Shown: piece by piece, positions 1-64,000 of the stretch
How the letters are laid out: each line of letters opens with the position of its first letter
Numbering within the stretch: position 1 is the first letter of the stretch
NCBI RefSeq assembly: GCF_034366625.1
Contig: NZ_JAXMIH010000008.1
Location: 496,001-560,000 of the forward strand
DNA length: 64,000 nucleotides
From: Prosthecobacter sp.
GTDB taxonomy: Bacteria; Verrucomicrobiota; Verrucomicrobiia; Verrucomicrobiales; Verrucomicrobiaceae
Direction: 5' to 3'
Notes under the pieces: model-generated
The model's input: the letters and a program-made list of their open reading frames with translations, nothing else
Databases searched by the model: none
What the model was told of the DNA's origin: nothing
Position numbers and translations under genes: made by a program

Positions 1-274
1 TCCCGCGATCCTGGCTGTCATTCCGATCCACCCGAATCTGAAACCGCCGCTCAATGTGATCGACACGAATGAGTTCGCCCGAGACGGCGTGTGCAGAACC
101 CTCCGGCGGGAACTGGCCTTCGAGGAGTTGGAACCAGTCAGGTTTGGCGTTCGGGTCTTTCGAGTTCTTCTTCTCGTTGGGATTCACCGGGCCATCGGCA
201 TCGGTGCGGAACTTGGGTTTGTCCTCAGCGTGGAGGATTGCGGTGAGAAAGCAGAGAGCGTAGAGGAAGCGCAT
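1..274 (-). CDS. secreted protein of unknown function, 3' part cut off by window edge
   Basis: An ATG at 274-272 opens a reading frame with no stop down to base 1, about 91 codons. The N-terminus MRFLYALCFLTAILHAED is a Sec signal peptide with cleavage expected after the HA at residues 15-16. The mature part is charged and Lys/Asn/Pro-rich (for example NPNEKKNSKDPNAKPDWF), followed by a segment with IRVDHIERRFQIRVDRND that looks like the start of a beta-rich domain. I do not recognise a family with certainty. No Shine-Dalgarno sequence is visible upstream. The gene continues to the left of the window. Confidence 0.7.
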   Translation of the reverse strand, partial: MRFLYALCFLTAILHAEDKPKFRTDADGPVNPNEKKNSKDPNAKPDWFQLLEGQFPPEGSAHAVSGELIRVDHIERRFQIRVDRNDSQDRG

Positions 275-350
275 GGAAAGAAATAGAGAGGCAAGGAGTG
301 CGGTTCCATGACGGCGGAATCGGTGACTAACGCGATTGCATGGAAGGTGT

Positions 351-694
351 TTAATCTGTTTTGAGGTATTCTTGATCAAACCAAACATCGACATAGGAAC
401 CGTCTGTTATAAATGCCCACCCCGGTGGCAAGGCGAGGAAGGGAATAGCAACAGAGCAGTAATCGTTAATATGCTCGAAGCAGAGAGCTTGAAAAAATCT
501 ACAGCATCAGACCGCTCACCCGCCCAAAGATACCAACCGTTTGTTCCTTGCTCAGGAAGATGCCGGACGCCGTAGATGGGATTATTCGTCAGTGAGCTAA
601 TCGCGACTCCCATCCGAGAGTCAGGTGAAGGTGGATCGAACGCGGCTCCATATAGCGAGCATGTCTTCTTTTGTTCTTCAGTGGATAGAGACAT
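351..694 (-). pseudogene. immunity-like small protein gene broken by a 1-nt frameshift
   Basis: The frame from the ATG at 694 gives about 67 codons with GWYLWAGE and then DFF, after which it reads into unrelated residues. Restoring one base in the run of six A on the plus strand (487-496; T6 on the coding strand) continues it as DFFQALCFEHINDYC, then ALPPGWAFITDG and YVDVWFDQEYLKTD, and stops at TAA 353-351. The repaired protein has about 114 aa. From memory, the pattern GWYxWxGE - DFF - EHI - LPPGWxF - DVWFD belongs to a family of small proteins in Planctomycetes and Verrucomicrobia that may be immunity proteins. The region is visibly AT-richer than its neighbours. It may be a true pseudogene, a phase-variable gene or a homopolymer sequencing error. 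Confidence 0.7.
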
Positions 695-724
695 CGCGAC
701 TTTTGAACTATCATCAGATTAACC

Positions 725-2086
725 TCACCCCACGATTTGCTTCACCACGCCCACGCTGTCCTGGAAGCTCTCTGCTTTCACATCGGCGCGTTGAAGCATG
801 GTGAGGAGGAGGTTGCTCATGCGGGCGTCGCTGTCGATGGGGCGGCTGCAGAGCTGGTAGTGGCCTTGGGCGTTGGTGACGTCGTATTTCGCGATCTTGG
901 GCAGGTTGAAATCGACGTGGGTGCCGTGCTTGTAGCCGAGGGCTTTGCCGCCGGCGATGATGGTGGGCAGGTTGGCGTTGCCGTGGCTGTGGCCGTAGGC
1001 CATGCCGCTGCCCCAGAGGACTTGCGTGGTGTCGAGCATGGAGGTGTCGCCCTCCTTTTGCGCTTTGAGTTGATCGAGGAGGTAGCTGAACTGCTCGATG
1101 AGGAAGGTGTCCGTTTGGGTGAGGCGGCGGAGCTGCTCGGGGTCGCCATTGTGATGGCTCAGGCCGTGGCGGGTCTGCGAGATGCCGATCTCGGGGATGC
1201 CGCTGGCGTGGGATTCGCTGCCGATCATGCAGGTGATGACGCGCGTGCTGTCGGTGCGCAGGGCCATGACCATGAGGTCGTAAAACAGGCGGTAGTATTC
1301 ACCGGCTTCGGCGATGCTGAGCTTGCGCGTGAGTTTGGAGATCTCGCCGGGCGCGAGCTGCGGTTTGGCGATGTTCAGCCATTCGTCGGCGCGTTTGGTG
1401 CGCTCCTCGACCTGGCGGACGGCGGTGAGGTATTCGTCGAGCTTGTTCTGGTCTTCGCGGCCGAGCTTGTGGTTCACACGCTTCGCGTCGTCGGCGACGA
1501 GGTCAAGGATGCTGCCGCGGCGGCTGAGACGGCGGCGGATGGTCTCCTTGCTGTCTTTTTCGACGCCGAAGAGCATGTTGAAAATCTGCTGCGTGTTCCG
1601 CTCCGCAGGAATCTGGATGCCGTCCTTTGACCACGCGAGCGAGTGCCCTTCGATGGCGAGTTCGAGGGAGGAAAAGCGCGTGGAGACGCCCTGCACCTCG
1701 GCCATGAGCTGGTCGGCGGAGACGGTGTTGCGGAAGGCACCGCCATCGCCCGGCACGTTTGCGCCAGTGAGCCAGACCTTGTCGCAGTTGTGGTGCTTGC
1801 CGATGACCATCGGATGATGCAGCCCGCTGATCGGCGTGATGTCCGCACGATGTTTTTCCAGCGGCTTGAGCGGCGCAGTGAACTCGTAATCCGCGCCCGC
1901 CTTCTGAATCTGCCACGTCAGTGTGTTCACCCCGTTCGGGATGTAAAGAAACACGCTGCGCTTGGCCTGTGAAGCCGCCGGAGACAGCCCCATCGCATCG
2001 AGCAACGGCAGTGAAATGGATGCGCCAAGTCCGCGCAGCATCTGGCGGCGGCTGATCTGCCACTTGTTAAGATTGAGATTGCTCAT
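725..2086 (-). CDS. DUF1552 family Tat-exported protein
   Basis: 453 aa. The N-terminus carries a twin-arginine signal, [20 protein letters not shown], so the folded protein should cross the membrane through Tat. The body fits the DUF1552 family of Planctomycetes and Verrucomicrobia: [11 protein letters not shown] after the signal, [12 protein letters not shown], a middle [12 protein letters not shown] segment and [23 protein letters not shown], all reminiscent of the DUF1501/sulfatase-like fold. It lies 16 bp downstream of the PSCyt/PSD cytochrome gene on the same strand. This pairing is standard for the family and suggests a shared periplasmic redox or hydrolytic module. The biochemical role is not established. 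Confidence 0.88.
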
Positions 2087-2102
2087 GGGAGTGGGGATGG
2101 AG

Positions 2103-4529
2103 TTAGCGCTTCTGGAACAGGTTGGAACAAACGAATGCCTCGACGATGTCTCTCACGCGGTAGTCTTTCGACTTGCTGGCCGCGGCGATGGCTTTCAGCT
2201 CGCTGTGATCGTCAAAGGACATGCTGCGGCGGAGACCGTAGGTGGCGAGTTTTTCGATGAAGGTGACGTTGAAACGGTCGAGATCGGCGAGGAGGAGGTT
2301 TTTGAATTCGTCGGCAGTCTGGTAGGCGCGCCCGTCGGGCAGTTTGCCCACAGCGCTGACTTTTGGATTCGCGCCGATGCCATCGGTGACTTCTTCGGTG
2401 CGCCAGCGGCCGATGGCGTCGTAGTTTTCAAAAGCGAGGCCGAGCGGGTCGATCTTCGCATGGCAGGCGGCGCAGTTTTCATCGTGGATGTGCGCTTCTA
2501 GTTTCTGGCGCAGCGTGGCCTTCGGCGCGGCGGGATTCGTGGCGATGGGATCGACGTTCGCGGGCGGCGGTGGCGGTGATTTGCCAAAGATGGATTCCAT
2601 CACCCACACACCGCGATGCACCGGGCGATGCCGCGTGCCGTCGCTGGTGAGCGAAAGAACTGACGCCTGTGTGAGCAGACCGCCGCGATGGCTTTCGGCA
2701 GTTAGCGAGACTTTGACGAACTCATCGCCTGCCACCTTGGCATCGGTGAGGCCGTAAAAGTCGGCGAGGCGGGCGTTCATCATGCTCCAGTCTGATTTGA
2801 GCAGATCGCGCAGCGTGTGGCCGCTCTGCACCACTTCGCGGAAGAAGGTCTGCGTCTCGCGGATCATGCTCTGCTCCAGATGATCGTCGTAGTCAGGGTA
2901 GATTTTCTTGTCCGGCGGGAACATGCCGACTTTACGCAGGCGCAGCCATTGATTGGCGAAGGAATCGGTGAATTGCGTGGCGCGCGGATCGGCCAGCATG
3001 CGGGCGACCTGTTTGGAAAGCTCGGCCTTGTCGTGCAGCTTGCCGTTTTCAGCCAAAGACAGAAGCGCCGCGTCCGGCATCGTGCTCCAGAGCAGGTAGG
3101 AAAGGCGGGAGGCCAGCTCCCAATCGTTCAGCATGTGGCGCTTGGCATTCGGATCGCCCTCGGTGAGAAAGAGGAAACTCTTCGCGCACAAAATGGATGC
3201 CATGCCGGCCTTCACCGCCTCGCGGAATTTTTCACCCGCGGCCAGTTCCGACTTCACGATGCCGACGAAGCCGTCGATCTCCTCGGGATTCACCGGCCGG
3301 CGGAAGGCCTTCTGCGCGAGCTTGGTGAAACAGGAACGAATCTCGTCCATGTCCTCCGTGGCGGGCATGTAGGCGGCGCGGACGCTTTGTTCTTCTTCCG
3401 TGATGATCGGCCCCTTCCACGAGATGGAGTCGAGAATGAGGAAAGGATAACGCGCATTGCCTTGCTCGTCGGTGAGCTTGATCTGCCACGGCAGGCGGCC
3501 GTCTTTGATGCTCACAAACGGCACGCCGCTCTGATGGCGGCCGGAGCGCGGCAGGTTTGAAGGACCGGGCACGTCATTATAGACCTCGATGTTCGGCCTG
3601 CCTTTGGGCAAATGCGCGCGGAAGGTCACCGTGACCGGCTTGTCCTCCGCCGCGACGATGTCCTGCTCGAAGAGCACGCGGTCGAGTTTCGACTCATAGA
3701 CCTTCAATCGCGGTGCGCGGCCGTTCTTCGGCTTCAAACCGCTGAGCGTGTAGCTGATTTCATAAACACCGGCTTCGGGCAGCGGATCACGCAGCGCGGA
3801 GTAACGGAAGATGTCGCCCGGCCAGCAGTCGTAGCGCACTTTGTCCAGCAGGCCGAGTTCGCGCAGGCGCTCGCGATGGTGCTCGCTAATCTGCTCCTCG
3901 TAGAGAACGGGCTTGCTGCCACCGAACGGAGTGGGCGGCTTGGCAGGCTTTTTGTCCGGGATTTCCGGGTAAGCCTCGTTCAGCACCGTCTCGGCGGCGG
4001 CGAGGTATTTCTCAATGTTCGAGGGCGAAAGCGTCAAAACCGAGCCGATGCGCTCAAAGCCATGCCATTCCGGGTCTTCGAGGAAGGCGCCGGGATCATT
4101 CGCATCATACTGCACGCCGAGGAGATCACACACCGTGTTCACATACTCGTCTCGCGTCAGACGGTTGTAGCTCACGCGCCCACGCGCCGCCATGCGGGCT
4201 GATTCGCCCTCCTTCATCCGCGCGGAAATCCACTCGACCGTTTTTGCGCTCTCTTCCGCCGTAGGCTTCACTTTCTCCTTCTTCGGCGGCATCTCGCCGG
4301 AGTTGATGCGCTCCATCAGTTCCAGCCACTGCGGTGTGTCCTCGAATCCGATCTTGGGAGAGAGATTATCAATGCGGAAGTCACCCTTCTGCACATCCGC
4401 GTCGTGGCATTTGAGACAGTGCGTTTCCAAATAGGACTGCACCTTCGGGTCGAGCGCGGCGGCCCACGCTCCATGAGGAGCAAGCGTGAGAACGGTGACA
4501 AAGCAGGTGAAGAGGTGGCGGTCCAGCAT
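2103..4529 (-). CDS. planctomycete-type cytochrome c protein (PSCyt1-PSD3-PSD5-PSD4-PSCyt3-PSD2)
   Basis: 808 aa with a signal peptide (cleavage near AWAA, residues 21-24). Two haem c sites are visible: CLKCH at residues 38-42 followed by KGDFRIDNL (PSCyt1), and CAACH near residue 685 followed by [19 protein letters not shown] (PSCyt3/DUF1588). Between them lie [18 protein letters not shown] (PSD3/DUF1587), [16 protein letters not shown] (PSD5/DUF1595) and [13 protein letters not shown] with FANQWLRL (PSD4/DUF1592). The C-terminus [14 protein letters not shown] with FVCSNLFQ is PSD2/DUF1585. The domain order and length are normal for the family. It probably forms an operon with the DUF1552 gene immediately downstream. 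A periplasmic redox role is likely, but the substrate is unknown. Confidence 0.9.
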
Positions 4530-4571
4530 CGGCGGGTCTCATTACGAACCAAGGCAGCGGATCATGCAGCA

Positions 4572-4589
4572 CCCCCGAACTATCGGGGG
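4572..4589. terminator. GC-rich hairpin downstream of tRNA-Ser
   Basis: A perfect 7-bp stem CCCCCGA/TCGGGGG encloses the tetraloop ACTA; outer GCAGC and GCTGC extend it imperfectly. It begins about 30 bp beyond the 3' end of the leftward tRNA-Ser and before the convergent-side end of the cytochrome gene. No T-run follows on the minus strand. It could therefore be a processing or Rho-assisted terminator, or simply a palindromic intergenic element. Confidence 0.4.
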
Positions 4590-4619
4590 GCGGGCTGCTC
4601 TGATGCTCACAAGCTCGCG

Positions 4620-4706
4620 CGGAGAGGGTGGGATTCGAACCCACGGTGAGAATTACCCCACGCCAGTTTTCAAGACTGGAGCCATAAACCACTCGACCAC
4701 CTCTCC
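4620..4706 (-). tRNA. tRNA-Ser(UGA)
   Basis: The reverse strand folds as a class II tRNA. The acceptor stem is GGAGAGG (4706-4700) with CCTCTCC and discriminator G at 4620. The D-arm is GTCGAGTGGTTTATGGC-like, and the anticodon arm CCAGT-CTTGAAA-ACTGG has anticodon TGA. A long variable arm of the type GCGTGGGGTAATTCTCAC precedes the T-arm GTGGG-TTCGAAT-CCCAC. CCA is not encoded. The long variable arm and anticodon identify a serine isoacceptor reading UCN codons. Confidence 0.95.
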
Positions 4707-4830
4707 TGGTGCTGCGTTGCGGAGCGGCGATAGTACGCAACGGGCGGCGCTGTGCAAAGCGGAAGTTTGCGGGAGAATGGCGCAAGCTCGGGATTGATCG
4801 CGGCGGAGGCGGCGTGCATGATCGCAGCGC

Positions 4831-5625
4831 ATGATTCATCCCACTGCTTTGATCGACCCGCGTGCGCAAATCGACCCTACGGCCGCAATTGGGCCGTACG
4901 TTGTGATCGACGGCGCGGCCGAGGTCGGCGCGGGTTGTAAAGTCGAGGCGCATGCGCAGCTCGTGGGGCATGTGGTGGTGGGGGAGGGGACGTGGATCGG
5001 GCGTGGGGCGGTGATCGGCGGGGAACCGCAGGATCTGGGGTTTGATCCCGCCACGGAGAGCAGCGTGGTTTTGGGCAAAAAGAATGTGATTCGCGAGCAT
5101 GTGACGATTCATCGCGGCAGCAAGTCGGGAGGGGTGACGCGTATTGGCGATGAGAATTACCTCATGGCGACCTGTCACCTGGCGCATGACGTGGCGCTGG
5201 GGGACCGGAACATCCTGGCGAATGGCGTTTTGCTGGCCGGACATATTCATGTGGGGAGTCACACGTTCCTCGGCGGCGGGGCGGTGTTTCACCAGTTCCT
5301 GCGCATCGGGGATTACTGCGTGGTGCAGGGAAATGGAGCGTTCAGCAAGGACATACCGCACTACTGCTGCGGTGCGAGGCTTCTGAACCGGATCACGGGA
5401 TTGAATGTGATCGGGTTGCGTCGCCAGGGGTTTAGCGCGGAGGACCGGGGGGCGATCAAGGAACTGTTTCAACTGCTGTTTTGCGGCGGGATGAACCTGA
5501 GTCAGGCGGTGGAACGGGCGTCGGCGAGGGAATGGCCCGAAAAGGCCCGGCGGCTGCTGGAATTCGTGCAGGCACCGAGCAAAAAAGGCATTTGCCCTGT
5601 GCGCCGTGGCCGGGGGGATGATTAA
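4831..5625 (+). CDS. lpxA: acyl-ACP--UDP-N-acetylglucosamine O-acyltransferase
   Basis: 264 aa, the usual LpxA length. The enzyme transfers a hydroxyacyl chain to UDP-GlcNAc in the first cytoplasmic step of lipid A synthesis. The N-terminal two thirds are hexapeptide repeats of a left-handed beta helix (IHPTALIDPRAQIDPTAAIG onward). The catalytic block LMATCHLAHD has histidines 116 and 119; H119 corresponds to the general base H125 of E. coli. GGEPQDLGF and IREHVTIHRG are LpxA hallmarks, and the C-terminus is the short helical cap. The gene is followed 83 bp later by an lptD-like gene, so both serve LPS. lpxB, lpxC and lpxD are not in the window. Confidence 0.96.
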   Translation: MIHPTALIDPRAQIDPTAAIGPYVVIDGAAEVGAGCKVEAHAQLVGHVVVGEGTWIGRGAVIGGEPQDLGFDPATESSVVLGKKNVIREHVTIHRGSKSGGVTRIGDENYLMATCHLAHDVALGDRNILANGVLLAGHIHVGSHTFLGGGAVFHQFLRIGDYCVVQGNGAFSKDIPHYCCGARLLNRITGLNVIGLRRQGFSAEDRGAIKELFQLLFCGGMNLSQAVERASAREWPEKARRLLEFVQAPSKKGICPVRRGRGDD

Positions 5626-5630
5626 GGCGA

Positions 5631-5650
5631 AAAAAGTCCGGCTTTTTCTT
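5631..5650 (+). terminator. weak AT-stem hairpin after lpxA
   Basis: AAAAAG (5631-5636), loop TCCGG, CTTTTT (5642-5647) and then CTT form a six-pair stem that ends in T residues just after the lpxA stop. It resembles a weak intrinsic terminator. A possible -35 TTGTCA (5649-5654) with 17 bp to TATTGA (5672-5677) lies right behind it and could drive the lptD-like gene, but that -10 matches poorly. Confidence 0.35.
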
Positions 5651-5708
5651 GTCACCGGGACACCACTAGCCTATTGAAAAGGCTGTCATTGTCTGCCTCC
5701 GCAGGGCG

Positions 5709-8171
5709 ATGTCCTCCCGTGCTATGAACTTTCCCAGATTTTGCGTGACGGCCTTTGTTTGCGTCCTGGCGGCAGCCGGGACGGCGGGCGGGCAATCCCT
5801 CCTCGACAGTCTCACGACTGATCTGAACATTCGCGGCCTGACGACCACGATGGACCCTGAAACAGGCATCGTCACCGTGACCGGAGACGTGAATATCGTG
5901 TATGGTGACGTTGAAATCCGCAGCGGCAGCGCCCAATACAACCAGACCACGGGCGAGGTGATCGCCCGAGATGGTGTGACGATCTGGCGTGCGGGAACGA
6001 TTTATCGGGGGGATTCCATCACCTACAACTCCATCACGGGGGAGATGTCGGGTCAGAATGTGATTTCTGGCATGCCTGCTGGATCGGGCATGTTCATTTA
6101 CAAGGCGGAGGATTTTAAATCAAAGAGCAAACTGGAGAACCAGATCGAAGCCACGGGAGTCACTCTCACTTCGCATGACATACAGAATCCAAATTTTCGT
6201 CTCGGAGCCAAGGACTTGACGGTCATCCCGGGTGAAAGCGCAGTCTTGCACAATGTGAAGGTTTATGGCGGGGACACGCCGTTTTTCTATCTGCCGAAGT
6301 TTTCGCAGTCCCTCCAGAGTGAGGTGGGCTACCGGATCAGTCCTGGTTATCAAAGCCGCTGGGGTGCCTTCCTGCTGACCCAGTATTCCTTCATCCACGG
6401 TGATCACACCCTGGCCAAGTACAAGTTTGACCTGCGCAGCAAGCGTGGCGTGGGCGGTGGCGTGGACTTCATTTCCCTGCGTCACATGCAGAACCAGCAG
6501 AACTTTGGCACGCTGAAGCTGTATGCGGTCGGTGACAGCTCTTCTTCAACGAATGTGTCAGGTGGCATACGCTACCCGGTGAATGAAAAGCGCTATCGGG
6601 TGAATTTTCAGCACCGCATATACCTCCCTGGCCCGGACGTGAGCACTTGGTATCTGGACTTCGACCTCAACAAGATCAGTGACATCCATTTTTACGAGGA
6701 CTTCTTCTTCAACGACTTCCGCACCAATCGCGAGCCGGACAATCTGATATCCCTCGTTCATACCAACGAGGCCTACGTCGCCACCCTGATGGCGAAGTTC
6801 AAGATGAACAATTTCTACCGGACGACGACGCGTCTGCCTGAGATTTCCGTCGATTTTACCCGGAGGCCGCTGTGGCATTCGGGCATTTTCCATCAGGGCA
6901 CCATCTCCGCCGGCCTTTACAACGAAGTGGTGGGCAAGCAGGAGCAGGCCGAACTGCTGCGGTTACAGACGCTTGGACTCGGTGGATTGCCGGGCGTGTT
7001 TGGCGATCCGCTGGGAACCGCCACCGCCTCTTATCTGAGCCTGGTTGGACGGCCAAGGGACGTCGGATTGACTGCGGCAGATGTCACACAAGGGCTGGGA
7101 GTTATTTCAAGCCGGCTGCAGGAACCGGACTTCGCCCGTTTTCACACATATCACGAATTGCTGTATCCCAAGACTTACATGGGCTGGCTGAATGTGACAC
7201 CACGCATCGGCGCAGGCGTGACGAGCTATAGTAGCATTGATGGGAGCATCACCGGACTCCAGAATTTCACCCGTGGCATCGTTCATCTCGGTCTGGATGT
7301 CTCCTTCAAGCTCACCAAAACGTGGAGCGACATGCAGGTGGAATCTCTCGGCATCAACGGCCTCCGGCATGTGTTCCAGCCCTACCTGAACTACTCCTAC
7401 CTGGATGCCAAACAAGACGCCGGACTGCCCGCCATCGACAGGCTTTCACCGACCACCCGGCCACGTTCGATCGACGTTTCTCTGTTCACCGCAGTGGACA
7501 GCCTGCGCTCATGGAATGTGGCACGCCTGGGCTTTCGCAATCTGTTGCAAACGAAGCGTGATTACATTACCAGCAGCGGCTATGGCAGCTTTCTCGAAAC
7601 GCCCGAGGGTGGTGACAGCCAGACCTACACCCTGGCGGGCATGAACACCTATGTGGACGTGTTTGCCAAAGACCCGGAGTTTGGTCGAGACATCTCCAAT
7701 TTCTACAATGAAATCTTCTGGCGGCCGGTGCCATGGATCACGGTGAAGTCCGATCTGCAACTACCCATCAGCAGCGGTATCGGCAGCTTTACCGAAATTA
7801 ATAACAGCATAATCTGGCTGCCATCCAGATATACGTCCCTGGAGTTTGGGCACCAGTTCATCTCCGATCACCCGTTCTTCCGGGACAGCAGCCTGGTTTA
7901 CACGCGGTTCTTCGCCCGGTTGACGGAAAATTACGGTTTCAACATGAACCACATCTACGAGGCGGACGACGGCACGCTGGAGTTCCAGAGCTACAATCTC
8001 TCACGTGACCTCAGCAGTTGGGTGGCCTCCATCGGCTTGATGGCCCGCGACAACCGCAACGGTGCCTCTGATATTGGCATCCTGCTCACCTTCTCACTCA
8101 AGGACTTCCCACAGTTCAATTTCGACCTGGACATCGACCCGAACCCCACCGGTCGCGGCGGCAAGCAGTAG
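5709..8171 (+). CDS. lptD: LPS-assembly protein LptD-like outer-membrane protein
   Basis: 820 aa. A signal peptide (about residues 1-29, ending GTAGG) is followed by an LptA/OstA-type beta-jellyroll: GIVTVTGDVNIVYGDVEIRS and GEVIARDGVTIW near residues 53-93. The long C-terminal part has PFFYLPKFSQS, GYRISPGYQSRWGAFLLTQY and many alternating aromatic strands that end in a beta barrel. This order is that of LptD, which inserts LPS into the outer leaflet. The position directly after lpxA supports this. The signal peptide works from either ATG 5709 or ATG 5724. The family is divergent in this phylum, so the name rests on architecture and context. Confidence 0.8.
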   Translation: MSSRAMNFPRFCVTAFVCVLAAAGTAGGQSLLDSLTTDLNIRGLTTTMDPETGIVTVTGDVNIVYGDVEIRSGSAQYNQTTGEVIARDGVTIWRAGTIYRGDSITYNSITGEMSGQNVISGMPAGSGMFIYKAEDFKSKSKLENQIEATGVTLTSHDIQNPNFRLGAKDLTVIPGESAVLHNVKVYGGDTPFFYLPKFSQSLQSEVGYRISPGYQSRWGAFLLTQYSFIHGDHTLAKYKFDLRSKRGVGGGVDFISLRHMQNQQNFGTLKLYAVGDSSSSTNVSGGIRYPVNEKRYRVNFQHRIYLPGPDVSTWYLDFDLNKISDIHFYEDFFFNDFRTNREPDNLISLVHTNEAYVATLMAKFKMNNFYRTTTRLPEISVDFTRRPLWHSGIFHQGTISAGLYNEVVGKQEQAELLRLQTLGLGGLPGVFGDPLGTATASYLSLVGRPRDVGLTAADVTQGLGVISSRLQEPDFARFHTYHELLYPKTYMGWLNVTPRIGAGVTSYSSIDGSITGLQNFTRGIVHLGLDVSFKLTKTWSDMQVESLGINGLRHVFQPYLNYSYLDAKQDAGLPAIDRLSPTTRPRSIDVSLFTAVDSLRSWNVARLGFRNLLQTKRDYITSSGYGSFLETPEGGDSQTYTLAGMNTYVDVFAKDPEFGRDISNFYNEIFWRPVPWITVKSDLQLPISSGIGSFTEINNSIIWLPSRYTSLEFGHQFISDHPFFRDSSLVYTRFFARLTENYGFNMNHIYEADDGTLEFQSYNLSRDLSSWVASIGLMARDNRNGASDIGILLTFSLKDFPQFNFDLDIDPNPTGRGGKQ

Positions 8172-8506
8172 CGGCGTTCCTGCCACATCAAAGTCATTCG
8201 CTATCGCTAACCAGCAGGGCTTGTGGGAGACAGTGCAAGTCTTCATGTCTCTTGCGGAAAGCCTTTTGGCCTGCCCCAAAGACAGATCAGTTCAATACCC
8301 ATCGGATGGCCTCATGAGCGTCACCCATGAAGCACGCCGGGTTCTAAAGTAACTCGGGGTCTTGAGACGCCCAATTTCAATCGAGCCACATGACAGGTGA
8401 CTTCGCGCGTCGCCTGACATTATTACTGATGCCATGCCTGTGCCAAAGGCCCGTGAGAACCGCTTGTTAGCAGACAAGAAAACTTGAGGTTCCCCGGCAA
8501 CGGACA
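8172..8506. other. intergenic region without a supportable gene
   Basis: 335 bp between the end of the lptD-like gene and the leftward small-peptide gene. It is less GC-rich than its surroundings. Short open frames exist on both strands (for example a 72-codon frame on the minus strand at 8292-8510), but none shows a signal peptide, domain motif or start context. I see no tRNA fold, no strong terminator and no clear promoter. Confidence 0.5.
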
Positions 8507-8590
8507 TCACATCGCCCCACCGCTTTTGGCGAGGAAATTAAGCGCCAAGGTGGCGACGGCGAGGAGGAAAACTAACCAGGCGAGAGGCAT
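8507..8590 (-). CDS. 27-aa single-pass membrane peptide
   Basis: An ATG at 8590-8588 opens 27 codons ending in TGA at 8509-8507. The peptide begins MPLAWLVFLLAVATLALN, a compact transmembrane stretch, and ends in a short Lys- and Gly-containing tail (LAKSGGAM). It lies 45 bp downstream of the proline-rich membrane protein on the same strand, so the two may be co-transcribed. No Shine-Dalgarno sequence is visible. Nothing else supports expression, and it could be a chance frame, although its composition is far from random. No function is claimed. Confidence 0.4.
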   Translation of the reverse strand: MPLAWLVFLLAVATLALNFLAKSGGAM

Positions 8591-8635
8591 GACGTGAGAA
8601 GGATTGAAATGGAAATTCGATCAGGTGCCTTGTCT

Positions 8636-9634
8636 TCAGGGAATCGGCAGCAGGGTGTCTTTGAACTTGTTGGTCCACACGCCAGTGATGGCGTTGCGGC
8701 TTTCCCAGCCCTGCTGGTTGGAGATAGGCACCATGATGGGGGATTCACCGGTCGGATCGGACTTCACGGCATCCGCCCCGAACATCTGAACCACCATGAG
8801 AACAGCGGAAAGCAGGAAGCAGATCACCGACAGCGGCACCAGGCCTGCCTCGGGATCCTTTTCCTCATAAAATTGCTCCGCGTCGGCAGCGGCACTGCGT
8901 TTTACGGGAGCGCTGGGCGGTGCGGAGATGGAAGGACGCTGCATGGCCTGGGTAGGCTGCAGTTTGACAGTCGCTTTCGGCAGCGGAGCCGTTGGGCCGC
9001 CGGTCATGGGGCCGGTGCCTGTTCCCGGAGCGCGTGGTCCGCCAGCCATGGGTTTTTGCAACGGAACGGTGGGGGCTCCGGTTTCGGTGCGCGGAGCTGG
9101 GGCGGCCGGATTTTGGCTGAGAGGGCGGGTGGCTGCCGGAAGGCCTGCCATGGGCGGTGCGGTGGGACGTGGTGCCGTCGGTGCGCCGGGTGGCTTGGGT
9201 GCCATAGGCGGTGCGGTCGGACGGGCGGCGGGCGGGGGCATCGAGCCGGAAGGCGCTGGTGCCGACGGGGGTGGCGACGAAGCCACGGGAATGGCAGACG
9301 TGGTCTTTTTCGACGGCGGCGACATCGGCGGCGCAGGAAGCTTCACCGGGGAGGTGCTTGACTTGGGTGCGGGCGGCGGCAGCGGAGCCGAGGGCAGTTG
9401 AATTGGGGCCGTGGCCTTTTTGGCCATCATGGGAACCACCGAGGTCGTGTTCAAGGACGCTGGAATCCCGCCCGTGGCTGGCGAAACAGGGGAGGTGGCC
9501 TCACGCGGCTGGGTGACACCTGCTCCGGGGCGACCGCGCAGGGTGATGCGCACGGTTTCTTTTTTCAGTGGGACGGCAGCCGTCTTGGGCGTCGAGCCTG
9601 ACGGTGGTGGTGGCGTGTTTTCGGGTTCGCTCAT
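8636..9634 (-). CDS. proline/alanine-rich protein with one C-terminal membrane segment
   Basis: 332 aa. Residues 1 to about 250 are low complexity and rich in Pro, Ala, Ser and Thr, with many repeats such as APPMAPKPPGAPTAPRPTAPP, and are predicted to be disordered. A short KRSAAADAEQFYEEKDPEAG linker precedes one transmembrane helix, VPLSVICFLLSAVLMVVQMF (about residues 265-285), and a roughly 45-residue tail with SNQQGWESRNAITGVWTNKF. The polarity is probably cytoplasmic Pro-rich region and outside tail, as there is no signal peptide. The function is unknown; such proteins may act as spacers or scaffolds in the envelope. The divergent neighbour is the epimerase gene. Confidence 0.75.
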   Translation of the reverse strand: MSEPENTPPPPSGSTPKTAAVPLKKETVRITLRGRPGAGVTQPREATSPVSPATGGIPASLNTTSVVPMMAKKATAPIQLPSAPLPPPAPKSSTSPVKLPAPPMSPPSKKTTSAIPVASSPPPSAPAPSGSMPPPAARPTAPPMAPKPPGAPTAPRPTAPPMAGLPAATRPLSQNPAAPAPRTETGAPTVPLQKPMAGGPRAPGTGTGPMTGGPTAPLPKATVKLQPTQAMQRPSISAPPSAPVKRSAAADAEQFYEEKDPEAGLVPLSVICFLLSAVLMVVQMFGADAVKSDPTGESPIMVPISNQQGWESRNAITGVWTNKFKDTLLPIP

Positions 9635-9760
9635 GATTCAGGGACGTAAAAAGGGGATTCTGAGAATTCCGCACACATTTAGCGAAATCTGCACCCTTGC
9701 GTCAATCCCTTTCTCCTCATGTCTTGCAATTGTCCGTCGATTGCCCGTAAATCCGCGCTC

Positions 9761-10732
9761 ATGAACATTCTTGTTACCGGCGGGGCTGGTTTCATCGGCT
9801 CCCATACCGTCGAACGACTGCTCCGTGATGACGCCGGGCATGTCACCATCATCGACAGCCTCAACGACTACTACAATCCCGCCATCAAACGCGAAAACCT
9901 CAAGGCGCTCGGCCCCAAGGTGAAATTTCGCCAAGGAGACATCACCGATCCCCTTTTTGTCGCCGAAACCTTCGACGTGGGCCGGTTTGACGCCGTCATC
10001 CATCTGGCCGCCCGTGCCGGCGTCCGCCCCTCCATCGAGCAGCCGGAGCTGTACATCGACACGAACATCAAAGGCACTTTCAACCTGCTCGAAGCCGCCC
10101 GTCGCACGGGGGTGAAGCACTTCGTGGCCGCCAGCAGTTCCTCCGTCTACGGCGTGAACAAAAAAGTTCCCTTCGCCGAGACCGACCCCATCCTGCAAAC
10201 CATCAGCCCCTACGCGATGACGAAGATGGCCGGCGAGCAGATGTGCTCGAACTACAGCCACCTCTACGGCATCAAGACCGTCAGCTTGCGCTTCTTCACC
10301 GTCTATGGCCCGCGTCAGCGCCCTGACCTGGCCATTTCCAAGTTCACCCGCCTCATCGAGGACGGCCAGCCCATCGACAAATACGGCGATGGCACCACGC
10401 GGCGCGACTACACCTTCATCAACGACATCGTCGATGGCATCATTGGCTCGCTGAACTACCGCACCGGCCCGATCTGCGAAATTTTCAATCTCGGCGGTTC
10501 GCAAAACGTCTCGCTGAACGATCTCATCGCCACCATCGAGCAGGCGCTCGGCAAAAAAGCCACCTGCAACCAGCTCCCGGACCAGCCCGGCGACGTGCCC
10601 ATCACCTCCGCGGATGTGAGCAAGGCAAAAGCTCTGATCGGTTTCAAACCGACGACGACCATTGCCCAAGGCGTGCCCCAATACGTCGAATGGTTCCGCG
10701 ACATGCGCTCACGCGGCATTGCGGTGAGCTGA
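9761..10732 (+). CDS. NAD-dependent nucleotide-sugar epimerase (UDP-glucuronate 4-epimerase-like)
   Basis: 323 aa from the ATG at 9761. This start is preferred over one at 9719 because the Rossmann strand MNILVTGGAGFIGSH must sit at the N-terminus. The extended SDR features are the GGAGFIG dinucleotide loop at residues 7-13, AASSSSVYG, and the catalytic YxxxK at Y151/K155 (YAMTKMAGEQ). DSLNDYYNPAIKRENL and RFFTVYGPRQRPD are typical of UDP-glucuronate 4-epimerases. It probably makes UDP-galacturonate or a related sugar for surface polysaccharide. The exact substrate cannot be fixed from sequence. It ends 2 bp from the convergent HAD gene. Confidence 0.88.
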   Translation: MNILVTGGAGFIGSHTVERLLRDDAGHVTIIDSLNDYYNPAIKRENLKALGPKVKFRQGDITDPLFVAETFDVGRFDAVIHLAARAGVRPSIEQPELYIDTNIKGTFNLLEAARRTGVKHFVAASSSSVYGVNKKVPFAETDPILQTISPYAMTKMAGEQMCSNYSHLYGIKTVSLRFFTVYGPRQRPDLAISKFTRLIEDGQPIDKYGDGTTRRDYTFINDIVDGIIGSLNYRTGPICEIFNLGGSQNVSLNDLIATIEQALGKKATCNQLPDQPGDVPITSADVSKAKALIGFKPTTTIAQGVPQYVEWFRDMRSRGIAVS

Positions 10733-10734
10733 AC

Positions 10735-11613
10735 TCAAAAATGCGGCGCTGACACCGTGCCGTCCTCGATCTCCTGGCGCTTCTTGCGTACGATGCCGTC
10801 GGCGATGTCGAGCACCATCTCCTCCAGCAGCAGCCGCAGGTGGCTGCCGGGGCGGTAATCGGCGGGAGCGATGTGTTTCACGCGGTCCGCCAGCCCGGTG
10901 AGCTGGTAGCATTTGCGGAAGCTGCTGCGGTTTGTCTCATCAGGGTTGTACACTGCCACCGCATGACCGCCGTAGCGTTTCATCAGCGTGAAGCAGGGCA
11001 CGTCCGTCGGCCCGTCGCCCACATAGATCATGTTTTGGAACGGGATGGGCCGCAGTTCGTGCGCCATGTGGTCGTTCACATCTTCGTGCGGCTCCAGCAT
11101 GCCTTTGTTGATGCGGAAGATGTACTGCGTCTTCGTCGTGTGACTGATCACGCGCTTGGGGAAGGTGATGCGGCCGTTTTTGTCCTCGCCAAACTCGCAG
11201 CCAAAGATTCGCTTCACGAACGGCGCCAGCGCGCTGCCGTCCAGCAGGGCCTTCAGGCCGCTGGAGACGATGTAATGCTCGATCTTCACGCCCAGCAACC
11301 GATGCTGGTCGTTCAGCACGTTGTTCAACTCGTCAAACAGCTCGGGCACGCCCTTGTAGAAACGCAGCTTGGTGCCCAGCTTCCGCAGATCCTCATTCGT
11401 GGGCCGGTCCATGTCCAGGTAGTCCAGCATACACTTCAGATAGGCCAGTTCGCCATCGTAGCCCTCGGTATCGACCAGCTCGCGGCTGCGTTTCCAGAAC
11501 TGCCCGGGATTGATCCCGAAGTGCGGGAACAACGTCTCATCCTGCATGTAAGTCGGGCTGAGCGTCTGGTCGTAATCGTAGATGATGCCGATGGTGGTCT
11601 GTTGGGATGCCAT
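10735..11613 (-). CDS. HAD-family phosphatase
   Basis: 292 aa. HAD motif I is DYDQT at residues 13-17, with nucleophile D13 and acid D15. SSG in HYIVSSGLKALL is motif II, a lysine follows in the KRVISHTTKTQ region, and VGDGPTDVPCF is motif IV with the Mg-binding aspartates. The helical cap between motifs I and II resembles phosphoserine-phosphatase-like members. It is cytoplasmic, with no signal. The substrate is unknown. The gene is preceded by an unusual 81-nt inverted repeat and converges with the epimerase gene. Confidence 0.85.
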   Translation of the reverse strand: MASQQTTIGIIYDYDQTLSPTYMQDETLFPHFGINPGQFWKRSRELVDTEGYDGELAYLKCMLDYLDMDRPTNEDLRKLGTKLRFYKGVPELFDELNNVLNDQHRLLGVKIEHYIVSSGLKALLDGSALAPFVKRIFGCEFGEDKNGRITFPKRVISHTTKTQYIFRINKGMLEPHEDVNDHMAHELRPIPFQNMIYVGDGPTDVPCFTLMKRYGGHAVAVYNPDETNRSSFRKCYQLTGLADRVKHIAPADYRPGSHLRLLLEEMVLDIADGIVRKKRQEIEDGTVSAPHF

Positions 11614-11626
11614 GACGGGGAAGTTG

Positions 11627-11707
11627 ACGGTTGGTTACGGTCGTTGACGATGGTTGACAGTGGTTTGGGACAATCGTCAACCACTGTAAACGACCATCAA
11701 CCACCGT
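11627..11707. repeat. long imperfect inverted repeat built of GTTGAC/GTCAAC units
   Basis: Arms 11627-11665 and 11669-11707 are imperfect reverse complements (about 80% by eye), made of repeating motifs such as GGTTGAC, GTTGACGAT and CAGTGGT. As RNA it would form a hairpin of nearly 40 bp in the gap between the HAD gene and the TIGR01777-type epimerase gene, both on the minus strand. It could be a terminator, an mRNA-stability element or a short palindromic mobile repeat. Confidence 0.75.
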
Positions 11708-11711
11708 ATAC

Positions 11712-12611
11712 TCAGATCAACGCCTTGAACGCGCTGGAGAGAGTCGGATGCACAAAACCGTAGCCCATCTCCGTCGCAACGCGAGGAATCACTCGCTGTC
11801 CGCCCAATAGCATCTCATCCGCCATCCCGCGCAGGAGCAGGCGCAGCGCAAAGGCGGGTGCGTGGAAAAGAGCGGGCCGCTTCAGTGCTGCGGCCAGTTG
11901 TTGCGTGAACTCCGCGTTCGTCACCTCGTCTGGCGCGCACAGGTTCACCGGTCCCCGTACCGTTTCAGTTTCAATGGCCTTCAAAATGATCTGCACGGCA
12001 TCCTCGACGTGAATCCACGACATCCATTGCGTCCCTGAGCCCAGCCTGCCGCCGAGACCGAAACCAAACACGCGCTTCAACAGCGGAAACGCCCCGCCAT
12101 CACGGCCGAGCACCATGCCCGTGCGCAGCAGCACCACGCGCATGCCGAGCGCTTCCGCCCGCAGCGCCGCCTTTTCCCAGCCTGCGCACACATCGGCCAG
12201 GAAACCGCCACCACGCGGCGAACTCTCATCCACCGGCTTGTCGTGGCTGTTGCCGTAAAACCCGGCGCCTGACGCGCACACCAGCATCTTGGGCCGGTTT
12301 TCCACCTGCCATGTTCCCAGATGCGCCACCAGCGCCTCCGTGAAGTCCACACGGCTTTTCCAGATGCGGTCACGTTTCTCATGTGTCCACAGCCCCATCA
12401 AAGATTCGCCAGAAAGATGCACCAGCGCGTCCAGCCTCGTCTCTGGCAGCGCATGCGGCTCTTTTTTCGGCTGATACAGGGTCTCCTGCGAGATCGGGAC
12501 AAACGAACCTGCCCTGCGTGAATAAGCGATCACTTCATGCCCGCTGCCTTGTGCGAGCAGCGCCAGATGCCCGCCGATAAAACCTGTGGCGCCTGTGATG
12601 CCGATACGCAT
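11712..12611 (-). CDS. TIGR01777 family (SDR39U1/YfcH-like) epimerase-type oxidoreductase
   Basis: About 299 aa from the ATG at 12611 (an ATG three codons upstream at 12620 is also possible). The start MRIGITGATGFIGGHLA is the Rossmann loop, and HLSGESLMG, RVDFTEALV, ASGAGFYG and MSWIHVEDAV are the diagnostic blocks of the TIGR01777/SulA-like epimerase family. The C-terminal region GQRVIPRVATEMGYGFVHPT corresponds to the DUF1731 tail. The protein is cytoplasmic; the bacterial substrate is unknown. It is in tandem with the MidA-like gene 15 bp upstream, suggesting co-transcription. Confidence 0.88.
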   Translation of the reverse strand: MRIGITGATGFIGGHLALLAQGSGHEVIAYSRRAGSFVPISQETLYQPKKEPHALPETRLDALVHLSGESLMGLWTHEKRDRIWKSRVDFTEALVAHLGTWQVENRPKMLVCASGAGFYGNSHDKPVDESSPRGGGFLADVCAGWEKAALRAEALGMRVVLLRTGMVLGRDGGAFPLLKRVFGFGLGGRLGSGTQWMSWIHVEDAVQIILKAIETETVRGPVNLCAPDEVTNAEFTQQLAAALKRPALFHAPAFALRLLLRGMADEMLLGGQRVIPRVATEMGYGFVHPTLSSAFKALI

Positions 12612-12626
12612 AACCTTCATAACGTT

Positions 12627-13700
12627 TCAGGGCGCGGATGGTTTGTCCAAAATCAGGCAGCGGAACGAACGGCCCATGATGGCCGGGTGCGTGAGGGAGT
12701 TGAACTGGCGGATGAGGGCTGCGGTGGCTCTGTCGGGAACCTTGCCTTGCAGGCTCTCCATCCATGTCAGCCCCATGCGGCCCAGCACGCGGCCTTGGAG
12801 GTCGTATTCACGTTGTTTCATGCCGTGGCGGGTAGCTTCGTCGACCAGGCGAGTGAAATTGATGTGCGTGGTCAAATCGCATGCGCCGAGGTCTTCCAGC
12901 ACATGACCATCCATGTGATGCTGCCAGTAGCGGCGGATGGTGCCGCTGGCACGTGAGTCGGCAAAGAATTCCTCGGCGTCGAGGCCGTAGTCGGCAATGA
13001 AGATGGCCCCGCGAAACGCCGCGTGGGCCAGTTCACGGATCCACGTGAGCATGGCGAGATTGATTTCGAGTGTGTGGCCGGTTTCGAGATCGTGCGGCAG
13101 GTGTTTAGCCTCCTCGGCCAGTTCGTCGCAGGAAAAATCACCCGCGACGAAACGAAAGGCTTCGGTGCCGTCGGCTTCAACGAAAAGCTCGCGCCAGCGC
13201 TCGCCGTTCCAGCGCACGAGATGCACGGGAAAGGCGTCAGGCAGCTCGTTGCAGAGGAAAAAGGCATGCTTGGGGCCGGTTTGCAGCGCGGCGAGATTAT
13301 CCACCCACTGTACGCGGTCACCAAGGCGTTTGGTCTGCACTTCACGATACTTCGGATTCGGCTCCACGATGAGGTAGCGCATGGATTTGCCCTCAAGGGC
13401 ACTCAAAACGTCCTCGGCGAGCTGTCCGTCATGCGCGCCCTGCTCGATGATGGTGAAATTCTCTGGTTCGTCCTGCTCCTTCCATTCTTGAATCGCCCGC
13501 ATGGCCAGCAGCTTTCCAAACAGCGGACCCACACTCACGCTGGTAAAAAAATCGCCCTGTCGGCCGATTCGGCGTAGTCCGGCTCCATAATAGCCATGCT
13601 CAGGATGGTAGAGCGCCAGCTCCATGATCTGCACGAAGGGCAGCCTCCCGGCAGGCGTGGCGGCAAGCTGGGCGCGGAGAATCTGGGGCAGGGGAGACAT
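12627..13700 (-). CDS. SAM-dependent methyltransferase of the MidA/NDUFAF7 family
   Basis: 357 aa from the ATG at 13700 (MSPLPQILRAQL). A longer frame from 13844 would overlap the divergent PBP gene and is rejected. Family blocks are MELALYHPEHGYYG, QGDFFTSVSVGPLFGKLLA, the SAM-binding IIEQGAHDGQLAEDVL, and LCNELPDAFPVHLV. In mitochondria the homologue NDUFAF7 methylates an arginine of a complex I subunit. The bacterial target is unknown, though a protein arginine is plausible. The gene is divergent from the PBP gene with a 74-bp gap. Confidence 0.88.
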   Translation of the reverse strand: MSPLPQILRAQLAATPAGRLPFVQIMELALYHPEHGYYGAGLRRIGRQGDFFTSVSVGPLFGKLLAMRAIQEWKEQDEPENFTIIEQGAHDGQLAEDVLSALEGKSMRYLIVEPNPKYREVQTKRLGDRVQWVDNLAALQTGPKHAFFLCNELPDAFPVHLVRWNGERWRELFVEADGTEAFRFVAGDFSCDELAEEAKHLPHDLETGHTLEINLAMLTWIRELAHAAFRGAIFIADYGLDAEEFFADSRASGTIRRYWQHHMDGHVLEDLGACDLTTHINFTRLVDEATRHGMKQREYDLQGRVLGRMGLTWMESLQGKVPDRATAALIRQFNSLTHPAIMGRSFRCLILDKPSAP

Positions 13701-13774
13701 GCGGAGGACGGGAAAGAACTGGCGCGAAATGTGAAGGGCGGGTAGTTTGCCTGCCCAACTTCTTCCCCCCAGCC

Positions 13775-16288
13775 ATGTATCGAGATGATCCCGATCCCAA
13801 GCCCGAGCGCAACTGGCGCGGCGAAGCCGGCCTGAAACTGCCATTTTACCGTCGTGGCTGGTTCAGCGCGCTGGCGGCCTTTGCACTGCTCTGCGTGGTG
13901 GCCGCGTTTGGCGTGTACAGCGTGGTGGTGGCGCCGCTGCGGCGGGATGCGGAAAAATACGATCTCGAAGAGCTCAAGAAACTGGAGTCTGCCAGCATCA
14001 TCTTCGACCGCAATGGCGATGAAATGGCCCGCCTCTACGTGCTGAACCGCACCCCGGTGCCGATCACCGACGTGCCGCAGCATTTCATCGACGCGCTGGT
14101 GGCGCAGGAGGACTCGCGCTTCTTCAAGCACGACGGCGTCGATTACATCGGCCTCATGCGTGCGGTCTGGCTGAACTTTCAGGCCGGTGAGGTGACGCAG
14201 GGCGCGAGCACGGTCACGCAGCAGCTCGCGCGCCAGACCTTCAAGCTCCTGGAAAAGAGCTACAAGCGGAAGATCCTCGAAGCCTTCATCGCCCAGCGCG
14301 TTGAAAAGCACTTCTCGAAGCCGGAGATTCTGGAGCTTTACCTGAACCGCATCTTCTTCGGCGCGAACTTCTACGGCGTGCAGGCGGCGGCACGCGGTTA
14401 CTTTGGCAAGGACGTGAACGAGCTCACCATCGAGGAGTCGGCCACCATTGTCGGCCTGATCAAAAGTCCGAACAACATCCAGCCCGTCAAGCATCCGCAG
14501 CGTGCGCTCAAGGAGCGCAACTACGTGCTCGACCGCATGGTCAGCGAGGGCACGCTCACCGAGGAGGAGGCCGAGAAGCTCAAAAACAAGCCGCTCATCA
14601 CCGCCCCGCAGAGCACCGACCCGCGCCTGAGCTACGTCTTTGATGCTGTGCGGCGTGAGGTGGTGGACCTCGTCGGCGAGGACCGTGCCTCCATCGGCGG
14701 ATTCCGCATCTACACCAGCATCGACCAGGATCTGCAAAAATCCGCCGAGGACGCGATCAGCAAGCGCATGGCCGAGCTCGAAAAGCGCCAGGGCTACGAG
14801 CATCAGACCTTCGAGCAATTCCGCGCCATCATCTCCGACTACCGTGCGCGCCTGAAACGCGGTGAGATCGATCCCGCCACGCCGAAACCGATGCCGGAGT
14901 ATTTGCAGGCCGCAGCTTTGATGATCGACAACAAGGACGGCAGCATCCTCGCTATGGTAGGCGGGCGTGATTTCGGCGACAGCCAGTTTAACCGTGCCAC
15001 CGATGGCGTGCGCCCGGCAGGCACGGCCTTCACACCACTCGTTTATGCCGCCGCGTTCAGCAGCCCAGGCATCTATCCCGGCACGAAGGTGGAAGATGCG
15101 CCGCTGGACAACCGCCGCGTCATGATCGGTGGTTTGACCGGCATCTTGGGTGAATGGGGCGCGGAGGTGGACGATCCGAAGTGGTCGCAGGCGCCGATGA
15201 GTTCCCGTGAGGCGCTCGTGCATGGCCGCAACTCCGCCACCGTGCGCCTCGGCGAGCGTGTGGGCGTGCCGATGGTCAAGCAGGTGGCGCAGAAGGCCGG
15301 CATCACCTCCGAGATGCGCGATTATCCCTCCACCTTCCTCGGTTCGAGCGAGGCACGGTTGAGCGAGATGTGCCTGGCCTACTCCAATTTTCCCACGCTC
15401 GGCAGCCGCCCGCAGAAGCTGAACCTCATCCAGCGCATCACCGACAGCAACGAAAAGGCCGTCTTCCAGATCGCCGACTCCGCCTTGCAGAGTGTGCAGA
15501 GCATGGACCCCATCGCGGCGTATCAGACGCACACCTGCCTCGTTGATGCCCTGCATCGCGGCACCGGCAGCCCGGCGGTCACCGACTACAAGCTCGGTGA
15601 GTTCGTGGCCGGCGGCAAAACTGGCACGCACTACGAGTTCAAGGACCTCTGGTTCCTCGGCTACACCTCCCGCGTCACCTGCGGCGTGTGGGCCGGCTTT
15701 GACAAGCAGAAGACCATCTACCCTGGCGCTTTCTCCAACCGCATCGTGCTTCCCGTGTGGACGGACATGGTGAACGCCAGCGCCGCCCGCTACGTGCCGC
15801 AGGAAATCACCCCGCCGCAGACCGCTGAACGCGTCGAGATGTGCCAGCGCAGCAACCAGCGCGCCACCGATTACTGCTACGAGAAAATCAAAGGCCCCGA
15901 CGGCCGTGAAAAATCCCTGCGCGCCACCTACTTTGAGTACCTGCGCCCCGGCACACCGCTGGAGGGCTTCTGCAGCCAGCACACTGGCGAGGGCCTGCCG
16001 AAGGAGATGGAGCAGTTCCGCTACCAGATGCCCGTCGGCGGCATTGATTCCGCCCCGCTCATCGCGGACGCTGCCAAATGGGTTCACGTCGAGCCCGTGC
16101 GCATGAAGGCGCTCACCATCATCGGCGAGGATCCCTACAACGCCGAGCAGGCCGTCCCTCGCGCCAGCCCCGTGAACGACGACGGCACTCCGATCCGCAA
16201 AGCCATCCCTGTTGATGCCGTGGAAGCGGCTGATGACGGCCCCGTTCTCAAACTGGCTCCACCGCCGCCGATGAAGATTGATTTGTGA
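13775..16288 (+). CDS. class A penicillin-binding protein with degenerate transpeptidase motifs
   Basis: 837 aa. One N-terminal transmembrane helix (about residues 30-52) precedes a GT51 transglycosylase domain with catalytic Glu112 in QEDSRFFKHDGVD, then GASTVTQQLARQ and ELYLNRIFFG. The transpeptidase fold follows, but where class A PBPs have SxxK this protein has T417-A-F-T420 (RPAGTAFTPLVYAA), and SxN is G484-R-N (ALVHGRNSA). Only K615-T-G (GGKTGTHYE) is intact. Glycan polymerisation should work, while D,D-transpeptidation and beta-lactam acylation probably do not. The C-terminal Cys-containing segment (residues 690-740) is usual for PBP1. It is the only PBP in the window. Confidence 0.92.
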   Translation: MYRDDPDPKPERNWRGEAGLKLPFYRRGWFSALAAFALLCVVAAFGVYSVVVAPLRRDAEKYDLEELKKLESASIIFDRNGDEMARLYVLNRTPVPITDVPQHFIDALVAQEDSRFFKHDGVDYIGLMRAVWLNFQAGEVTQGASTVTQQLARQTFKLLEKSYKRKILEAFIAQRVEKHFSKPEILELYLNRIFFGANFYGVQAAARGYFGKDVNELTIEESATIVGLIKSPNNIQPVKHPQRALKERNYVLDRMVSEGTLTEEEAEKLKNKPLITAPQSTDPRLSYVFDAVRREVVDLVGEDRASIGGFRIYTSIDQDLQKSAEDAISKRMAELEKRQGYEHQTFEQFRAIISDYRARLKRGEIDPATPKPMPEYLQAAALMIDNKDGSILAMVGGRDFGDSQFNRATDGVRPAGTAFTPLVYAAAFSSPGIYPGTKVEDAPLDNRRVMIGGLTGILGEWGAEVDDPKWSQAPMSSREALVHGRNSATVRLGERVGVPMVKQVAQKAGITSEMRDYPSTFLGSSEARLSEMCLAYSNFPTLGSRPQKLNLIQRITDSNEKAVFQIADSALQSVQSMDPIAAYQTHTCLVDALHRGTGSPAVTDYKLGEFVAGGKTGTHYEFKDLWFLGYTSRVTCGVWAGFDKQKTIYPGAFSNRIVLPVWTDMVNASAARYVPQEITPPQTAERVEMCQRSNQRATDYCYEKIKGPDGREKSLRATYFEYLRPGTPLEGFCSQHTGEGLPKEMEQFRYQMPVGGIDSAPLIADAAKWVHVEPVRMKALTIIGEDPYNAEQAVPRASPVNDDGTPIRKAIPVDAVEAADDGPVLKLAPPPPMKIDL

Positions 16289-16306
16289 TTAGATGCTCAG
16301 GCGATC

Positions 16307-16849
16307 ATGTCCAACTCAAGCATAGCCGTCTATCCAAAGACCACAGCGCAGGATGTCGTTGGACGGTTGACACAGATCAATCCTGATTGGAGGCTGTCGG
16401 TGAATGCTCGCAAGTTTGACTATGACGCGGACATTTTGATAGCCAGCCACGCTCATTCGGTGGCAGTCTGGGCCAGTGGCAACGCACGTGGGCAAGATCA
16501 TGAGTTGCAAACCGAAATTGGACGCCATTCAAGTCATCCTTGGCTGAGGATTCTCTTCCAGGACCATGTGGCCTGGGAATATCTTCTCTATCAAAACGGC
16601 TTGGTGATTGATCGCTTCATGCCACTGCCGTCCATGTGGGGGCTGGACAAGCCCGAGTTAGGCCAGCCTTCGTTGCTGGCCAGCATCTGGGGCGTGCCTG
16701 AGAAGACGATTTCCAAATACCTGCGGGAATGGAATGCCAAGACACGCGGTCGCAAAGCATTTTGGTGGCGGGATCAATGGAAATTTGGCCAGTTTGAACA
16801 AGGCTTCGATTTTTTGAGGGCACTGACAGGCATCGAGTTTCCTTCTTGA
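16307..16849 (+). CDS. hypothetical protein, 180 aa
   Basis: An ATG 16 bp after the PBP stop opens a 180-aa protein with no signal peptide and no membrane helix. It is rich in Trp, with VAVWASGNARG, PWLRILFQDHVAWEYLLYQN and WNAKTRGRKAFWWRDQWKFG. I do not recognise a family. Base composition is less GC-rich than that of its neighbours, suggesting transfer. A segment LASIWGVPEKTISKYLREW hints at a helical region. Proteins of this size and composition include contact-toxin immunity proteins, but no toxin gene is nearby, so this is only a thought. Confidence 0.65.
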   Translation: MSNSSIAVYPKTTAQDVVGRLTQINPDWRLSVNARKFDYDADILIASHAHSVAVWASGNARGQDHELQTEIGRHSSHPWLRILFQDHVAWEYLLYQNGLVIDRFMPLPSMWGLDKPELGQPSLLASIWGVPEKTISKYLREWNAKTRGRKAFWWRDQWKFGQFEQGFDFLRALTGIEFPS

Positions 16850-16872
16850 TGACGATTCACATTCGTTGTCCG

Positions 16873-18117
16873 TCACCTCAGCAGCATCGCACCCTTCTCC
16901 GCATCAAATCCTCTCTCCCACTTCGCCACGACGAGGGTGGCGACCGTGTTGCCCACGAGATTCGTCAAGGCGCGTGCCTCGGACATGAACCGGTCGATGC
17001 CGATGAGCATCGCCAGTCCGGCGACGGGGATGCCGGTGTCGATGGTGGAAAGCGTGGCCACCAGCGTGATGAAGCCCGCGCCCGTGACGCCCGCCGCGCC
17101 TTTGGAGGTCAGCAGCAGCACGCCGAGCAGCATGAGCTGCTGCCCGAGCGTCAGCGGTGTGTTCGTGGCCTGCGCGACGAACAACGCGGCGAGCGTGAGG
17201 TAGATGCAGGTGCCGTCGAGATTGAAGGAGTAGCCGGAAGGAATGACCACGCCGACCACGGACTTGTCGCAGCCGGCATTTTCGAGTTTTTTCATGAGCT
17301 GCGGCAGCGCGGTCTCGGAAGATGAGGTGCCGAGCACCAGCAGGATCTCGTCTTTGATGAACACGAGCACCTTCCACAGGCTGAAGCCGCAAAAACGGCA
17401 GATCAGGCCCAGCACCACGAAAACAAACAGCCCACAGGTCACATAGACACAGCCCAGCACCTTCGCGAGCTTCACCAGCGTGCCCGGGCCTTCTGACCCG
17501 ACCGTGTAGGCCATGGCGCCGAAGGCCGCGATGGGAGCCACTTTGGTGATCATCGCCACGAGCTTGAAAAACACCTCCCCGACCGCATGCAGCAGTTCCA
17601 GCACGATCTGGCCACGCTCCTGCATCTGGCACATCGCCACGGCGACGAGAATGGCGAGAAACAGGGCCGGCAGCACCGATTCGTCCGTGAACGCGCTCAC
17701 GAAGGTCTTCGGCACGATGTTCATCACAAAGGTGAGGGTGCTCGTGTCATGTGCCTTGTCGGCGAACTCACTGATCTTCGCGGTCTCTTTGGCCGAAGCC
17801 TCCAAGGGCATGCCCGCGCCGGGTTGGGCGATATTGGCCACCAGCAGGCCGATGATGAGCGCCAGCGTCGTCAGCACCTCAAAATAGACCAGCGCCTTCC
17901 AGCCGACGCGGCCCACGCGTTTCAGATCGCCCATGCTGGCGATGCCCGCGACCACGGTGCAGAAAATGATCGGCGCGATGAGCATCTTGATCGCCTTGAT
18001 GAAGATCGCCGCCAGCGGCTGCATCTTCGTGCCCGTTTCGGGGTAAAAAAGCCCCAGCAGCACGCCCAGAATGATCCCGATTAGCACCTGCACATAGAGA
18101 ATTTTCAGCCACTTCAT
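16873..18117 (-). CDS. dicarboxylate/amino acid:cation (Na+ or H+) symporter, DAACS family
   Basis: 414 aa from the ATG at 18117 (MKWLKILYVQVLIGIILG). The upstream extension lacks family character. The sequence has the SLC1/GltPh fold with about eight membrane helices and two hairpins. Signatures are the serine-rich GTSSSETALPQLM hairpin, PSGYSFNLDGT in TM7, and TSKGAAGVTGAGFI in the second hairpin. It imports C4-dicarboxylates or glutamate/aspartate across the inner membrane. The motifs fit DctA/GltP equally, so no gene symbol is given. It is divergent from leuC. Confidence 0.93.
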   Translation of the reverse strand: MKWLKILYVQVLIGIILGVLLGLFYPETGTKMQPLAAIFIKAIKMLIAPIIFCTVVAGIASMGDLKRVGRVGWKALVYFEVLTTLALIIGLLVANIAQPGAGMPLEASAKETAKISEFADKAHDTSTLTFVMNIVPKTFVSAFTDESVLPALFLAILVAVAMCQMQERGQIVLELLHAVGEVFFKLVAMITKVAPIAAFGAMAYTVGSEGPGTLVKLAKVLGCVYVTCGLFVFVVLGLICRFCGFSLWKVLVFIKDEILLVLGTSSSETALPQLMKKLENAGCDKSVVGVVIPSGYSFNLDGTCIYLTLAALFVAQATNTPLTLGQQLMLLGVLLLTSKGAAGVTGAGFITLVATLSTIDTGIPVAGLAMLIGIDRFMSEARALTNLVGNTVATLVVAKWERGFDAEKGAMLLR

Positions 18118-18223
18118 GGGCGCGGATGCTGGCAGGTTCGCGGCAAAAGCCAAGAGGCTTTCTTGCACCGTCCGCAGTGCGTGCTAGGCTCGCGGCCCTC
18201 CAAACCTCCAATTCGCACGCATC

Positions 18224-19639
18224 ATGGGCAAAACTCTCTTCGAAAAAGTCTGGGACTCGCACGTCGTCGGCACGCTCGCCAACGGCCAGGCACAGCTTCT
18301 CATCGACACGCATCTCGTCCATGAGGTCACCAGCCCTCAGGCATTCGGCATGCTGCGTGATTTGAACCTGAAAGTCGCCTACCCGCACCGCACCTTTGCC
18401 ACGGTCGATCACATCGTGCCCACCGACAGCCAGGTCTCGCCGTTTTCCGATCCGCTCGCCGAGGCGATGATCCAGGAACTGAACAAGAACGCCAAGGACT
18501 TCGGCATCACCTACTTCAGCCTCGCCAGCGGCAAGCAGGGCATCGTTCACGTCGTCGGTCCTGAGCAAGGCATCACCCAGCCCGGCACCACCATCGCCTG
18601 CGGCGACAGCCACACCGCCACGCACGGCGCTTTCGGTGCCATCGCCCTCGGCATCGGCACCACGCAGGTGCGCGACATCCTCGCCACGCAGACCATGGCC
18701 CTTGGCAAAATGAAGGTCCGCCGCATCAACGTGGACGGCCAGCTTCGCCCCGGCGTTTATGCCAAGGACGTGATCCTGCACATCATCCGCCTCCTCGGTG
18801 CAAACGGCGGCATCGGCTACGCCTACGAATACGGCGGCAGCCTCTTCGACGCGATGTCGATGGAAGAGCGCATGACCGTCTGCAACATGAGCATCGAAGG
18901 CGGTGCGCGCTGCGGTTACGTCAATCCTGACGAAAAGACCTTCGAATACCTTAAAGGCCGCCCGTATTCGCCGCAGGGAGATCAATGGCTCGACACCGTC
19001 GAGAAATGGCGTGCCGTCGCCACTGACGCGGACGCCGTGTATGACGACATCGTGAACATCAAGGCCGAAGACGTGCCGCCCACCGTCACCTGGGGCACCA
19101 GCCCGGACCAGGCCATCGCCGTCACCGAAAACGTGCCGACGCCTGAAAGCGCCACCACCGAGCCTGGACGCATCTCCATCCAGGACGCGCTCGATTACAT
19201 GAAGCTGCCTGCTGGCAAGCCCATCAAGGGCACCAAGATCGACGTCGCCTTCATCGGTTCCTGCACCAACGGTCGCCTCAGCGACTTCCGCGAAGTGGCG
19301 AAGTACATCAAGGGCCGCAAAGTCGCCGCTGGCGTCAAAGCCATCGCCGTTCCGGGATCGCAAATCGTCGATGTCCTCGCCCGTCAGGAAGGCCTCGACA
19401 AAATCTTCAGCGAAGCCGGCTTCGAATGGCGCGGCGCAGGCTGCTCCATGTGCCTCGCGATGAATCCCGACAAGCTCATCGGCGACCAGCTCTGCGCTTC
19501 GTCCTCGAACCGCAACTTCAAAGGCCGCCAAGGCAGCCCCACGGGCCGTACTGTCCTCATGAGCCCCGTCATGGTCGCCGCCGCCGCCCTCACCGGCAGC
19601 GTCGCTGATGCCCGCGAGGTGTTCTCGATTGCTGGCTGA
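18224..19639 (+). CDS. leuC: 3-isopropylmalate dehydratase large subunit
   Basis: 471 aa, the normal LeuC length. With LeuD it isomerises 2-isopropylmalate to 3-isopropylmalate in leucine synthesis. Visible motifs are [46 protein letters not shown], and the [4Fe-4S] ligands in [13 protein letters not shown] and [13 protein letters not shown]. The start [15 protein letters not shown] is typical. No leuD follows; the next gene is an unrelated hydrolase, so the small subunit must be encoded elsewhere. A short hairpin (AAAGCC/GGCTTT, about 18146-18161) lies upstream, but no leader peptide was recognised. Confidence 0.96.
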
Positions 19640-19644
19640 GTAGC

Positions 19645-19662
19645 GCGGGCAATCTTGCCCGC
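19645..19662. repeat. GCGGGCAA/TTGCCCGC palindrome after leuC
   Basis: GCGGGCAA (19645-19652) and TTGCCCGC (19655-19662) form a perfect 8-bp inverted repeat with a 2-nt centre, six bases after the leuC stop. Its core GCGGG...CCCGC and preceding AGC resemble the two longer repeats at 21881 and 23300. It may belong to the same class of intergenic palindromes. No T-run follows. Confidence 0.5.
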
Positions 19663-19676
19663 CTCCACGCATCGTC

Positions 19677-20768
19677 ATGCTCCCGGCGCTCTTCATCCTC
19701 GCCCTGTTGGCGCTGAACGCCTGGATCAAGCCGCCGACCCGCTGGCAGTGGATGCTGCAGCTCGTCACGCTCGAATTCGGTCATTGGCTCGCGCTGGTGG
19801 CTCTCATGTTGCTGTTTCCCGCATCGAACATGCAGGGCACGTTTGGCCTCATCGCCATGAGCCTGTGCGTTCCGCTGGCGCTGGTATTGATGATTCCTGC
19901 TTTTCAGGCTTCACGCATCGCTCGTGACCAAAGTTTGCACTTCTCCTGGCTGCGTCTGTGGCAGCCGTTTCACTTTGGCAGGTTCAAAGTGCGCCAAGAA
20001 CGCCGCACCTACTGGCAGGACGACGATACATCGCTCGACATGGTGATTCATCGACCTCTCGGAGCCGACAAACCGCTGCCTTGCCTGCTCATCGCCCATA
20101 GTGGCGGCTGGGACAGCGGCGATCCGGGTGAATTCGCCGGAGCGAATGCCGAAATCGCTTCACATGGCTACGTCGTGTGCAGTTTTGGCTACCGCCTCGC
20201 CCCGAAGCATCACTGGCCTGCACAGGCCGAGGACACACGCCGCGCTCTGGCCTGGATTCGCGATCACGTTGGCGAACTCGGTCTCGATCCCGAGCGAATC
20301 GTCCTCATGGGCCGTTCCGCAGGGGCGCAGATTGCCACCGCCTGCGCCTATAGCATGCCGGAACTCGCCGCCCGTGCCTGCATCGCCGTGTATGGCACAC
20401 CGAACATGCACCTCGCGCATGAATGGTCCGTGCCGAACGATCTGCTCAAATCACTCACGCTTGTCCGCCAATACATGGGCGGTGATCCCGATGAAGTGCC
20501 CGAAGCCTACCGCACCGCCTCCGCCACCGAGTTCATCGATCATCACAGCCTGCCCACACTTCTCATCCACGGCACACGCGATTCTCTCGTCGGTATCGGC
20601 CACAGCCGTCGCTTCACTCAGTTGCGTGCAGATCGCGACGATCATCACTTCCTCGAACTCCCCTGGGGCACCCACGGCACCGATTACTTCCCCTCCACAC
20701 CCGGCGGCCAGCTTTCCATCTCCGCCATCCTTCGCTTCATGGAACGATTCGTTCACGGGACTCCGTAA
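19677..20768 (+). CDS. membrane-anchored alpha/beta hydrolase (esterase/lipase type)
   Basis: 363 aa. The first 80 residues contain two to three hydrophobic helices (MLPALFILALLALNAW, HWLALVALMLLFP, VPLALVLMIPAF). The hydrolase domain begins near residue 115 with the oxyanion-hole block LLIAHSGGWDSG and FGYRLAPKHHWPAQAEDTRRAL. The nucleophile elbow is GRSAGAQIA. The acid is in LIHGTRDSLVGIG, and the histidine is probably in WGTHGTDYF. This matches hormone-sensitive-lipase-like esterases. The substrate is unknown. It is followed 9 bp later by the SGNH hydrolase gene, so the two may be co-expressed. Confidence 0.85.
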   Translation: MLPALFILALLALNAWIKPPTRWQWMLQLVTLEFGHWLALVALMLLFPASNMQGTFGLIAMSLCVPLALVLMIPAFQASRIARDQSLHFSWLRLWQPFHFGRFKVRQERRTYWQDDDTSLDMVIHRPLGADKPLPCLLIAHSGGWDSGDPGEFAGANAEIASHGYVVCSFGYRLAPKHHWPAQAEDTRRALAWIRDHVGELGLDPERIVLMGRSAGAQIATACAYSMPELAARACIAVYGTPNMHLAHEWSVPNDLLKSLTLVRQYMGGDPDEVPEAYRTASATEFIDHHSLPTLLIHGTRDSLVGIGHSRRFTQLRADRDDHHFLELPWGTHGTDYFPSTPGGQLSISAILRFMERFVHGTP

Positions 20769-20777
20769 TCGGAGGCC

Positions 20778-21878
20778 ATGAATCGACTCCTCAGTCTCGT
20801 CTTCCTCGCTTTTACGGCTTCTGTCTCCGCAGGAGATCTCCAGCTCACCCTCCCGCCCGTCGTTTATGCCACGCCGGACGTGCCGATGAGCATCTACCAC
20901 GACAACATCGTCCTCACCGAGACTCCCGAGTCCTATCGCTTCGAATTCACCTGCAAGCTCGGCACTAACGAACCCCGCCGCTGGACCATCACACCCACGG
21001 ATCGCGATGTCGGCGATCACCCGCTCGCCATCACCGTCAAAGACGCCAGTGGAAAAATCTTGGAGCAGGGCAAGACCACGCTTCACATCTCGCCGCGCAA
21101 ATCCGCCTCCACCAAACCGCTGCGCCTCCTCATCCTCGGCGACAGCCTCACCAACGCGACCGTTTACCCGAACGAGATCGCCCGCCTGCTTGCCACGCCC
21201 GGCAATCCAAAGTTCACCCTGCTCGGCACGCACAAACCCGCAGGCGCGCAGCCCGGCGTCGCGCATGAAGGCTATGGCGGCTGGGCCTGGACCACCTTCC
21301 TCACCAAATTCACTCCGGAAGCCCCCGGCGTCACCGCCGGGCCGCTCGCCCGCAAGGCCACCAGCCCCTTCATCTTCCCAGCCAAGGATGGCAAAACCGG
21401 TGTCTTCGATTTGAACCGCTACTTCAAAGAGCATTGCGACAACCAGCCGCCGGATGTTGTCACCTTCCTCCTCGGCATCAACGACTGCTTCGGTGCCGAT
21501 CCCGCCAAGCCCGACGCCACCATCAACAGCGTCCTCGACAACGCCGACAAACTCCTAGCTGCGTTTCATAAAGCCGCGCCCAAAGCCATCCTCTCCGTCG
21601 GTTTGACCACGCCGCCGAATTCACGCCAGGAAGGCTTCACCGCCAACTACCAGGACAAATACCCGCGCTGGGGCTGGAAGCGCATCCAGCACCGCATCGT
21701 CCAGCTCATGCTCAAGCGCCTCTCCAACCGCGAACAAAACGGCATCCACCTCGTCCCCACCGAACTCAACCTCGACCCCGTCGATGGCTACCCCAACAAC
21801 AACGGGGTCCACCCCAACCCCGTCGGCTACGCCCAGATCGGCGCGAGCTTTTACTCGTGGATGAAGTCGAAGCTGTGA
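20778..21878 (+). CDS. secreted SGNH/GDSL hydrolase
   Basis: 366 aa. The signal peptide MNRLLSLVFLAFTASVSAG is cleaved near residue 18. A beta-rich region (about residues 20-110) is followed by the SGNH domain: block I LLILGDSLTNATVY, the Gly-containing block near HEGYGGWAW, block III LLGINDCFG, and block V GVHPNPVGYAQIG with the catalytic Asp/His-type end. It likely removes acyl groups from carbohydrate in the periplasm or outside. GGAGG stands only 2 bases before the ATG, too close for an ideal ribosome binding site. Confidence 0.88.
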   Translation: MNRLLSLVFLAFTASVSAGDLQLTLPPVVYATPDVPMSIYHDNIVLTETPESYRFEFTCKLGTNEPRRWTITPTDRDVGDHPLAITVKDASGKILEQGKTTLHISPRKSASTKPLRLLILGDSLTNATVYPNEIARLLATPGNPKFTLLGTHKPAGAQPGVAHEGYGGWAWTTFLTKFTPEAPGVTAGPLARKATSPFIFPAKDGKTGVFDLNRYFKEHCDNQPPDVVTFLLGINDCFGADPAKPDATINSVLDNADKLLAAFHKAAPKAILSVGLTTPPNSRQEGFTANYQDKYPRWGWKRIQHRIVQLMLKRLSNREQNGIHLVPTELNLDPVDGYPNNNGVHPNPVGYAQIGASFYSWMKSKL

Positions 21879-21880
21879 AC

Positions 21881-21912
21881 GGAGCGCGGGCCTCCGAGCC
21901 CGCAGCACTCCG
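21881..21912 (+). repeat. 32-bp palindromic intergenic repeat, copy A
   Basis: It starts GGAGCGCGGG and continues CTCCGAGCCCGC with a tail CAGCACTCCG; GCGGG and CCCGC arms form a small hairpin around the CTCCGA core. It matches the copy at 23300-23331 at 30 of 32 positions in the same orientation. It begins 2 bp after the SGNH hydrolase stop. Confidence 0.8.
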
Positions 21913-21972
21913 AGATGTTCTGGACAAGAGAGCTTCCAAGCTGCAAAAGGATTTTTCGAAGGAACTATCTTC

Positions 21973-22551
21973 GTGGCTGTGAAAATCTATAGCATATCAT
22001 CTGATTTGAATTGTTGGGCATTGCTTCCAACACAGCGTCAAATCTGGAAGAATCTAAAGCTCTTTCAGTTGGAAAACATGCGTCCAGATTGGGGTGACAT
22101 ATCCTTTTATGTTCGCGATCCCACATGTACACGAAAAGGCAATTTTCATTATCTGAGCTTGGGGTGTCTGGCCTATGACCGTCAAGTGGCGGAGAGCGAT
22201 CTGGGGGAGATTATCGAGCTTTCAGGAGAGGTGCTTCCTGCCACGTTGGATGGCACTAATGAAAGGTTTTATGTGTTCAATCCCACCGCTTGCTACAACT
22301 GTTTTGACCGTCGCAATAGCATAGCAGAATGGACACCAGACGGCACTGTGGCTGTCCAAGTTCAGAAATTCGTCTTCCATGCGGATCGGATCGGCGATTG
22401 CAACCTGTTCAAGATCCCTGAGATGAAACGAGTGGGTCTGTTTGCACTCGTTGGCCGCGATGATCCCGAAAACGAGTTCTACGCGCAATACCACGCCTTG
22501 GGCTTTACCGGCCTCAAGTTTGAAGAAGTCTGGAGTGATGAAGTGAGCTGA
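21973..22551 (+). CDS. Imm11/DUF1629-like protein, 192 aa
   Basis: 192 aa from a GTG at 21973 (MAVKIYSISSDL). It is soluble, with no signal. The pattern ERFYVFNPTACYNCFDRRNS, then VQVQKFVFHADRIGDCNLFKIP and the end HALGFTGLKFEEVWSDE, resembles the Imm11/DUF1629 family, thought to be immunity proteins of polymorphic toxins. Two features, lower GC than its neighbours and a position between two directly repeated 32-bp elements, suggest acquisition. No cognate toxin gene is seen. The family call is by memory of the pattern and is tentative. Confidence 0.7.
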   Translation: MAVKIYSISSDLNCWALLPTQRQIWKNLKLFQLENMRPDWGDISFYVRDPTCTRKGNFHYLSLGCLAYDRQVAESDLGEIIELSGEVLPATLDGTNERFYVFNPTACYNCFDRRNSIAEWTPDGTVAVQVQKFVFHADRIGDCNLFKIPEMKRVGLFALVGRDDPENEFYAQYHALGFTGLKFEEVWSDEVS

Positions 22552-22555
22552 GTGA

Positions 22556-23023
22556 TTAGTGACCTTCTCCGGCGAGACGAAGCACCTCGTCTCGAACAGC
22601 GCCTGAGAGATAAAAGCCTGCCAGAGACTCGAGGGCATCGATCAACGGTTTCACGCTTGGCAGCAGACCTTGCTCTTTGGCGAGGAGCAGCACGCCCATG
22701 AGGCCAATGACCGGCGTACCTTCTTGCTTGGCGAGACGGCGTCCATCCGAGTCATCAATCAGCAACCAGTCAGGATGAACTTCGAGTGCCAGGGCGATGG
22801 CTTCGGCTTCTCCTGCGTGAACAAGACGCTGATAGTCGCGTACGCGTTGCCCTTGCGAAACGGTCACTACTTCCAACCAGTCAGGCACCTCAGGATGAAA
22901 AGCCAGAAGTTCCGTCCATACTGCCGGTGGGATGATCACGCGCTCAAACAATGTGATCAGCAAATCTGTCCGCCCAATCGTGAGCAGGTTCGAGATCGCC
23001 GTGGTGTCCGAAACGACGATCAT
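22556..23023 (-). CDS. PIN-domain toxin, DUF3368 type
   Basis: 155 aa. The PIN fold begins VVSDTTAISNLL with acidic D6. A second acidic cluster lies in HAGEAEAIALAL (Glu/Glu), and LLIDDSDGRRLA gives the later aspartates that complete the metal site of an RNase. GLMGVLLLAKEQG and the helical C-terminus match DUF3368 toxins. Such toxins cleave RNA when not bound by antitoxin. Its ATG overlaps the stop of the upstream UPF0175 gene by 4 bp (ATGA), so the two are translationally coupled. Confidence 0.88.
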   Translation of the reverse strand: MIVVSDTTAISNLLTIGRTDLLITLFERVIIPPAVWTELLAFHPEVPDWLEVVTVSQGQRVRDYQRLVHAGEAEAIALALEVHPDWLLIDDSDGRRLAKQEGTPVIGLMGVLLLAKEQGLLPSVKPLIDALESLAGFYLSGAVRDEVLRLAGEGH

Positions 23024-23256
23024 GCCGCCTTTGCGTGGATTGCAGCCACATCTTCCGCCAGATCATCAAGCGAGTAGTCCATCGCCAGACGTCTTCCCGC
23101 CATCGCCTGCTGAAACTGCAGGCGTGAAAGTCCGGCAACCTCGGAAGCTCGGCCAAATCCGAGTTTCCCGCTGACGTACAGACCAAGCGCGAGACCAAGC
23201 CTGACGTCTTCGGCAGTCAGGGCAGCTTCGATAGGAGTTGGCAGGGTGACTTGCAT
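23020..23256 (-). CDS. UPF0175 family antitoxin
   Basis: 78 aa. LYVSGKLGFGRASEVAGLSRLQFQQAM is the UPF0175 core, a helix-turn-helix-like segment near residues 29-55, followed by RRLAMDYSLDDLAEDV. UPF0175 proteins are the usual partner of DUF3368 PIN toxins: they bind the toxin and their own promoter. It is the first gene of the two-gene leftward operon and overlaps the toxin gene by 4 bp. Autoregulation is expected from the family. No operator was clearly identified upstream. Confidence 0.87.
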   Translation of the reverse strand: MQVTLPTPIEAALTAEDVRLGLALGLYVSGKLGFGRASEVAGLSRLQFQQAMAGRRLAMDYSLDDLAEDVAAIHAKAA

Positions 23257-23299
23257 GGGGAAAGCCTATCACTCGACATTCGATGCGCAAGCTCCCAGC

Positions 23300-23331
23300 G
23301 GAGCGCGGGTCTCCGAGCCCGCAGCACCCCG
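23300..23331 (+). repeat. 32-bp palindromic intergenic repeat, copy B
   Basis: The same element as at 21881-21912, in the same orientation, differing at two positions (T for C after GGAGCGCGGG; C for T before the final CCG). It ends directly at the stop of the leftward enolase-superfamily gene at 23332. Together with copy A it brackets the Imm11-like gene and the toxin-antitoxin pair. Confidence 0.8.
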
Positions 23332-24558
23332 CTATTTCACCACACTCCGTCTCCACCCATTCACCCCTTCGCGGAACAACTCATCCTTCAACTTCGTTCC
23401 CAAGCCTGTTCCCGTCGGCAACTGCGCCTTGCCATTCGCGATCACCGGCAGCGTATCGACCAGCTTGTCATAGAACGAGCGAATGTGCGCCCGCACCGTC
23501 TCCTGGAAGACGACATTGGCCGATGAAGCGGCGAGATGCAGGCCACTGAACAGCGTGAGCGGACCGGTGCAGTCGTGAATCGTGGCGGGGACGTTGAAAG
23601 TCTGCGCCATGTCGATCACGCGCCGTGTTTCGCTGATGCCGCCGTTCCAGGTGGGATCGACCATGCAGTAATCACATGCCTGTGCTTGCAGCACGGCGAG
23701 GTACTCCTTCCGGCCAAGCAGCATCTCGCTCGCGGCGATGGGCAGCCCGCTTCTCCGGCGGAAATCGGCCAGCGTGGCGGCGTTATCGACACGCAGCACG
23801 TCTTCGAGCCACAGCGGCTTGATCTCACGCAGTGCCTCCGCGATCCGCTCCGCCGCTGGAAGCTGGAAAAAGGCGTGGCCTTCGATAGCGATGTCCATTT
23901 TCATGCCCACACGCTCGCGAATCTCGCGCAGCGGCTTCATCGCCTCCTCGACATCGGTCCACGAAATGTGCAGGCCGCCATTACGATGCGCCGCACGATC
24001 AAACGGCCAGAGCTTCATCGCCGTGATGCCTTCGGCGAGCAGTTCCTCCGCCAGATCACCGGCGGCGAAATGAGATGCCCAGTTGTCCTGTAGCGGGCCT
24101 TTGCTGCCGATGTCGCCATAACCCGGCCAGCCCGGATGACGTGGCACATCGCTCGTCCCCGCCAGCGCACCGTAGCTCGGTCCGCCGCTCGTGTTATAGA
24201 CCGGAATCGCATCACGCACCGGCCCGCCGAGCAGTCGATACACTGGCTGATTGCAGGCTTGGCCGAGAATATCCCAAAGCGCGAGATCAATGGCCGACAA
24301 CGCCCGCATCTCCGCGCCTGGATGCCCAAACGGCGTGCAGCGCTCATAAATAAAGCGCCAGTGCGCTTCGATGGCGAGCGCATCCGCGCCGAGCAGGCGT
24401 TCTGCCATCCAGTCATGAATCAACGCCGCGATGGCATGAGGCGTGTAATACGTCTCACCACAGCCGACAAAACCATCCTCGGTGTGAATGCGGACGAGCA
24501 GCAGGTTCGGCATGATGCCGGACGGAATGGCGGTTTCGATGGTGGTGATGCGTGACAT
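23332..24558 (-). CDS. mandelate racemase/muconate lactonizing enzyme family dehydratase
   Basis: 408 aa from the ATG at 24558 (MSRITTIETAIPSG). The enolase-superfamily capping domain comes first. The barrel carries ITAMKLWPFD, the metal ligands DIAIEGH, WLEDV and ASEML, and MVDPTWNGGISETRRVIDMAQ with a final IHDCTGPLTL. This resembles sugar-acid dehydratases (mannonate/galactonate type) within the family. The protein is cytoplasmic. It is 8 bp downstream of an Nramp-fold transporter gene, and a UxuA-like gene lies just beyond, so a sugar-acid pathway is likely. The exact sugar acid is not determined. Confidence 0.86.
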   Translation of the reverse strand: MSRITTIETAIPSGIMPNLLLVRIHTEDGFVGCGETYYTPHAIAALIHDWMAERLLGADALAIEAHWRFIYERCTPFGHPGAEMRALSAIDLALWDILGQACNQPVYRLLGGPVRDAIPVYNTSGGPSYGALAGTSDVPRHPGWPGYGDIGSKGPLQDNWASHFAAGDLAEELLAEGITAMKLWPFDRAAHRNGGLHISWTDVEEAMKPLREIRERVGMKMDIAIEGHAFFQLPAAERIAEALREIKPLWLEDVLRVDNAATLADFRRRSGLPIAASEMLLGRKEYLAVLQAQACDYCMVDPTWNGGISETRRVIDMAQTFNVPATIHDCTGPLTLFSGLHLAASSANVVFQETVRAHIRSFYDKLVDTLPVIANGKAQLPTGTGLGTKLKDELFREGVNGWRRSVVK

Positions 24559-24566
24559 GGCGTGGA

Positions 24567-26012
24567 TCAATGGGAGAAAATCTGGTGGAACATGGCGAAC
24601 GAAATTGCTCCGTAAAACAAGGCGGTCAAAACGAGCGCAATCTTGCGCCACAGCGGCGGACGAAGCTCACGCGGCAGCAGCGTGGTGTTCAGCCGCAGGA
24701 TTTGCAGCGCGGAGAAGGCCGTGATCGGCGCGGCGGTGGCGCCGAGAATCATGAGCAGCAGTTTCGCATCGCCCAGGAACGCGCCGAAGCAGGCGATGAC
24801 GGTGAATCCGAGCAGCAGCAGGCCGTAGAGCCGGCCCACGGGCATTTTCTTCGGCACCGCACCACCCGCCCAGGCCATGTCGGCCACCACACGGGCGAGC
24901 ACATCCACATTCGTCAGCGTTGTCGAAAACAAAATCCAGAAGCCGTTCATCAGCGCGAGAAACCAAAAGCCATCCCATAGCTTGCGCATCTCCGCCGCTT
25001 GGAAAACGCCTGCGGCGACACCGGAGACCTGCATGCCCGCCTGAAACAGCGACGAGGCCAGATTCACCATCAAAAACATGCCCACGATGCAGCCAAGCAT
25101 CCACAAGCCGGATTGATCAATGATCGCGTAACGCCACCAGTCGCGCCAGCGCTTCAAGTTTTCCGCATTGATCGGAAACACGCTGCCCACGGGAGCCAGC
25201 GTCTGCTCCGTGCTCCACACGCCGCCCATGTTGCCGGTTTTTGAACCCATTCCGAAACCCTTGTCGCGAAACCAGTTCGCGATGGCGAGATTGCCGATGC
25301 CGCCGCTGCCTGCGAGGGCCGCAAACACCGCCAGCATCACAAAATCGACGTTCTCAGGAATCGAGCCGAAGGACAAAAAGCCCGCTGACGTGCTGATCCA
25401 GTCCTTCAGCGGCACAAAGGTGAAATTCACCCACAGCAGAAAGCTGAAGATGAAAAGGATCATCATCCACGACAGCCGTTCCAGCAGCCGCTCGACTTTT
25501 TTTCCTGACGCCAGCACCACCGCCGAGATCAACACGATTGCCACCGTGATCCATGTCACCATCGACGCATCACCATCCGTCGGCGCACGGCCTTGCAGCA
25601 TCGCAAACGCCACACCCGCGCATCCCGCTGCCGCCGCAGGCATGCCGAGCTGTGCAAAACCTGCCAGCGCATAAAACACGCCCCACACCCGCGATCCCGG
25701 CCTCATCCGCATGAAACCCGTGAGCACCGGTTCGCCCGTGTAGAGTGTGTAGCGCACCGCTTCGAGGTTTAAGAGCGATTGCAGCACAAACGCCAGCGTC
25801 GCGATCCACAGCACACTGCGCCCATGCTGCACCACAAACAACGGCCCCGCGATCCACTCCCCCATCCCAATCGCCCCCACGAGCAAAATTGCCCCCGGCC
25901 CGATGGTGCGCAGTGCATTGCGTAAGCTGAACGGCAGCGGCGCTGGCAGTTCCTCCACCTTCCAGGGCGGGAGGCAGCCGTGGGGAGGGTTGGGAGGAGT
26001 TTCAGGTTTCAT
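24567..26012 (-). CDS. Nramp (SLC11)-fold transporter lacking canonical metal-site motifs
   Basis: 481 aa from the ATG at 26012 (MKPETPPNPPHG). About eleven membrane helices. The first helix reads IGPGAILLVGAIGMGEWIAG: its IGPG start is typical of Nramp, but the metal-binding DPGN is replaced by GMGE. No MPH motif is seen in the sixth-helix region; the corresponding loop contains FGMGSKTGNMGGVW. It is therefore doubtful as a Mn/Fe transporter. It sits between two sugar-acid-type enzyme genes on the same strand, which suggests an organic substrate or a different ion. Start alternatives exist 15 codons upstream. Confidence 0.82.
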   Translation of the reverse strand: MKPETPPNPPHGCLPPWKVEELPAPLPFSLRNALRTIGPGAILLVGAIGMGEWIAGPLFVVQHGRSVLWIATLAFVLQSLLNLEAVRYTLYTGEPVLTGFMRMRPGSRVWGVFYALAGFAQLGMPAAAAGCAGVAFAMLQGRAPTDGDASMVTWITVAIVLISAVVLASGKKVERLLERLSWMMILFIFSFLLWVNFTFVPLKDWISTSAGFLSFGSIPENVDFVMLAVFAALAGSGGIGNLAIANWFRDKGFGMGSKTGNMGGVWSTEQTLAPVGSVFPINAENLKRWRDWWRYAIIDQSGLWMLGCIVGMFLMVNLASSLFQAGMQVSGVAAGVFQAAEMRKLWDGFWFLALMNGFWILFSTTLTNVDVLARVVADMAWAGGAVPKKMPVGRLYGLLLLGFTVIACFGAFLGDAKLLLMILGATAAPITAFSALQILRLNTTLLPRELRPPLWRKIALVLTALFYGAISFAMFHQIFSH

Positions 26013-26085
26013 GGTGTGGAGGAATGACGAACGGTTCGACAGTTGTGGCTTGGGCATTCATTCGTCATTCCGCATTCTGGTTTCG

Positions 26086-27036
26086 TCATTGTTGTGCCGC
26101 CTGCATCAGCCCGCGCATATAGCCATACGCAAACAACCGTCCCATCATGGTGTAGCCGGGCTCACCGTCTTCCTCGCCATCGAGCTGCGGCACATGATCG
26201 GGCCGCATGGGACCGGTGAAGCCGATGTCACGATACGCACGCATGGCAGCCACCATGTCGGTGGGACCATTGTCATGAAACGTCTCCGCAAAGATCTCGG
26301 CGCTGCCGCGCACGTCGCGAAAGTGAACGTAGCGGATGTAAGGCCCAAGTCGGCGGATGGTGGCTGGAATATCGACACCCATTGCCGCAAAAGTGCCCTG
26401 GCAGAAGCAGATCGCGTTGTGCCTGCTCGCTGAGATGCGCATGAGCCGCTCGAAGTTCTCCACGCTGTTCATGATGCGTGCCTTGCCTGCAAACTCAGCC
26501 AGTGGCGGGTCATCGGGATGCATGACGAGAGTGACACCGCATTTCTCGGCCACGGGCAGCAACTCGGTCAGCATGCGCTCCAGGTTCGTCCACAAGGCTT
26601 CGGCGGTGATCGTTTCGCTGCCGATCTGATTCGCCGTCGCGCTCAAAGACATCGCCTTTTCCGCTTCTTTGAGGTCAAAAGCTGTCACCAAGGCTCCGCC
26701 GCGTTCTTTTGCATCGACCTTGGTGCGCACCCAGTCAGTGCCGGCCATGAAGTTGTAGCAGAGCAGCGGGATTTCAGCCTCGTTCATGTGCTGAAGCAGC
26801 AACTTCATCGACGCCATGTCGCTGCCATCGTCTTTCCCGAGCTTGAGTTTCTCGATGGGCAGATAGCCTTCGATGATGCCGAGTTTCAGGCCGTGGCGCT
26901 CGATTTGAGCCTTTGTGTGCAGCAAATCCGCCAGCTTCGTCCCAGGATATCTCACGGTGATTTCCTCCACTCCACACTGTGCCGCGAGTTTCAGATGATG
27001 GTCATCGAGCGGCGTGAGAACAGAGGCGAGGCGCAT
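26086..27036 (-). CDS. mannonate dehydratase (UxuA)-like TIM-barrel enzyme
   Basis: 316 aa from the ATG at 27036 (MRLASVLTPLDDHHLKLAAQ). A longer frame to 27267 would run into the divergent gene and has no family character. Features are YNFMAGTDWVRT, the metal and active-site block TLVMHPDDPPL, ICFCQGTFAAMG, and YVHFRDVRGSAE with FHDNGPTDMVAAMRAY. These fit UxuA, which dehydrates D-mannonate to 2-keto-3-deoxygluconate. The protein is somewhat shorter than E. coli UxuA (394 aa). The co-oriented MR-family dehydratase and transporter support hexuronate or related sugar-acid catabolism. Confidence 0.82.
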   Translation of the reverse strand: MRLASVLTPLDDHHLKLAAQCGVEEITVRYPGTKLADLLHTKAQIERHGLKLGIIEGYLPIEKLKLGKDDGSDMASMKLLLQHMNEAEIPLLCYNFMAGTDWVRTKVDAKERGGALVTAFDLKEAEKAMSLSATANQIGSETITAEALWTNLERMLTELLPVAEKCGVTLVMHPDDPPLAEFAGKARIMNSVENFERLMRISASRHNAICFCQGTFAAMGVDIPATIRRLGPYIRYVHFRDVRGSAEIFAETFHDNGPTDMVAAMRAYRDIGFTGPMRPDHVPQLDGEEDGEPGYTMMGRLFAYGYMRGLMQAAQQ

Positions 27037-27088
27037 GCGGTGATGGGTGAGAGTGAACAAACAACGCGGATGGCAGCGTAGTTTGCGC

Positions 27089-28411
27089 ATGTCACTCCGA
27101 GGAATTCTCACCGCCGTTCTGTTCACCACCAGCGTCATCGCCGCACCACCAGGAGCCACGCCGCTGTCGCCGCCAACACCGCCGAAGTCCGTCGCGCCGC
27201 AGGTTCCGGCGAACTGGAAGGTTGGCGTGGCCGTCGCCAAAGTGACGCCACAGAAGATGCTCTTCATGGCGGGCTACGCCTCGCGTAACAAGCCTGCGGA
27301 GGGTAAGGTGCAGGATCTTTTCGCCAAGGCGCTCGCTTTGCAGGATGAGCAGGGGAACAAGCTCGTGTTTGTAACGCTCGATCTCATCGGTGTGCCGCAA
27401 CTGCTGCGTCACGCCGTGGCGGAGCGTGCAGAGAAAGAGTTCAAGCTGCCGCAGGCGAATCTGGTCATGAACGCCTCGCACACACATAGCGGACCGTCGT
27501 TGAGGACGACGCCGCTGACCGAGAAGGACAAGGACAACCCGAAGGCCAAAGACGCCTGGGACTACACGCAGAAGCTGCAAGACGACATCGTCGGCATCAT
27601 CGGCAAAGCGCTCGCCGATGTGCAGCCCGCGCGGCTTACCTGGAACAAGGCACGCTGCGGCTTCGCCATGAACCGCCGGCGCGATTACACACTGCCGCCC
27701 GATCATCCCAACGCTAACAAAGCGCCAAATCCGAACGGTCCCGTGGATCACGAGGTTCCCGCGCTGCGTGTCGAAGCACCTGATGGCATGCTGCGGGCCA
27801 CGTTGTTCGGCTACGCCTGCCACAACACCAGCCTCGGCTTCTACAACTGGTGTGGCGACTACGCCGGCTTCGCGCAGGAGTATCTTCAAGAGCATCGACC
27901 AGGCTTCACCGCGCTGTTCTTGATGGGTTGTGGTGCCGATCAGAATCCGTATCCGCGCCGCAGCGATGTTGTTCCCGGTGTCACCGACCTCGAATTGTCG
28001 ATGCAGCATGGCCGCTCGCTCTCCAATGCCGTCGAAATGGCCCTCACGGTGAATCCACGGTCCGTCGCAGGCCCAATCCGTGCCGCATATGAGGAGATCG
28101 TCCTCGATTACGCCAAACCGGGCCGCGAATCGCATCCGTATCCCGTGCAAGTCATCAAGATCGGCAACGACCTCACCTTCATCACGCTCGGCAGTGAGGT
28201 GGTGGTCGATTACTCGCTGCGCTTCAAGCGCGAGTTCGCTGGCGAGGCCGGCGTGTGGGTCGCCGGATACTCGAACGACTACACCGGCTACGTCCCCAGT
28301 CTCCGCGTCCTCAAGGAAGGCGGCTACGAAGCTGCAGCGGGCTGGGCGGAAGATGTGGAAGACCGCATCGCCACCAAAGTTCACGAACTGCACAAGAAGC
28401 TCTCGAAATAG
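27089..28411 (+). CDS. secreted neutral/alkaline ceramidase N-terminal domain-like protein
   Basis: 440 aa from the ATG at 27089, which opens a signal peptide, MSLRGILTAVLFTTSVIAAP. The upstream start at 27047 would bury it. VGVAVAKVTPQKMLFMAGYA and VFVTLDLIGVPQ, NASHTHSGPS, ATLFGYACHNTSLG and LFLMGCGADQNPYPR are hallmarks of the neutral/alkaline non-lysosomal ceramidase fold; the histidines in SHTHSGP and CHNTSL are the expected metal ligands. Many bacterial members of this size are of unknown substrate. It is first in a rightward series, 3 bp before the next start, so translation is probably coupled. Confidence 0.88.
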   Translation: MSLRGILTAVLFTTSVIAAPPGATPLSPPTPPKSVAPQVPANWKVGVAVAKVTPQKMLFMAGYASRNKPAEGKVQDLFAKALALQDEQGNKLVFVTLDLIGVPQLLRHAVAERAEKEFKLPQANLVMNASHTHSGPSLRTTPLTEKDKDNPKAKDAWDYTQKLQDDIVGIIGKALADVQPARLTWNKARCGFAMNRRRDYTLPPDHPNANKAPNPNGPVDHEVPALRVEAPDGMLRATLFGYACHNTSLGFYNWCGDYAGFAQEYLQEHRPGFTALFLMGCGADQNPYPRRSDVVPGVTDLELSMQHGRSLSNAVEMALTVNPRSVAGPIRAAYEEIVLDYAKPGRESHPYPVQVIKIGNDLTFITLGSEVVVDYSLRFKREFAGEAGVWVAGYSNDYTGYVPSLRVLKEGGYEAAAGWAEDVEDRIATKVHELHKKLSK

Positions 28412-28413
28412 TT

Positions 28414-30021
28414 ATGAAGACACTCGCACTCCTCCTCGCCCTCACGCTGTCTGCTTTCTCAGCAGACCTCACCCTCACGCTGCAATCCCGCTCGCCAGCG
28501 GGTAAAGCGACGCTCGTCAAAGAATCGTGGCTCCCGTCACGCACGGCCATCATCGTGTGTGACATGTGGGACCTGCATCACTGCAAGAATGCCGTGATAC
28601 GCGAGGGCGAGATGGCGCCGCGTTTCAATGAAGTGCTCGAAAAGGCCCGCAAGGACGGCGTGCTCATCATCCACGCGCCGAGTTCCTGCATGAAGCCCTA
28701 CGAAGGCACTCCCGCACGCGAGCGCACGAAGTCCGCACCTGCCGCCGCTCGCCTGCCCGACAAGATCGCCGAGTGGTGCAAACAAATCCCCGCCGAGGAA
28801 ATGGCCGTGTATCCGCTCGATCAAACCGACGGCGGTGAAGACGACGATCCCGCCGAGCATGCTGCCTGGGCCAAGGAACTTGAAGCCAAGGGCCTCAATC
28901 CGAAAGCACCGTGGACGAAGCAGATCGACACGCTGCGCATCGATCAAGACAAGGACGCCATCAGCGACAGCGGCGTGGAGATTTGGAACCTGCTTGAGGC
29001 ACGCAACATCGACAACGTCATCCTCATGGGCGTCCACACCAACATGTGCGTCGCCGGCCGACCGTTTGGGCTGCGGCAGATGGCGAAGAACGGCAAGCAC
29101 GTTGTCCTCATGCGCGACATGACCGACACGATGTACAATCCCGCGCGCTGGCCCTTCGTCAGTCATGTGCGCGGCACGGAGCTGTTCATCCAGCATGTCG
29201 AGAAGCGCATCTGCCCCACCATCACCTCAGACCAGCTCATCGGCGGCCAGTCTTTTGCTTTCAGCGCGGCCACCGCAGGAAAAAAGCGCCTGCAAATCAT
29301 CCTGCTCGGCGACAGCACCACGGAGGCCAGCATTCCAAAGAAACTCGCGCCGGATGAACCTCAGATCGAGGACACGCTCCGCATTCTGCTCGCCGCCAAT
29401 CCCGATCTGCCGCCCTGCGATGTGTACAACGAAGGTGTCAGCGGCGAATACATCCGCCGTCTGCTCGACACACGCTATGACAAAGCCGTGAAGACCAAGC
29501 CGCAGGCCGATTACATCTTCATCCGCTACGGCCTGAACGATCAGGCGCGTGTCAAAGACTTCAAAACCGTCTTCCCCAAAGATTTCAAAGAACTGCTTTC
29601 CCGCCTGCGCAAAGACCACCCGAACGCGATGCTCATCCCGATGACTGCCATCCCTTATGCGCTCAACAACCTGCATGAGGACATCAACGCGCTCATCAAA
29701 CAGGTTGCCGCTGAGGAAAAACTCACGCTCTTCGACATCGCTCCACGCTACACGGCCGAACTGAAGAAAGGCCCCGACATGCTCAACTATCGCCGCTACT
29801 CTCTCTCCAAGATTCCCGAGAACCTCCGCGCCTTCGCCACGCCTTACATTCAGCCTGGCACCGACCCAACGGTCGTCGTCCTCGACAACCGCCTCGACGG
29901 CATTTTAGGTCACCTTCCCGGTTGGGCCGGTGACCGCCACCCGAACCTCGCTGGATACAACGTCATCGCCGATGAGACCGCGAAGTGGCTCGCGCCGGTC
30001 ATCCGCTCTGCGAAGAAATGA
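28414..30021 (+). CDS. secreted two-domain protein: isochorismatase-like hydrolase fused to SGNH hydrolase
   Basis: 535 aa from the ATG at 28414 (signal peptide MKTLALLLALTLSAFSAD). Residues about 40-285 are an isochorismatase-like cysteine hydrolase with D50 in IIVCDMWD, a downstream lysine, and C212 in VHTNMCVAGR. Residues about 293-530 are an SGNH hydrolase with S301 in LLGDSTTE, YGLNDQ in block III position, and D507/H509 in GDRHPN. Both catalytic sets look intact. Such a fusion is unusual; both parts would act in the periplasm or outside the cell. It starts 3 bp after the ceramidase-like gene. The substrate is unknown, probably carbohydrate esters or amides. Confidence 0.88.
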   Translation: MKTLALLLALTLSAFSADLTLTLQSRSPAGKATLVKESWLPSRTAIIVCDMWDLHHCKNAVIREGEMAPRFNEVLEKARKDGVLIIHAPSSCMKPYEGTPARERTKSAPAAARLPDKIAEWCKQIPAEEMAVYPLDQTDGGEDDDPAEHAAWAKELEAKGLNPKAPWTKQIDTLRIDQDKDAISDSGVEIWNLLEARNIDNVILMGVHTNMCVAGRPFGLRQMAKNGKHVVLMRDMTDTMYNPARWPFVSHVRGTELFIQHVEKRICPTITSDQLIGGQSFAFSAATAGKKRLQIILLGDSTTEASIPKKLAPDEPQIEDTLRILLAANPDLPPCDVYNEGVSGEYIRRLLDTRYDKAVKTKPQADYIFIRYGLNDQARVKDFKTVFPKDFKELLSRLRKDHPNAMLIPMTAIPYALNNLHEDINALIKQVAAEEKLTLFDIAPRYTAELKKGPDMLNYRRYSLSKIPENLRAFATPYIQPGTDPTVVVLDNRLDGILGHLPGWAGDRHPNLAGYNVIADETAKWLAPVIRSAKK

Positions 30022-30091
30022 AACGCGTCTCTTCTCGTGGCGGGCCTTCAATGTCTTGTCATCGGAGTTATTTCATCTCAAACTCCCCTCC

Positions 30092-31381
30092 ATGAATTCA
30101 TCATCCTCGCGTCGCTCGTTCTTGAAGTCCGGCATGGCTGGTATTGTGGCTGCCGGGATCGCTCCACAATTCGTTTCGTCCCGTCTGCTCGCGGCGGATG
30201 CTCCATCGAAAAAGATCACCCTCGGCTGCATCGGTGTCGGCAAGCATGGCTTGGGAGTGAATCTCAACTCATTCCTTCAGGAGGATGACTGCCGGATCAT
30301 CGCTGTCTGCGATGTGTTCAAGAGCCGGCGCGCACATGCGCGTGAGGTGGTGAACAAAAAGTATGGCAACGAGGACTGCGCCGAGTTCGCCGACTTCCGT
30401 GCGCTCCTCGCACGACCCGACATCGACGCGGTGGTCATCTCCACGCCGGATCACTGGCATGTGACGATGGCGTTGATGGCACTGGCCGCCGGGAAGCAGG
30501 TGTTTTGCGAGAAACCCACGCTCACCATCGCCGAGGGCCGCACACTTGCCGACACCGTCGCCAAACAAAAGGCTGTGTTCGCCACGGGCCTCGAAGATCG
30601 TGCGGTGATCCACTATCACAAGCTCGCGGAAGTCGTGCGCAATGGCGGAATCGGCAAACTCGAACGCATCAAGGTCGGCCTGCCGGCCAAGCCCATTTTC
30701 CCCAAGGAAGATCCGGTGCCTGTGCCGGATGATCTGAACTACGAACTGTGGCTCGGTCCGGCACCGCACCGGCCTTACACGCCGAGCCTCACCAACGACC
30801 AGGTGTGGCGGCAGATTCGCGATTTTTCAGGCGGCTCGCTCACCGACTGGGGTGCGCATCTCATCGACACCGCGCAGGTCGGCAACTTTGCGGAAAATTC
30901 CGCGCCGGTGGCGGTCAGCGGCAAAGGCGTCATTCCGCCGAACTCGATCAACACCGTGCCGCGTGATTACGAACTCAAGTACACCTACGCGAACGGCGTG
31001 ACGATGGAGGTGCAGGCGAGCGCCGCCTCCATTCGCTTTGAAGGCAGTGATGGCTGGGTCGCCATCAACGGCTGGACCGGACCGCTTGAGGCCAGCGACA
31101 TGGACCTCTTCCGCAAGACCTACGATCCTGTCACCAACAAGATCTGGCCGCGTCCGCCGCGCGAGCATCGCAACTTCCTCGATTCGATCAGGAATGGCAC
31201 GCCGCCGACCTACACCGCCGAGGGGCTGCATCGTCTCAGCACCGTCATGCACATCGGCGCGATTGCGATGGAACTCGACAAGCCGCTGCGCTGGGATCCG
31301 AAGACCGAGGCCTTCGATGATGCCAAGGCCAATGATCTGCGTCAGCGCACGAGCCGGGAAGATTGGAAGCGTGCGGGTTGA
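30092..31381 (+). CDS. Tat-exported Gfo/Idh/MocA family oxidoreductase
   Basis: 429 aa from the ATG at 30092. The N-terminus SSRRSFLKSGMAGIVAAGIA is a twin-arginine signal, meaning the cofactor is inserted before export. The NAD(P)-binding domain starts ITLGCIGVGKHGLGVNL. Further family motifs are VVISTPDHWHV, KQVFCEKPTLT and WLGPAPHRPYTP with SGGSLTDWGAHLIDTAQ. Members oxidise or rearrange sugars, cyclitols or glycosides, often in a periplasmic glycoside-processing role in this phylum. It lies 70 bp after the fusion hydrolase gene and before the S9 peptidase gene. Confidence 0.92.
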   Translation: MNSSSSRRSFLKSGMAGIVAAGIAPQFVSSRLLAADAPSKKITLGCIGVGKHGLGVNLNSFLQEDDCRIIAVCDVFKSRRAHAREVVNKKYGNEDCAEFADFRALLARPDIDAVVISTPDHWHVTMALMALAAGKQVFCEKPTLTIAEGRTLADTVAKQKAVFATGLEDRAVIHYHKLAEVVRNGGIGKLERIKVGLPAKPIFPKEDPVPVPDDLNYELWLGPAPHRPYTPSLTNDQVWRQIRDFSGGSLTDWGAHLIDTAQVGNFAENSAPVAVSGKGVIPPNSINTVPRDYELKYTYANGVTMEVQASAASIRFEGSDGWVAINGWTGPLEASDMDLFRKTYDPVTNKIWPRPPREHRNFLDSIRNGTPPTYTAEGLHRLSTVMHIGAIAMELDKPLRWDPKTEAFDDAKANDLRQRTSREDWKRAG

Positions 31382-31417
31382 GGCAATGAAGAACTGGTTT
31401 CGCGGCGTATAGCTGCC

Positions 31418-33430
31418 ATGCGCCTCATTCCAAGTCTTGTCCTGATTGTCCTCCTGAGTCCTGCTCTCGCCGAAGAACCGCCACCGCCGCAGATTGAAGA
31501 CATCTACAAGACCGATGCCGCGACGGATGTGATCACGCTCAGCGATGGCAAAACCGCACTCTATGTCCGGCAGCGCGTCGATCAGGCCTCACGCACGTTG
31601 AAGCAGTCACTCTGGCAGGTGGATGACACAGGCAAAGCTGCCGCTGTCGAAGAGGGCGAACCGGATGCTTCCAGTCCCATGCTGTCGCCAGATGGCAAGT
31701 GGATCGTGTTTCTTTCCACGCGTGCGTTTGCCGATGGCACGCCCGCTTTCCAACCTGTGCCGCCGTATTCCGATCCCGCCGCCGACATCTGGCTGATGTC
31801 CGTTGCCGGTGGCAAGGCAATCCCGCTCGGCGGCAAAGCGAAGCCGTATGGCCGCGTGATCACCGACAAGTTCTATGGCCGCGTCGCATTCTCGCCGGAT
31901 GGCAAGAAACTGCTGTTCGTCGCCGATGAAGGTCGCGATCTGCGCACCGAAGCCGAAAAAAGGAACAACGTCCTCATCGTGCGAGATGATCAGGGCGAGG
32001 GCTACGAAGGCTATGGTCCCACGCAGGTGTGGGTGGCCGATTTGAAGGAGGCGCCCGATGATGCTGCCGCCGCAAAGATCACGAAACTCACACCCGGCGA
32101 CTTCTGGTATGGCGACCCGCAGTGGTCACCCGATGGCTCGTTCATCGTCTGCCATGCCAACCGCAACGCCGAGCAGGAGTCCGCGCGCTACAGCATCAAT
32201 CACAACTACGACCTGTGGAAGATCACGCTTGCCGACCAGAGCATCGAGCAGCTCACGACAGGACCAGGCCCTGAGTTTTCACCGCGCATCGCGCCGGATG
32301 GCAAGCGGCTCGTGTGCCTGAGTTCGCCACGGTTCAAAGGTCCGCACATCGATGTCTTCAATCTGCTGGTCGTGGATCTTGATTCGCAGGCCGCATCATC
32401 GCATGTTGTTTTTGATCATCACGGTAAAGGCATGGACAAGCCGCCGTATCTCGCCCCAACGACTCCACTGCCCGACAACTGCTGGCGTGACAACCAGCGC
32501 GTGTGGTTCAATGCCATCAGCGGCGTGAAAAGCCGGACACAGGCAGTAAACCTAGACGCCGGCCCACAGGCCATCGAAGACACGCCGCCGCCACCACCGC
32601 CCGCACGCAGTCCGTTGATCCCGCGCAGCAGTCCAGAGATCGGCAAGCGCCTGCGCGCCGAGGATGAAATCATCCACTGGAAGAGCTTCGATGGCCTGGA
32701 GATCGAGGGCGTGCTCACCAAACCGCCTGCTTCCATCGCCAAGCCGCCGTTCAAGCTCCTCGTCATGCCGCATGGCGGCCCGCATCACCGCGCTACAAGC
32801 GGTGCCGGATTCGACACGCAGTTCTTCGCCACGCGCGGCTACGCCGTGTTCCAGCCGAACTTCCGCGGCTCCACCGGCTATGGTTTGAAGTTCCTTGATG
32901 CCGATCACAACGACTTCGGCGGCGGTGACATGAAGGACATCCTTACCGGCATCGATTTCCTCGTGAAGGAGGGCATCGCAGATCGCGACCGGCAGTTCGT
33001 CTATGGCGTGAGCTATGGCGGCTACATGACCTCCTGGCTTGTCGGTCAGACGACCCAGTTCCGCGCCGCCGTGGCCCAGAACGCCGTCACCGATCTCAAC
33101 GTCATGTGGCACCTCAGCGATCTGCAAAGCTGGACCGAGCACGACATGAGCGGCATGCCGTGGGACGTTGCCGAACGCATGCGTCAGCACAGTCCGCTCA
33201 CCTACGCCAACAAAGTTCGCACGCCCACGCTCATCCTTCACGCCACCAATGACCGCCGTTGCCCTGTGGCGATGGGGAAGATGTTCCATCGTGCCCTCAA
33301 AGAGAACGGCGTCGAAACCCAGATGGTCCTCTATCCCGACGAGGGCCACCCGATCAAACAACTGCCGCATCGTGAAGATGTGCTCACCCGTGTGCTCGAC
33401 TGGTTTGAGCAACACGACAAGCCGAAGTGA
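31418..33430 (+). CDS. secreted S9 family prolyl oligopeptidase-type peptidase
   Basis: 670 aa. Signal peptide MRLIPSLVLIVLLSPALAEE. Residues 30 to about 400 form the beta-propeller with repeated SPDGK motifs (LSPDGKWIVFLS, FSPDGKKLLFV, WSPDGSFIV). The catalytic domain has the nucleophile S532 in YGVSYGGYM, D612 in HATNDRRCPV and H644 in DEGHPIK. These fit dipeptidyl aminopeptidase/acylaminoacyl peptidases, which release short peptides. A proline-rich linker (TPPPPPPARSPLIP) precedes the catalytic half. It is last of the rightward series that starts at 27089 and converges with the MBL gene. Confidence 0.93.
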   Translation: MRLIPSLVLIVLLSPALAEEPPPPQIEDIYKTDAATDVITLSDGKTALYVRQRVDQASRTLKQSLWQVDDTGKAAAVEEGEPDASSPMLSPDGKWIVFLSTRAFADGTPAFQPVPPYSDPAADIWLMSVAGGKAIPLGGKAKPYGRVITDKFYGRVAFSPDGKKLLFVADEGRDLRTEAEKRNNVLIVRDDQGEGYEGYGPTQVWVADLKEAPDDAAAAKITKLTPGDFWYGDPQWSPDGSFIVCHANRNAEQESARYSINHNYDLWKITLADQSIEQLTTGPGPEFSPRIAPDGKRLVCLSSPRFKGPHIDVFNLLVVDLDSQAASSHVVFDHHGKGMDKPPYLAPTTPLPDNCWRDNQRVWFNAISGVKSRTQAVNLDAGPQAIEDTPPPPPPARSPLIPRSSPEIGKRLRAEDEIIHWKSFDGLEIEGVLTKPPASIAKPPFKLLVMPHGGPHHRATSGAGFDTQFFATRGYAVFQPNFRGSTGYGLKFLDADHNDFGGGDMKDILTGIDFLVKEGIADRDRQFVYGVSYGGYMTSWLVGQTTQFRAAVAQNAVTDLNVMWHLSDLQSWTEHDMSGMPWDVAERMRQHSPLTYANKVRTPTLILHATNDRRCPVAMGKMFHRALKENGVETQMVLYPDEGHPIKQLPHREDVLTRVLDWFEQHDKPK

Positions 33431-33431
33431 T

Positions 33432-34481
33432 TCACTTCTCCTTCGTCTGGAACGTGCGCGAGTGCTTCTGCGACGGCACCTCAATCGTGTAGCTCTTCGC
33501 TTCCGCGCTGATTGTGCAGTGGATGTGATGACCAGCGCAGGTCTCGGCCAGGTCGCCGTGATTCGCGATCATGCTTTTGTCGGCGGTATTCTCGTGATCG
33601 TCTCGGACGTTCTCATGCACCTGATACATGGCCTGAATTGTCGGCGTGGACTTGAGCGCATCCATGGCTGACTTGCTGGTGCCTTTACGCGGGCCGTTGT
33701 TCATCACGGAAACCGTCGGCTGGAGGCTGCGGATCAAGATCGGGTTGTTGCTGCTGTCGAGGCCGTGGTGGTTCACCTGATACAAATCGACGGTGCCGAC
33801 GAGATTGAAGGGCGAGACGAGTTTCTCCTCGATGTTCCAGCTCAAATCGCCGCCATCGAAGAAGCGGAAGCCGCCGAAGTCGAGCACGAGCACGACGCTG
33901 TTGGCATTGTCGCTGGGATCGGGTGCTTTCGGCGGCACCGAGCCTTTGAGCGGGTTTTCCGGCTGATCAGGATAAGGCGGGATGAATTGCTGATTCGCGC
34001 CGAGGCAGCGCAGTTGGAGCTTGGGACCGTCCGCAGGCTGCTTGAGGGGAATCAGGCTCCCTGCGGTCAACTTGACGCGTTTTTCCACCTTCGCATCGCG
34101 ATACGGCCGGCTCATCAAGGTCCAGCGCATGTCCTGCGCCTTGTCATCAGGGCTGCCCTCGGTGATTCCCTTGTCATAAAGCGTTCCAATCGGCATCAGC
34201 GCCGCGAGTTCGGCCAGGCCACCGAAGTGATCGACATGGAAGTGTGTGATGACGACGTGGTCGATGCGCGTGAGACCCGCAATCTCGGTCGCAACCTTCT
34301 TGATCCGCTGCGGATCACGTCCGCCCGGATTTCCCGTGTCGATGAGCACTGATTCACCTTCCGGCGTGACAATCAGCGTTGATCCGCCGCCTTCGGAGTC
34401 AATCCAGTAGATGTCGAGTGTCTTGTCGCGGGCGACGGCGGTGATGGCGAAGGCAAGCAGGAGGAAGAGCGTTCGGTTCAT
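33432..34481 (-). CDS. secreted MBL-fold metallo-hydrolase
   Basis: 349 aa. Signal peptide [19 protein letters not shown]. The metallo-beta-lactamase fold shows [18 protein letters not shown] and the zinc motif H80-F-H82-V-D84-H85 ([11 protein letters not shown]). Further blocks are [18 protein letters not shown] and [16 protein letters not shown]. The overall arrangement is that of the ComEC/Rec2 C-terminal-type MBL hydrolases found as single secreted proteins. The substrate is unknown; nucleic acid or phosphodiester cleavage is possible. Its stop is 1 bp from the end of the convergent S9 peptidase gene. Confidence 0.88.
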
Positions 34482-34494
34482 GGCAGGTTGGTAT

Positions 34495-34551
34495 GTTGTT
34501 CACGCTTTAGCGTGTCCTCTTCTCTCACAAACACACTGAAGCGTGAACAAC
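34495..34551. repeat. 20-bp inverted repeat containing TTCACGCTT cores
   Basis: The left arm 34495-34514 (GTTGTTCACGCTTTAGCGTG) and the right arm 34532-34551 are reverse complements at 18 of 20 positions; the two mismatches would be G-U pairs in RNA. The 17-nt loop is pyrimidine-rich. Each arm also contains a small internal palindrome CACGCT/AGCGTG. It lies between the stop of the giant gene and the MBL start. It could act as a terminator for the giant transcript or be a non-coding palindromic repeat. Confidence 0.75.
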
Positions 34552-34561
34552 AAACTGCCAA

Positions 34562-37500
34562 TCACCGCCCTGGCGGATTCACTTCCTTCACGGTGGCTCC
34601 ATGCGTGTCGCTGAGGATGAGAAGGGAGAGTCTTTCGACGTTGTTGAGCTCGGCGGGCTTGAGCATCTGGTAGTCGAGGCCGTTGGCGGGTGGCGCGTCG
34701 GCGGGAACAGGCTGCGGCGATGTGTTTTCAGGGCCATTGAGGCTGGCGTAGTCAAAGCGACCGCGCAGATCGGTGTAGCCGTCTTTGAAGAAGCGGACGG
34801 TACCGTTGTTGAGCTTGGCATAAACTTTTACATAGGCCTTCGGCAGGGCCTTGTCGGTGGTGCTGTCGCGGGTTTCGAGGCGGCCGTAGTTTTCAGTCAG
34901 CGTGAGCTTCAGCGTGTTGGCGTGGTAGGCCTGAGTCTTGCGCTGTCCGGCACCGATGACCTCCACAAGCACGTTTGCTTTGGTGAACTCTGCGGGCAGG
35001 GCCACATCAAGTGTCGTTTGATCCTTCGGCAGCGTCTGCGTGGCGGTTTTGTTTGGCTTGATGATGCTGAAGCGGCCGGAATCCTGGCTCACAAACGGAT
35101 TGCTGCTGAAGCTGAACTCGGGGTCCATCAGGTAGTAGTTCAGCGTGACTTCGGAGAGGTTTTTCCAGCTCAGACCGATGGTTTTGTTCTCCACCTTGAA
35201 CTCAAACGTCGGCTCTGTGGCGGCGAGTTCGGCCTGCTGCTTCTCGCGGTCGGGTTTGTCTCCCTTTTCAGTCTTGCTGGCCTTGCCTTCGATTTCATCG
35301 AGCTGCGTGGTCACATCCGCAAAGAGTGTCTTCCAGCGTGGGACTGGATGGCCGGCGTATTTGGCGGCGAGACCGCGTGCGGAAGCGAGATCGCCCTCAT
35401 AAAAGGCGGCGTAGCACTGGAAGTAGTCGTGTTGGAGCCGTGTGGGCAGCTTGGCGGCGTCGATGGCCTTGAAGCGGGCCAGCGCCTCCTCGACGCGGTC
35501 TTGCAGGAAGAGGAAGTAGGTCACGCTCATGCTGTCCATGGCATCGAGCTGCGGTTTGAAGGCCAGGATGCCGAGGAGCTTCGTATATTCCTCCAGCACC
35601 GCCGGATTCGCGATCCGCCAATCGCTGCCGACGCGGTGGGCGCGTTGATTGACGAGCGGGGAGTATTCGAGGTGCTCGTAGCTGCGAAGTTCGATGGGCT
35701 CGATGGTCAGCAGCTTGCTGGCGAGCCAGGGGCCGTAGCTTTCGTCGTCCTTCAACATCTGTCCGAGCGTCGCGGCGTCGTTGTGGAGGAAGGCGTAACT
35801 GAAAACGGCATCGTCCGCGACATGATGCTGATTCATGAAGACGATGAGCTTCTGGTAGAAGTCGCTGCTCTTGCGGCAGCGCCAGGCGATGCGCTCCAGG
35901 TTGAGTCCTTCGAGGTTGTTCTGGTCGAGGAAGCTGAACACCTCAGCGTCGCTGCCATATTGCGAGACATAATCCCATGAAGCCTTGTCCACCTCAGTGA
36001 GTTTGGCGACAGCGTTGAACTCAAACGGTTTCGCGGCGGCTGAACCGGTGGCAGTGGCGACATTGACTGGGAAGTGCGCGAATTTCAGTCCGGCCTTAGC
36101 GGGAACGAGCGGGAAGTAGAAGTGATACTCAAAGGTCTGCGTCGTGTAAGGCTCCAGGCGCACTTGGCGGCTGTTGGTGGCCTTGCTGCCGAGCACAGGG
36201 AGAGCGCCCTGCGGGATTTGCAGCAGCACCACGGCCTTCGCCGGACTGCTGGTGGGATTGGTGACGACGATGTTCGCGCCATACGTCGCGCCGGTGAGGA
36301 ACTCGGTGGTGACGTATTTTTCGAACTTTTCGTTCCCTTCCTGACGATAGCGGTCGCCGTGGCGGAAGAAGCTCTGTGACACGAGAAGCTGGCCCTGCGC
36401 GTTGTTTTCGCCAGCGGCGGGTTTGATCTCCTTGTGATACAAAATGACCGGTCCGCCCGCCGTGAAGGTGAACTGGCCGTTGTCGGCCTTCGTGGTGTGT
36501 TTCGCCGCCTCAAACGGCAGGTCGAGCACTGCGAGCGCGAGCATCATCTCCGTGAAGTTACGGCTGGCTTCGGCCACATTCGACGAAACGAAGCCGTTCT
36601 TCGACCCTGCGGCCACCCAGGCCGCGTAATCGCGCCAGAAGGCGTTCACGGTGACGAGTTCGGCAGCCTGCTCGTCGATGCGCAGCTTGTAGTAGTTGTT
36701 CTCCGCCCATTCCTTTGTTGGGCCGAGCGCTCGGAAGAAGGCGCGGACGAGTCCACGAGCGTTCTGAGCGTCAGCCGCGCCAAAATAGGCCAATGTGCCG
36801 CCGTTGATGGCAGTGGCCCCTGAGGTGGAACTCCCGCTGAGAACCAAAGTTTGCCCAAGAGCCACCTCGCGTTCTGCGACGAGCGTTTCGAGCTCTTTGC
36901 GGCCCGCCATGCGATCTCCATCGGCGGCTTTTAATTGAGGCAGTGCCCGCAGTTCTTCGGCGGTCATGGAGCGTCGAAGAGCGCCTGGAACGCCACCCAT
37001 TCCCATGCCTTTGCCAAAACCACCGCCAGCAGCGGGTTCGGCGGCAAAATTGTCCATGAGTGCCGCAGGTGATGGTGCGGGCAACATGGGTGGTGGCGGT
37101 GGAGCATTCGCGGCCATCTCTGATTTGGCCTTATCGAAAGCAACTCCGGCACCTGAGTCACCGAACTCCATCGCTCGGCCCCGCAAGGCAGTTTCAAAGA
37201 GATGATCGGCTTGCTCGGGATTCGGCGGAATCATTTCCCACAACTCGCGCACATGACGCGCGGCATTGGGCGCTTCGTTTTCGATGCGCTGGGCCAGCAG
37301 GATACGCTCGACGATGTTGAGGCGGGCGTAGGCCCAAGGTTGGAGATAAGTTTGGAGATCGAGGCCGAGGAGGAACTCGTCCATGAAGGTTTTGTCCTTC
37401 TTGTTGGCGAGATAGGGCTTGATGACCTGATCAAAGAACGGCTTGTCTTTGCGGGAGAGGAAGAAGCTCAGCTCGTGGCAGGCGAACTCGCCGTATTTGG

Positions 37501-40500
37501 CGCGTTTTTCGTCGTCCTTGAGGTTCGGCCAGTTCAGGATGAAGGCGAATTCTGTCAGATGGCCGTTGCCGCTGAGTGTGGTGAAGAGGCTGTGGATGCC
37601 GCCGAGGGTGTCGTAGGTCTCCAACTCGCTGGTGAGGATGTCGGAGAGCGTGAGCGTCTTGCCGGTTTCGAGCACGGTGATCTCTTTCTTCTGCGTGAAG
37701 GGCTTCACGGGATCGAGGTTTCGCGCGAGTCGCTGATCGGCGAATTTCGTCGGCACTTCCGGCAGTGTGAGCGTGCGCCAGGAGGCGTTGTGCAGATCTT
37801 CGGCATAGATTTGGACGTGCTGGCGATCACCGAGCGCTTTGCGCTCGATGCGCACGACGCCATCTTTGTCAGGAACGAGATTATAGATGACCGGTGCGGC
37901 GTTGGCGAGGAAGTCGAGGTTCGTGCCGCCTTGCGGGCCGGCTTGAGCTTTCATTTTCTTCGCGGGCATCGCCGTGGCGGGTGCCATGCCGCCTGCGGCT
38001 CCGCCGCGAGTCATCGCGGCTCCTTCGCCGGCTTGCTGCCTCAATTCTTCGAGATCGGTGTTGCGAATCTCCCACGGATTGAGCAGCAGGCCTGGGCGCG
38101 TGAGCATGTTGCCGGGGAAGAGCTTCGCGTAGCGGCGTTCGAGGATGTAGCGGTATTCATCGCCGATCTCGCGTCCGGCGGAGTAGAGGTTCGGATGTCT
38201 CGCGGGCGTGCCGGAGGCCGCACCGAAGCGCGTGAAGCCGCCGAGACCGCCAAAAAGACCGCTGCCGGGATCGAAGCGAGATGCGGCGACGTGGACTCGC
38301 GCAAAGGGGTTGCTGTGAGCGAGTTTGACGGTGATGAAGTCTTTGTCGTTCTCGACGCTGGCGATTTGCAGCGGCACATTGCCTTTGAGTTCGAGCTGGC
38401 GGTGCTTGCCGAGCGCCCAGCCGCCGATGACATCGCCTTGGGTGACTTTGATGGTGATGAGTTGGTCACTGAGCCGCAGAGAGTAGTCCCCGGCCTTTAG
38501 GCCGTTCAGCGTGACGAAGCCTGCCTCCGTTTTGATCGCTGCGGCGTGATCTGTGGTAAAAGTTCCCGCTGACAGTGAGAGAAGCGAGACGGGCTGTTGC
38601 GAAGCCGCGAAGCGAACCCCGAGACTACTCTTTGGGATGCGAATCGTTTCGCCTTCAGTGGTGTGGATCGTTGTTGTAAGGGTGGTGTCGGCGTCTTCGA
38701 GCGGCCACATGCTGCTGCGGCCGTTGGGGATTTTGGCGGTGACTAGGGCGATGTTTTCGAGTTTGCCGAGCGCCACGCGGCCCTTGTCATCAGTGCTCAA
38801 GGCGACGGTCTGCACACGGTTGAAGTCGCGGTGCTTGAAGGTGAAGATGACTTGCTGGTCGGCAACGGGTTCGCCGTTTTTGCCGAGGAGTTCGAAGGTG
38901 CGCTGGCCGTCGAAGGTGCTGAGGTGTCCATCGTTGACGGCTTCGGTCTTGTCGATGCCGTTGAGGGTCCAGGTGTGGCTGGCGGTGAGGTCTTTCTTGG
39001 TGCCACCGGCACTGAGGACATCGACTTTGGCGCTGAAGGCCACGGTGAGTGATGCGAGGCGCTCGGGGACGGTGAGCTTGTGCGTGAGGACACTGCCGGC
39101 GCTGAGTTTGAGGTCTTTGACTTCGCGGGTGGTCGAGATACCGTCGTGGGTGGTGCTGGTGATGGTGAGTTTCGGCTCGGTGAGCAGTTCGGGGGCGAGA
39201 TGGGTCTCGCCGAGCATCAAGGCGGTGCGGACGGCGAGCGTGGCTTCTCGACGGGCGAGGAGCTGCTCGCGCTCGATGTGGAATTGGGCGTCGAGGCGAT
39301 AATCCTCCGTGTGATGGGTGAATTGCGTGAGAGTGGCGAAGGTGCCTGCGGCGTCGCCGATGATGAGGTTTTTCGTGCCGGGGCCGGGCTGGTTGGTGAA
39401 CGGAATGGCGATGCGGCCGAGTTTTTCATCGACGGTGAGCCTGCGGCCTTCAAACCACGCGGCGGCGTCTTTGACGGGCTGGTTCTTTTCGTCGAGCACG
39501 AGGATCAAATCTCCTGCGGGGCCGGTTTGTTGAAGCGTGTGGTATTGGCCGGCGCGGATGAGGGCGCGGCTGCTGCGGCCGCCACCGATGAATTCGATGA
39601 TCCAGGCACCGCGTTTGCCTTTGAGGTCGGGGAACTGGAATTTCTGCCGCGTGCGGTTGAACGGGCCGCCGTCGAAGGCGTGCGTCTGCTCGCTGTTGGC
39701 GACGAGGCCATCGAGATTGAGGTCGGTATTGAGCTGGCGCTGCTGGGTTTGGAAGAAGTTGAGCGTGTTGAGCTCGAAGATCTTCACGATGAGCTTCGGC
39801 GTGTTTTTGACGATGACGTCGAACGCGATGTCGTCGCCGGGCAGGAACTGTGGGGCGTTGGTGGCGGGGAATTCGATGTCCACGCGCTCTTTGAGCTGCT
39901 GGAACTCGGTGGGCGTGATGAGCGAGGCCCAGCGCTCGGGATTGCCGATGCCGTTGGTGATCAGCGCCTCGGCGAGGATGGGCTTGAGCCATGTATCGCT
40001 CACATGGTCGGTCCAAGGGGAGAGGAGCTGTGGCGCGGTGGCATCGGCTTTGGCGGTGGCGAAGAGGTGGAGGAAGTAGTCGCGGACGAGCGCCTCATCG
40101 TTGCCGATGGGCGGGGAATGCAGCAGCGGCTCGCTGAGGTCGGCGTCGAGGTCGCTCCAGTCGGAGTTATAGGTGCGCAGGAACTCCTCGTTGATGTAGG
40201 GCATCCGGCGGGGGAGTTTGAGGTAGGCGAGGAAGCGTTCGCGGTCATAGACACCTTTTTTGCGGTCATGGTCGAGGCGGAGGTAGAGGATGCGGACTTT
40301 GAGAGTTTTGTGCGATGTGACGCCTTGAGCGAAGACCCACACGCGGTCGAGCCAGGCTTCGCGCTCGGCTTCGTCGTATTCGAGGCTGACATCGGCGCTC
40401 GGGGCGAGTTTGCGCAGGTAGGTGTAAATGAAGTTGGTGCTGCCGAAGTGCTCGCTTTTCAGCTCATCGAGCTGTGGCAGCAAAAGCTGGCGATGAATGG

Positions 40501-41146
40501 GCAAATCGCCGAAACCGATGTTCGGTTCCGCTTTGAAGTCCGCATTCAGCGCGGCGACGAGATTGGGCACATCGGGGCGCTGGAGCTTTTGCAGCACGCT
40601 GCGGCGCTGGTCAGGAGTGAGCGGCACCTGATCGCGAATCAAGGCCGCGAGAGCGTCCTGGGTGAGGGATTGCAGGGCGCGGTCGTTGTTGAGCGCATCA
40701 CGGAGGAAGACCTCGCGGGAGATTTTGGTCTGGTCGAGGCTGGTGGGGAGGTCGGGCTTTTGGTCGCGGACCTCCTGCTGGTGGTCGTGGCGGATGCCGA
40801 GGCGCTCGATGAGGTATTTGAGCGTGCCTTGTGGATCTCGCTCGTAGTTGAGGATGGCTTCGCGGTTTTCGATGATGCGGCGCTGCTCGTTTTCGTCGGG
40901 TGTGCGCTTGCGCCACTGGTTGAGGATGTCGTTGAGCTTCGCGGTGTCGCGGATGTTTTGATAATGGAGGGCGTGGAAGAAGTAATACTCTTCGGAACCG
41001 GGAACGAGTTCACCGAGGGCTTTTTCGCGGTCGGCGGCGAGGGCGAAGCGCTCGATGAAGCCGATTTCGTTTTCGGCGTTCACCTTCGCCAAGGTTATGG
41101 CTGACAAGAGCAGGGGCAGAAGAAAGCTGCGGAAGGGCGTTTTCAT
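34562..41146 (-). CDS. giant secreted protein of unknown function, 2194 aa
   Basis: Signal peptide MKTPFRSFLLPLLLSAITLAK, then an alpha-helical N-terminal part (to about residue 350) with repeat-like helices. Residues about 400-1000 form a run of beta-sandwich-like modules (LILVLDEKNQPVKDAAAW, VADQQVIFTFKHRDFNRVQ) reminiscent of macroglobulin/MG2 domains, though no thioester motif is seen. Two low-complexity joints occur: Gly/Ala/Met-rich near residue 1040 and Pro/Gly-rich near 1350. A late helical segment near residues 1800-1950 may be TPR-like. The C-terminus has a beta domain with AYVKVYAKLNNGTVRFFKDG, then GRFDYASLN. I do not recognise the family. It is probably periplasmic or surface-exposed and is the longest gene in the window by far. 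Confidence 0.85.
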   Translation of the reverse strand: MKTPFRSFLLPLLLSAITLAKVNAENEIGFIERFALAADREKALGELVPGSEEYYFFHALHYQNIRDTAKLNDILNQWRKRTPDENEQRRIIENREAILNYERDPQGTLKYLIERLGIRHDHQQEVRDQKPDLPTSLDQTKISREVFLRDALNNDRALQSLTQDALAALIRDQVPLTPDQRRSVLQKLQRPDVPNLVAALNADFKAEPNIGFGDLPIHRQLLLPQLDELKSEHFGSTNFIYTYLRKLAPSADVSLEYDEAEREAWLDRVWVFAQGVTSHKTLKVRILYLRLDHDRKKGVYDRERFLAYLKLPRRMPYINEEFLRTYNSDWSDLDADLSEPLLHSPPIGNDEALVRDYFLHLFATAKADATAPQLLSPWTDHVSDTWLKPILAEALITNGIGNPERWASLITPTEFQQLKERVDIEFPATNAPQFLPGDDIAFDVIVKNTPKLIVKIFELNTLNFFQTQQRQLNTDLNLDGLVANSEQTHAFDGGPFNRTRQKFQFPDLKGKRGAWIIEFIGGGRSSRALIRAGQYHTLQQTGPAGDLILVLDEKNQPVKDAAAWFEGRRLTVDEKLGRIAIPFTNQPGPGTKNLIIGDAAGTFATLTQFTHHTEDYRLDAQFHIEREQLLARREATLAVRTALMLGETHLAPELLTEPKLTITSTTHDGISTTREVKDLKLSAGSVLTHKLTVPERLASLTVAFSAKVDVLSAGGTKKDLTASHTWTLNGIDKTEAVNDGHLSTFDGQRTFELLGKNGEPVADQQVIFTFKHRDFNRVQTVALSTDDKGRVALGKLENIALVTAKIPNGRSSMWPLEDADTTLTTTIHTTEGETIRIPKSSLGVRFAASQQPVSLLSLSAGTFTTDHAAAIKTEAGFVTLNGLKAGDYSLRLSDQLITIKVTQGDVIGGWALGKHRQLELKGNVPLQIASVENDKDFITVKLAHSNPFARVHVAASRFDPGSGLFGGLGGFTRFGAASGTPARHPNLYSAGREIGDEYRYILERRYAKLFPGNMLTRPGLLLNPWEIRNTDLEELRQQAGEGAAMTRGGAAGGMAPATAMPAKKMKAQAGPQGGTNLDFLANAAPVIYNLVPDKDGVVRIERKALGDRQHVQIYAEDLHNASWRTLTLPEVPTKFADQRLARNLDPVKPFTQKKEITVLETGKTLTLSDILTSELETYDTLGGIHSLFTTLSGNGHLTEFAFILNWPNLKDDEKRAKYGEFACHELSFFLSRKDKPFFDQVIKPYLANKKDKTFMDEFLLGLDLQTYLQPWAYARLNIVERILLAQRIENEAPNAARHVRELWEMIPPNPEQADHLFETALRGRAMEFGDSGAGVAFDKAKSEMAANAPPPPPMLPAPSPAALMDNFAAEPAAGGGFGKGMGMGGVPGALRRSMTAEELRALPQLKAADGDRMAGRKELETLVAEREVALGQTLVLSGSSTSGATAINGGTLAYFGAADAQNARGLVRAFFRALGPTKEWAENNYYKLRIDEQAAELVTVNAFWRDYAAWVAAGSKNGFVSSNVAEASRNFTEMMLALAVLDLPFEAAKHTTKADNGQFTFTAGGPVILYHKEIKPAAGENNAQGQLLVSQSFFRHGDRYRQEGNEKFEKYVTTEFLTGATYGANIVVTNPTSSPAKAVVLLQIPQGALPVLGSKATNSRQVRLEPYTTQTFEYHFYFPLVPAKAGLKFAHFPVNVATATGSAAAKPFEFNAVAKLTEVDKASWDYVSQYGSDAEVFSFLDQNNLEGLNLERIAWRCRKSSDFYQKLIVFMNQHHVADDAVFSYAFLHNDAATLGQMLKDDESYGPWLASKLLTIEPIELRSYEHLEYSPLVNQRAHRVGSDWRIANPAVLEEYTKLLGILAFKPQLDAMDSMSVTYFLFLQDRVEEALARFKAIDAAKLPTRLQHDYFQCYAAFYEGDLASARGLAAKYAGHPVPRWKTLFADVTTQLDEIEGKASKTEKGDKPDREKQQAELAATEPTFEFKVENKTIGLSWKNLSEVTLNYYLMDPEFSFSSNPFVSQDSGRFSIIKPNKTATQTLPKDQTTLDVALPAEFTKANVLVEVIGAGQRKTQAYHANTLKLTLTENYGRLETRDSTTDKALPKAYVKVYAKLNNGTVRFFKDGYTDLRGRFDYASLNGPENTSPQPVPADAPPANGLDYQMLKPAELNNVERLSLLILSDTHGATVKEVNPPGR

Positions 41147-41261
41147 GGTCGTGGGCGGGTTGGGGCAATGATGCGGCGAGCATCACGGCTGAGGCGAGCT
41201 TTTATTGTAAAGAGTCTGTCAATCAGGGACCAAGGGTAGGGACAGCAGGGCAAAAAACCGT

Positions 41262-41299
41262 TTGAAACCAAGGGGCCGGGAACTACTATCGCGGCCCCT
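41262..41299 (+). promoter_or_regulatory. candidate promoter with overlapping inverted repeat before the ferredoxin gene
   Basis: TTGAAA (41262-41267) and TACTAT (41284-41289) are spaced by 16 bp and match the sigma-70 consensus at 5 and 4 positions. An 8-bp inverted repeat AGGGGCCG (41270-41277) / CGGCCCCT (41292-41299) surrounds the -10, as an operator might. The start codon follows at 41314. No experimental support is possible here. Confidence 0.35.
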
Positions 41300-41313
41300 A
41301 CCTCCCAGACCCC

Positions 41314-41547
41314 ATGGCCGACGCTGCAAACAAATACGCCCAAAACGCCCCCGGTGCCTACTATGTCGATGACCAGTGCATCGACTGCGACCTTTGCCGT
41401 GAAACGGCCCCGGCGAACTTCAAGCGTGACGATGACGGCGGCCATTCTTTCCTCTACAAGCAGCCTGAAAACGACGACGAGCGCAATCTCTGCGAGGAAG
41501 CACTCACCGGCTGCCCGGTGGAGGCCATTGGCCGAGACGGAGAGTAA
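41314..41547 (+). CDS. single-cluster ferredoxin
   Basis: 77 aa. The motif CIDCDLC at residues 22-28, followed by a downstream GCPVEAIG, is the CxxCxxC...CP arrangement of small [4Fe-4S] (or [3Fe-4S]) ferredoxins. The protein is highly acidic (EDDERNLCEE, DDDGG), as expected for an electron carrier. AYYVDDQCIDCDLCRETAPA is the usual N-terminal run. It stands alone between the giant gene and a hypothetical gene, so its partner oxidoreductase cannot be inferred. Soluble and cytoplasmic. Confidence 0.93.
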   Translation: MADAANKYAQNAPGAYYVDDQCIDCDLCRETAPANFKRDDDGGHSFLYKQPENDDERNLCEEALTGCPVEAIGRDGE

Positions 41548-41597
41548 AAGGCTTCAGTTTTGGTTCACCGCCTGCCGACACTAATGGCGGCGGACCC

Positions 41598-42611
41598 TCA
41601 CTGCAGCACCAGCCAGCGGGCAGTCACGACCTTGTCCAAATTCACGCACTGGTTCGATTGGGCGTCCGGCGGGAAAGAGACCTGCATCGTGTAGCCCTTG
41701 AAGCCGGAAGGCCCCGTGGAGGCGAGGTCGGATTCGAGCCAGCGGGCCAGTTCCGTGCCGCGCTCGCTGTAGGCGTAAACAGAACTTTCACCGTTCTCCG
41801 AAGTCAGCTTCACGCAGAGGTATTTTTTAGAATCGGAGAACTCGAAGTTGAAGTATTCAAACAGGCGCACATAGGCGCGCAGGCTCACCGGCTTGGTGGG
41901 GCGCTTTGTGCGGAAGTCCTGAAAGGACATCGCGCCATAGCCGGTGAGACTTTCCCAGTCGATCAGGAACTTTCCCTGTGGGCCGCGCAGCATGGCAACC
42001 TCCAGCGATCCGGTGGGGCGGCTGCTGGTGTAGCTGAAGTAGAGAATTTCGGTGTCATCGATCAGGTAACGGGCCTTGCTGACCAGACCACCGGGCACCG
42101 GGTCTTTGGCGCCCTGGGTTTCATAGAAGTCCTGCATCGAGGCGGCGACACGGTCGGAATTGACCACCAGCGGCACGCGGTCCTTCCACGCTTCGGTCTT
42201 CCAATACTGGTCCAGGAGCGCCAGCGCCTGAACCACATCGTCATTGGTTTCTCCCAGTGGCAGTTCCTTGATTTTGGATGCCTCGGGATATAGGGCACCC
42301 TGAGCGTTGGAGGACGGATTGGGAGCCGCCTCCGCGACTGAAATCTTGGGAAGCACTGAAGGCGGCGCTATTTCGGTTTTCGCGGCCTCGACGGAAAGCC
42401 CCAGGTTTTCCAGCTCACGAACGCGTGTCTCCGCCTTTTTTGCCAGCTCGATCAGGGTGTTGCGGCTGGAGAGGCTCTCAAAATACCACTTCCATCCCAC
42501 GAAGAGAGTCAGCGCCAGACAGACGCACAGGGTGATGCTGACACCCATGAAGGCGCGGTGGGAACCGATGGAACCGGAAGTCATTGGCAGTAAGTCAGAT
42601 GGAACAGTCAT
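41598..42611 (-). CDS. hypothetical membrane-anchored protein, 337 aa
   Basis: 337 aa from the ATG at 42611 (MTVPSDLLPM). One transmembrane helix, FMGVSITLCVCLALTLFVGW, near residues 22-42 is followed by a coiled-coil-like stretch (NTLIELAKKAETRVRELENL) and a low-complexity Pro/Ala segment. The C-terminal domain from about residue 120 has a mixed fold with YLIDDTEILYFSYTSSRPTG and FLIDWESLTGYGAMSFQDF. I do not recognise a family. It is divergent from kdsD with 77 bp between starts, so the two could share a regulatory region. Confidence 0.75.
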   Translation of the reverse strand: MTVPSDLLPMTSGSIGSHRAFMGVSITLCVCLALTLFVGWKWYFESLSSRNTLIELAKKAETRVRELENLGLSVEAAKTEIAPPSVLPKISVAEAAPNPSSNAQGALYPEASKIKELPLGETNDDVVQALALLDQYWKTEAWKDRVPLVVNSDRVAASMQDFYETQGAKDPVPGGLVSKARYLIDDTEILYFSYTSSRPTGSLEVAMLRGPQGKFLIDWESLTGYGAMSFQDFRTKRPTKPVSLRAYVRLFEYFNFEFSDSKKYLCVKLTSENGESSVYAYSERGTELARWLESDLASTGPSGFKGYTMQVSFPPDAQSNQCVNLDKVVTARWLVLQ

Positions 42612-42688
42612 CTGATAATGGCGGGGAAATCTCTCAGGCTCAAGCACTTGGTTGCCGCATCTCAGTCCCCGCCTACAGTTTTCGACCC

Positions 42689-43660
42689 ATGAATTACCCT
42701 GAAAAGGCCCGGCGCGTCATCCAGATCGAGATCGATGAACTGCAGCGGCTGCATGCACGCATCGACGAAAATTTCTCCCGTGCCATCGAACTGCTGCTGC
42801 CGTGCGTTCGCAATCGTGGCAAGCTCATCGTCTGCGGTGTGGGCAAAAGCGGCAACATCGGCCGCAAGCTCGCCGCAACGCTCAACAGCACCGGGGCCAC
42901 CACCGTGCTGCTGAATGTCGGTGATGCGCTGCACGGCGATCTCGGCGTTGCCGATCCGGGCGATCTGGCGATCATGCTCAGCTACAGCGGAGAAACCTCC
43001 GAACTACTGGACTTGCTGCCGCATGTGAAGCGTTTTGGCATTCCGATCATCGCCATCACGGGTGCGCTGCAATCCACGCTGGCAAAAAATGCGGACGTTG
43101 TGCTCGATGTGCATGTCACGCAGGAGGCCTGCCCGCTGAACCTGGCACCCACCTCCAGCACCACCACGATGCTCGTGCTCTGTGACGCGCTGGCGATGGC
43201 GCTGCTCGAAGCACGCGGTTTTCAATCCGAGGACTTTGCCCGGCTGCATCCCGGCGGCTCGCTGGGCCGTGCGCTGCTCACCCGCGTGAGCGATGTCATG
43301 CGCAGCGGCGAGCAGCTCGCGATCATCACGCCGGAGACTCCTGTCCGCGAGGCGCTCCAGGCCATGACACGCGCCCGCAGCGGCGCCGCCATCGTCACGA
43401 ATGCGGACGGCATGCTCGCCGGCGTCTTCACGCATGGCGATTTCGTTCGCGCCTTCCAGAAGGACAACGCCATCGCCTTCAAGCCCGTGCGCGACTTCAT
43501 GACGCCACGCCCCGTCAGCATCCAGGCCGACAAACTCGCCGCCGAGGTGCTCGCCACACTGGAGAAGAACCGCGTCGATGACATTGTCGTCGTCGATTCC
43601 ACGGGCAAACCTGTCGGCATGGTCGATACGCAGGATCTCACGCGACTGCGGCTGGTGTGA
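42689..43660 (+). CDS. kdsD: D-arabinose 5-phosphate isomerase
   Basis: 323 aa from the ATG at 42689 (MNYPEKARRVIQIEIDEL); starts upstream are in non-family sequence. The SIS domain (about residues 35-180) holds GKLIVCGVGKSGNIGRKLA, LHGDLGVADPGD and MLSYSGETSELLDLLP. LAPTSSTTTMLVLCDALA and ARLHPGGSLGRALL are typical of KdsD/GutQ. Two CBS domains follow (about residues 210-320, RVSDVMRSG and VRDFMTPRP). The enzyme converts ribulose 5-phosphate to arabinose 5-phosphate, the first step of Kdo synthesis. This agrees with the lpxA and lptD-like genes in the window. Confidence 0.93.
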   Translation: MNYPEKARRVIQIEIDELQRLHARIDENFSRAIELLLPCVRNRGKLIVCGVGKSGNIGRKLAATLNSTGATTVLLNVGDALHGDLGVADPGDLAIMLSYSGETSELLDLLPHVKRFGIPIIAITGALQSTLAKNADVVLDVHVTQEACPLNLAPTSSTTTMLVLCDALAMALLEARGFQSEDFARLHPGGSLGRALLTRVSDVMRSGEQLAIITPETPVREALQAMTRARSGAAIVTNADGMLAGVFTHGDFVRAFQKDNAIAFKPVRDFMTPRPVSIQADKLAAEVLATLEKNRVDDIVVVDSTGKPVGMVDTQDLTRLRLV

Positions 43661-43671
43661 GGAGGGAAGGC

Positions 43672-43706
43672 GGTTATGAGAGGAGCCATTTGAAGAACTC
43701 ATAACC
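43672..43706. terminator. inverted repeat between kdsD and the TraB/GumN gene
   Basis: GGTTATGAG (43672-43680) and CTCATAACC (43698-43706) form a perfect 9-bp stem with a 17-nt loop in the 73-bp gap between two convergent genes. It is placed where a bidirectional terminator is expected. No T-run follows on either strand, so Rho-independent function is uncertain. Confidence 0.4.
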
Positions 43707-43733
43707 CGTAACGCATCACTTCTAACAATATCC

Positions 43734-44678
43734 TCAGAAATCAGTCACCTCACGATAGTGCCGCACGCGGTGGCCGCGTTTGCGCATCAGCTCGATCAAG
43801 CCGGTGTCCGAGATGAAGTGCAGCGTACCGGTCAGCACCATGACTTTTTCGCCGTTCTTGAGCATCTGCTCCAGCCGGTCCATCCATGACAGGTTGCGGG
43901 CTGTGACGAACAGCTCGTTCAGGTCGGCATAGCGCTCCGCCTCCTGCAGCATCATCTCGCTCAGGGCCGCCAGATCACCCTGTTTCCATGCCCGGACGAT
44001 TTTTTCATACTCCTCGGCCACATGGCTGACCTCGATCAGCGTCTGCTCCAGCAACTCGCGCTGCTGTTTGTCGCTGAGGGATGCAAAGAGCTGGATTTGG
44101 AACTCCACCGTTTCGAGTCCTTCCGCAGGCTTGCCATCCTTCTTCGCCCGTTGCTCAAAGTGCGTGTCCACACCCATTTCGGCCTTGGCCCCCAGGTTGG
44201 CGTATTCGACATTGGTCATCAGCAGTGCCACGAACCACGGGCGGAAGCGGTTCATCGAGGAAACCTCCAGTCCGCGCTTCGCCGTCCACTTTTTCACGCC
44301 CTCCCACGTTTCCTTGCTCACATTCGCCTCCAGCGAAGTGTCCGCCGAGTACAAGCCGAGTTGTGACATCCGGCTGGTCAGCTCCGGCCCGGACGCTGCG
44401 CCGGGCGGCAGTTCCAGCACCAGCTTGTTCGAATACATGTAAGCCGCCTCGTAGGCCGGGGCCAGCGGGTAGTCCTTCTCACGCAGGATGTGAATCGTCC
44501 CGCACAAAAACAGCCGGCCGCCGTTCGGCCCGTCCACCACCCACACGCTGCCATCACCGGCACCATCAGAGACAAAGGCCGCTGAATCCGGTTTTCCATC
44601 CGCCTTTTTCTCCTCACGCTCGCATGCCACAGCGCACACGATCAGTGCGAGTGCGAGAACAAGACGGGGAATCAGCAT
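43734..44678 (-). CDS. TraB/GumN family protein
   Basis: 314 aa from the ATG at 44678 (MLIPRLVLALALIVCAVACE). The hydrophobic leader ends in VAC, so it may be a lipoprotein with an atypical lipobox. The family motifs are RLFLCGTIHILREKDYPLAP near the N-terminus, VLELPPGAA, the central MGVDTHFEQRAK, and VLTGTLHFISDTGLIELMRKRGH at the C-terminus. The conserved GTxH elements at both ends define TraB/GumN (PF01963), related to metalloprotease-like Tiki proteins; E. coli YbaP is a member. The function is not firmly known. Envelope location is likely. Confidence 0.88.
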   Translation of the reverse strand: MLIPRLVLALALIVCAVACEREEKKADGKPDSAAFVSDGAGDGSVWVVDGPNGGRLFLCGTIHILREKDYPLAPAYEAAYMYSNKLVLELPPGAASGPELTSRMSQLGLYSADTSLEANVSKETWEGVKKWTAKRGLEVSSMNRFRPWFVALLMTNVEYANLGAKAEMGVDTHFEQRAKKDGKPAEGLETVEFQIQLFASLSDKQQRELLEQTLIEVSHVAEEYEKIVRAWKQGDLAALSEMMLQEAERYADLNELFVTARNLSWMDRLEQMLKNGEKVMVLTGTLHFISDTGLIELMRKRGHRVRHYREVTDF

Positions 44679-44728
44679 TGGACGACTCAAACACGTGGCG
44701 GCAACGGGATGCAACCGCCATCTGGGCT

Positions 44729-46183
44729 TTAAGCCAGCACCGGCCTCACCACATGCCCATGGACATCCGTCAGCCGGAACTGGCGGCCCTGGAAGCGGAA
44801 GGTGAAGCGTTCGTGGTCGATGCCGAGCAGGTGCATCAGCGTGGCCTGGAAATCGTGAACGTGAACACCGTCCTTCCCCACGTTGAAGCCGAACTCATCG
44901 CTCTCGCCGTAGGTCATGCCGGGTTTCACGCCGCCACCGGCCATCCAGATCGTGAACACATACGGATGGTGATCGCGCCCCCACTGCTTGGTGTCCTCGA
45001 TCTTGCCTTGCAAAAATGGCGTGCGGCCAAACTCGCCACCCCAGATGACCAGCGTGTCCTCCAGCAGCCCGCGTTGTTTGAGATCCTTCACCAATGCCGC
45101 GCTCGGTGCGTCGGTGTCGGTGGCTTGAATCTTGAGCTGCGTGTTCAGATTGCGATGCTGGTCCCAGCCCGCGTGCATGAGCTGCACGAAACGCACACCA
45201 CGCTCGGCGAGGCGACGCGCCATGAGGCAGTTGTAGGCGAAGCTGCCCTGGCGCATCACGTCCGGGCCGTACATGTCGAGGATGTGCTTCGGCTCGTCGG
45301 AAAAGTCGGTCAGCTCCGGCACGCTCGTCTGCATCTTGTAGGACATCTCGTATTGGGCGATGCGCGTGGCGATCTCGGGATCGCCAAAGTCACGCAGCTT
45401 CATCTCGTTCAGGCCCGCGATACCGTCGAGAATCGTGCGCTTCACCTCGCGGCTCATGCCGTCAGGGTTGCTCAGATACAACACCGGATCGCCACTGCCG
45501 CGAAACTTCACGCCCTGATACTTCGACGGCAGAAAGCCGCTGCCCCAGTAGAAGTCATAAAAAATCTGGCCGCAGCTCGCCTCCTTGTCGCGCGAGGTCA
45601 TCACCACGAAGGCCGGCATGTCCTCCGCGTCGCTACCCAGGCCGTAGCTGAGCCACGAGCCGATCGCCGGACGCCCCGCCTGCTCGCTGCCCGTCATGAA
45701 AAACGTGATCGCCGGCGCATGATTCACCTGCGTCGTGTGCATCGACTTGATGAAGCACAGATCATCCGCAATCGCCGCTGTGTGCGGCATGAAATCGCTC
45801 ACCGTCGCCCCACTGTGGCCGTGGCGTGAGAAATTCGAGATCTCGCCGAGCACCGGTCGTGCCGTCTGGCCGCCCGTCATCGTGCTGAAGCGCTTCCCGC
45901 CCACGATGCTGTCGGGAATCTGCGTGCCATGCATCTTTTTCAGCATCGGCTTGTGATCAAACAGGTCCACATGCGACGGTGCCCCGTTTTGCAGCAGGTA
46001 AATCACCCGCTTCGCCTTCGGTGCGAAGTGCGGCAGCGCCGGAGCCATCGCATCCGCCATTTGCGCCGCGAATCCTTCCCGCGTCAGCAGCGATCCCAGC
46101 GCCGCACCACCAACACCCAGCGCCGTTTTCCCAAACAGGGAACGGCGGGTCAGGTGGAGACGATTGGCATCGAGCGGATTCAT
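44729..46183 (-). CDS. DUF1501 family Tat-exported protein
   Basis: 484 aa. Twin-arginine signal TRRSLFGKTALGVGGAALGS. The DUF1501 body has KRVIYLLQNGAPSHVDLFDHKP (an alkaline-phosphatase-like metal region), HTAAIADDLCFIKSMHT, VNHAPAITFFMTGS, RLAERGVRFVQLMHAGWDQH and IWGGEFGRTPF with HHPYVFTIWMAGGG. In Planctomycetes and Verrucomicrobia these usually sit beside a PSCyt1/DUF1549/DUF1553 gene. Here none is adjacent; the neighbours are a TraB gene and a divergent esterase gene. The function is not established; a sulfatase-like fold is inferred. Confidence 0.92.
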   Translation of the reverse strand: MNPLDANRLHLTRRSLFGKTALGVGGAALGSLLTREGFAAQMADAMAPALPHFAPKAKRVIYLLQNGAPSHVDLFDHKPMLKKMHGTQIPDSIVGGKRFSTMTGGQTARPVLGEISNFSRHGHSGATVSDFMPHTAAIADDLCFIKSMHTTQVNHAPAITFFMTGSEQAGRPAIGSWLSYGLGSDAEDMPAFVVMTSRDKEASCGQIFYDFYWGSGFLPSKYQGVKFRGSGDPVLYLSNPDGMSREVKRTILDGIAGLNEMKLRDFGDPEIATRIAQYEMSYKMQTSVPELTDFSDEPKHILDMYGPDVMRQGSFAYNCLMARRLAERGVRFVQLMHAGWDQHRNLNTQLKIQATDTDAPSAALVKDLKQRGLLEDTLVIWGGEFGRTPFLQGKIEDTKQWGRDHHPYVFTIWMAGGGVKPGMTYGESDEFGFNVGKDGVHVHDFQATLMHLLGIDHERFTFRFQGRQFRLTDVHGHVVRPVLA

Positions 46184-46243
46184 GCGCGCTGATCTCTACG
46201 AGTGACAAAGCCACGCCTTTCCATCATCATCCCGTAGCCATCC

Positions 46244-47074
46244 ATGAAACTGCCGCTTTTCATTCTCCTCACCACAAGTCTGCACGCCGTCGAGCCGCTC
46301 ACGCTTAAGCTCTGGCCTGATGGCCCGCCCGGCAAGATGCAGCCTCATTCCAAGGCCACGGAAGACTTCATCCGCACCAAGGCCGGCAAAAGCACGATCA
46401 CTGACATCATTGATCCGACCATTACGGTCTATCGTCCCGAGAAGCCCAACGGTACCAGTGTCATTGTCGCTCCCGGTGGCGCTTACATCTTCCTCTCCGC
46501 CGTTCATGAGGGCACGCAGGTTTGCGAATGGCTGAACACAGTCGGCGTCACTGGCATCCTCCTCAAATACCGCACTCCGACTCGCGACGAAGCCTCCCCG
46601 CACGAAAAACCCGTTCAGGATGCCGCCAAAGCCATCGCTCTCGTCCGTGAACACGCCAAGGAATGGAATCTCGATCCCAATCGCGTCGGCCTGCTCGGTT
46701 TCAGCGCCGGTGGGAATCTGCTCGCGCACATCGCCTGTGATCGCGTGACGAAGACTGAGCTGCCGAACTTCTGCGTCATGATCTATGGCGGTGGCTTCGT
46801 GGATTTCAAAGAGCCGACGAAGCTCAAAGACGGCTTCACCGTTCCCGCCGATGCACCGCCCATGTTCATCGCCTGTGCCCACGACGACGGACAGAATCCC
46901 ATCGCATCCACGGTCCTCTATCTTGAATACAAGAAGCACAAGATCCCGGCCGAGCTGCACCTGTTTGCGAAAGGCGGTCACGGCTTTGGCATGCGCGACA
47001 ACAAGCAACCGATCAACGCCTGGCCGCAACGCTGCGCGGAATGGATGGGATCGCTGGGTTGGCTGCCTAAATAG
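46244..47074 (+). CDS. secreted alpha/beta hydrolase (acetyl-xylan esterase/lipase-like)
   Basis: 276 aa. Short signal peptide MKLPLFILLTTSLHAVEP. The oxyanion region is VIVAPGGAYIFLSAVHEG, followed by GVTGILLKYRTPTRDEASPHEKPVQDAAKAI. The nucleophile elbow is LLGFSAGGNLLAHIA. The acid is in PMFIACAHDDGQNP, and the His in FAKGGHGFGMRDN. This pattern is that of the BD-FAE/Axe-type esterases of polysaccharide degraders. It probably removes acetyl groups from plant-type glycans. It lies 45 bp before the M20 gene on the same strand. Confidence 0.9.
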   Translation: MKLPLFILLTTSLHAVEPLTLKLWPDGPPGKMQPHSKATEDFIRTKAGKSTITDIIDPTITVYRPEKPNGTSVIVAPGGAYIFLSAVHEGTQVCEWLNTVGVTGILLKYRTPTRDEASPHEKPVQDAAKAIALVREHAKEWNLDPNRVGLLGFSAGGNLLAHIACDRVTKTELPNFCVMIYGGGFVDFKEPTKLKDGFTVPADAPPMFIACAHDDGQNPIASTVLYLEYKKHKIPAELHLFAKGGHGFGMRDNKQPINAWPQRCAEWMGSLGWLPK

Positions 47075-47119
47075 TCTCAGGGCTTGCAAGACAGCCATGT
47101 TGTCGGCTTAGATGAGCGC

Positions 47120-48418
47120 ATGAAGTCGCTTTTCTTGTCTCTCCTTGTCTCTTCGTCTCTTTTCGCCGCCGATGTTGCCTCCGTGGCGAAACAGGAGCTG
47201 CCCTCGCTCGTTGCGCTCTACCAAGAACTGCACGCGAATCCCGAGCTGTCGATGCACGAGGTCGAAACAGCGGCCCGCATTGCCAAGGAGCTGCGGGAGG
47301 CTGGTTTGGAGGTCTCGGAGAAGGTCGGTGGTCATGGCATTGTCGGTGTGTTGAAGAATGGTGACGGGCCGGTGATCCTGGTACGCACGGATTTGGATGC
47401 GCTGCCGGTGAAGGAGCAGACGGGTGCGCCTTATGCGAGCACGAAGGTGGCGAAGGATGATCTGGGGCGTGAAGTGAATGTGATGCATGCCTGCGGCCAC
47501 GACATCCACATGGCGAGCTTCGTCGGCACGGCGCGGGCGTTGGTGAAGCTGCGCGATCAATGGAAGGGCACGGTCGTCATGATCGGCCAGCCGGCGGAGG
47601 AGCGCGTGCTTGGCGCGCGGCTGATGCTGCGCGCGGGACTGTTTTCCAAGTTTCCGAAGCCGGACAAGGCCATCGCGCTGCATTGCTCATCCGACATGGC
47701 GCACGGCAAGGTTGGCATCGTTGAAGGTTTCGCGCTGGCGAATGTCGATACGGTCGAGGTCGTCGTGAAAGGCGTTGGCGGGCATGGTTCGATGCCGCAT
47801 TTGAGCAAAGACCCCATCGTGCTCGCCGCGCAGATCGTGCTGGCGTTGCAAACCATCGTCAGCCGTGAGGTGAAGCCGGGCGATCCGGCGGTGGTGACCG
47901 TCGGCAGCATTCATGGTGGCACGAAGAGCAACATCATCTCCGACGAGGTCCGCCTCCAACTCACCTTGCGCAGTTACAAGACCGAAACGCGCCAGCATCT
48001 CATCGATTCCATCAAACGCATTGTCAAAGCCCAGGCTGAGTCCGCCAACATGCCTGCTGACAAGATGCCGGAGGTCATCGTCTCAGACGATCAAGTCGCC
48101 GCGCTTTACAATCAGCCTGCGCTTTGCGCTGAAGTGAGGCAGCACATCGGCAAAACGATTGGCGAGGACAACGTCCTCACGCGTGAACCGGTCATGGGGG
48201 CCGAAGACTTCGCCGAATACGGCCTCACCAAGGAGAAAGTGCCGCTGTGCATGTTCTGGCTCGGCACGCAGCCGCCTGAGGTGGTCGCCGAGGCTAAAGC
48301 GAAGGGCACCACGCTGCCATCCTTGCATTCACCGTATTTCAAACCCGTGCCCGAGCCGAGCATCGAAACCGGCGTGAAGGCCATGACATCGGCCGTGATC
48401 GGTTTGATGAAGCAATAA
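47120..48418 (+). CDS. secreted M20 family amidohydrolase/aminoacylase-type peptidase
   Basis: 432 aa from the ATG at 47120, which starts a signal peptide (MKSLFLSLLVSSSLFAAD); an earlier start gives no signal. Family motifs are HANPELSMHEVETAARIA, VRTDLDALPVKEQTG, the metal-ligand block MHACGHDIHMASF, GQPAEE (general base Glu), VVKGVGGHGSMPHL, and MGAEDFAEYG near the C-terminus. These are of the aminoacylase-1/hippurate hydrolase/IAA-amino-acid hydrolase subgroup. The product removes acyl groups from amino acids in the periplasm. It is preceded by the esterase gene and converges with the LptF/G-like gene. Confidence 0.92.
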   Translation: MKSLFLSLLVSSSLFAADVASVAKQELPSLVALYQELHANPELSMHEVETAARIAKELREAGLEVSEKVGGHGIVGVLKNGDGPVILVRTDLDALPVKEQTGAPYASTKVAKDDLGREVNVMHACGHDIHMASFVGTARALVKLRDQWKGTVVMIGQPAEERVLGARLMLRAGLFSKFPKPDKAIALHCSSDMAHGKVGIVEGFALANVDTVEVVVKGVGGHGSMPHLSKDPIVLAAQIVLALQTIVSREVKPGDPAVVTVGSIHGGTKSNIISDEVRLQLTLRSYKTETRQHLIDSIKRIVKAQAESANMPADKMPEVIVSDDQVAALYNQPALCAEVRQHIGKTIGEDNVLTREPVMGAEDFAEYGLTKEKVPLCMFWLGTQPPEVVAEAKAKGTTLPSLHSPYFKPVPEPSIETGVKAMTSAVIGLMKQ

Positions 48419-48431
48419 ACGCCGTCCCGGC

Positions 48432-49562
48432 TTACTTCCGGCTTAGCTTGTAAAACAACCAGCCGCCGATGCTGAGGAAGATCACATTCGGCAGCCACAT
48501 GATGAGATGCGGCATCGCCGCCGGTTTGTCATTCAAGGTGTCCGCCAGAATGATGAACACGATGTAAACCGTGGCCGTGATCAGACTCAGCGCGAATCCC
48601 GACGACGTTTCACGTCGTTGTGCCGTGACACCCAACGGAATACCCACCAAGGCAAACGTGAAGCAGGCCAGCGAGAAGCTGTAGCGCTTGTTGAGCTCGG
48701 TGCGTGAGAGTGAGCGCGTCACATCTGTGAGTTCTTCGCCCGTGAACGTGTCCTTCCATGTCCGCACCTCCTCTGCCAGCGCGTCCGTCGTCTTCATGCT
48801 TGCGTTCACACGCACAGCATCCTTCTGCATGTCGGAAAGTGGAAACTCGAGGGGGAACTCGGTCAGTCCGAGCGGTTTTGGCACGGCGGGCTGCCCGGTG
48901 GTGGCCTGAAGATGCTCGATGCTCACGTCCTTGAGCAGCATGGTGAAGTCCAGCTTGCCTGCCACGGTCTGGATCTGCCCGTTTTTCGCGCGGATGTAGC
49001 TTCCGGCGTTCGCGTTTTTGTCCATCTTGATGATGTGCAGATCACCCAATGTCTTCTCATCGCGTTTCCCCGTGTAGATGCGGTAACCGGGCACGCGCTC
49101 CAGCACCTGCCCCTCTTGAAACAGCGTTTCGGGTTGCTTCACCGCCACCTCGTAAAACAGGCGCTTCATGCGGTCCTTCGCCGCCGGGGCCAGGCTCACA
49201 TTCACCCACAGGCAGATCCCGCTCAGCAGCAGCGCCAGCACAAAGACCGGCGCGCAGATGCGTGCCATCGACATGCCTGTCATGCGCAGCGAGACCAGCT
49301 CGTTGTCGGCGGAGAGGCGTCCAAACACGAGCAGGATCGCCGTCAGAAACGCCCACGGAATGGTGAAGATCAGCGAGAACGGGATCACCATCGCCACGAA
49401 CTCCAGGATCACCGAGATCGGCAGCTCCGTGTTCCCCAGCAACTCGTCGAGCTTCTTGTAAACATTCCCCAGCACCATGACGCCGCTGAGCAGCGCCACG
49501 CCGATCAGCGTGGCTGATCCCACCTGGCGGCCGATGTAGCGGTCAAAAATGCGCGGAAACAT
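48432..49562 (-). CDS. LptF/LptG family (YjgP/YjgQ) permease
   Basis: 376 aa with six membrane helices, three at each end around a periplasmic beta-jellyroll. MFPRIFDRYIGRQVGSATLIGV is the typical N-terminus, and PFSLIFTIPWAFLTAILLVFGRLSADNEL with SLRMTGMSMARI carries the coupling-helix region contacting the ATPase LptB. The C-terminal half has SLACFTFALVGIPLGVTAQRRETSSG. The protein helps extract LPS from the inner membrane. LptF and LptG cannot be told apart from one copy, so no symbol is assigned. Supports an LPS outer membrane together with lpxA and kdsD. Confidence 0.9.
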   Translation of the reverse strand: MFPRIFDRYIGRQVGSATLIGVALLSGVMVLGNVYKKLDELLGNTELPISVILEFVAMVIPFSLIFTIPWAFLTAILLVFGRLSADNELVSLRMTGMSMARICAPVFVLALLLSGICLWVNVSLAPAAKDRMKRLFYEVAVKQPETLFQEGQVLERVPGYRIYTGKRDEKTLGDLHIIKMDKNANAGSYIRAKNGQIQTVAGKLDFTMLLKDVSIEHLQATTGQPAVPKPLGLTEFPLEFPLSDMQKDAVRVNASMKTTDALAEEVRTWKDTFTGEELTDVTRSLSRTELNKRYSFSLACFTFALVGIPLGVTAQRRETSSGFALSLITATVYIVFIILADTLNDKPAAMPHLIMWLPNVIFLSIGGWLFYKLSRK

Positions 49563-49621
49563 GTGGGCGCGAGGCTAGCGAGATGTCCCTGCCGGGCAAT
49601 TCGAGATTGGCTGCGGGTGAA

Positions 49622-50434
49622 TCAAACCACCGCTTTCTTCACCTTGCCGAAATCCGTGCCGAGGAAGCGCTTCGCCATGTTTTCCGCCTGTTCGGAGTGG
49701 TCGGTGAGGAAGATTTCGAGCGTGGGCTTTGATTTCACTGTCCGCAGCAGACCGTCCTGCTCCAGTTTTGCCTTCACATGCGCCGCGCAGGTGCTGGCGG
49801 AGTCCACGAGGCGCACTTTCTGGCCCAGCATGCGTTTCAGCACCGGAATGAGCAGCGGATAGTGCGTGCAGCCGAGCACGAGCGTGTCGATGCCCTTGTC
49901 GAGCAGCGGCTTCAAATACTCCCGCAGCACGGATTTGAGCGCCGGGTGGTCGATCCAACCCTCCTCGACGAATGGCACCAGCAGCGGCGTCGCCCGTGCC
50001 TCGATCATGATGTCCGGTCGTCGCATGGCGATCTCATGCTGATACGCGTGGCTGCGGATTGTTCCTGCGGTGCCGATGATGCCCACACGCTCGCAGTGGG
50101 CGTCCGCCAGCGTCGCCTCGACCCCTGGGCCGAGAACGCCGATCACCGGCACGCGAAACGTTGCCTGCAAAATCGGCAGCGCGTGTGCCGTGGCCGTGTT
50201 GCACGCCACCACCACGGCTTTTACCCCGTGCGAAACGAGGAACTGCGTGTCCTCCATCGAGAAGCGGCGGATTGTGTCCGGTGACTTCGACCCATACGGC
50301 ACACGGGCCGTATCGCCGAGATAGATGATCGACTCATTCGGCAGGAGATCCCGTAACGCGCGCACCACGGTCAAACCGCCCACACCCGAATCAAAGACGC
50401 CCAGCGGGCTGTTGGCGGTGACGGGAGTGCTCAT
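49622..50434 (-). CDS. murI: glutamate racemase
   Basis: 270 aa from the ATG at 50434 (MSTPVTANSPLGVFDSGVGG); an ATG six codons upstream is also possible. Signatures are GVFDSGVGGLTV, IYLGDTARVPYGSK, the catalytic Cys in VVVACNTATAHA and the second in LVLGCTHYPLL, with VRLVDSA. The enzyme makes D-glutamate for peptidoglycan. Together with the PBP gene this shows a peptidoglycan wall, as known for Verrucomicrobia. It is followed 59 bp later on the same strand by the LptF/G-like gene. Confidence 0.95.
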   Translation of the reverse strand: MSTPVTANSPLGVFDSGVGGLTVVRALRDLLPNESIIYLGDTARVPYGSKSPDTIRRFSMEDTQFLVSHGVKAVVVACNTATAHALPILQATFRVPVIGVLGPGVEATLADAHCERVGIIGTAGTIRSHAYQHEIAMRRPDIMIEARATPLLVPFVEEGWIDHPALKSVLREYLKPLLDKGIDTLVLGCTHYPLLIPVLKRMLGQKVRLVDSASTCAAHVKAKLEQDGLLRTVKSKPTLEIFLTDHSEQAENMAKRFLGTDFGKVKKAVV

Positions 50435-50654
50435 GAGTTGGAAGTGGGGCATGAATGCCTGTGTGTGCCGAGGCTGCCAAGCGGCTTTTTTCACTCCAGG
50501 GTGAAACGAAACCGTCTTGAACGCGAAACAAATGGCAGCCACGCCTTCTCATGCACGCCCCATCAATGATCTCCATGCTGAGCCTTCCCCAAAATATTCT
50601 TCGCCACCGGCAGGGGGCATGCGGTAAAAGTTCGCTGCCAAGGAGAGCCAACGC

Positions 50655-52133
50655 ATGAGTGCGAATTCACGACAGACCTGGGTGCTCGCCACCATCTTGA
50701 CCTGCTTGGCCAGTGCGTCGTTCTTGCATGCGCAGGCTTTTTTCGCGCCGTCGGCACCTCCACCAGAAGCCCTGCCGGCGGATCAGATTTTTCCGCGTGG
50801 ACGCATCTTTCCCTTCATCGGCTTCTCCGGCAAGGCGCAGTGGCAGAAGGACAATGGCTACACCGTCTTCGGCCCCGTGTATGGAGATGAGGCCAGCCAA
50901 ATGGAGGCACTGGCAGAAGCGAAGGCCGCCGGGCTGCCATTTATCTTCAGAGTCGGACTGGAGATGAATTTTCTCGGCAAAGGCGGCGGACAGCCTGTGG
51001 CGATGAAGGCCGAGGATGTGCGCCTGGCCATCTCAAAGCAGGCTGCTGCTGCCATGACCGACCCGGCGGTGTGCTGGTGGTATGTGACTCCGGAGGAACT
51101 GCGCTACTGGGTTCCTGCTGAGATAGAGTATCTCGAAGCGGCTAGAAAGGCGCTCGCCACCGACCCGCAGAAGCGCCCGATGTGGATGTATGAACCCAAC
51201 AGCCGCGACGCGGCGGCTCTCGCACTCACCGGCAGGCATCAGGACATCATGGGAAAAGGGTTCTACACGAACTACGCCGGCTTCAAGGACGACCGCGTGT
51301 GGATTCGCTGGTCGGCGGAGCAGGAAATGGACGCATTGAAAAAACTCGGCCGCAAAAACGGCCTCGCCCTCGTCATGCCCGAACTCGCCGCCGATCCCGA
51401 GCCTGCGGATGAGCCGCTCATTCCGGTCTGGGCGCGGCATGATGTCTATGCAGGCCTCATTCACGGCTGCAAAGGCGTGGCGATCTGGTCGCTCTTCAAA
51501 CGGCCCGAGGTGACGAAGACGCATGAGGCCTGGATGACTGCCTACGCCAGCGTGGCGAAGGAACTCACCGGCCCGAAGGCTCTGGGCCAGGTTTTCCTCT
51601 TTGGAGAACCGAGGAAGTCGCTGGCGCTCACGCAAACAGCCGGCCCGGCCACCGTGGAGCTTCTGCTCGGCAAGGCCCGCGGCGAGGAGGCCACCGACAT
51701 CTCCGCCAGCGACCGCCGCAAGTTGACGGAGAAATTCCCCGCCTTCTCCAGTGCCGAGCTGGCCTACGGCACCGCGCGCTACCTTTTCCTCACGAATGAC
51801 ACCGCCAGCCCGCTCATCATTGAGATCAAGGGTTTCCCCAAGGGCTGCGAGATCGCATCTGTCTTTGATGAGAGCACTCAGGAAAGCAGCACAGGCACCT
51901 TGGTGCTGAAACTGGACAAATGGGGAGCCGCAGGACTGCGCTTCTCCGCGCCTGGACCCACACCAGCACAGCGTTGGAAAAGCACCGATGGCCGGGAGAT
52001 CGAGGCTCGATTCGTCCGCCTGGAGGGTGAGGATGTGCTGCTGGTCAGGGAAGGGCAGTCTCTCAAGATCCCCCTCGTCAAGCTGGCTGAGGAGAGTCAG
52101 GAACTCGCCCGCAGGCTCGGATCCTCCAGATGA
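50655..52133 (+). CDS. secreted TIM-barrel-like protein with C-terminal SHD1-like domain
   Basis: 492 aa. An AGGAGAG at 50641-50647 seven bases before the ATG is one of the few clear ribosome binding sites in the window. The signal peptide ends SFLHAQA (about residue 27). The middle has GRIFPFIGFSG, ARKALATDPQKRPMWMYEPN and AGLIHGCKGVAIWSLFKRP, like a glycoside-hydrolase-type barrel (not assigned to a family). The C-terminal 50 residues, RWKSTDGREIEARFVRLEGE and LKIPLVKLAEES, match the SHD1 (SLA1 homology) pattern common in Planctomycetes and Verrucomicrobia. The function is unknown. Confidence 0.82.
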   Translation: MSANSRQTWVLATILTCLASASFLHAQAFFAPSAPPPEALPADQIFPRGRIFPFIGFSGKAQWQKDNGYTVFGPVYGDEASQMEALAEAKAAGLPFIFRVGLEMNFLGKGGGQPVAMKAEDVRLAISKQAAAAMTDPAVCWWYVTPEELRYWVPAEIEYLEAARKALATDPQKRPMWMYEPNSRDAAALALTGRHQDIMGKGFYTNYAGFKDDRVWIRWSAEQEMDALKKLGRKNGLALVMPELAADPEPADEPLIPVWARHDVYAGLIHGCKGVAIWSLFKRPEVTKTHEAWMTAYASVAKELTGPKALGQVFLFGEPRKSLALTQTAGPATVELLLGKARGEEATDISASDRRKLTEKFPAFSSAELAYGTARYLFLTNDTASPLIIEIKGFPKGCEIASVFDESTQESSTGTLVLKLDKWGAAGLRFSAPGPTPAQRWKSTDGREIEARFVRLEGEDVLLVREGQSLKIPLVKLAEESQELARRLGSSR

Positions 52134-52179
52134 AGCTCATTGTACAACCTGCCGAAGTATGAAGCACACACACACCACC

Positions 52180-52215
52180 CCCACGCAGATTTCCATCGCC
52201 AGCGGCGTGGGTTTT
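52180..52215 (+). terminator. hairpin with T-run after the SHD1-tailed gene
   Basis: CCCACGC (52180-52186) pairs with GCGTGGG (52205-52211) around an 18-nt loop and is followed directly by TTTT. It ends the transcript of the upstream gene and lies before the kinase gene. A CA-repeat (about 52167-52175) precedes it. Confidence 0.45.
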
Positions 52216-52249
52216 GCGCTAGGATTTTCACGACAAGGAATACCCGCGC

Positions 52250-55200
52250 ATGAGCACTGATTCCCGCCCCGCCTCCTCTCACGCAGGTTCGCAACCCGGC
52301 GGTGGGTGGACTCCTCCCACCGTGGAGCAACTCCAGGTGCTGCTGCCGCAGTATGAGATCGTCTCCATGCTGGGCCACGGCGGCATGGGCGCGGTGTACA
52401 AAGGAAGGCAGAAGTCGCTGGATCGCGTGGTGGCCATCAAAATTTTGCCGCCGGGGCTGGAGAACAGCGATGCGAAGTTTGTGGAGCGTTTCCAAAATGA
52501 GGCGCGCACGATGGCGAAGCTGATGCACCCCGGCATCGTGGCTGTGTTCGACTTTGGCGAGACGGCGGAGGGCCAGCTCTATTTTGTGATGGAGTATGTG
52601 GATGGCACGGACGTGGCAAAGATGATTCAAAGCAGCGGCAAGCTGCCGCAGGACTACGCGCTGGCCATCACGGCCCATGTTTGCGATGCGCTGGCCTACG
52701 CGCACGGGTTTGGCGTCGTGCACCGCGACATCAAGCCCGCGAACATCCTCGTCAACATGCAGGGTCAGATCAAGGTGGCCGACTTTGGCCTGGCGAAGGC
52801 CGATGATCCTGCCCAGAGCAGCGGATTGACGAAAACCGGCTACGCCATGGGCACACCGGACTACGTCTCGCCCGAGGCGCTGATCATGGGCAGCAGCATT
52901 GATGGTCGTGCCGATCTCTATGCCATCGGTGTCATGCTGTACCAGATGCTCACGGGTGAAATCCCGCGCGGCTTGTTCCAAATGCCGAACATCCGCACCA
53001 AGGGGGAGACGGACCCGCGCTTCGACGCTATCATCAGCAAGGCGATGCAGACCGACCGCGAGTCGCGCTATCAGACCGCCTCCGAGCTGCGCCGCGCACT
53101 CGACGTGATCCTCACTACGCCGCACATCAAGCAGGACGCTTCTCAATCTGTCGCCGCTGTGCCGCAGCAGGCCGTGGCCGAGACGCCAGGCAAACGCTCC
53201 GCTGTCGCAGCCAAACCGGCGGTGAAGGGGCCGAAGCCGCCGCAGGAGGCACCGCCAAATCAGAAAGCAGAGATTGGAAAGGCGAAATCAAACACCGGCC
53301 TCTGGATCGGGATTGCCGCCGCAGCGGTCATCGTCATCGGCGGGGTCATCTTTTTCACCAGCGGTGGCAAGCCGAAGCCTGTCACCGCCTCGGCACCCGC
53401 TGCCGCTCCGACAACTCCCAAAACCCCGGAGCCGCCGAAGCCCAAACCTGCGCCACCGGCCTCAACTCCAGCGCCGAAACCTGCCGCTGGCGCTCAAACG
53501 AACTCGGCAGGCTGGACCGACGGCCTCGCCGAATGGGTGGCGGTGCCGGGGAATGTGCAAGGTGGAATCATGAAGGAGGAGGCGGGAGCGTGGCGCATCG
53601 TGAAGGGGGAAAGCGTCAGGTTTGGTCCGAAAACGCCCGGTCGTTTTTTGGCGAACGTGGCGGTGCGCATCACGATCCGCGATATGAGCAACAAAAACTT
53701 CGCCATCCACCTGCGTGGTCAAGGCTCGGCAAAAGGCGGGTATCAAGCAGGGTTTGGGAGTTCGGGGCGCTCCGACATCTTCCTCGAAATGCCAGGGGCG
53801 AAGCGGACTGCATTGGGCAACTTTCAGGTTCCCGCCGGTTTCGTTGCCGGCCCCCGTCACGTCATGGAGTTCCGTGCGGAGGGTGATGTGCTGACGACCA
53901 CCTTGGACGGGCAGACGACAGGCTCTGTCAAAGACGCCACTTTCGCCTCGGGTGGGATCTCGATCTCCGGTCTAGGCTTGTTGATCGAGAAGATCGAATA
54001 CCGCGATCTCGGCAGTGCGCCTGCCGTGACTGCGGTGGTCTCATCCTCACAAGCCGTTGATGGCGGTGTCTGGGCGGACGCTTTGGCGGAGTACTTTGCG
54101 AAGACGACGACGGACGGGCGGCTCGTGCAGGAGGTTGGTGGTGCGCGGGTGATGGCGAATGGCGGCACGGGCTTCACCGGCAGCAGGCAGTTTTTCACCG
54201 ACATGAGCCTCCGCGTCACCGCGCGGGGCGGGAATGAAGGACACCCGCCGTATTGGGGCGCGCTGCTGAGTCATGGGCAGGGCAAGGGATACGGTGCGCG
54301 TATCAACCCCAAAGGCACGGCCGAGCTGCGTTTGCACATGCCGACTGGAGGCGGCAGCAAGGAATTGCAGAGCTTCAAGCTCCCGGCCGGATTCGACTAC
54401 GCCGCGCGTCACACGCTGGAGTTCCGCGCCATCGGTGATGAACTCACCTTCATCCTCGACGACGTGAAACTCGGCTCCGTGCGCGACAGCACGCTGACCG
54501 GCGGACGATCTCCCTCGTTCGACGGCTCCGTCGGCGGCCTCATCGAAAAATTTGAATACAAGGCCATGCCGAAACTCAGCGGCTCCCCCGCGCCCGCAGA
54601 TGGCGGCGGGCCGTGGTCGGATGCCATCGCCGAATGGATGGCCAATCCCGGCAACGCGAGCAGCGGCAAATTGAAAACCGAAGGCACCGGTTGGCGCGTG
54701 GAGAAGGGCGCGAGCATTGAGATCAGCACCAACCGGCCCGGCAGAGCCATGGCGAACGTGGCCGTGCGCACCACCTGGCGGGATGCCACGGCCTTGAGCA
54801 TCAACTTGCGTGGTCAAACCACAGGCGATGTCTATGGAGCTACCCTGTGGGACAGCGGCGCGGCAAAAATTCTGGTGACTGCGGACAAGAAGATTACCGA
54901 ACACCCTGGAGCGAAGCCGCCAGCGGGCTTCAAGGCCGGAGAGAGCCACGCCCTGGAATTCCGCGCTCAGGGCGATGTGCTGACGATGCTGGTGGACGGG
55001 CAGGTGACCGGCTCGGTCAAAGACGCCACCCTCACCTCCGGCAAGTGCGTCGTGATCCCCTCAAGTGCTTGGGTCGAGAAGATCGAATATCGCGAGCTGC
55101 CTGTGCTGTCTGTGGCATTCCCACCAAGTGGGTCCAAGGAATCCACCGCCACAGTTCTTGCCACCCCGGTGGTTCCTCCAGCGGCACCACCGCCCGCCCC

Positions 55201-55414
55201 ATCAGCCGATCCCAAACTTATCGCGCTGCTGCAAAACTACACGAAGGCGATCACGAATGGCCTGTCAGCAGCCGCGCCCGCTGACAAGCCCGCGTTTGAA
55301 GCCGAACTTGCACGCTTGAAGAACAACGCGCCGCTGCCCGACGCTGCGGAAGATGCGAAGCTGCCCGCCGAGCTGAAACGCCTGCGTGGGATTTTACGCG
55401 GGCAGTTGAAGTAG
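52250..55414 (+). CDS. receptor-like Ser/Thr protein kinase with three extracellular repeats
   Basis: 1054 aa. The kinase domain (about residues 35-290) is complete: G-loop GHGGMGAVYKG, K64 in VVAIKIL, catalytic H158-R-D160 in HRDIKPANIL, D178-F-G and GTPDYVSPEAL. A Pro/Ala-rich linker surrounds one transmembrane helix (about 349-373, GLWIGIAAAAVIVIGGVIFF). Outside are three homologous modules of about 165 residues beginning at W422, W608 and W789. Each has an xWxxxLAEW opening, a central FLANVAVRI/MANVAVRT-like strand, and LEFRAxGDVLT...LDGxxTGSVKDAT. The C-terminal 90 residues are a short helical part. It probably senses an external ligand and phosphorylates cytoplasmic targets. Confidence 0.95.
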   Translation: MSTDSRPASSHAGSQPGGGWTPPTVEQLQVLLPQYEIVSMLGHGGMGAVYKGRQKSLDRVVAIKILPPGLENSDAKFVERFQNEARTMAKLMHPGIVAVFDFGETAEGQLYFVMEYVDGTDVAKMIQSSGKLPQDYALAITAHVCDALAYAHGFGVVHRDIKPANILVNMQGQIKVADFGLAKADDPAQSSGLTKTGYAMGTPDYVSPEALIMGSSIDGRADLYAIGVMLYQMLTGEIPRGLFQMPNIRTKGETDPRFDAIISKAMQTDRESRYQTASELRRALDVILTTPHIKQDASQSVAAVPQQAVAETPGKRSAVAAKPAVKGPKPPQEAPPNQKAEIGKAKSNTGLWIGIAAAAVIVIGGVIFFTSGGKPKPVTASAPAAAPTTPKTPEPPKPKPAPPASTPAPKPAAGAQTNSAGWTDGLAEWVAVPGNVQGGIMKEEAGAWRIVKGESVRFGPKTPGRFLANVAVRITIRDMSNKNFAIHLRGQGSAKGGYQAGFGSSGRSDIFLEMPGAKRTALGNFQVPAGFVAGPRHVMEFRAEGDVLTTTLDGQTTGSVKDATFASGGISISGLGLLIEKIEYRDLGSAPAVTAVVSSSQAVDGGVWADALAEYFAKTTTDGRLVQEVGGARVMANGGTGFTGSRQFFTDMSLRVTARGGNEGHPPYWGALLSHGQGKGYGARINPKGTAELRLHMPTGGGSKELQSFKLPAGFDYAARHTLEFRAIGDELTFILDDVKLGSVRDSTLTGGRSPSFDGSVGGLIEKFEYKAMPKLSGSPAPADGGGPWSDAIAEWMANPGNASSGKLKTEGTGWRVEKGASIEISTNRPGRAMANVAVRTTWRDATALSINLRGQTTGDVYGATLWDSGAAKILVTADKKITEHPGAKPPAGFKAGESHALEFRAQGDVLTMLVDGQVTGSVKDATLTSGKCVVIPSSAWVEKIEYRELPVLSVAFPPSGSKESTATVLATPVVPPAAPPPAPSADPKLIALLQNYTKAITNGLSAAAPADKPAFEAELARLKNNAPLPDAAEDAKLPAELKRLRGILRGQLK

Positions 55415-55442
55415 GCGGACAGTGCCGTGAAGTGGAATAAGA

Positions 55443-56309
55443 TCAAGCCGCTGTCCGACGTCGGCGGAAAATCAGGGTGATTCCACCGCTGGCAAGCAGC
55501 AGCAGACGGCTGGGTTCCGGCACCCCCGAGGTGGTGATCACGAGGCTGAAATTGTCGGCGGCGGAGCCCTGGGTGTCGCCGGCGTACATGTGGAAACCGG
55601 AGGCGGTGATCGTGGGCTCGAAACCCGGGCTGTTTGGAGAAACGCCAGGGGTTTCAAACGGGTTCAATGCTGCCATCACCTGGGTGTTGTTGATGTAGGC
55701 ACTCAGCAGGTTTGTAGCGTTGTCGTAGTCCAGCTTCAGGTTGTTCAAGCCACCGGCCACAAACCCTGGGGCGGAACCCGCCACTCCATGAGCCAGGATG
55801 TCCTGGGAGTTGAAACCGTAGTGATGACCCAGAACCCACCATTCGCCGGTGTTCATCAGCCGCAGGGTCATCTGCCCCGAGTTCCACTCAGCCGAATCAA
55901 AGAAGTAGGGATTGTTCAAGAAGCTGATGGATGACCAGGCCAGATCTGTGGTCAGATTATTGACCAGACTGACATCCAGCGAGAGAACCGCCCGCTCACT
56001 TGCCCCGAGCGTTTGATCCACCCAGGCCAGGCGCGTTGTAGGTGCATTGACGTCATCGCCAGCAGGGCCGGCCAGGATTGTGCTGCCATTGGCATAGTAG
56101 CCGCCGCCGTTCGGGCCTGACGCCGTCCAGGCATAGCTGCCGCTGCTGGCGAATTCGGCCGTATCGCCATTGAGCGGGCCGCTTCTGGTGAAGGAATCCG
56201 TGATGGTGACAGCCGCGTTCAGAGGCAGGCTCGCCAGCGGGCCGAACAGTGAGAAGGCAGCCGCCAGCGCGCCTGCGCCGATGCGTGGGGTGTGGTGGAG
56301 TGTTTGCAT
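55443..56309 (-). CDS. PEP-CTERM sorting-domain protein 1
   Basis: 288 aa from the ATG at 56309 (MQTLHHTPRIGAGALAAAFS, signal peptide to about residue 33). The body is beta-rich and low in Lys (DSFTRSGPLNGDTAEFASSG, LNNLKLDYDNATN). The C-terminus has VPEPSRLLLLASGG, a hydrophobic helix and a final RRRR cluster: the PEP-CTERM signal recognised by an exosortase, which attaches the protein to the surface. It converges with the kinase gene. Nothing shows a catalytic site; a carbohydrate-binding role is possible. Confidence 0.9.
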   Translation of the reverse strand: MQTLHHTPRIGAGALAAAFSLFGPLASLPLNAAVTITDSFTRSGPLNGDTAEFASSGSYAWTASGPNGGGYYANGSTILAGPAGDDVNAPTTRLAWVDQTLGASERAVLSLDVSLVNNLTTDLAWSSISFLNNPYFFDSAEWNSGQMTLRLMNTGEWWVLGHHYGFNSQDILAHGVAGSAPGFVAGGLNNLKLDYDNATNLLSAYINNTQVMAALNPFETPGVSPNSPGFEPTITASGFHMYAGDTQGSAADNFSLVITTSGVPEPSRLLLLASGGITLIFRRRRTAA

Positions 56310-56370
56310 GATTTGTGAGGGGTTGAATGATGAACTGACAGGAGAAAAGGGTTCTGTTTTCAGGTGAGGA

Positions 56371-57297
56371 TCAGCGTCTGCGGCGCAGGATGAGGCCGAC
56401 AATTCCCAGAGCGGCGAGCAGTGCACGCGAGGGTTCGGGCACGCTGCCGAGCACCAGTTCGTCCAAGCTGGTGTCCGAAACACGCAGTTCGTCGAACTGC
56501 CCGTTGGTGGCGAAGTAGCTCTGCATCATCATCAGCCCGCCGTTGGCGAAGGCTGCGCTGCCGGTGATGGTCCGGGTGGCGCGCTGAAGCACATCCGTGG
56601 CACCGGAGCCGAGCGAGGCGGAGTTCAATTCGGCCTCAGTGAGGCCGCCCGTGATGAAACTGTCATACTGGCTTTCTCGCAGCAACCACATGGTGGCATC
56701 CTGGCTCACGGATGAGCCCCCAAGGTTGGTGACTTTGTAGAGCGCAAGGTAGGTTTCGTTCGCAGAAATGGGGGTGCCGGATGCATAAGTGTAGGCACCC
56801 CCGGTGATCACGCCTCCATTGCTGCTGGCGTAGCCATCCGGCTCGATGGCATATTGTGCGCTGGCGCTGGCCAGTCCCATGCTGGTGCCCTCGAACACCG
56901 AATACAGCCCGGTGAAACTGGGGCTGGAGGTTTTGAAGAGGTAGCTGCCGTAAAGGGTGCCGGTGATGGCCGCAGTGTGTGCACGGCCAGCGTTGATGAA
57001 GCCGTCACCGTTGGCGGATAGCATGGCACTGCCACCGCTGACGCCGAGCGTACTGAATGTCAGACCTGTGGACTGATAGGCTTCGTTAAACGTGGGCGAG
57101 CCGGTGTACGTGACACCTTGAGTGGCCCAAGAACCACCCCAGCCTGATCCCGCAGTGCCCAGGCCTGCGAGGCTGCTGTTGGAACCGCCGTAATCGAAGG
57201 ATTCCTGGATGACAATCGCGGCATGACCGTCCTGGGCGGACAGTGTGAGCAGGGCGGCCGCCGCAAGGGCGAACCTGGTGGTGGATGCTGTTTTCAT
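56371..57297 (-). CDS. PEP-CTERM sorting-domain protein 2
   Basis: 308 aa. Signal peptide ending QDGHAA, then IVIQESFDYGGSNSSLAGLG and other Gly/Ser/Thr-rich beta strands, such as GWGGSWATQGVTYTGSPTFN. VPEPSRALLAALG, hydrophobic residues and RRRR at the end form the PEP-CTERM signal. It is in tandem, 61 bp upstream of protein 1, and of similar length. No metal or catalytic motif is recognised. Similar proteins often have a LamG-like jellyroll fold. Confidence 0.9.
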   Translation of the reverse strand: MKTASTTRFALAAAALLTLSAQDGHAAIVIQESFDYGGSNSSLAGLGTAGSGWGGSWATQGVTYTGSPTFNEAYQSTGLTFSTLGVSGGSAMLSANGDGFINAGRAHTAAITGTLYGSYLFKTSSPSFTGLYSVFEGTSMGLASASAQYAIEPDGYASSNGGVITGGAYTYASGTPISANETYLALYKVTNLGGSSVSQDATMWLLRESQYDSFITGGLTEAELNSASLGSGATDVLQRATRTITGSAAFANGGLMMMQSYFATNGQFDELRVSDTSLDELVLGSVPEPSRALLAALGIVGLILRRRR

Positions 57298-57416
57298 ATT
57301 GGCAGTGGTGGTCCTAGTTTCATCCTCCCGGGCGGGTCGGAGAAAAATCGACTGGTGGTTGAATCAGGTCTTGAGCTTGTGGTGAAAGAGGTTTGGCAGG
57401 CTTTGCAAAAAAGATG

Positions 57417-58196
57417 TCATGCAAAGCGTCTGCGGCGCAGGATGAGGCTGGCGAACGCCAGCGCGGCGAGCAGCGTGCGTGAAGGCTCTGGGACACTGCC
57501 GGTGATGCTCAAATCATCCCAGGACGCGGTAGTCTTGGCACCACCAAAAAACAAATGGCTGTTCGTGCCATTGATGAACGGGGCCGTGGTGGAAATATCG
57601 GCGACGGTGTAGGTCATGTCCGAGCTGAATAATCCAGTGTAATCCCTGTCGAGATCAAAAGTGAGCGCATCATTGGCCTTGGTCAGCCGGATGCGGTGTG
57701 TGCCGGGGCTGGTGCCCAGAGCGTAGAAATTTTGCTGGAGTATTGTGGCGGGACCGCTGCCAGTCAGCGTGGCCGCATCCACGCGTCCTCTGTTGTCGTC
57801 AAGACCGCCGACGAAATCCGGGCTGTGAATGCGCAGGTAGAGCGAGTCTTGCGGCTCGTTGCCATAGCCGGAATTCCCCAGTCCGGAACCCAGTCCGACG
57901 AACATCATGGAACTCGAATCATTGGGTGAATTGAGAGTGATTTCAAAAACGAAGTCCGCATTGATGTAGTCACCCGAAATCGTGCTGATGTAGGCCCGGT
58001 CGGCCGCGCCAGACGAGGTCGTTTTGTGGATCGTGCCACCGGAGATTGTGTAAGCACTGAGGGGATCCTGAAGGTTCGCGTTCAGGCTGCCGCTAAAATC
58101 TTCCGTGAAGAATGCAGTGGCGCAGACTGGGGTTGCAGATGTGCCGGCTAACAGCAGCATGGCGGCGAACAGATGGTGGCGGAAAGGTGGGGTCAT
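57417..58196 (-). CDS. PEP-CTERM sorting-domain protein 3
   Basis: 259 aa from the ATG at 58196 (MTPPFRHHLFAAMLLLAGTS), preferred over a GTG nine codons upstream that would overlap the next gene's stop. A beta-sandwich body with FVFEITLNSPNDSSSMMFVG and RIRLTKANDALTFDLDRDY looks lectin-like. The tail VPEPSRTLLAALAFASLIL ends with RRRR. It is third in the tandem array on the minus strand, 119 bp upstream of protein 2 and 23 bp downstream of protein 4. Confidence 0.9.
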   Translation of the reverse strand: MTPPFRHHLFAAMLLLAGTSATPVCATAFFTEDFSGSLNANLQDPLSAYTISGGTIHKTTSSGAADRAYISTISGDYINADFVFEITLNSPNDSSSMMFVGLGSGLGNSGYGNEPQDSLYLRIHSPDFVGGLDDNRGRVDAATLTGSGPATILQQNFYALGTSPGTHRIRLTKANDALTFDLDRDYTGLFSSDMTYTVADISTTAPFINGTNSHLFFGGAKTTASWDDLSITGSVPEPSRTLLAALAFASLILRRRRFA

Positions 58197-58219
58197 AAAT
58201 TTTAAGAGCGCGACGTGAT

Positions 58220-59035
58220 TCACGATTTACGGCGACGGCAAAGCAGCGCTCCCGCTCCCAGAAGGAGCAGCACCGCCCGCGAAGGCTCCGGCACGGCATA
58301 GACGACGCCGGAAGCACTGCTGATGCTGGGCGAGCTGACGAGCGTGTTGGAAGGAAAGTCATAGACCTCAATGCCGACGAGCGTGAGCTGGACATTGCTG
58401 GCGCTGGCGGAGTCGCTGGTCGCGCCGGTGTCGCCGCCATAGCCGGCGGAGCCTTCCAGGCTGATATTGAAGCTGAACGGCGTGCCAAAGGTGAAGTCGC
58501 CGGTGGTGACGCTGAAATCGGTCAGCGCGAAACCGATGAGGCCAATATTGGAGTGTTCGGTTCCGACGCGGGCGAAGAAGTTCCCGTTCACATCGCCGTT
58601 GACGGCGTAAGTGCCTGTGGCTACGGACGAGCCTCCTCCATCCGCAGCAGCCAGCGAGCCTGAGAGTGTGAAGTACAGCTTCAGAGTCCCTTGGCCGGAG
58701 CCCAGAATCGTGAGAGAGTCCACCCAGCCTGCCTTTGAATGAGAGTTCACGTTCTCATCACTGACGCCGCTCGCCGCCGTGTTGACCAGCAGGCTGCCAA
58801 AGTTTGCCGTGGCGGTCGAAGACGTGGAGTAGTGGGTGAGCGATCCATTCAACGGCCCTGTGGCCTGCGTCACGGCCGCCGGGTCGGTGTTGTCGGTGAA
58901 GGGAAACGGCGGCGCTGTCACATCATTGTAGGATGCGCTAAAATCCACCAGCACACTCGCGGCATGCATCATCTGTGGCTGCGCCAGCAGGAACAGGCCC
59001 GCAGCAGCCATCAGAAGCACACGACTTGTCTTCAT
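58220..59035 (-). CDS. PEP-CTERM sorting-domain protein 4
   Basis: 271 aa from the ATG at 59035 (MKTSRVLLMAAAGLFLLAQP). After the signal peptide the protein is Ser/Thr/Gly-rich with strands such as LVDFSASYNDVTAPPFPFTD and GQGTLKLYFTLSGSLAAADG. The C-terminus VPEPSRAVLLLLGAGALLC, then RRRKS, is a slightly shorter variant of the PEP-CTERM signal, with three arginines. It is first in the leftward array and directly divergent from the ECF sigma factor gene, so its promoter may be the sigma factor's target. Confidence 0.88.
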   Translation of the reverse strand: MKTSRVLLMAAAGLFLLAQPQMMHAASVLVDFSASYNDVTAPPFPFTDNTDPAAVTQATGPLNGSLTHYSTSSTATANFGSLLVNTAASGVSDENVNSHSKAGWVDSLTILGSGQGTLKLYFTLSGSLAAADGGGSSVATGTYAVNGDVNGNFFARVGTEHSNIGLIGFALTDFSVTTGDFTFGTPFSFNISLEGSAGYGGDTGATSDSASASNVQLTLVGIEVYDFPSNTLVSSPSISSASGVVYAVPEPSRAVLLLLGAGALLCRRRKS

Positions 59036-59217
59036 GGGGCGGATGATCTGAAATTGGGCGTCGTTGTTCAAGATTATTTTCTGATGAGGATGAATTATTC
59101 TGCCGCGCCCTGGTGGCTTTCACCACAGGGCTGCACAGAACGTCTCGGAATCCGCCTCGTCTTGTTTCGCTTGCCGGGGAAGAAATCTCCCGGACTCTGC
59201 CAGAACTCTCCGCCGTC

Positions 59218-59979
59218 ATGAATCCCGCCCTGTTTCGCGATGATCGCCGCAGCCGTGACACGCTGCTGGGCGTGGCGTTTCCCACCACGCGCTGGAGCCT
59301 CGTCTTGAGCGCCCAAAAGGACGGGGCCGAAGCCGGCCGGGCCGTGAACGAGATCTGCCGCCGCTACTGGTATCCGATCTACGCCTACCTGCGCTGTCGT
59401 GGCTTCTCACGGCCGGACGCGCAGGACATCACGCAGGGCTTTTTTCTGAAGATCGTGACGGGGGGCTTCATTCAAAACGCCGATCCATCACGCGGACGGC
59501 TGCGCAGCTACCTGCTGGGCGGGCTGGGCCGCCACCTTGCCGATCACCTGCGCCATGAGAATGCCGAGAAGCGCGGTGGGCGTGCCATCGTGCTGCCCTT
59601 GGAATGCCAGAACTCTGAGGAACGCTACGAACGGGAACTCATCGAGCACCGTGATCCCGAAACGATTTACCTGGCGGCCTGGGCGCGCGAATTGATCGAG
59701 CGTGTGCGTGCAAAACTCCGGGTGCATTATGAACGCACCAGACGTGGGGACATATTTGAGGCCCTGCATCCCTGCCTTGGCATGGATGAGGACGCCACGC
59801 CCTACCTTGACCTTGCCCGGCAGTTCAATGCCAGCGAGACCGCCATGCGCCTCCAGGTCTTCCGCCTGCGCCGCCGTTTCGGCAAAATGCTTCGGGAGGA
59901 GGTCGCCGAGACGGTCGAAACTCCTGCCGAACTCGAAGAAGAGCTCGACTGGCTCTCCAAAGTGCTGCGGGGCGGCTGA
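59218..59979 (+). CDS. ECF-type RNA polymerase sigma factor
   Basis: 253 aa from the ATG at 59218; the GTG at 59113 upstream lacks family sequence. FPTTRWSLVLSAQ, then EICRRYWYPIYAYLRCRGFS and DAQDITQGFFLKIV, form region 2 in the type found in Planctomycetes and Verrucomicrobia. The C-terminal part LARQFNASETAMRLQVFRLRRRF is the region 4 helix-turn-helix (about residues 200-225). No anti-sigma gene is adjacent. Such sigma factors often lie near Ser/Thr kinases, and one is 4 kb away. It is divergent from PEP-CTERM protein 4. Confidence 0.9.
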   Translation: MNPALFRDDRRSRDTLLGVAFPTTRWSLVLSAQKDGAEAGRAVNEICRRYWYPIYAYLRCRGFSRPDAQDITQGFFLKIVTGGFIQNADPSRGRLRSYLLGGLGRHLADHLRHENAEKRGGRAIVLPLECQNSEERYERELIEHRDPETIYLAAWARELIERVRAKLRVHYERTRRGDIFEALHPCLGMDEDATPYLDLARQFNASETAMRLQVFRLRRRFGKMLREEVAETVETPAELEEELDWLSKVLRGG

Positions 59980-59985
59980 GCAGTT

Positions 59986-60885
59986 CTATTTCCGCGTGAT
60001 CTCCACGATCACCGCTTTCTGCGCGTGCAGACGGTTCTCGGCCTGGTCGAAGATCACATCAGCGTGGGCTTCCATGACTTCGTCCGTGATTTCCTTGCCG
60101 CGATACGCGGGCAGGCAGTGCATGACGATGGCGTTCGGTTTGGCGTGCTTCAGGAGGTCGGAGTTGATCTGCCAGGGCTTCAAAATCTCGATGCGGTCGG
60201 CGCTTTCGGCCTCCTTGCCCATGCTGACCCACACGTCGGTGTAGAGCACGTCGCAACCTTTCACAGCCTCGGCCGGATCATCGACAACGCGGATGGTGCC
60301 AGTGGGAACGCGCTGCATGAAGGTCTCCTGCGGTTGGAAGGCCTTTGGCGCACCAATGACGAGTTCAAAGCCGAGTCTCGCGGACGCCCAGATCCACGAG
60401 CGGGCCACGTTGCAGTCGCCATCGCCGAGGAAACAAACGCGTTTGTCCTTCCAGCCACCCAAACGTTCCTGGATGGTCTGCAAATCGGCCAGGATCTGGC
60501 AGGGATGCTCGTCATCGGTCAAAGCGTTGATCGTGGGAATGCCGCTGAACTGCGCGAAATCCACCACGTCCTGCTGCGCGAAGGTGCGGATGACCGCGCC
60601 ATGAATCATGCGGCCCATGACGCGGGCGGTGTCTTTGATCGGTTCGCCGCGGCCAAGTTGAATGTCCGCGCCGGAAAGAAACATCACCGAGCCGCCCAGT
60701 TCACGAATGCCGACTTCAAAGCTCACGCGGGTGCGTGTCGATGACTTGGTGAAGATCAGCGCCCATTGCTGCCCGTTGAGCACTTGTGGCGATGCGGTGC
60801 GGTCTTTTTTCAGCACGCAGGCCAGATCGACGAGCTTCTCGATCTGCGCGCCGCTGAGTTCTTCGATGGAAAGGAGGTGTTTCAT
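59986..60885 (-). CDS. argF: ornithine carbamoyltransferase
   Basis: 299 aa. The carbamoyl-phosphate site is S49-T-R-T-R53 in KSSTRTRVSFEVG. The ornithine-binding DEHPCQILADL and catalytic HCLPAYRG are present, and FLGDGDCNVARSWIWA is a further family block. The enzyme makes citrulline from ornithine and carbamoyl phosphate. It is last in the leftward arg series, 32 bp after argD. A 6-bp gap separates its stop from the convergent ECF sigma gene stop. Confidence 0.96.
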   Translation of the reverse strand: MKHLLSIEELSGAQIEKLVDLACVLKKDRTASPQVLNGQQWALIFTKSSTRTRVSFEVGIRELGGSVMFLSGADIQLGRGEPIKDTARVMGRMIHGAVIRTFAQQDVVDFAQFSGIPTINALTDDEHPCQILADLQTIQERLGGWKDKRVCFLGDGDCNVARSWIWASARLGFELVIGAPKAFQPQETFMQRVPTGTIRVVDDPAEAVKGCDVLYTDVWVSMGKEAESADRIEILKPWQINSDLLKHAKPNAIVMHCLPAYRGKEITDEVMEAHADVIFDQAENRLHAQKAVIVEITRK

Positions 60886-60917
60886 AAAGCTAAGGGCAAA
60901 GGGCTAAGAGCGTAGGG

Positions 60918-62150
60918 TCAGAGCAACTGATCGAGGGCGGCTTTGAAGATCGACAGACCTTCCGCCGCGTGCTGCGCCGTGATGTTCAGCGGTGAGAGCC
61001 AGCGGACGACGTTCGGGCCGGCGGGCGTGACCATCATCCCGGCATCCAGCAGCTTTTGCGCAAGGAAGATGGACGGCAGCTTGCCGCCGGATTTTGCCGA
61101 GATCGCCTCGGCGTTGAGTTCAAAACCGATGAACAGGCCCAACTGCCGCACTTCCTTGATGAGAGAATGATTCCAGCCGCGTGCAGATGTCGCGATGGCC
61201 GCGCCGCGTGTTTTGGCATTGTCGCAGAGCTTCTCATCCAAAATCGTGCGCAGCGTGGCGATGCCGACGGCGCAGGCGAGCGGTGAGCCGCCATACGTCG
61301 TGCCGTGCGTGCCCGGGCCGAGCACCCTGCTCAAATCGCGGCGATCATTCACCCAGAACGAGCCGAGCGGAAAGCCGCTGCCGATGGCTTTGGCCCAACT
61401 GATGCCGTCGGGTTGAATTTCATCGCCAGGGATGATGCTGCGCCAGCCGGCCATTTCGCCAGCGCGGCCAAAGCCGCACTGCACTTCATCCAAAAGCAGC
61501 AGAATATCCTTCTCGCGGCACAAACGTTGAGCCGCACGCAGAAACTCCGGCGTGACGGCATTTACACCGCTTTCGCCCTGAATCGGCTCCAGCAGAATGG
61601 CGACGGTTTTGTCCGTGATCGCTGCTTCGAGGGCCTGCACATCGTTGAACGGTGCATAAACAAAGCCCGGTGGCAGCGGACCAAAGCCACCGTGAATCTT
61701 CTCCTGCGCCGTGGCGCTCATCGCACCGAACGTACGGCCATGGAAGGAACCGGTGAAGGTGATGATTTCGTAGCGTCCGCCGGTCTGCTGGCCGTATTTG
61801 CGGGCGAGCTTGAGCAGGCCTTCATTCGCCTCCGCGCCGCTGTTGCAGAAGAAGCACTTTCCGGCAATGCCGACGCACTCTTCGACCAAAATCCGCGCCA
61901 ACTCGCCCTGCTTGTCGATGCAGTACCAATTTGAGACATGGATGAGCGTGTTCGCTTGCTCCGTGAGCGCTTTCACGACCGGTGGGGGGCAATGACCGAG
62001 CGGGCACACGGCCACACCGCCTGCGAAGTCGAGATACTTCTTCCCATCGCGATCCCACACATAGGCACCCTCGCCACGCACCGGCCACACGTTGTAGCGG
62101 CCATAGTTCGGCAAAACAAACTCCTGCATCAGTTGATCACTCGTTCTCAT
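60918..62150 (-). CDS. argD: acetylornithine aminotransferase
   Basis: 410 aa, class III PLP aminotransferase. VWDRDGKKYLDFAGGVAVCPLG and NSGAEANEGLLKLAR are N-terminal blocks; TFTGSFHGRTFGAMSAT and LLLDEVQCGFGRAG follow. The PLP lysine is at about residue 253 in ISWAKAIGSGFPLG, then HGTTYGGSPLACAVG. The enzyme transaminates N-acetylglutamate semialdehyde. The place between argB and argF fixes the arginine assignment rather than another omega-aminotransferase. The start at 62150 follows argB by 33 bp. Confidence 0.95.
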   Translation of the reverse strand: MRTSDQLMQEFVLPNYGRYNVWPVRGEGAYVWDRDGKKYLDFAGGVAVCPLGHCPPPVVKALTEQANTLIHVSNWYCIDKQGELARILVEECVGIAGKCFFCNSGAEANEGLLKLARKYGQQTGGRYEIITFTGSFHGRTFGAMSATAQEKIHGGFGPLPPGFVYAPFNDVQALEAAITDKTVAILLEPIQGESGVNAVTPEFLRAAQRLCREKDILLLLDEVQCGFGRAGEMAGWRSIIPGDEIQPDGISWAKAIGSGFPLGSFWVNDRRDLSRVLGPGTHGTTYGGSPLACAVGIATLRTILDEKLCDNAKTRGAAIATSARGWNHSLIKEVRQLGLFIGFELNAEAISAKSGGKLPSIFLAQKLLDAGMMVTPAGPNVVRWLSPLNITAQHAAEGLSIFKAALDQLL

Positions 62151-62183
62151 CTCGTTCTTCGTGTCTAAAATCGCTCTGCCACT

Positions 62184-63041
62184 TCACAAATGAATCTCCG
62201 TGCCAATCCCGCCATCGGTGAAGATTTCGAGAATCAGCGCATGCGGCAGACGGCCATCAATGAGATGCACCTTGCCCACGCCACCACGCAGCGAGTCGAG
62301 CGATGAATCGACCTTCGGAATCATTCCGCCGCTGATGATGTTCTCCGCCTTCAGTTTGGCGATGGAGGCCTCGTCGAGGCTCGGAATGAGTGTCGTGTCG
62401 TCCTTCGGATCGCGCATCACGCCGCGCACATCGCTCAGGAAAATGAGCTTGGTGGCCTTGAGCCGTTTGGCGAGGCCACAGGCGGCCAGATCGGCGTTCA
62501 CGTTGAGCGTTCTGCCGGAGGCCAGTTCGCGGGCCACGGGTGAAACGACGGGAACGAACTCACCTGCGACTGCCGCCTGGATCAAACCGAGCTTGCAGTC
62601 ATTCACCTCGCCGACCCAGCCGAGATCACCCTTCATTTTTTCGCCAAGGAAGACTTCGGTACCGGGAATGCCCACGGCCTTGCCGCCGAAAGCGTTGATC
62701 TTGCTCACGATCTCCGGGTTGATCACGCGGGCGAGTGTCTCCTCGACGATCTTGATTGTCTCGTCGTCGGTTACGCGCATGCCGTTGATGAATTTGGCTT
62801 GAAGACCGGACTCGGTCATCGCCTTGGAGATCGCCTTGCCTCCGCCGTGCACGATCACGGGGTTGATGCCCACGGCTTCGAGGAAAACAACGTCGCGCAG
62901 AAAGCTATCGACTTGTACAGGGTCTTCCATCGCGCTGCCGCCGACCTTGATCAGAAACGTGCAGCCACGAAAGCTCTGCATGTAAGGCAGGGCTTCGAGA
63001 AGTACGGCGGATTTGGTGATTTGGGTATCGAGGGAATTCAT
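62184..63041 (-). CDS. argB: acetylglutamate kinase
   Basis: 285 aa. FLIKVGGSAMED (P-loop-like lysine), NPVIVHGGGKAISKAM (substrate and phosphate binding), VTDDETIKIVEETL, and LNVNADLAACGLAKRLKATKLIFLSDVRGVM fit ArgB. It phosphorylates N-acetylglutamate, the usual feedback-controlled step. The C-terminus has SGGMIPKVDSSLDSLRGGV. It lies 27 bp downstream of argJ and upstream of argD, forming one leftward operon. Confidence 0.96.
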   Translation of the reverse strand: MNSLDTQITKSAVLLEALPYMQSFRGCTFLIKVGGSAMEDPVQVDSFLRDVVFLEAVGINPVIVHGGGKAISKAMTESGLQAKFINGMRVTDDETIKIVEETLARVINPEIVSKINAFGGKAVGIPGTEVFLGEKMKGDLGWVGEVNDCKLGLIQAAVAGEFVPVVSPVARELASGRTLNVNADLAACGLAKRLKATKLIFLSDVRGVMRDPKDDTTLIPSLDEASIAKLKAENIISGGMIPKVDSSLDSLRGGVGKVHLIDGRLPHALILEIFTDGGIGTEIHL

Positions 63042-63068
63042 CGAAAGGGGAATGAATGCGTGCAGCGA

Positions 63069-64000
63069 TCAAGCAAAGCCCTTCTGGCGCTTCGCATGTA
63101 CGGCGGCGGAGTATTCGGCGCTGTTGAAATCGACGTACTCCTCGGAGAGGTCGCTTGTATAGACGGTGTAGCCGCTGGTGCCGAGATTGAGGTCGATGGT
63201 GACGGTGAACTTCGGCTCTTTGACGACCTTCTCCATCTCCGCGACGGGTGTTTTGGTCACAAGGCCGCCTTTGCAGGCCTGCAAACCGCCGAAGTAGATG
63301 TCGATGAGTTCTTCACGAATGCGCGCGCCAGAATAACCGACGGCGTGAATGATGCGGCCCCAGTTCGGGTCGCAGCCATGGAAAGAGCACTTCACCAGCA
63401 GCGATTTGGCCACCGCTTCAGCAGCCTTGCGGGCATCGCCGAGCGTGCGGGCATTGCGCACGCGAATTTCAACGAACTTGGTCACGCGCTCGCCGTCGCA
63501 GACGATCATCTTCGCAAGTTCGAGCATTACCTTGTGCAGGGCGCAGCGGAACAGCTCGCCTTCGGGCGTGTTCTTTTTGATCAAGGGCACGTCGCTGGCG
63601 CCATTGCTCATCACGATGACGGTGTCGTTCGTACTGGTGTCACCGTCGATGGTGATGCAGTTGAAGGACTTCTCCACGGCGTAGCGCATGGCACGGTGCA
63701 TTTTATCCTTGGCGACTTTCGCGTCCGTGGTGATGAAGCAGAGCATCGTGGCCATGTTCGGACAGATCATGCCGGCACCTTTGGCGATGCCGCCGATGCG
63801 GAAGCTGCCTTTGCCGCAGGGCACTTCGATGGCGAAGGTCTTCGGCTGCGTGTCGCTCGTCATGATGGCACGCATCGCGTCTTCGGAGCCTTTGGGGTTT
63901 AGCTTGGCAACCACATCGGGCACTTTGGGAATGATGCGTTCAATCGGCATCGGCATGCCGATGATGCCCGTCGAGCAGACGAGCACCTGGCGCATCTTCA
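63069..64000 (-). CDS. argJ: bifunctional ornithine acetyltransferase/N-acetylglutamate synthase, N-terminus outside window
   Basis: The frame runs off the right edge, so about 310 codons of a protein of roughly 400 aa are seen. The self-cleavage site is in KGAGMICPNMATML, where the Thr of ATM becomes the catalytic N-terminus of the beta chain. STGIIGMPMPIERI, then DGDTSTNDTVIVMSNGAS, SFHGCDPNWGRIIHAVGYSG, and the final EEYVDFNSAEYSA are all typical. It recycles the acetyl group from acetylornithine to glutamate. The order argJ-argB-argD-argF is classic; argC would be expected further right. Confidence 0.95.
   Translation of the reverse strand, partial: KMRQVLVCSTGIIGMPMPIERIIPKVPDVVAKLNPKGSEDAMRAIMTSDTQPKTFAIEVPCGKGSFRIGGIAKGAGMICPNMATMLCFITTDAKVAKDKMHRAMRYAVEKSFNCITIDGDTSTNDTVIVMSNGASDVPLIKKNTPEGELFRCALHKVMLELAKMIVCDGERVTKFVEIRVRNARTLGDARKAAEAVAKSLLVKCSFHGCDPNWGRIIHAVGYSGARIREELIDIYFGGLQACKGGLVTKTPVAEMEKVVKEPKFTVTIDLNLGTSGYTVYTSDLSEEYVDFNSAEYSAAVHAKRQKGFA

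Follow-up and report, generated by a model that had tools for sequence, protein, structure and literature searches.

A natural class A penicillin-binding protein family of Prosthecobacter and its relatives with a retained transpeptidase module that is mostly degenerate in its catalytic motifs

Class A penicillin-binding proteins (PBPs) are the textbook bifunctional targets of beta-lactams, and engineered variants with a dead transpeptidase (TP) have been used to ask whether both reactions need one protein. A gene of Prosthecobacter sp. raises this question in a natural setting. Its product was predicted from the sequence to be a class A PBP with an intact glycosyltransferase (GT) half and two of the three TP motifs destroyed. 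What does such a protein do, and is its TP module a relic or a part that is still in use?

The window, i.e., the whole analysed stretch of 64,000 nucleotides (contig NZ_JAXMIH010000008.1, positions 496,001 to 560,000 of the forward strand), carries the gene as an open frame of 837 amino acids with an ATG at 13775, a stop codon ending at 16288 and no internal stops. A long antisense frame (13535-16087) is also open and is taken for a by-product of base composition. The gene is organized as follows.

13775..16288, + strand: TP-degenerate class A PBP gene, 837 aa (open frame; Pfam Transgly and Transpeptidase matches; AlphaFold2 mean pLDDT 84.2)
13856..13954, + strand: N-terminal helix, residues 28-60 (secondary structure of the AlphaFold2 model)
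14021..14539, + strand: GT51 glycosyltransferase domain, residues 83-255 (Pfam PF00912, 209.2 bits)
14108..14110, + strand: Glu112, catalytic Glu of the GT domain (invariant in alignment A2; 140/141 subfamily A rows)
14912..15670, + strand: TP-fold domain, matched residues 380-632 (Pfam PF00905, 30.2 bits; pLDDT; Foldseek)
15023..15034, + strand: degenerate SxxK, T417-A-F-T420 (alignments; conservation)
15140..15166, + strand: clade-specific loop G456-I-L-G-E-W-G-A-E464 (53 clade rows against 36 intact rows)
15224..15232, + strand: SxN position, G484-R-N486 (alignments; genus copies)
15617..15625, + strand: retained KTG, K615-T616-G617 (alignments; Lys615 in 139/141 distinct subfamily A rows)

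The N-terminal helix is presumed to be a membrane anchor by analogy with the class A PBP architecture. In alignments with PBPs of known structure and with intact paralogues, SxxK is represented by T417-A-F-T420 and SxN by G484-R-N486, where the Ser is gone and the Asn is present. K615-T-G617 occupies the KTG position, Glu112 lies within the ED-x-R-F-F motif of the GT domain, and these alignments offer no alternative SxxK elsewhere in the TP domain. All residue calls and the numbering of the original prediction are thus correct. Misreading of an ordinary class A PBP is ruled out, as the intact paralogues in the same alignment land cleanly on S..K. Of the hallmarks of a bifunctional class A PBP, the protein possesses GT51 with its Glu, the TP fold and KTG, and lacks both the nucleophile and base of SxxK and a complete SxN.

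In three family profile models the protein falls below the curated cut-off. Its Transpeptidase match (PF00905) of 30.2 bits exceeds the Pfam cut-off of 22.1, compared to 94.1 bits for the intact paralogue L005. For the PBP1A family (NCBIfam TIGR02074) it scores 474 bits against a cut-off of 508.75, with L005 above this value (518.7) and L045, a clade member that carries S..K, below it (498.2). The scores for PBP1C (TIGR02073; 307.2 bits, cut-off 494.2) and for the monofunctional GTs (TIGR02070; 123.5 bits, cut-off 182.65), which lack the TP fold present here, are lower than required as well. For annotation this means that profile models score TP-degenerate proteins near bifunctional synthases.

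An orthologue is present in all 35 genus genomes searched, its own included, three of which contain fragments (G020, G021 and G034) that were left out of the motif counts. In the remaining 32 copies, position 417 is always Thr, position 420 is occupied by Thr (23 copies) or Ile (nine copies), and Asn486 and Lys615 are invariant. Position 484 is Ser in 12 copies and Gly in 20, so the damage to SxN is milder in the genus at large than in the window copy. Thr417 is encoded by four codons (ACC 11, ACG 10, ACA 9, ACT 2). Each of them could become a Ser codon by a single base change, yet none of the 32 copies has Ser417. This turnover of codons under a constant Thr indicates that the site looks selected to be Thr rather than merely freed from constraint.

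The TP domain as a whole is kept by purifying selection. Four parts of the protein were compared by their median dN/dS in 31 sequences from the genus. Constraint is strongest in the GT domain (0.097), followed by the TP domain (0.15) and the linker (0.179), and weakest in the C-terminal part (0.285). The ratio of TP to GT divergence has the same median, 1.17, in the window family and in the intact paralogue (231 pairs from the 22 genomes holding both genes). Since the TP domain is constrained relative to the GT domain to the same degree as in an active paralogue, the terms repurposed or retained fit better than vestigial. The original prediction had named vestigial and repurposed as two options for the TP fold of a glycan polymerase, a reading that is supported as far as sequence goes. 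The frame is open over its 837 codons, relatives share its state and its TP domain is under selection, in agreement with the earlier view that this is not decay. Recent decay, a sequencing error or a misassembly has a negligible chance of accounting for a state found in 32/32 genus copies, in other families and outside the order under purifying selection, and an artefact of this isolate is likewise excluded by Thr417 in every genus copy read.

Beyond the genus, the gene is present in the six families of the order that were sampled, with strong matches in ten further families outside the order but within the same class. Across the class, 47 of 141 genomes have a strong match, hence the gene is not universal. 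In a phylum sample of 144 genomes, only weak matches come from beyond the class (best E 1e-54), and the ten loci read from there (L246-L255) all carry S..K, SLN and KTG. The family is kept across many genera, including records labelled Akkermansia. One of these, L110 (CAMAZK010000065.1, titled Akkermansia muciniphila), shares 81% identity with the window protein, against about 36% for the other loci titled Akkermansia (L115, L116), and the title of L110 looks wrong. A short degenerate DNA pattern matched 385 of 386 genomes, and controls matched equally often.

In a quick tree of 105 class A PBP sequences, calculated with the motif columns masked, the window protein belongs to a clade of 56 rows with an SH-aLRT support of 99. 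Within this clade Ser417 occurs in three rows, Lys420 in seven, Ser484 in 36, Asn486 in 33 and Lys615 in 52. Among the 49 rows beyond the clade, 45 have S..K; the other four, from genomes of family f2 (apparently the Akkermansia family), make up another degenerate group. The branching inside the clade is not firm, because 31 of the 102 inner branches of the tree are open forks. The f2 loci L256-L261 encode a degenerate class A PBP-like protein of 585-618 amino acids with GxxFEP (L259-L261) or LFTP (L256-L258) and without SxN in the alignment. At L259:4330-6051 and L260:4243-5949 this protein comes after an intact class A PBP.

After a search of 21 more genomes, the subfamily of the window protein, here called subfamily A, comprises 142 distinct sequences. 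Position 417 is Thr in 137 of them and Ser in five, and Lys420 is absent in 122. Neither Ser nor Lys is found in 121 sequences, the minority being T..K (16), S..K (four) and Ser without Lys (one). SxN is variable. Of the 141 rows with a residue at the respective site, 139 have Lys615 and 140 have Glu112. The original prediction had made its conclusion on cross-linking depend on conservation in relatives, a conservation that is borne out for most subfamily A rows, except for the minority with T..K or S..K. One clade member, L053, lacks Glu112; it is a 1011-residue frame and the second clade member in its genome (G028), which is listed with 8% contamination.

The four S..K rows (L045, L284, L285 and L286) come from genus g12, in all four genomes examined. 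These copies combine SAFK, SKN and KTG within an otherwise Thr-type clade. Judged by sequence, some subfamily A members, namely those with T..K and the S..K copies of g12, may therefore be active. In a two-state model on the quick tree, loss without regain is disfavoured both for Ser417 (LRT 19.9) and for Lys420 (LRT 7.4). This hints that g12 regained its S..K motif, on a tree with weak forks. Gene conversion from an active paralogue appears unlikely by eye as the source of the motif in g12, since the copies keep R-x-P/R-P-A-G and the clade loop.

This loop is specific to the clade and nearly invariant there. Across the 53 clade rows compared, G456 and G459 never vary, and E460, G462 and E464 occur in 52 rows each. 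The same stretch in 36 intact class A PBPs reads W-x-P-x-N, with Pro463 in 35 and Asn465 in all 36. The length of the surrounding stretch 436-479 differs as well, with at least 41 residues in 157 of 159 family rows and at most 40 in intact rows (among the commonest lengths). The S..K copies of genus g12 carry the loop too, so it is a mark of the clade rather than of inactivity.

The PBP transpeptidase fold is predicted to be kept despite these changes. AlphaFold2, run with a 65-row alignment, produced a model with a mean pLDDT of 84.2; averaged in blocks of ten residues, pLDDT is 82-98 throughout residues 381-670. The best Foldseek matches of this model are class A PBPs (E 3e-40), and a Listeria monocytogenes PBP4 chain gives a target-normalised TM-score of 0.75. 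The whole-protein rmsd to the matches is large (about 6-15 A), as expected if the domains are set differently.

The genome of the window also encodes a sister protein from the same clade. In this subfamily B, the copy from the same genome has TAFL and GRT, with FGG replacing KTG. Its gene follows that of a class B PBP:

L322:6518-8467, same genome, contig C19: class B PBP
L322:8474-10474, same genome, contig C19: subfamily B protein

The gap between both genes is six bases. The subfamily B gene is on the same strand and downstream of a class B PBP in 10/10 loci with room (L322, L323, L324, L325, L326, L275, L190, L297, L312 and L315), loci that were chosen for holding subfamily B; L313, cut by a contig end, was left out. 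Elsewhere the gap is estimated at about 10-110 bases (L325 about 50), with about 410 in L297. In all eight cases read, the class B PBP has S-x-x-K, S-[CS]-N and KTG. No SEDS gene was seen beside the pair in the two loci annotated. Subfamily B is patchy, with a near full-length copy in six of 13 genus genomes, and Lys615 is lost in three of six rows. At L315 (genome G012) the gene is in two pieces with a TGA inside, due to decay or sequencing error. The pairing with a class B PBP is circumstantial, and we consider it the best evidence of this kind for a mechanism in which another enzyme would provide the cross-links, as a class B PBP competent in transpeptidation stands beside a glycosyltransferase whose own TP is dead by sequence.

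No cross-linking enzyme lies beside the window gene itself, where the conserved neighbour is a methyltransferase:

12627..13844, - strand: Methyltransf_28 family gene, divergent neighbour and synteny marker (Pfam PF02636, 176.7 bits)

We take this neighbour to be MidA/NDUFAF7-like. Its listed frame overlaps the PBP start, hence its true start is probably near 13700. Of the 128 relatives' rows with enough room, 88 show this neighbour; among the 40 others are rows from Akkermansia-type genomes, from families beyond the order and from the sister subfamily, as well as three copies of the same genus. Downstream, an ORF of 180 amino acids (16307-16849, + strand) matches no Pfam or NCBIfam model and is absent from all relatives' loci examined; it occurs only in loci of its own genome. 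A second ORF (at 16846, + strand) has no Pfam match, is matched in 13 relatives' loci and looks like the complement of an opposite-strand gene. A dedicated downstream partner was therefore rejected.

Cross-linking enzymes are encoded elsewhere in the genome. It contains five Transgly domains, i.e., in the window protein, its sister on contig C19, a PBP1a-type protein and two PBP1C-type proteins. The PBP1a-type paralogue L005 is intact (STVK/SRN/KTG, 518.7 bits), both PBP1C-type proteins are above the cut-off and carry S..K and KTG, and so do all four class B PBPs in their motifs. Another 20 matches above cut-off are to YkuD (L,D-transpeptidase), a large set relative to model organisms. Intact PBPs and these YkuD proteins together represent ample capacity for cross-linking in trans. 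The earlier claim that cross-linking must rely on other PBPs is too narrow in view of the YkuD proteins. Across the class, 47 genomes with the family (E <= 1e-230, alignment A1) were compared to 94 without, family f18 being split in two. The medians of family medians are 9.5 YkuD matches with and 2.0 without, a link that is suggestive only and confounded by phylogeny. Families that have another class A PBP and lack this one also possess several (f20: 7 and 6; f34: 5, 4 and 12), and f12 genomes, with neither this family nor another class A PBP, have 6-8.

Based on these data, we propose that the window protein is a lipid II glycosyltransferase with a retained, non-catalytic TP module, and that cross-links are made in trans, a reading that we regard as probable. 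As a descendant of class A PBPs, it would polymerise lipid II through a membrane-anchored GT51 domain. Its TP module would be unable to form an acyl-enzyme, lacking both the nucleophilic Ser and the Lys base, but would stay folded and selected, most likely to support or control the GT domain and to serve as a docking site for a partner. Intact PBPs and/or L,D-transpeptidases would then introduce the cross-links in its glycan. Such a protein is predicted to be insensitive to beta-lactams, so that these bacteria may build part of their wall with a polymerase beyond the reach of penicillin. Several observations fit this model less well. KTG is better kept than a plain scaffold would seem to need, and T..K rows, the S..K motif of g12, L053 without Glu112 and the patchy subfamily B deviate from it. 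Moreover, neighbouring organisms without the gene also manage, so a need for it does not follow.

In a special case of this model, rather than an exclusive alternative to it, the TP-like module would act as a non-covalent sensor. The KTG pocket would bind stem peptides and switch the GT domain on and off. The loss of SxxK next to a conserved KTG and Thr618, and the rebuilt and fixed loop, are in line with this idea. Nevertheless, folding alone may account for the conservation of KTG, which is part of a core strand, and subfamily B lacks Lys615 in half of its six rows yet keeps the loop residues that were used to select it. We therefore judge a sensor to be possible but unlikely.

A larger departure would be that both halves are non-enzymatic and that the protein serves other PBPs as a scaffold or regulator. 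In its favour are the intact PBP1a-type paralogue in the same genome and L053, a clade member that has lost Glu112. The low dN/dS of the GT domain and the presence of Glu112 in all subfamily A rows but one speak against it, making this explanation improbable. Slightly more doubtful still is an enzyme with another chemistry, in which Thr417 would serve as nucleophile, activated by Lys615 and/or Glu460/Glu464. The constancy of Thr417 in the genus, through four codons, and in nearly all of subfamily A would suit such a role, as would that of Lys615 and of the two Glu residues (52 of 53 clade rows each). On the other hand, Lys420 is gone in 122 of 142 rows, SxN varies, and no precedent was present among the literature matches listed.

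Extending the preferred reading of a glycosyltransferase with cross-links made in trans to the entire clade leads to a more tentative picture, which we put forward as a possibility with the odds against it. An order of Verrucomicrobia, together with relatives in its class, would have divided the two class A PBP reactions among separate proteins. In an old class A PBP lineage, the TP module would have become non-catalytic, Ser-excluding and selected, with a new loop. Branch B would be tied genetically to an intact class B PBP, as a GT and TP pair with no SEDS gene beside it in the two loci annotated, the branch of the window protein would use distant PBPs or L,D-transpeptidases, and one genus would have regained its Ser-Lys pair.

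With a natural family whose members are for the most part TP-dead by sequence, the coupling of both reactions becomes a question that can be tested in living bacteria. It bears on wall cross-linking in these organisms and on which of their wall enzymes are hit by penicillins. Glycine at position 4 of the stem peptide is a usual exchange product of L,D-transpeptidases. According to a study on Verrucomicrobium spinosum, its peptidoglycan contains tri-tetra and tetra-tetra dimers and a glycine-containing tetrapeptide; the species is genetically tractable, with published transposon-sequencing data (PMC12283558).

Among known systems, the closest in sequence and fold are the class A PBPs, in particular those of the PBP1a type (structures from Acinetobacter baumannii, Pseudomonas aeruginosa and E. 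coli; TIGR02074), with GT51, the TP fold and KTG in common. In contrast to these, the window protein has neither SxxK nor the Ser of SxN, and GxLGEWGxE replaces W-x-P-x-N. With the monofunctional glycosyltransferases (TIGR02070) it shares the predicted activity, GT51 polymerisation without transpeptidation, but it has in addition an entire TP-fold module under selection and an extended C-terminus. Among the literature matches listed (open-access, without supplements), no title or beginning of an abstract names a naturally TP-degenerate class A PBP family. For C. difficile PBP1, a TPase mutant is described in one report, together with the dispensability of FtsI catalysis in B. subtilis and S. 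aureus (PMC12154710). These cases resemble the window protein in that a PBP transpeptidase module has a role separable from catalysis, although the proteins are described there as naturally having transpeptidase activity. A direct parallel is E. coli with the L,D-transpeptidase YcbB as the cross-linking enzyme, where PBP1b is needed for its GT activity and not for its transpeptidase, inactivated by S510A (PMC5089857). There, as predicted here, a class A PBP with an active GT and a dead TP is combined with cross-linking by another enzyme; what is a laboratory mutant in E. coli would in these bacteria be a natural and old state.
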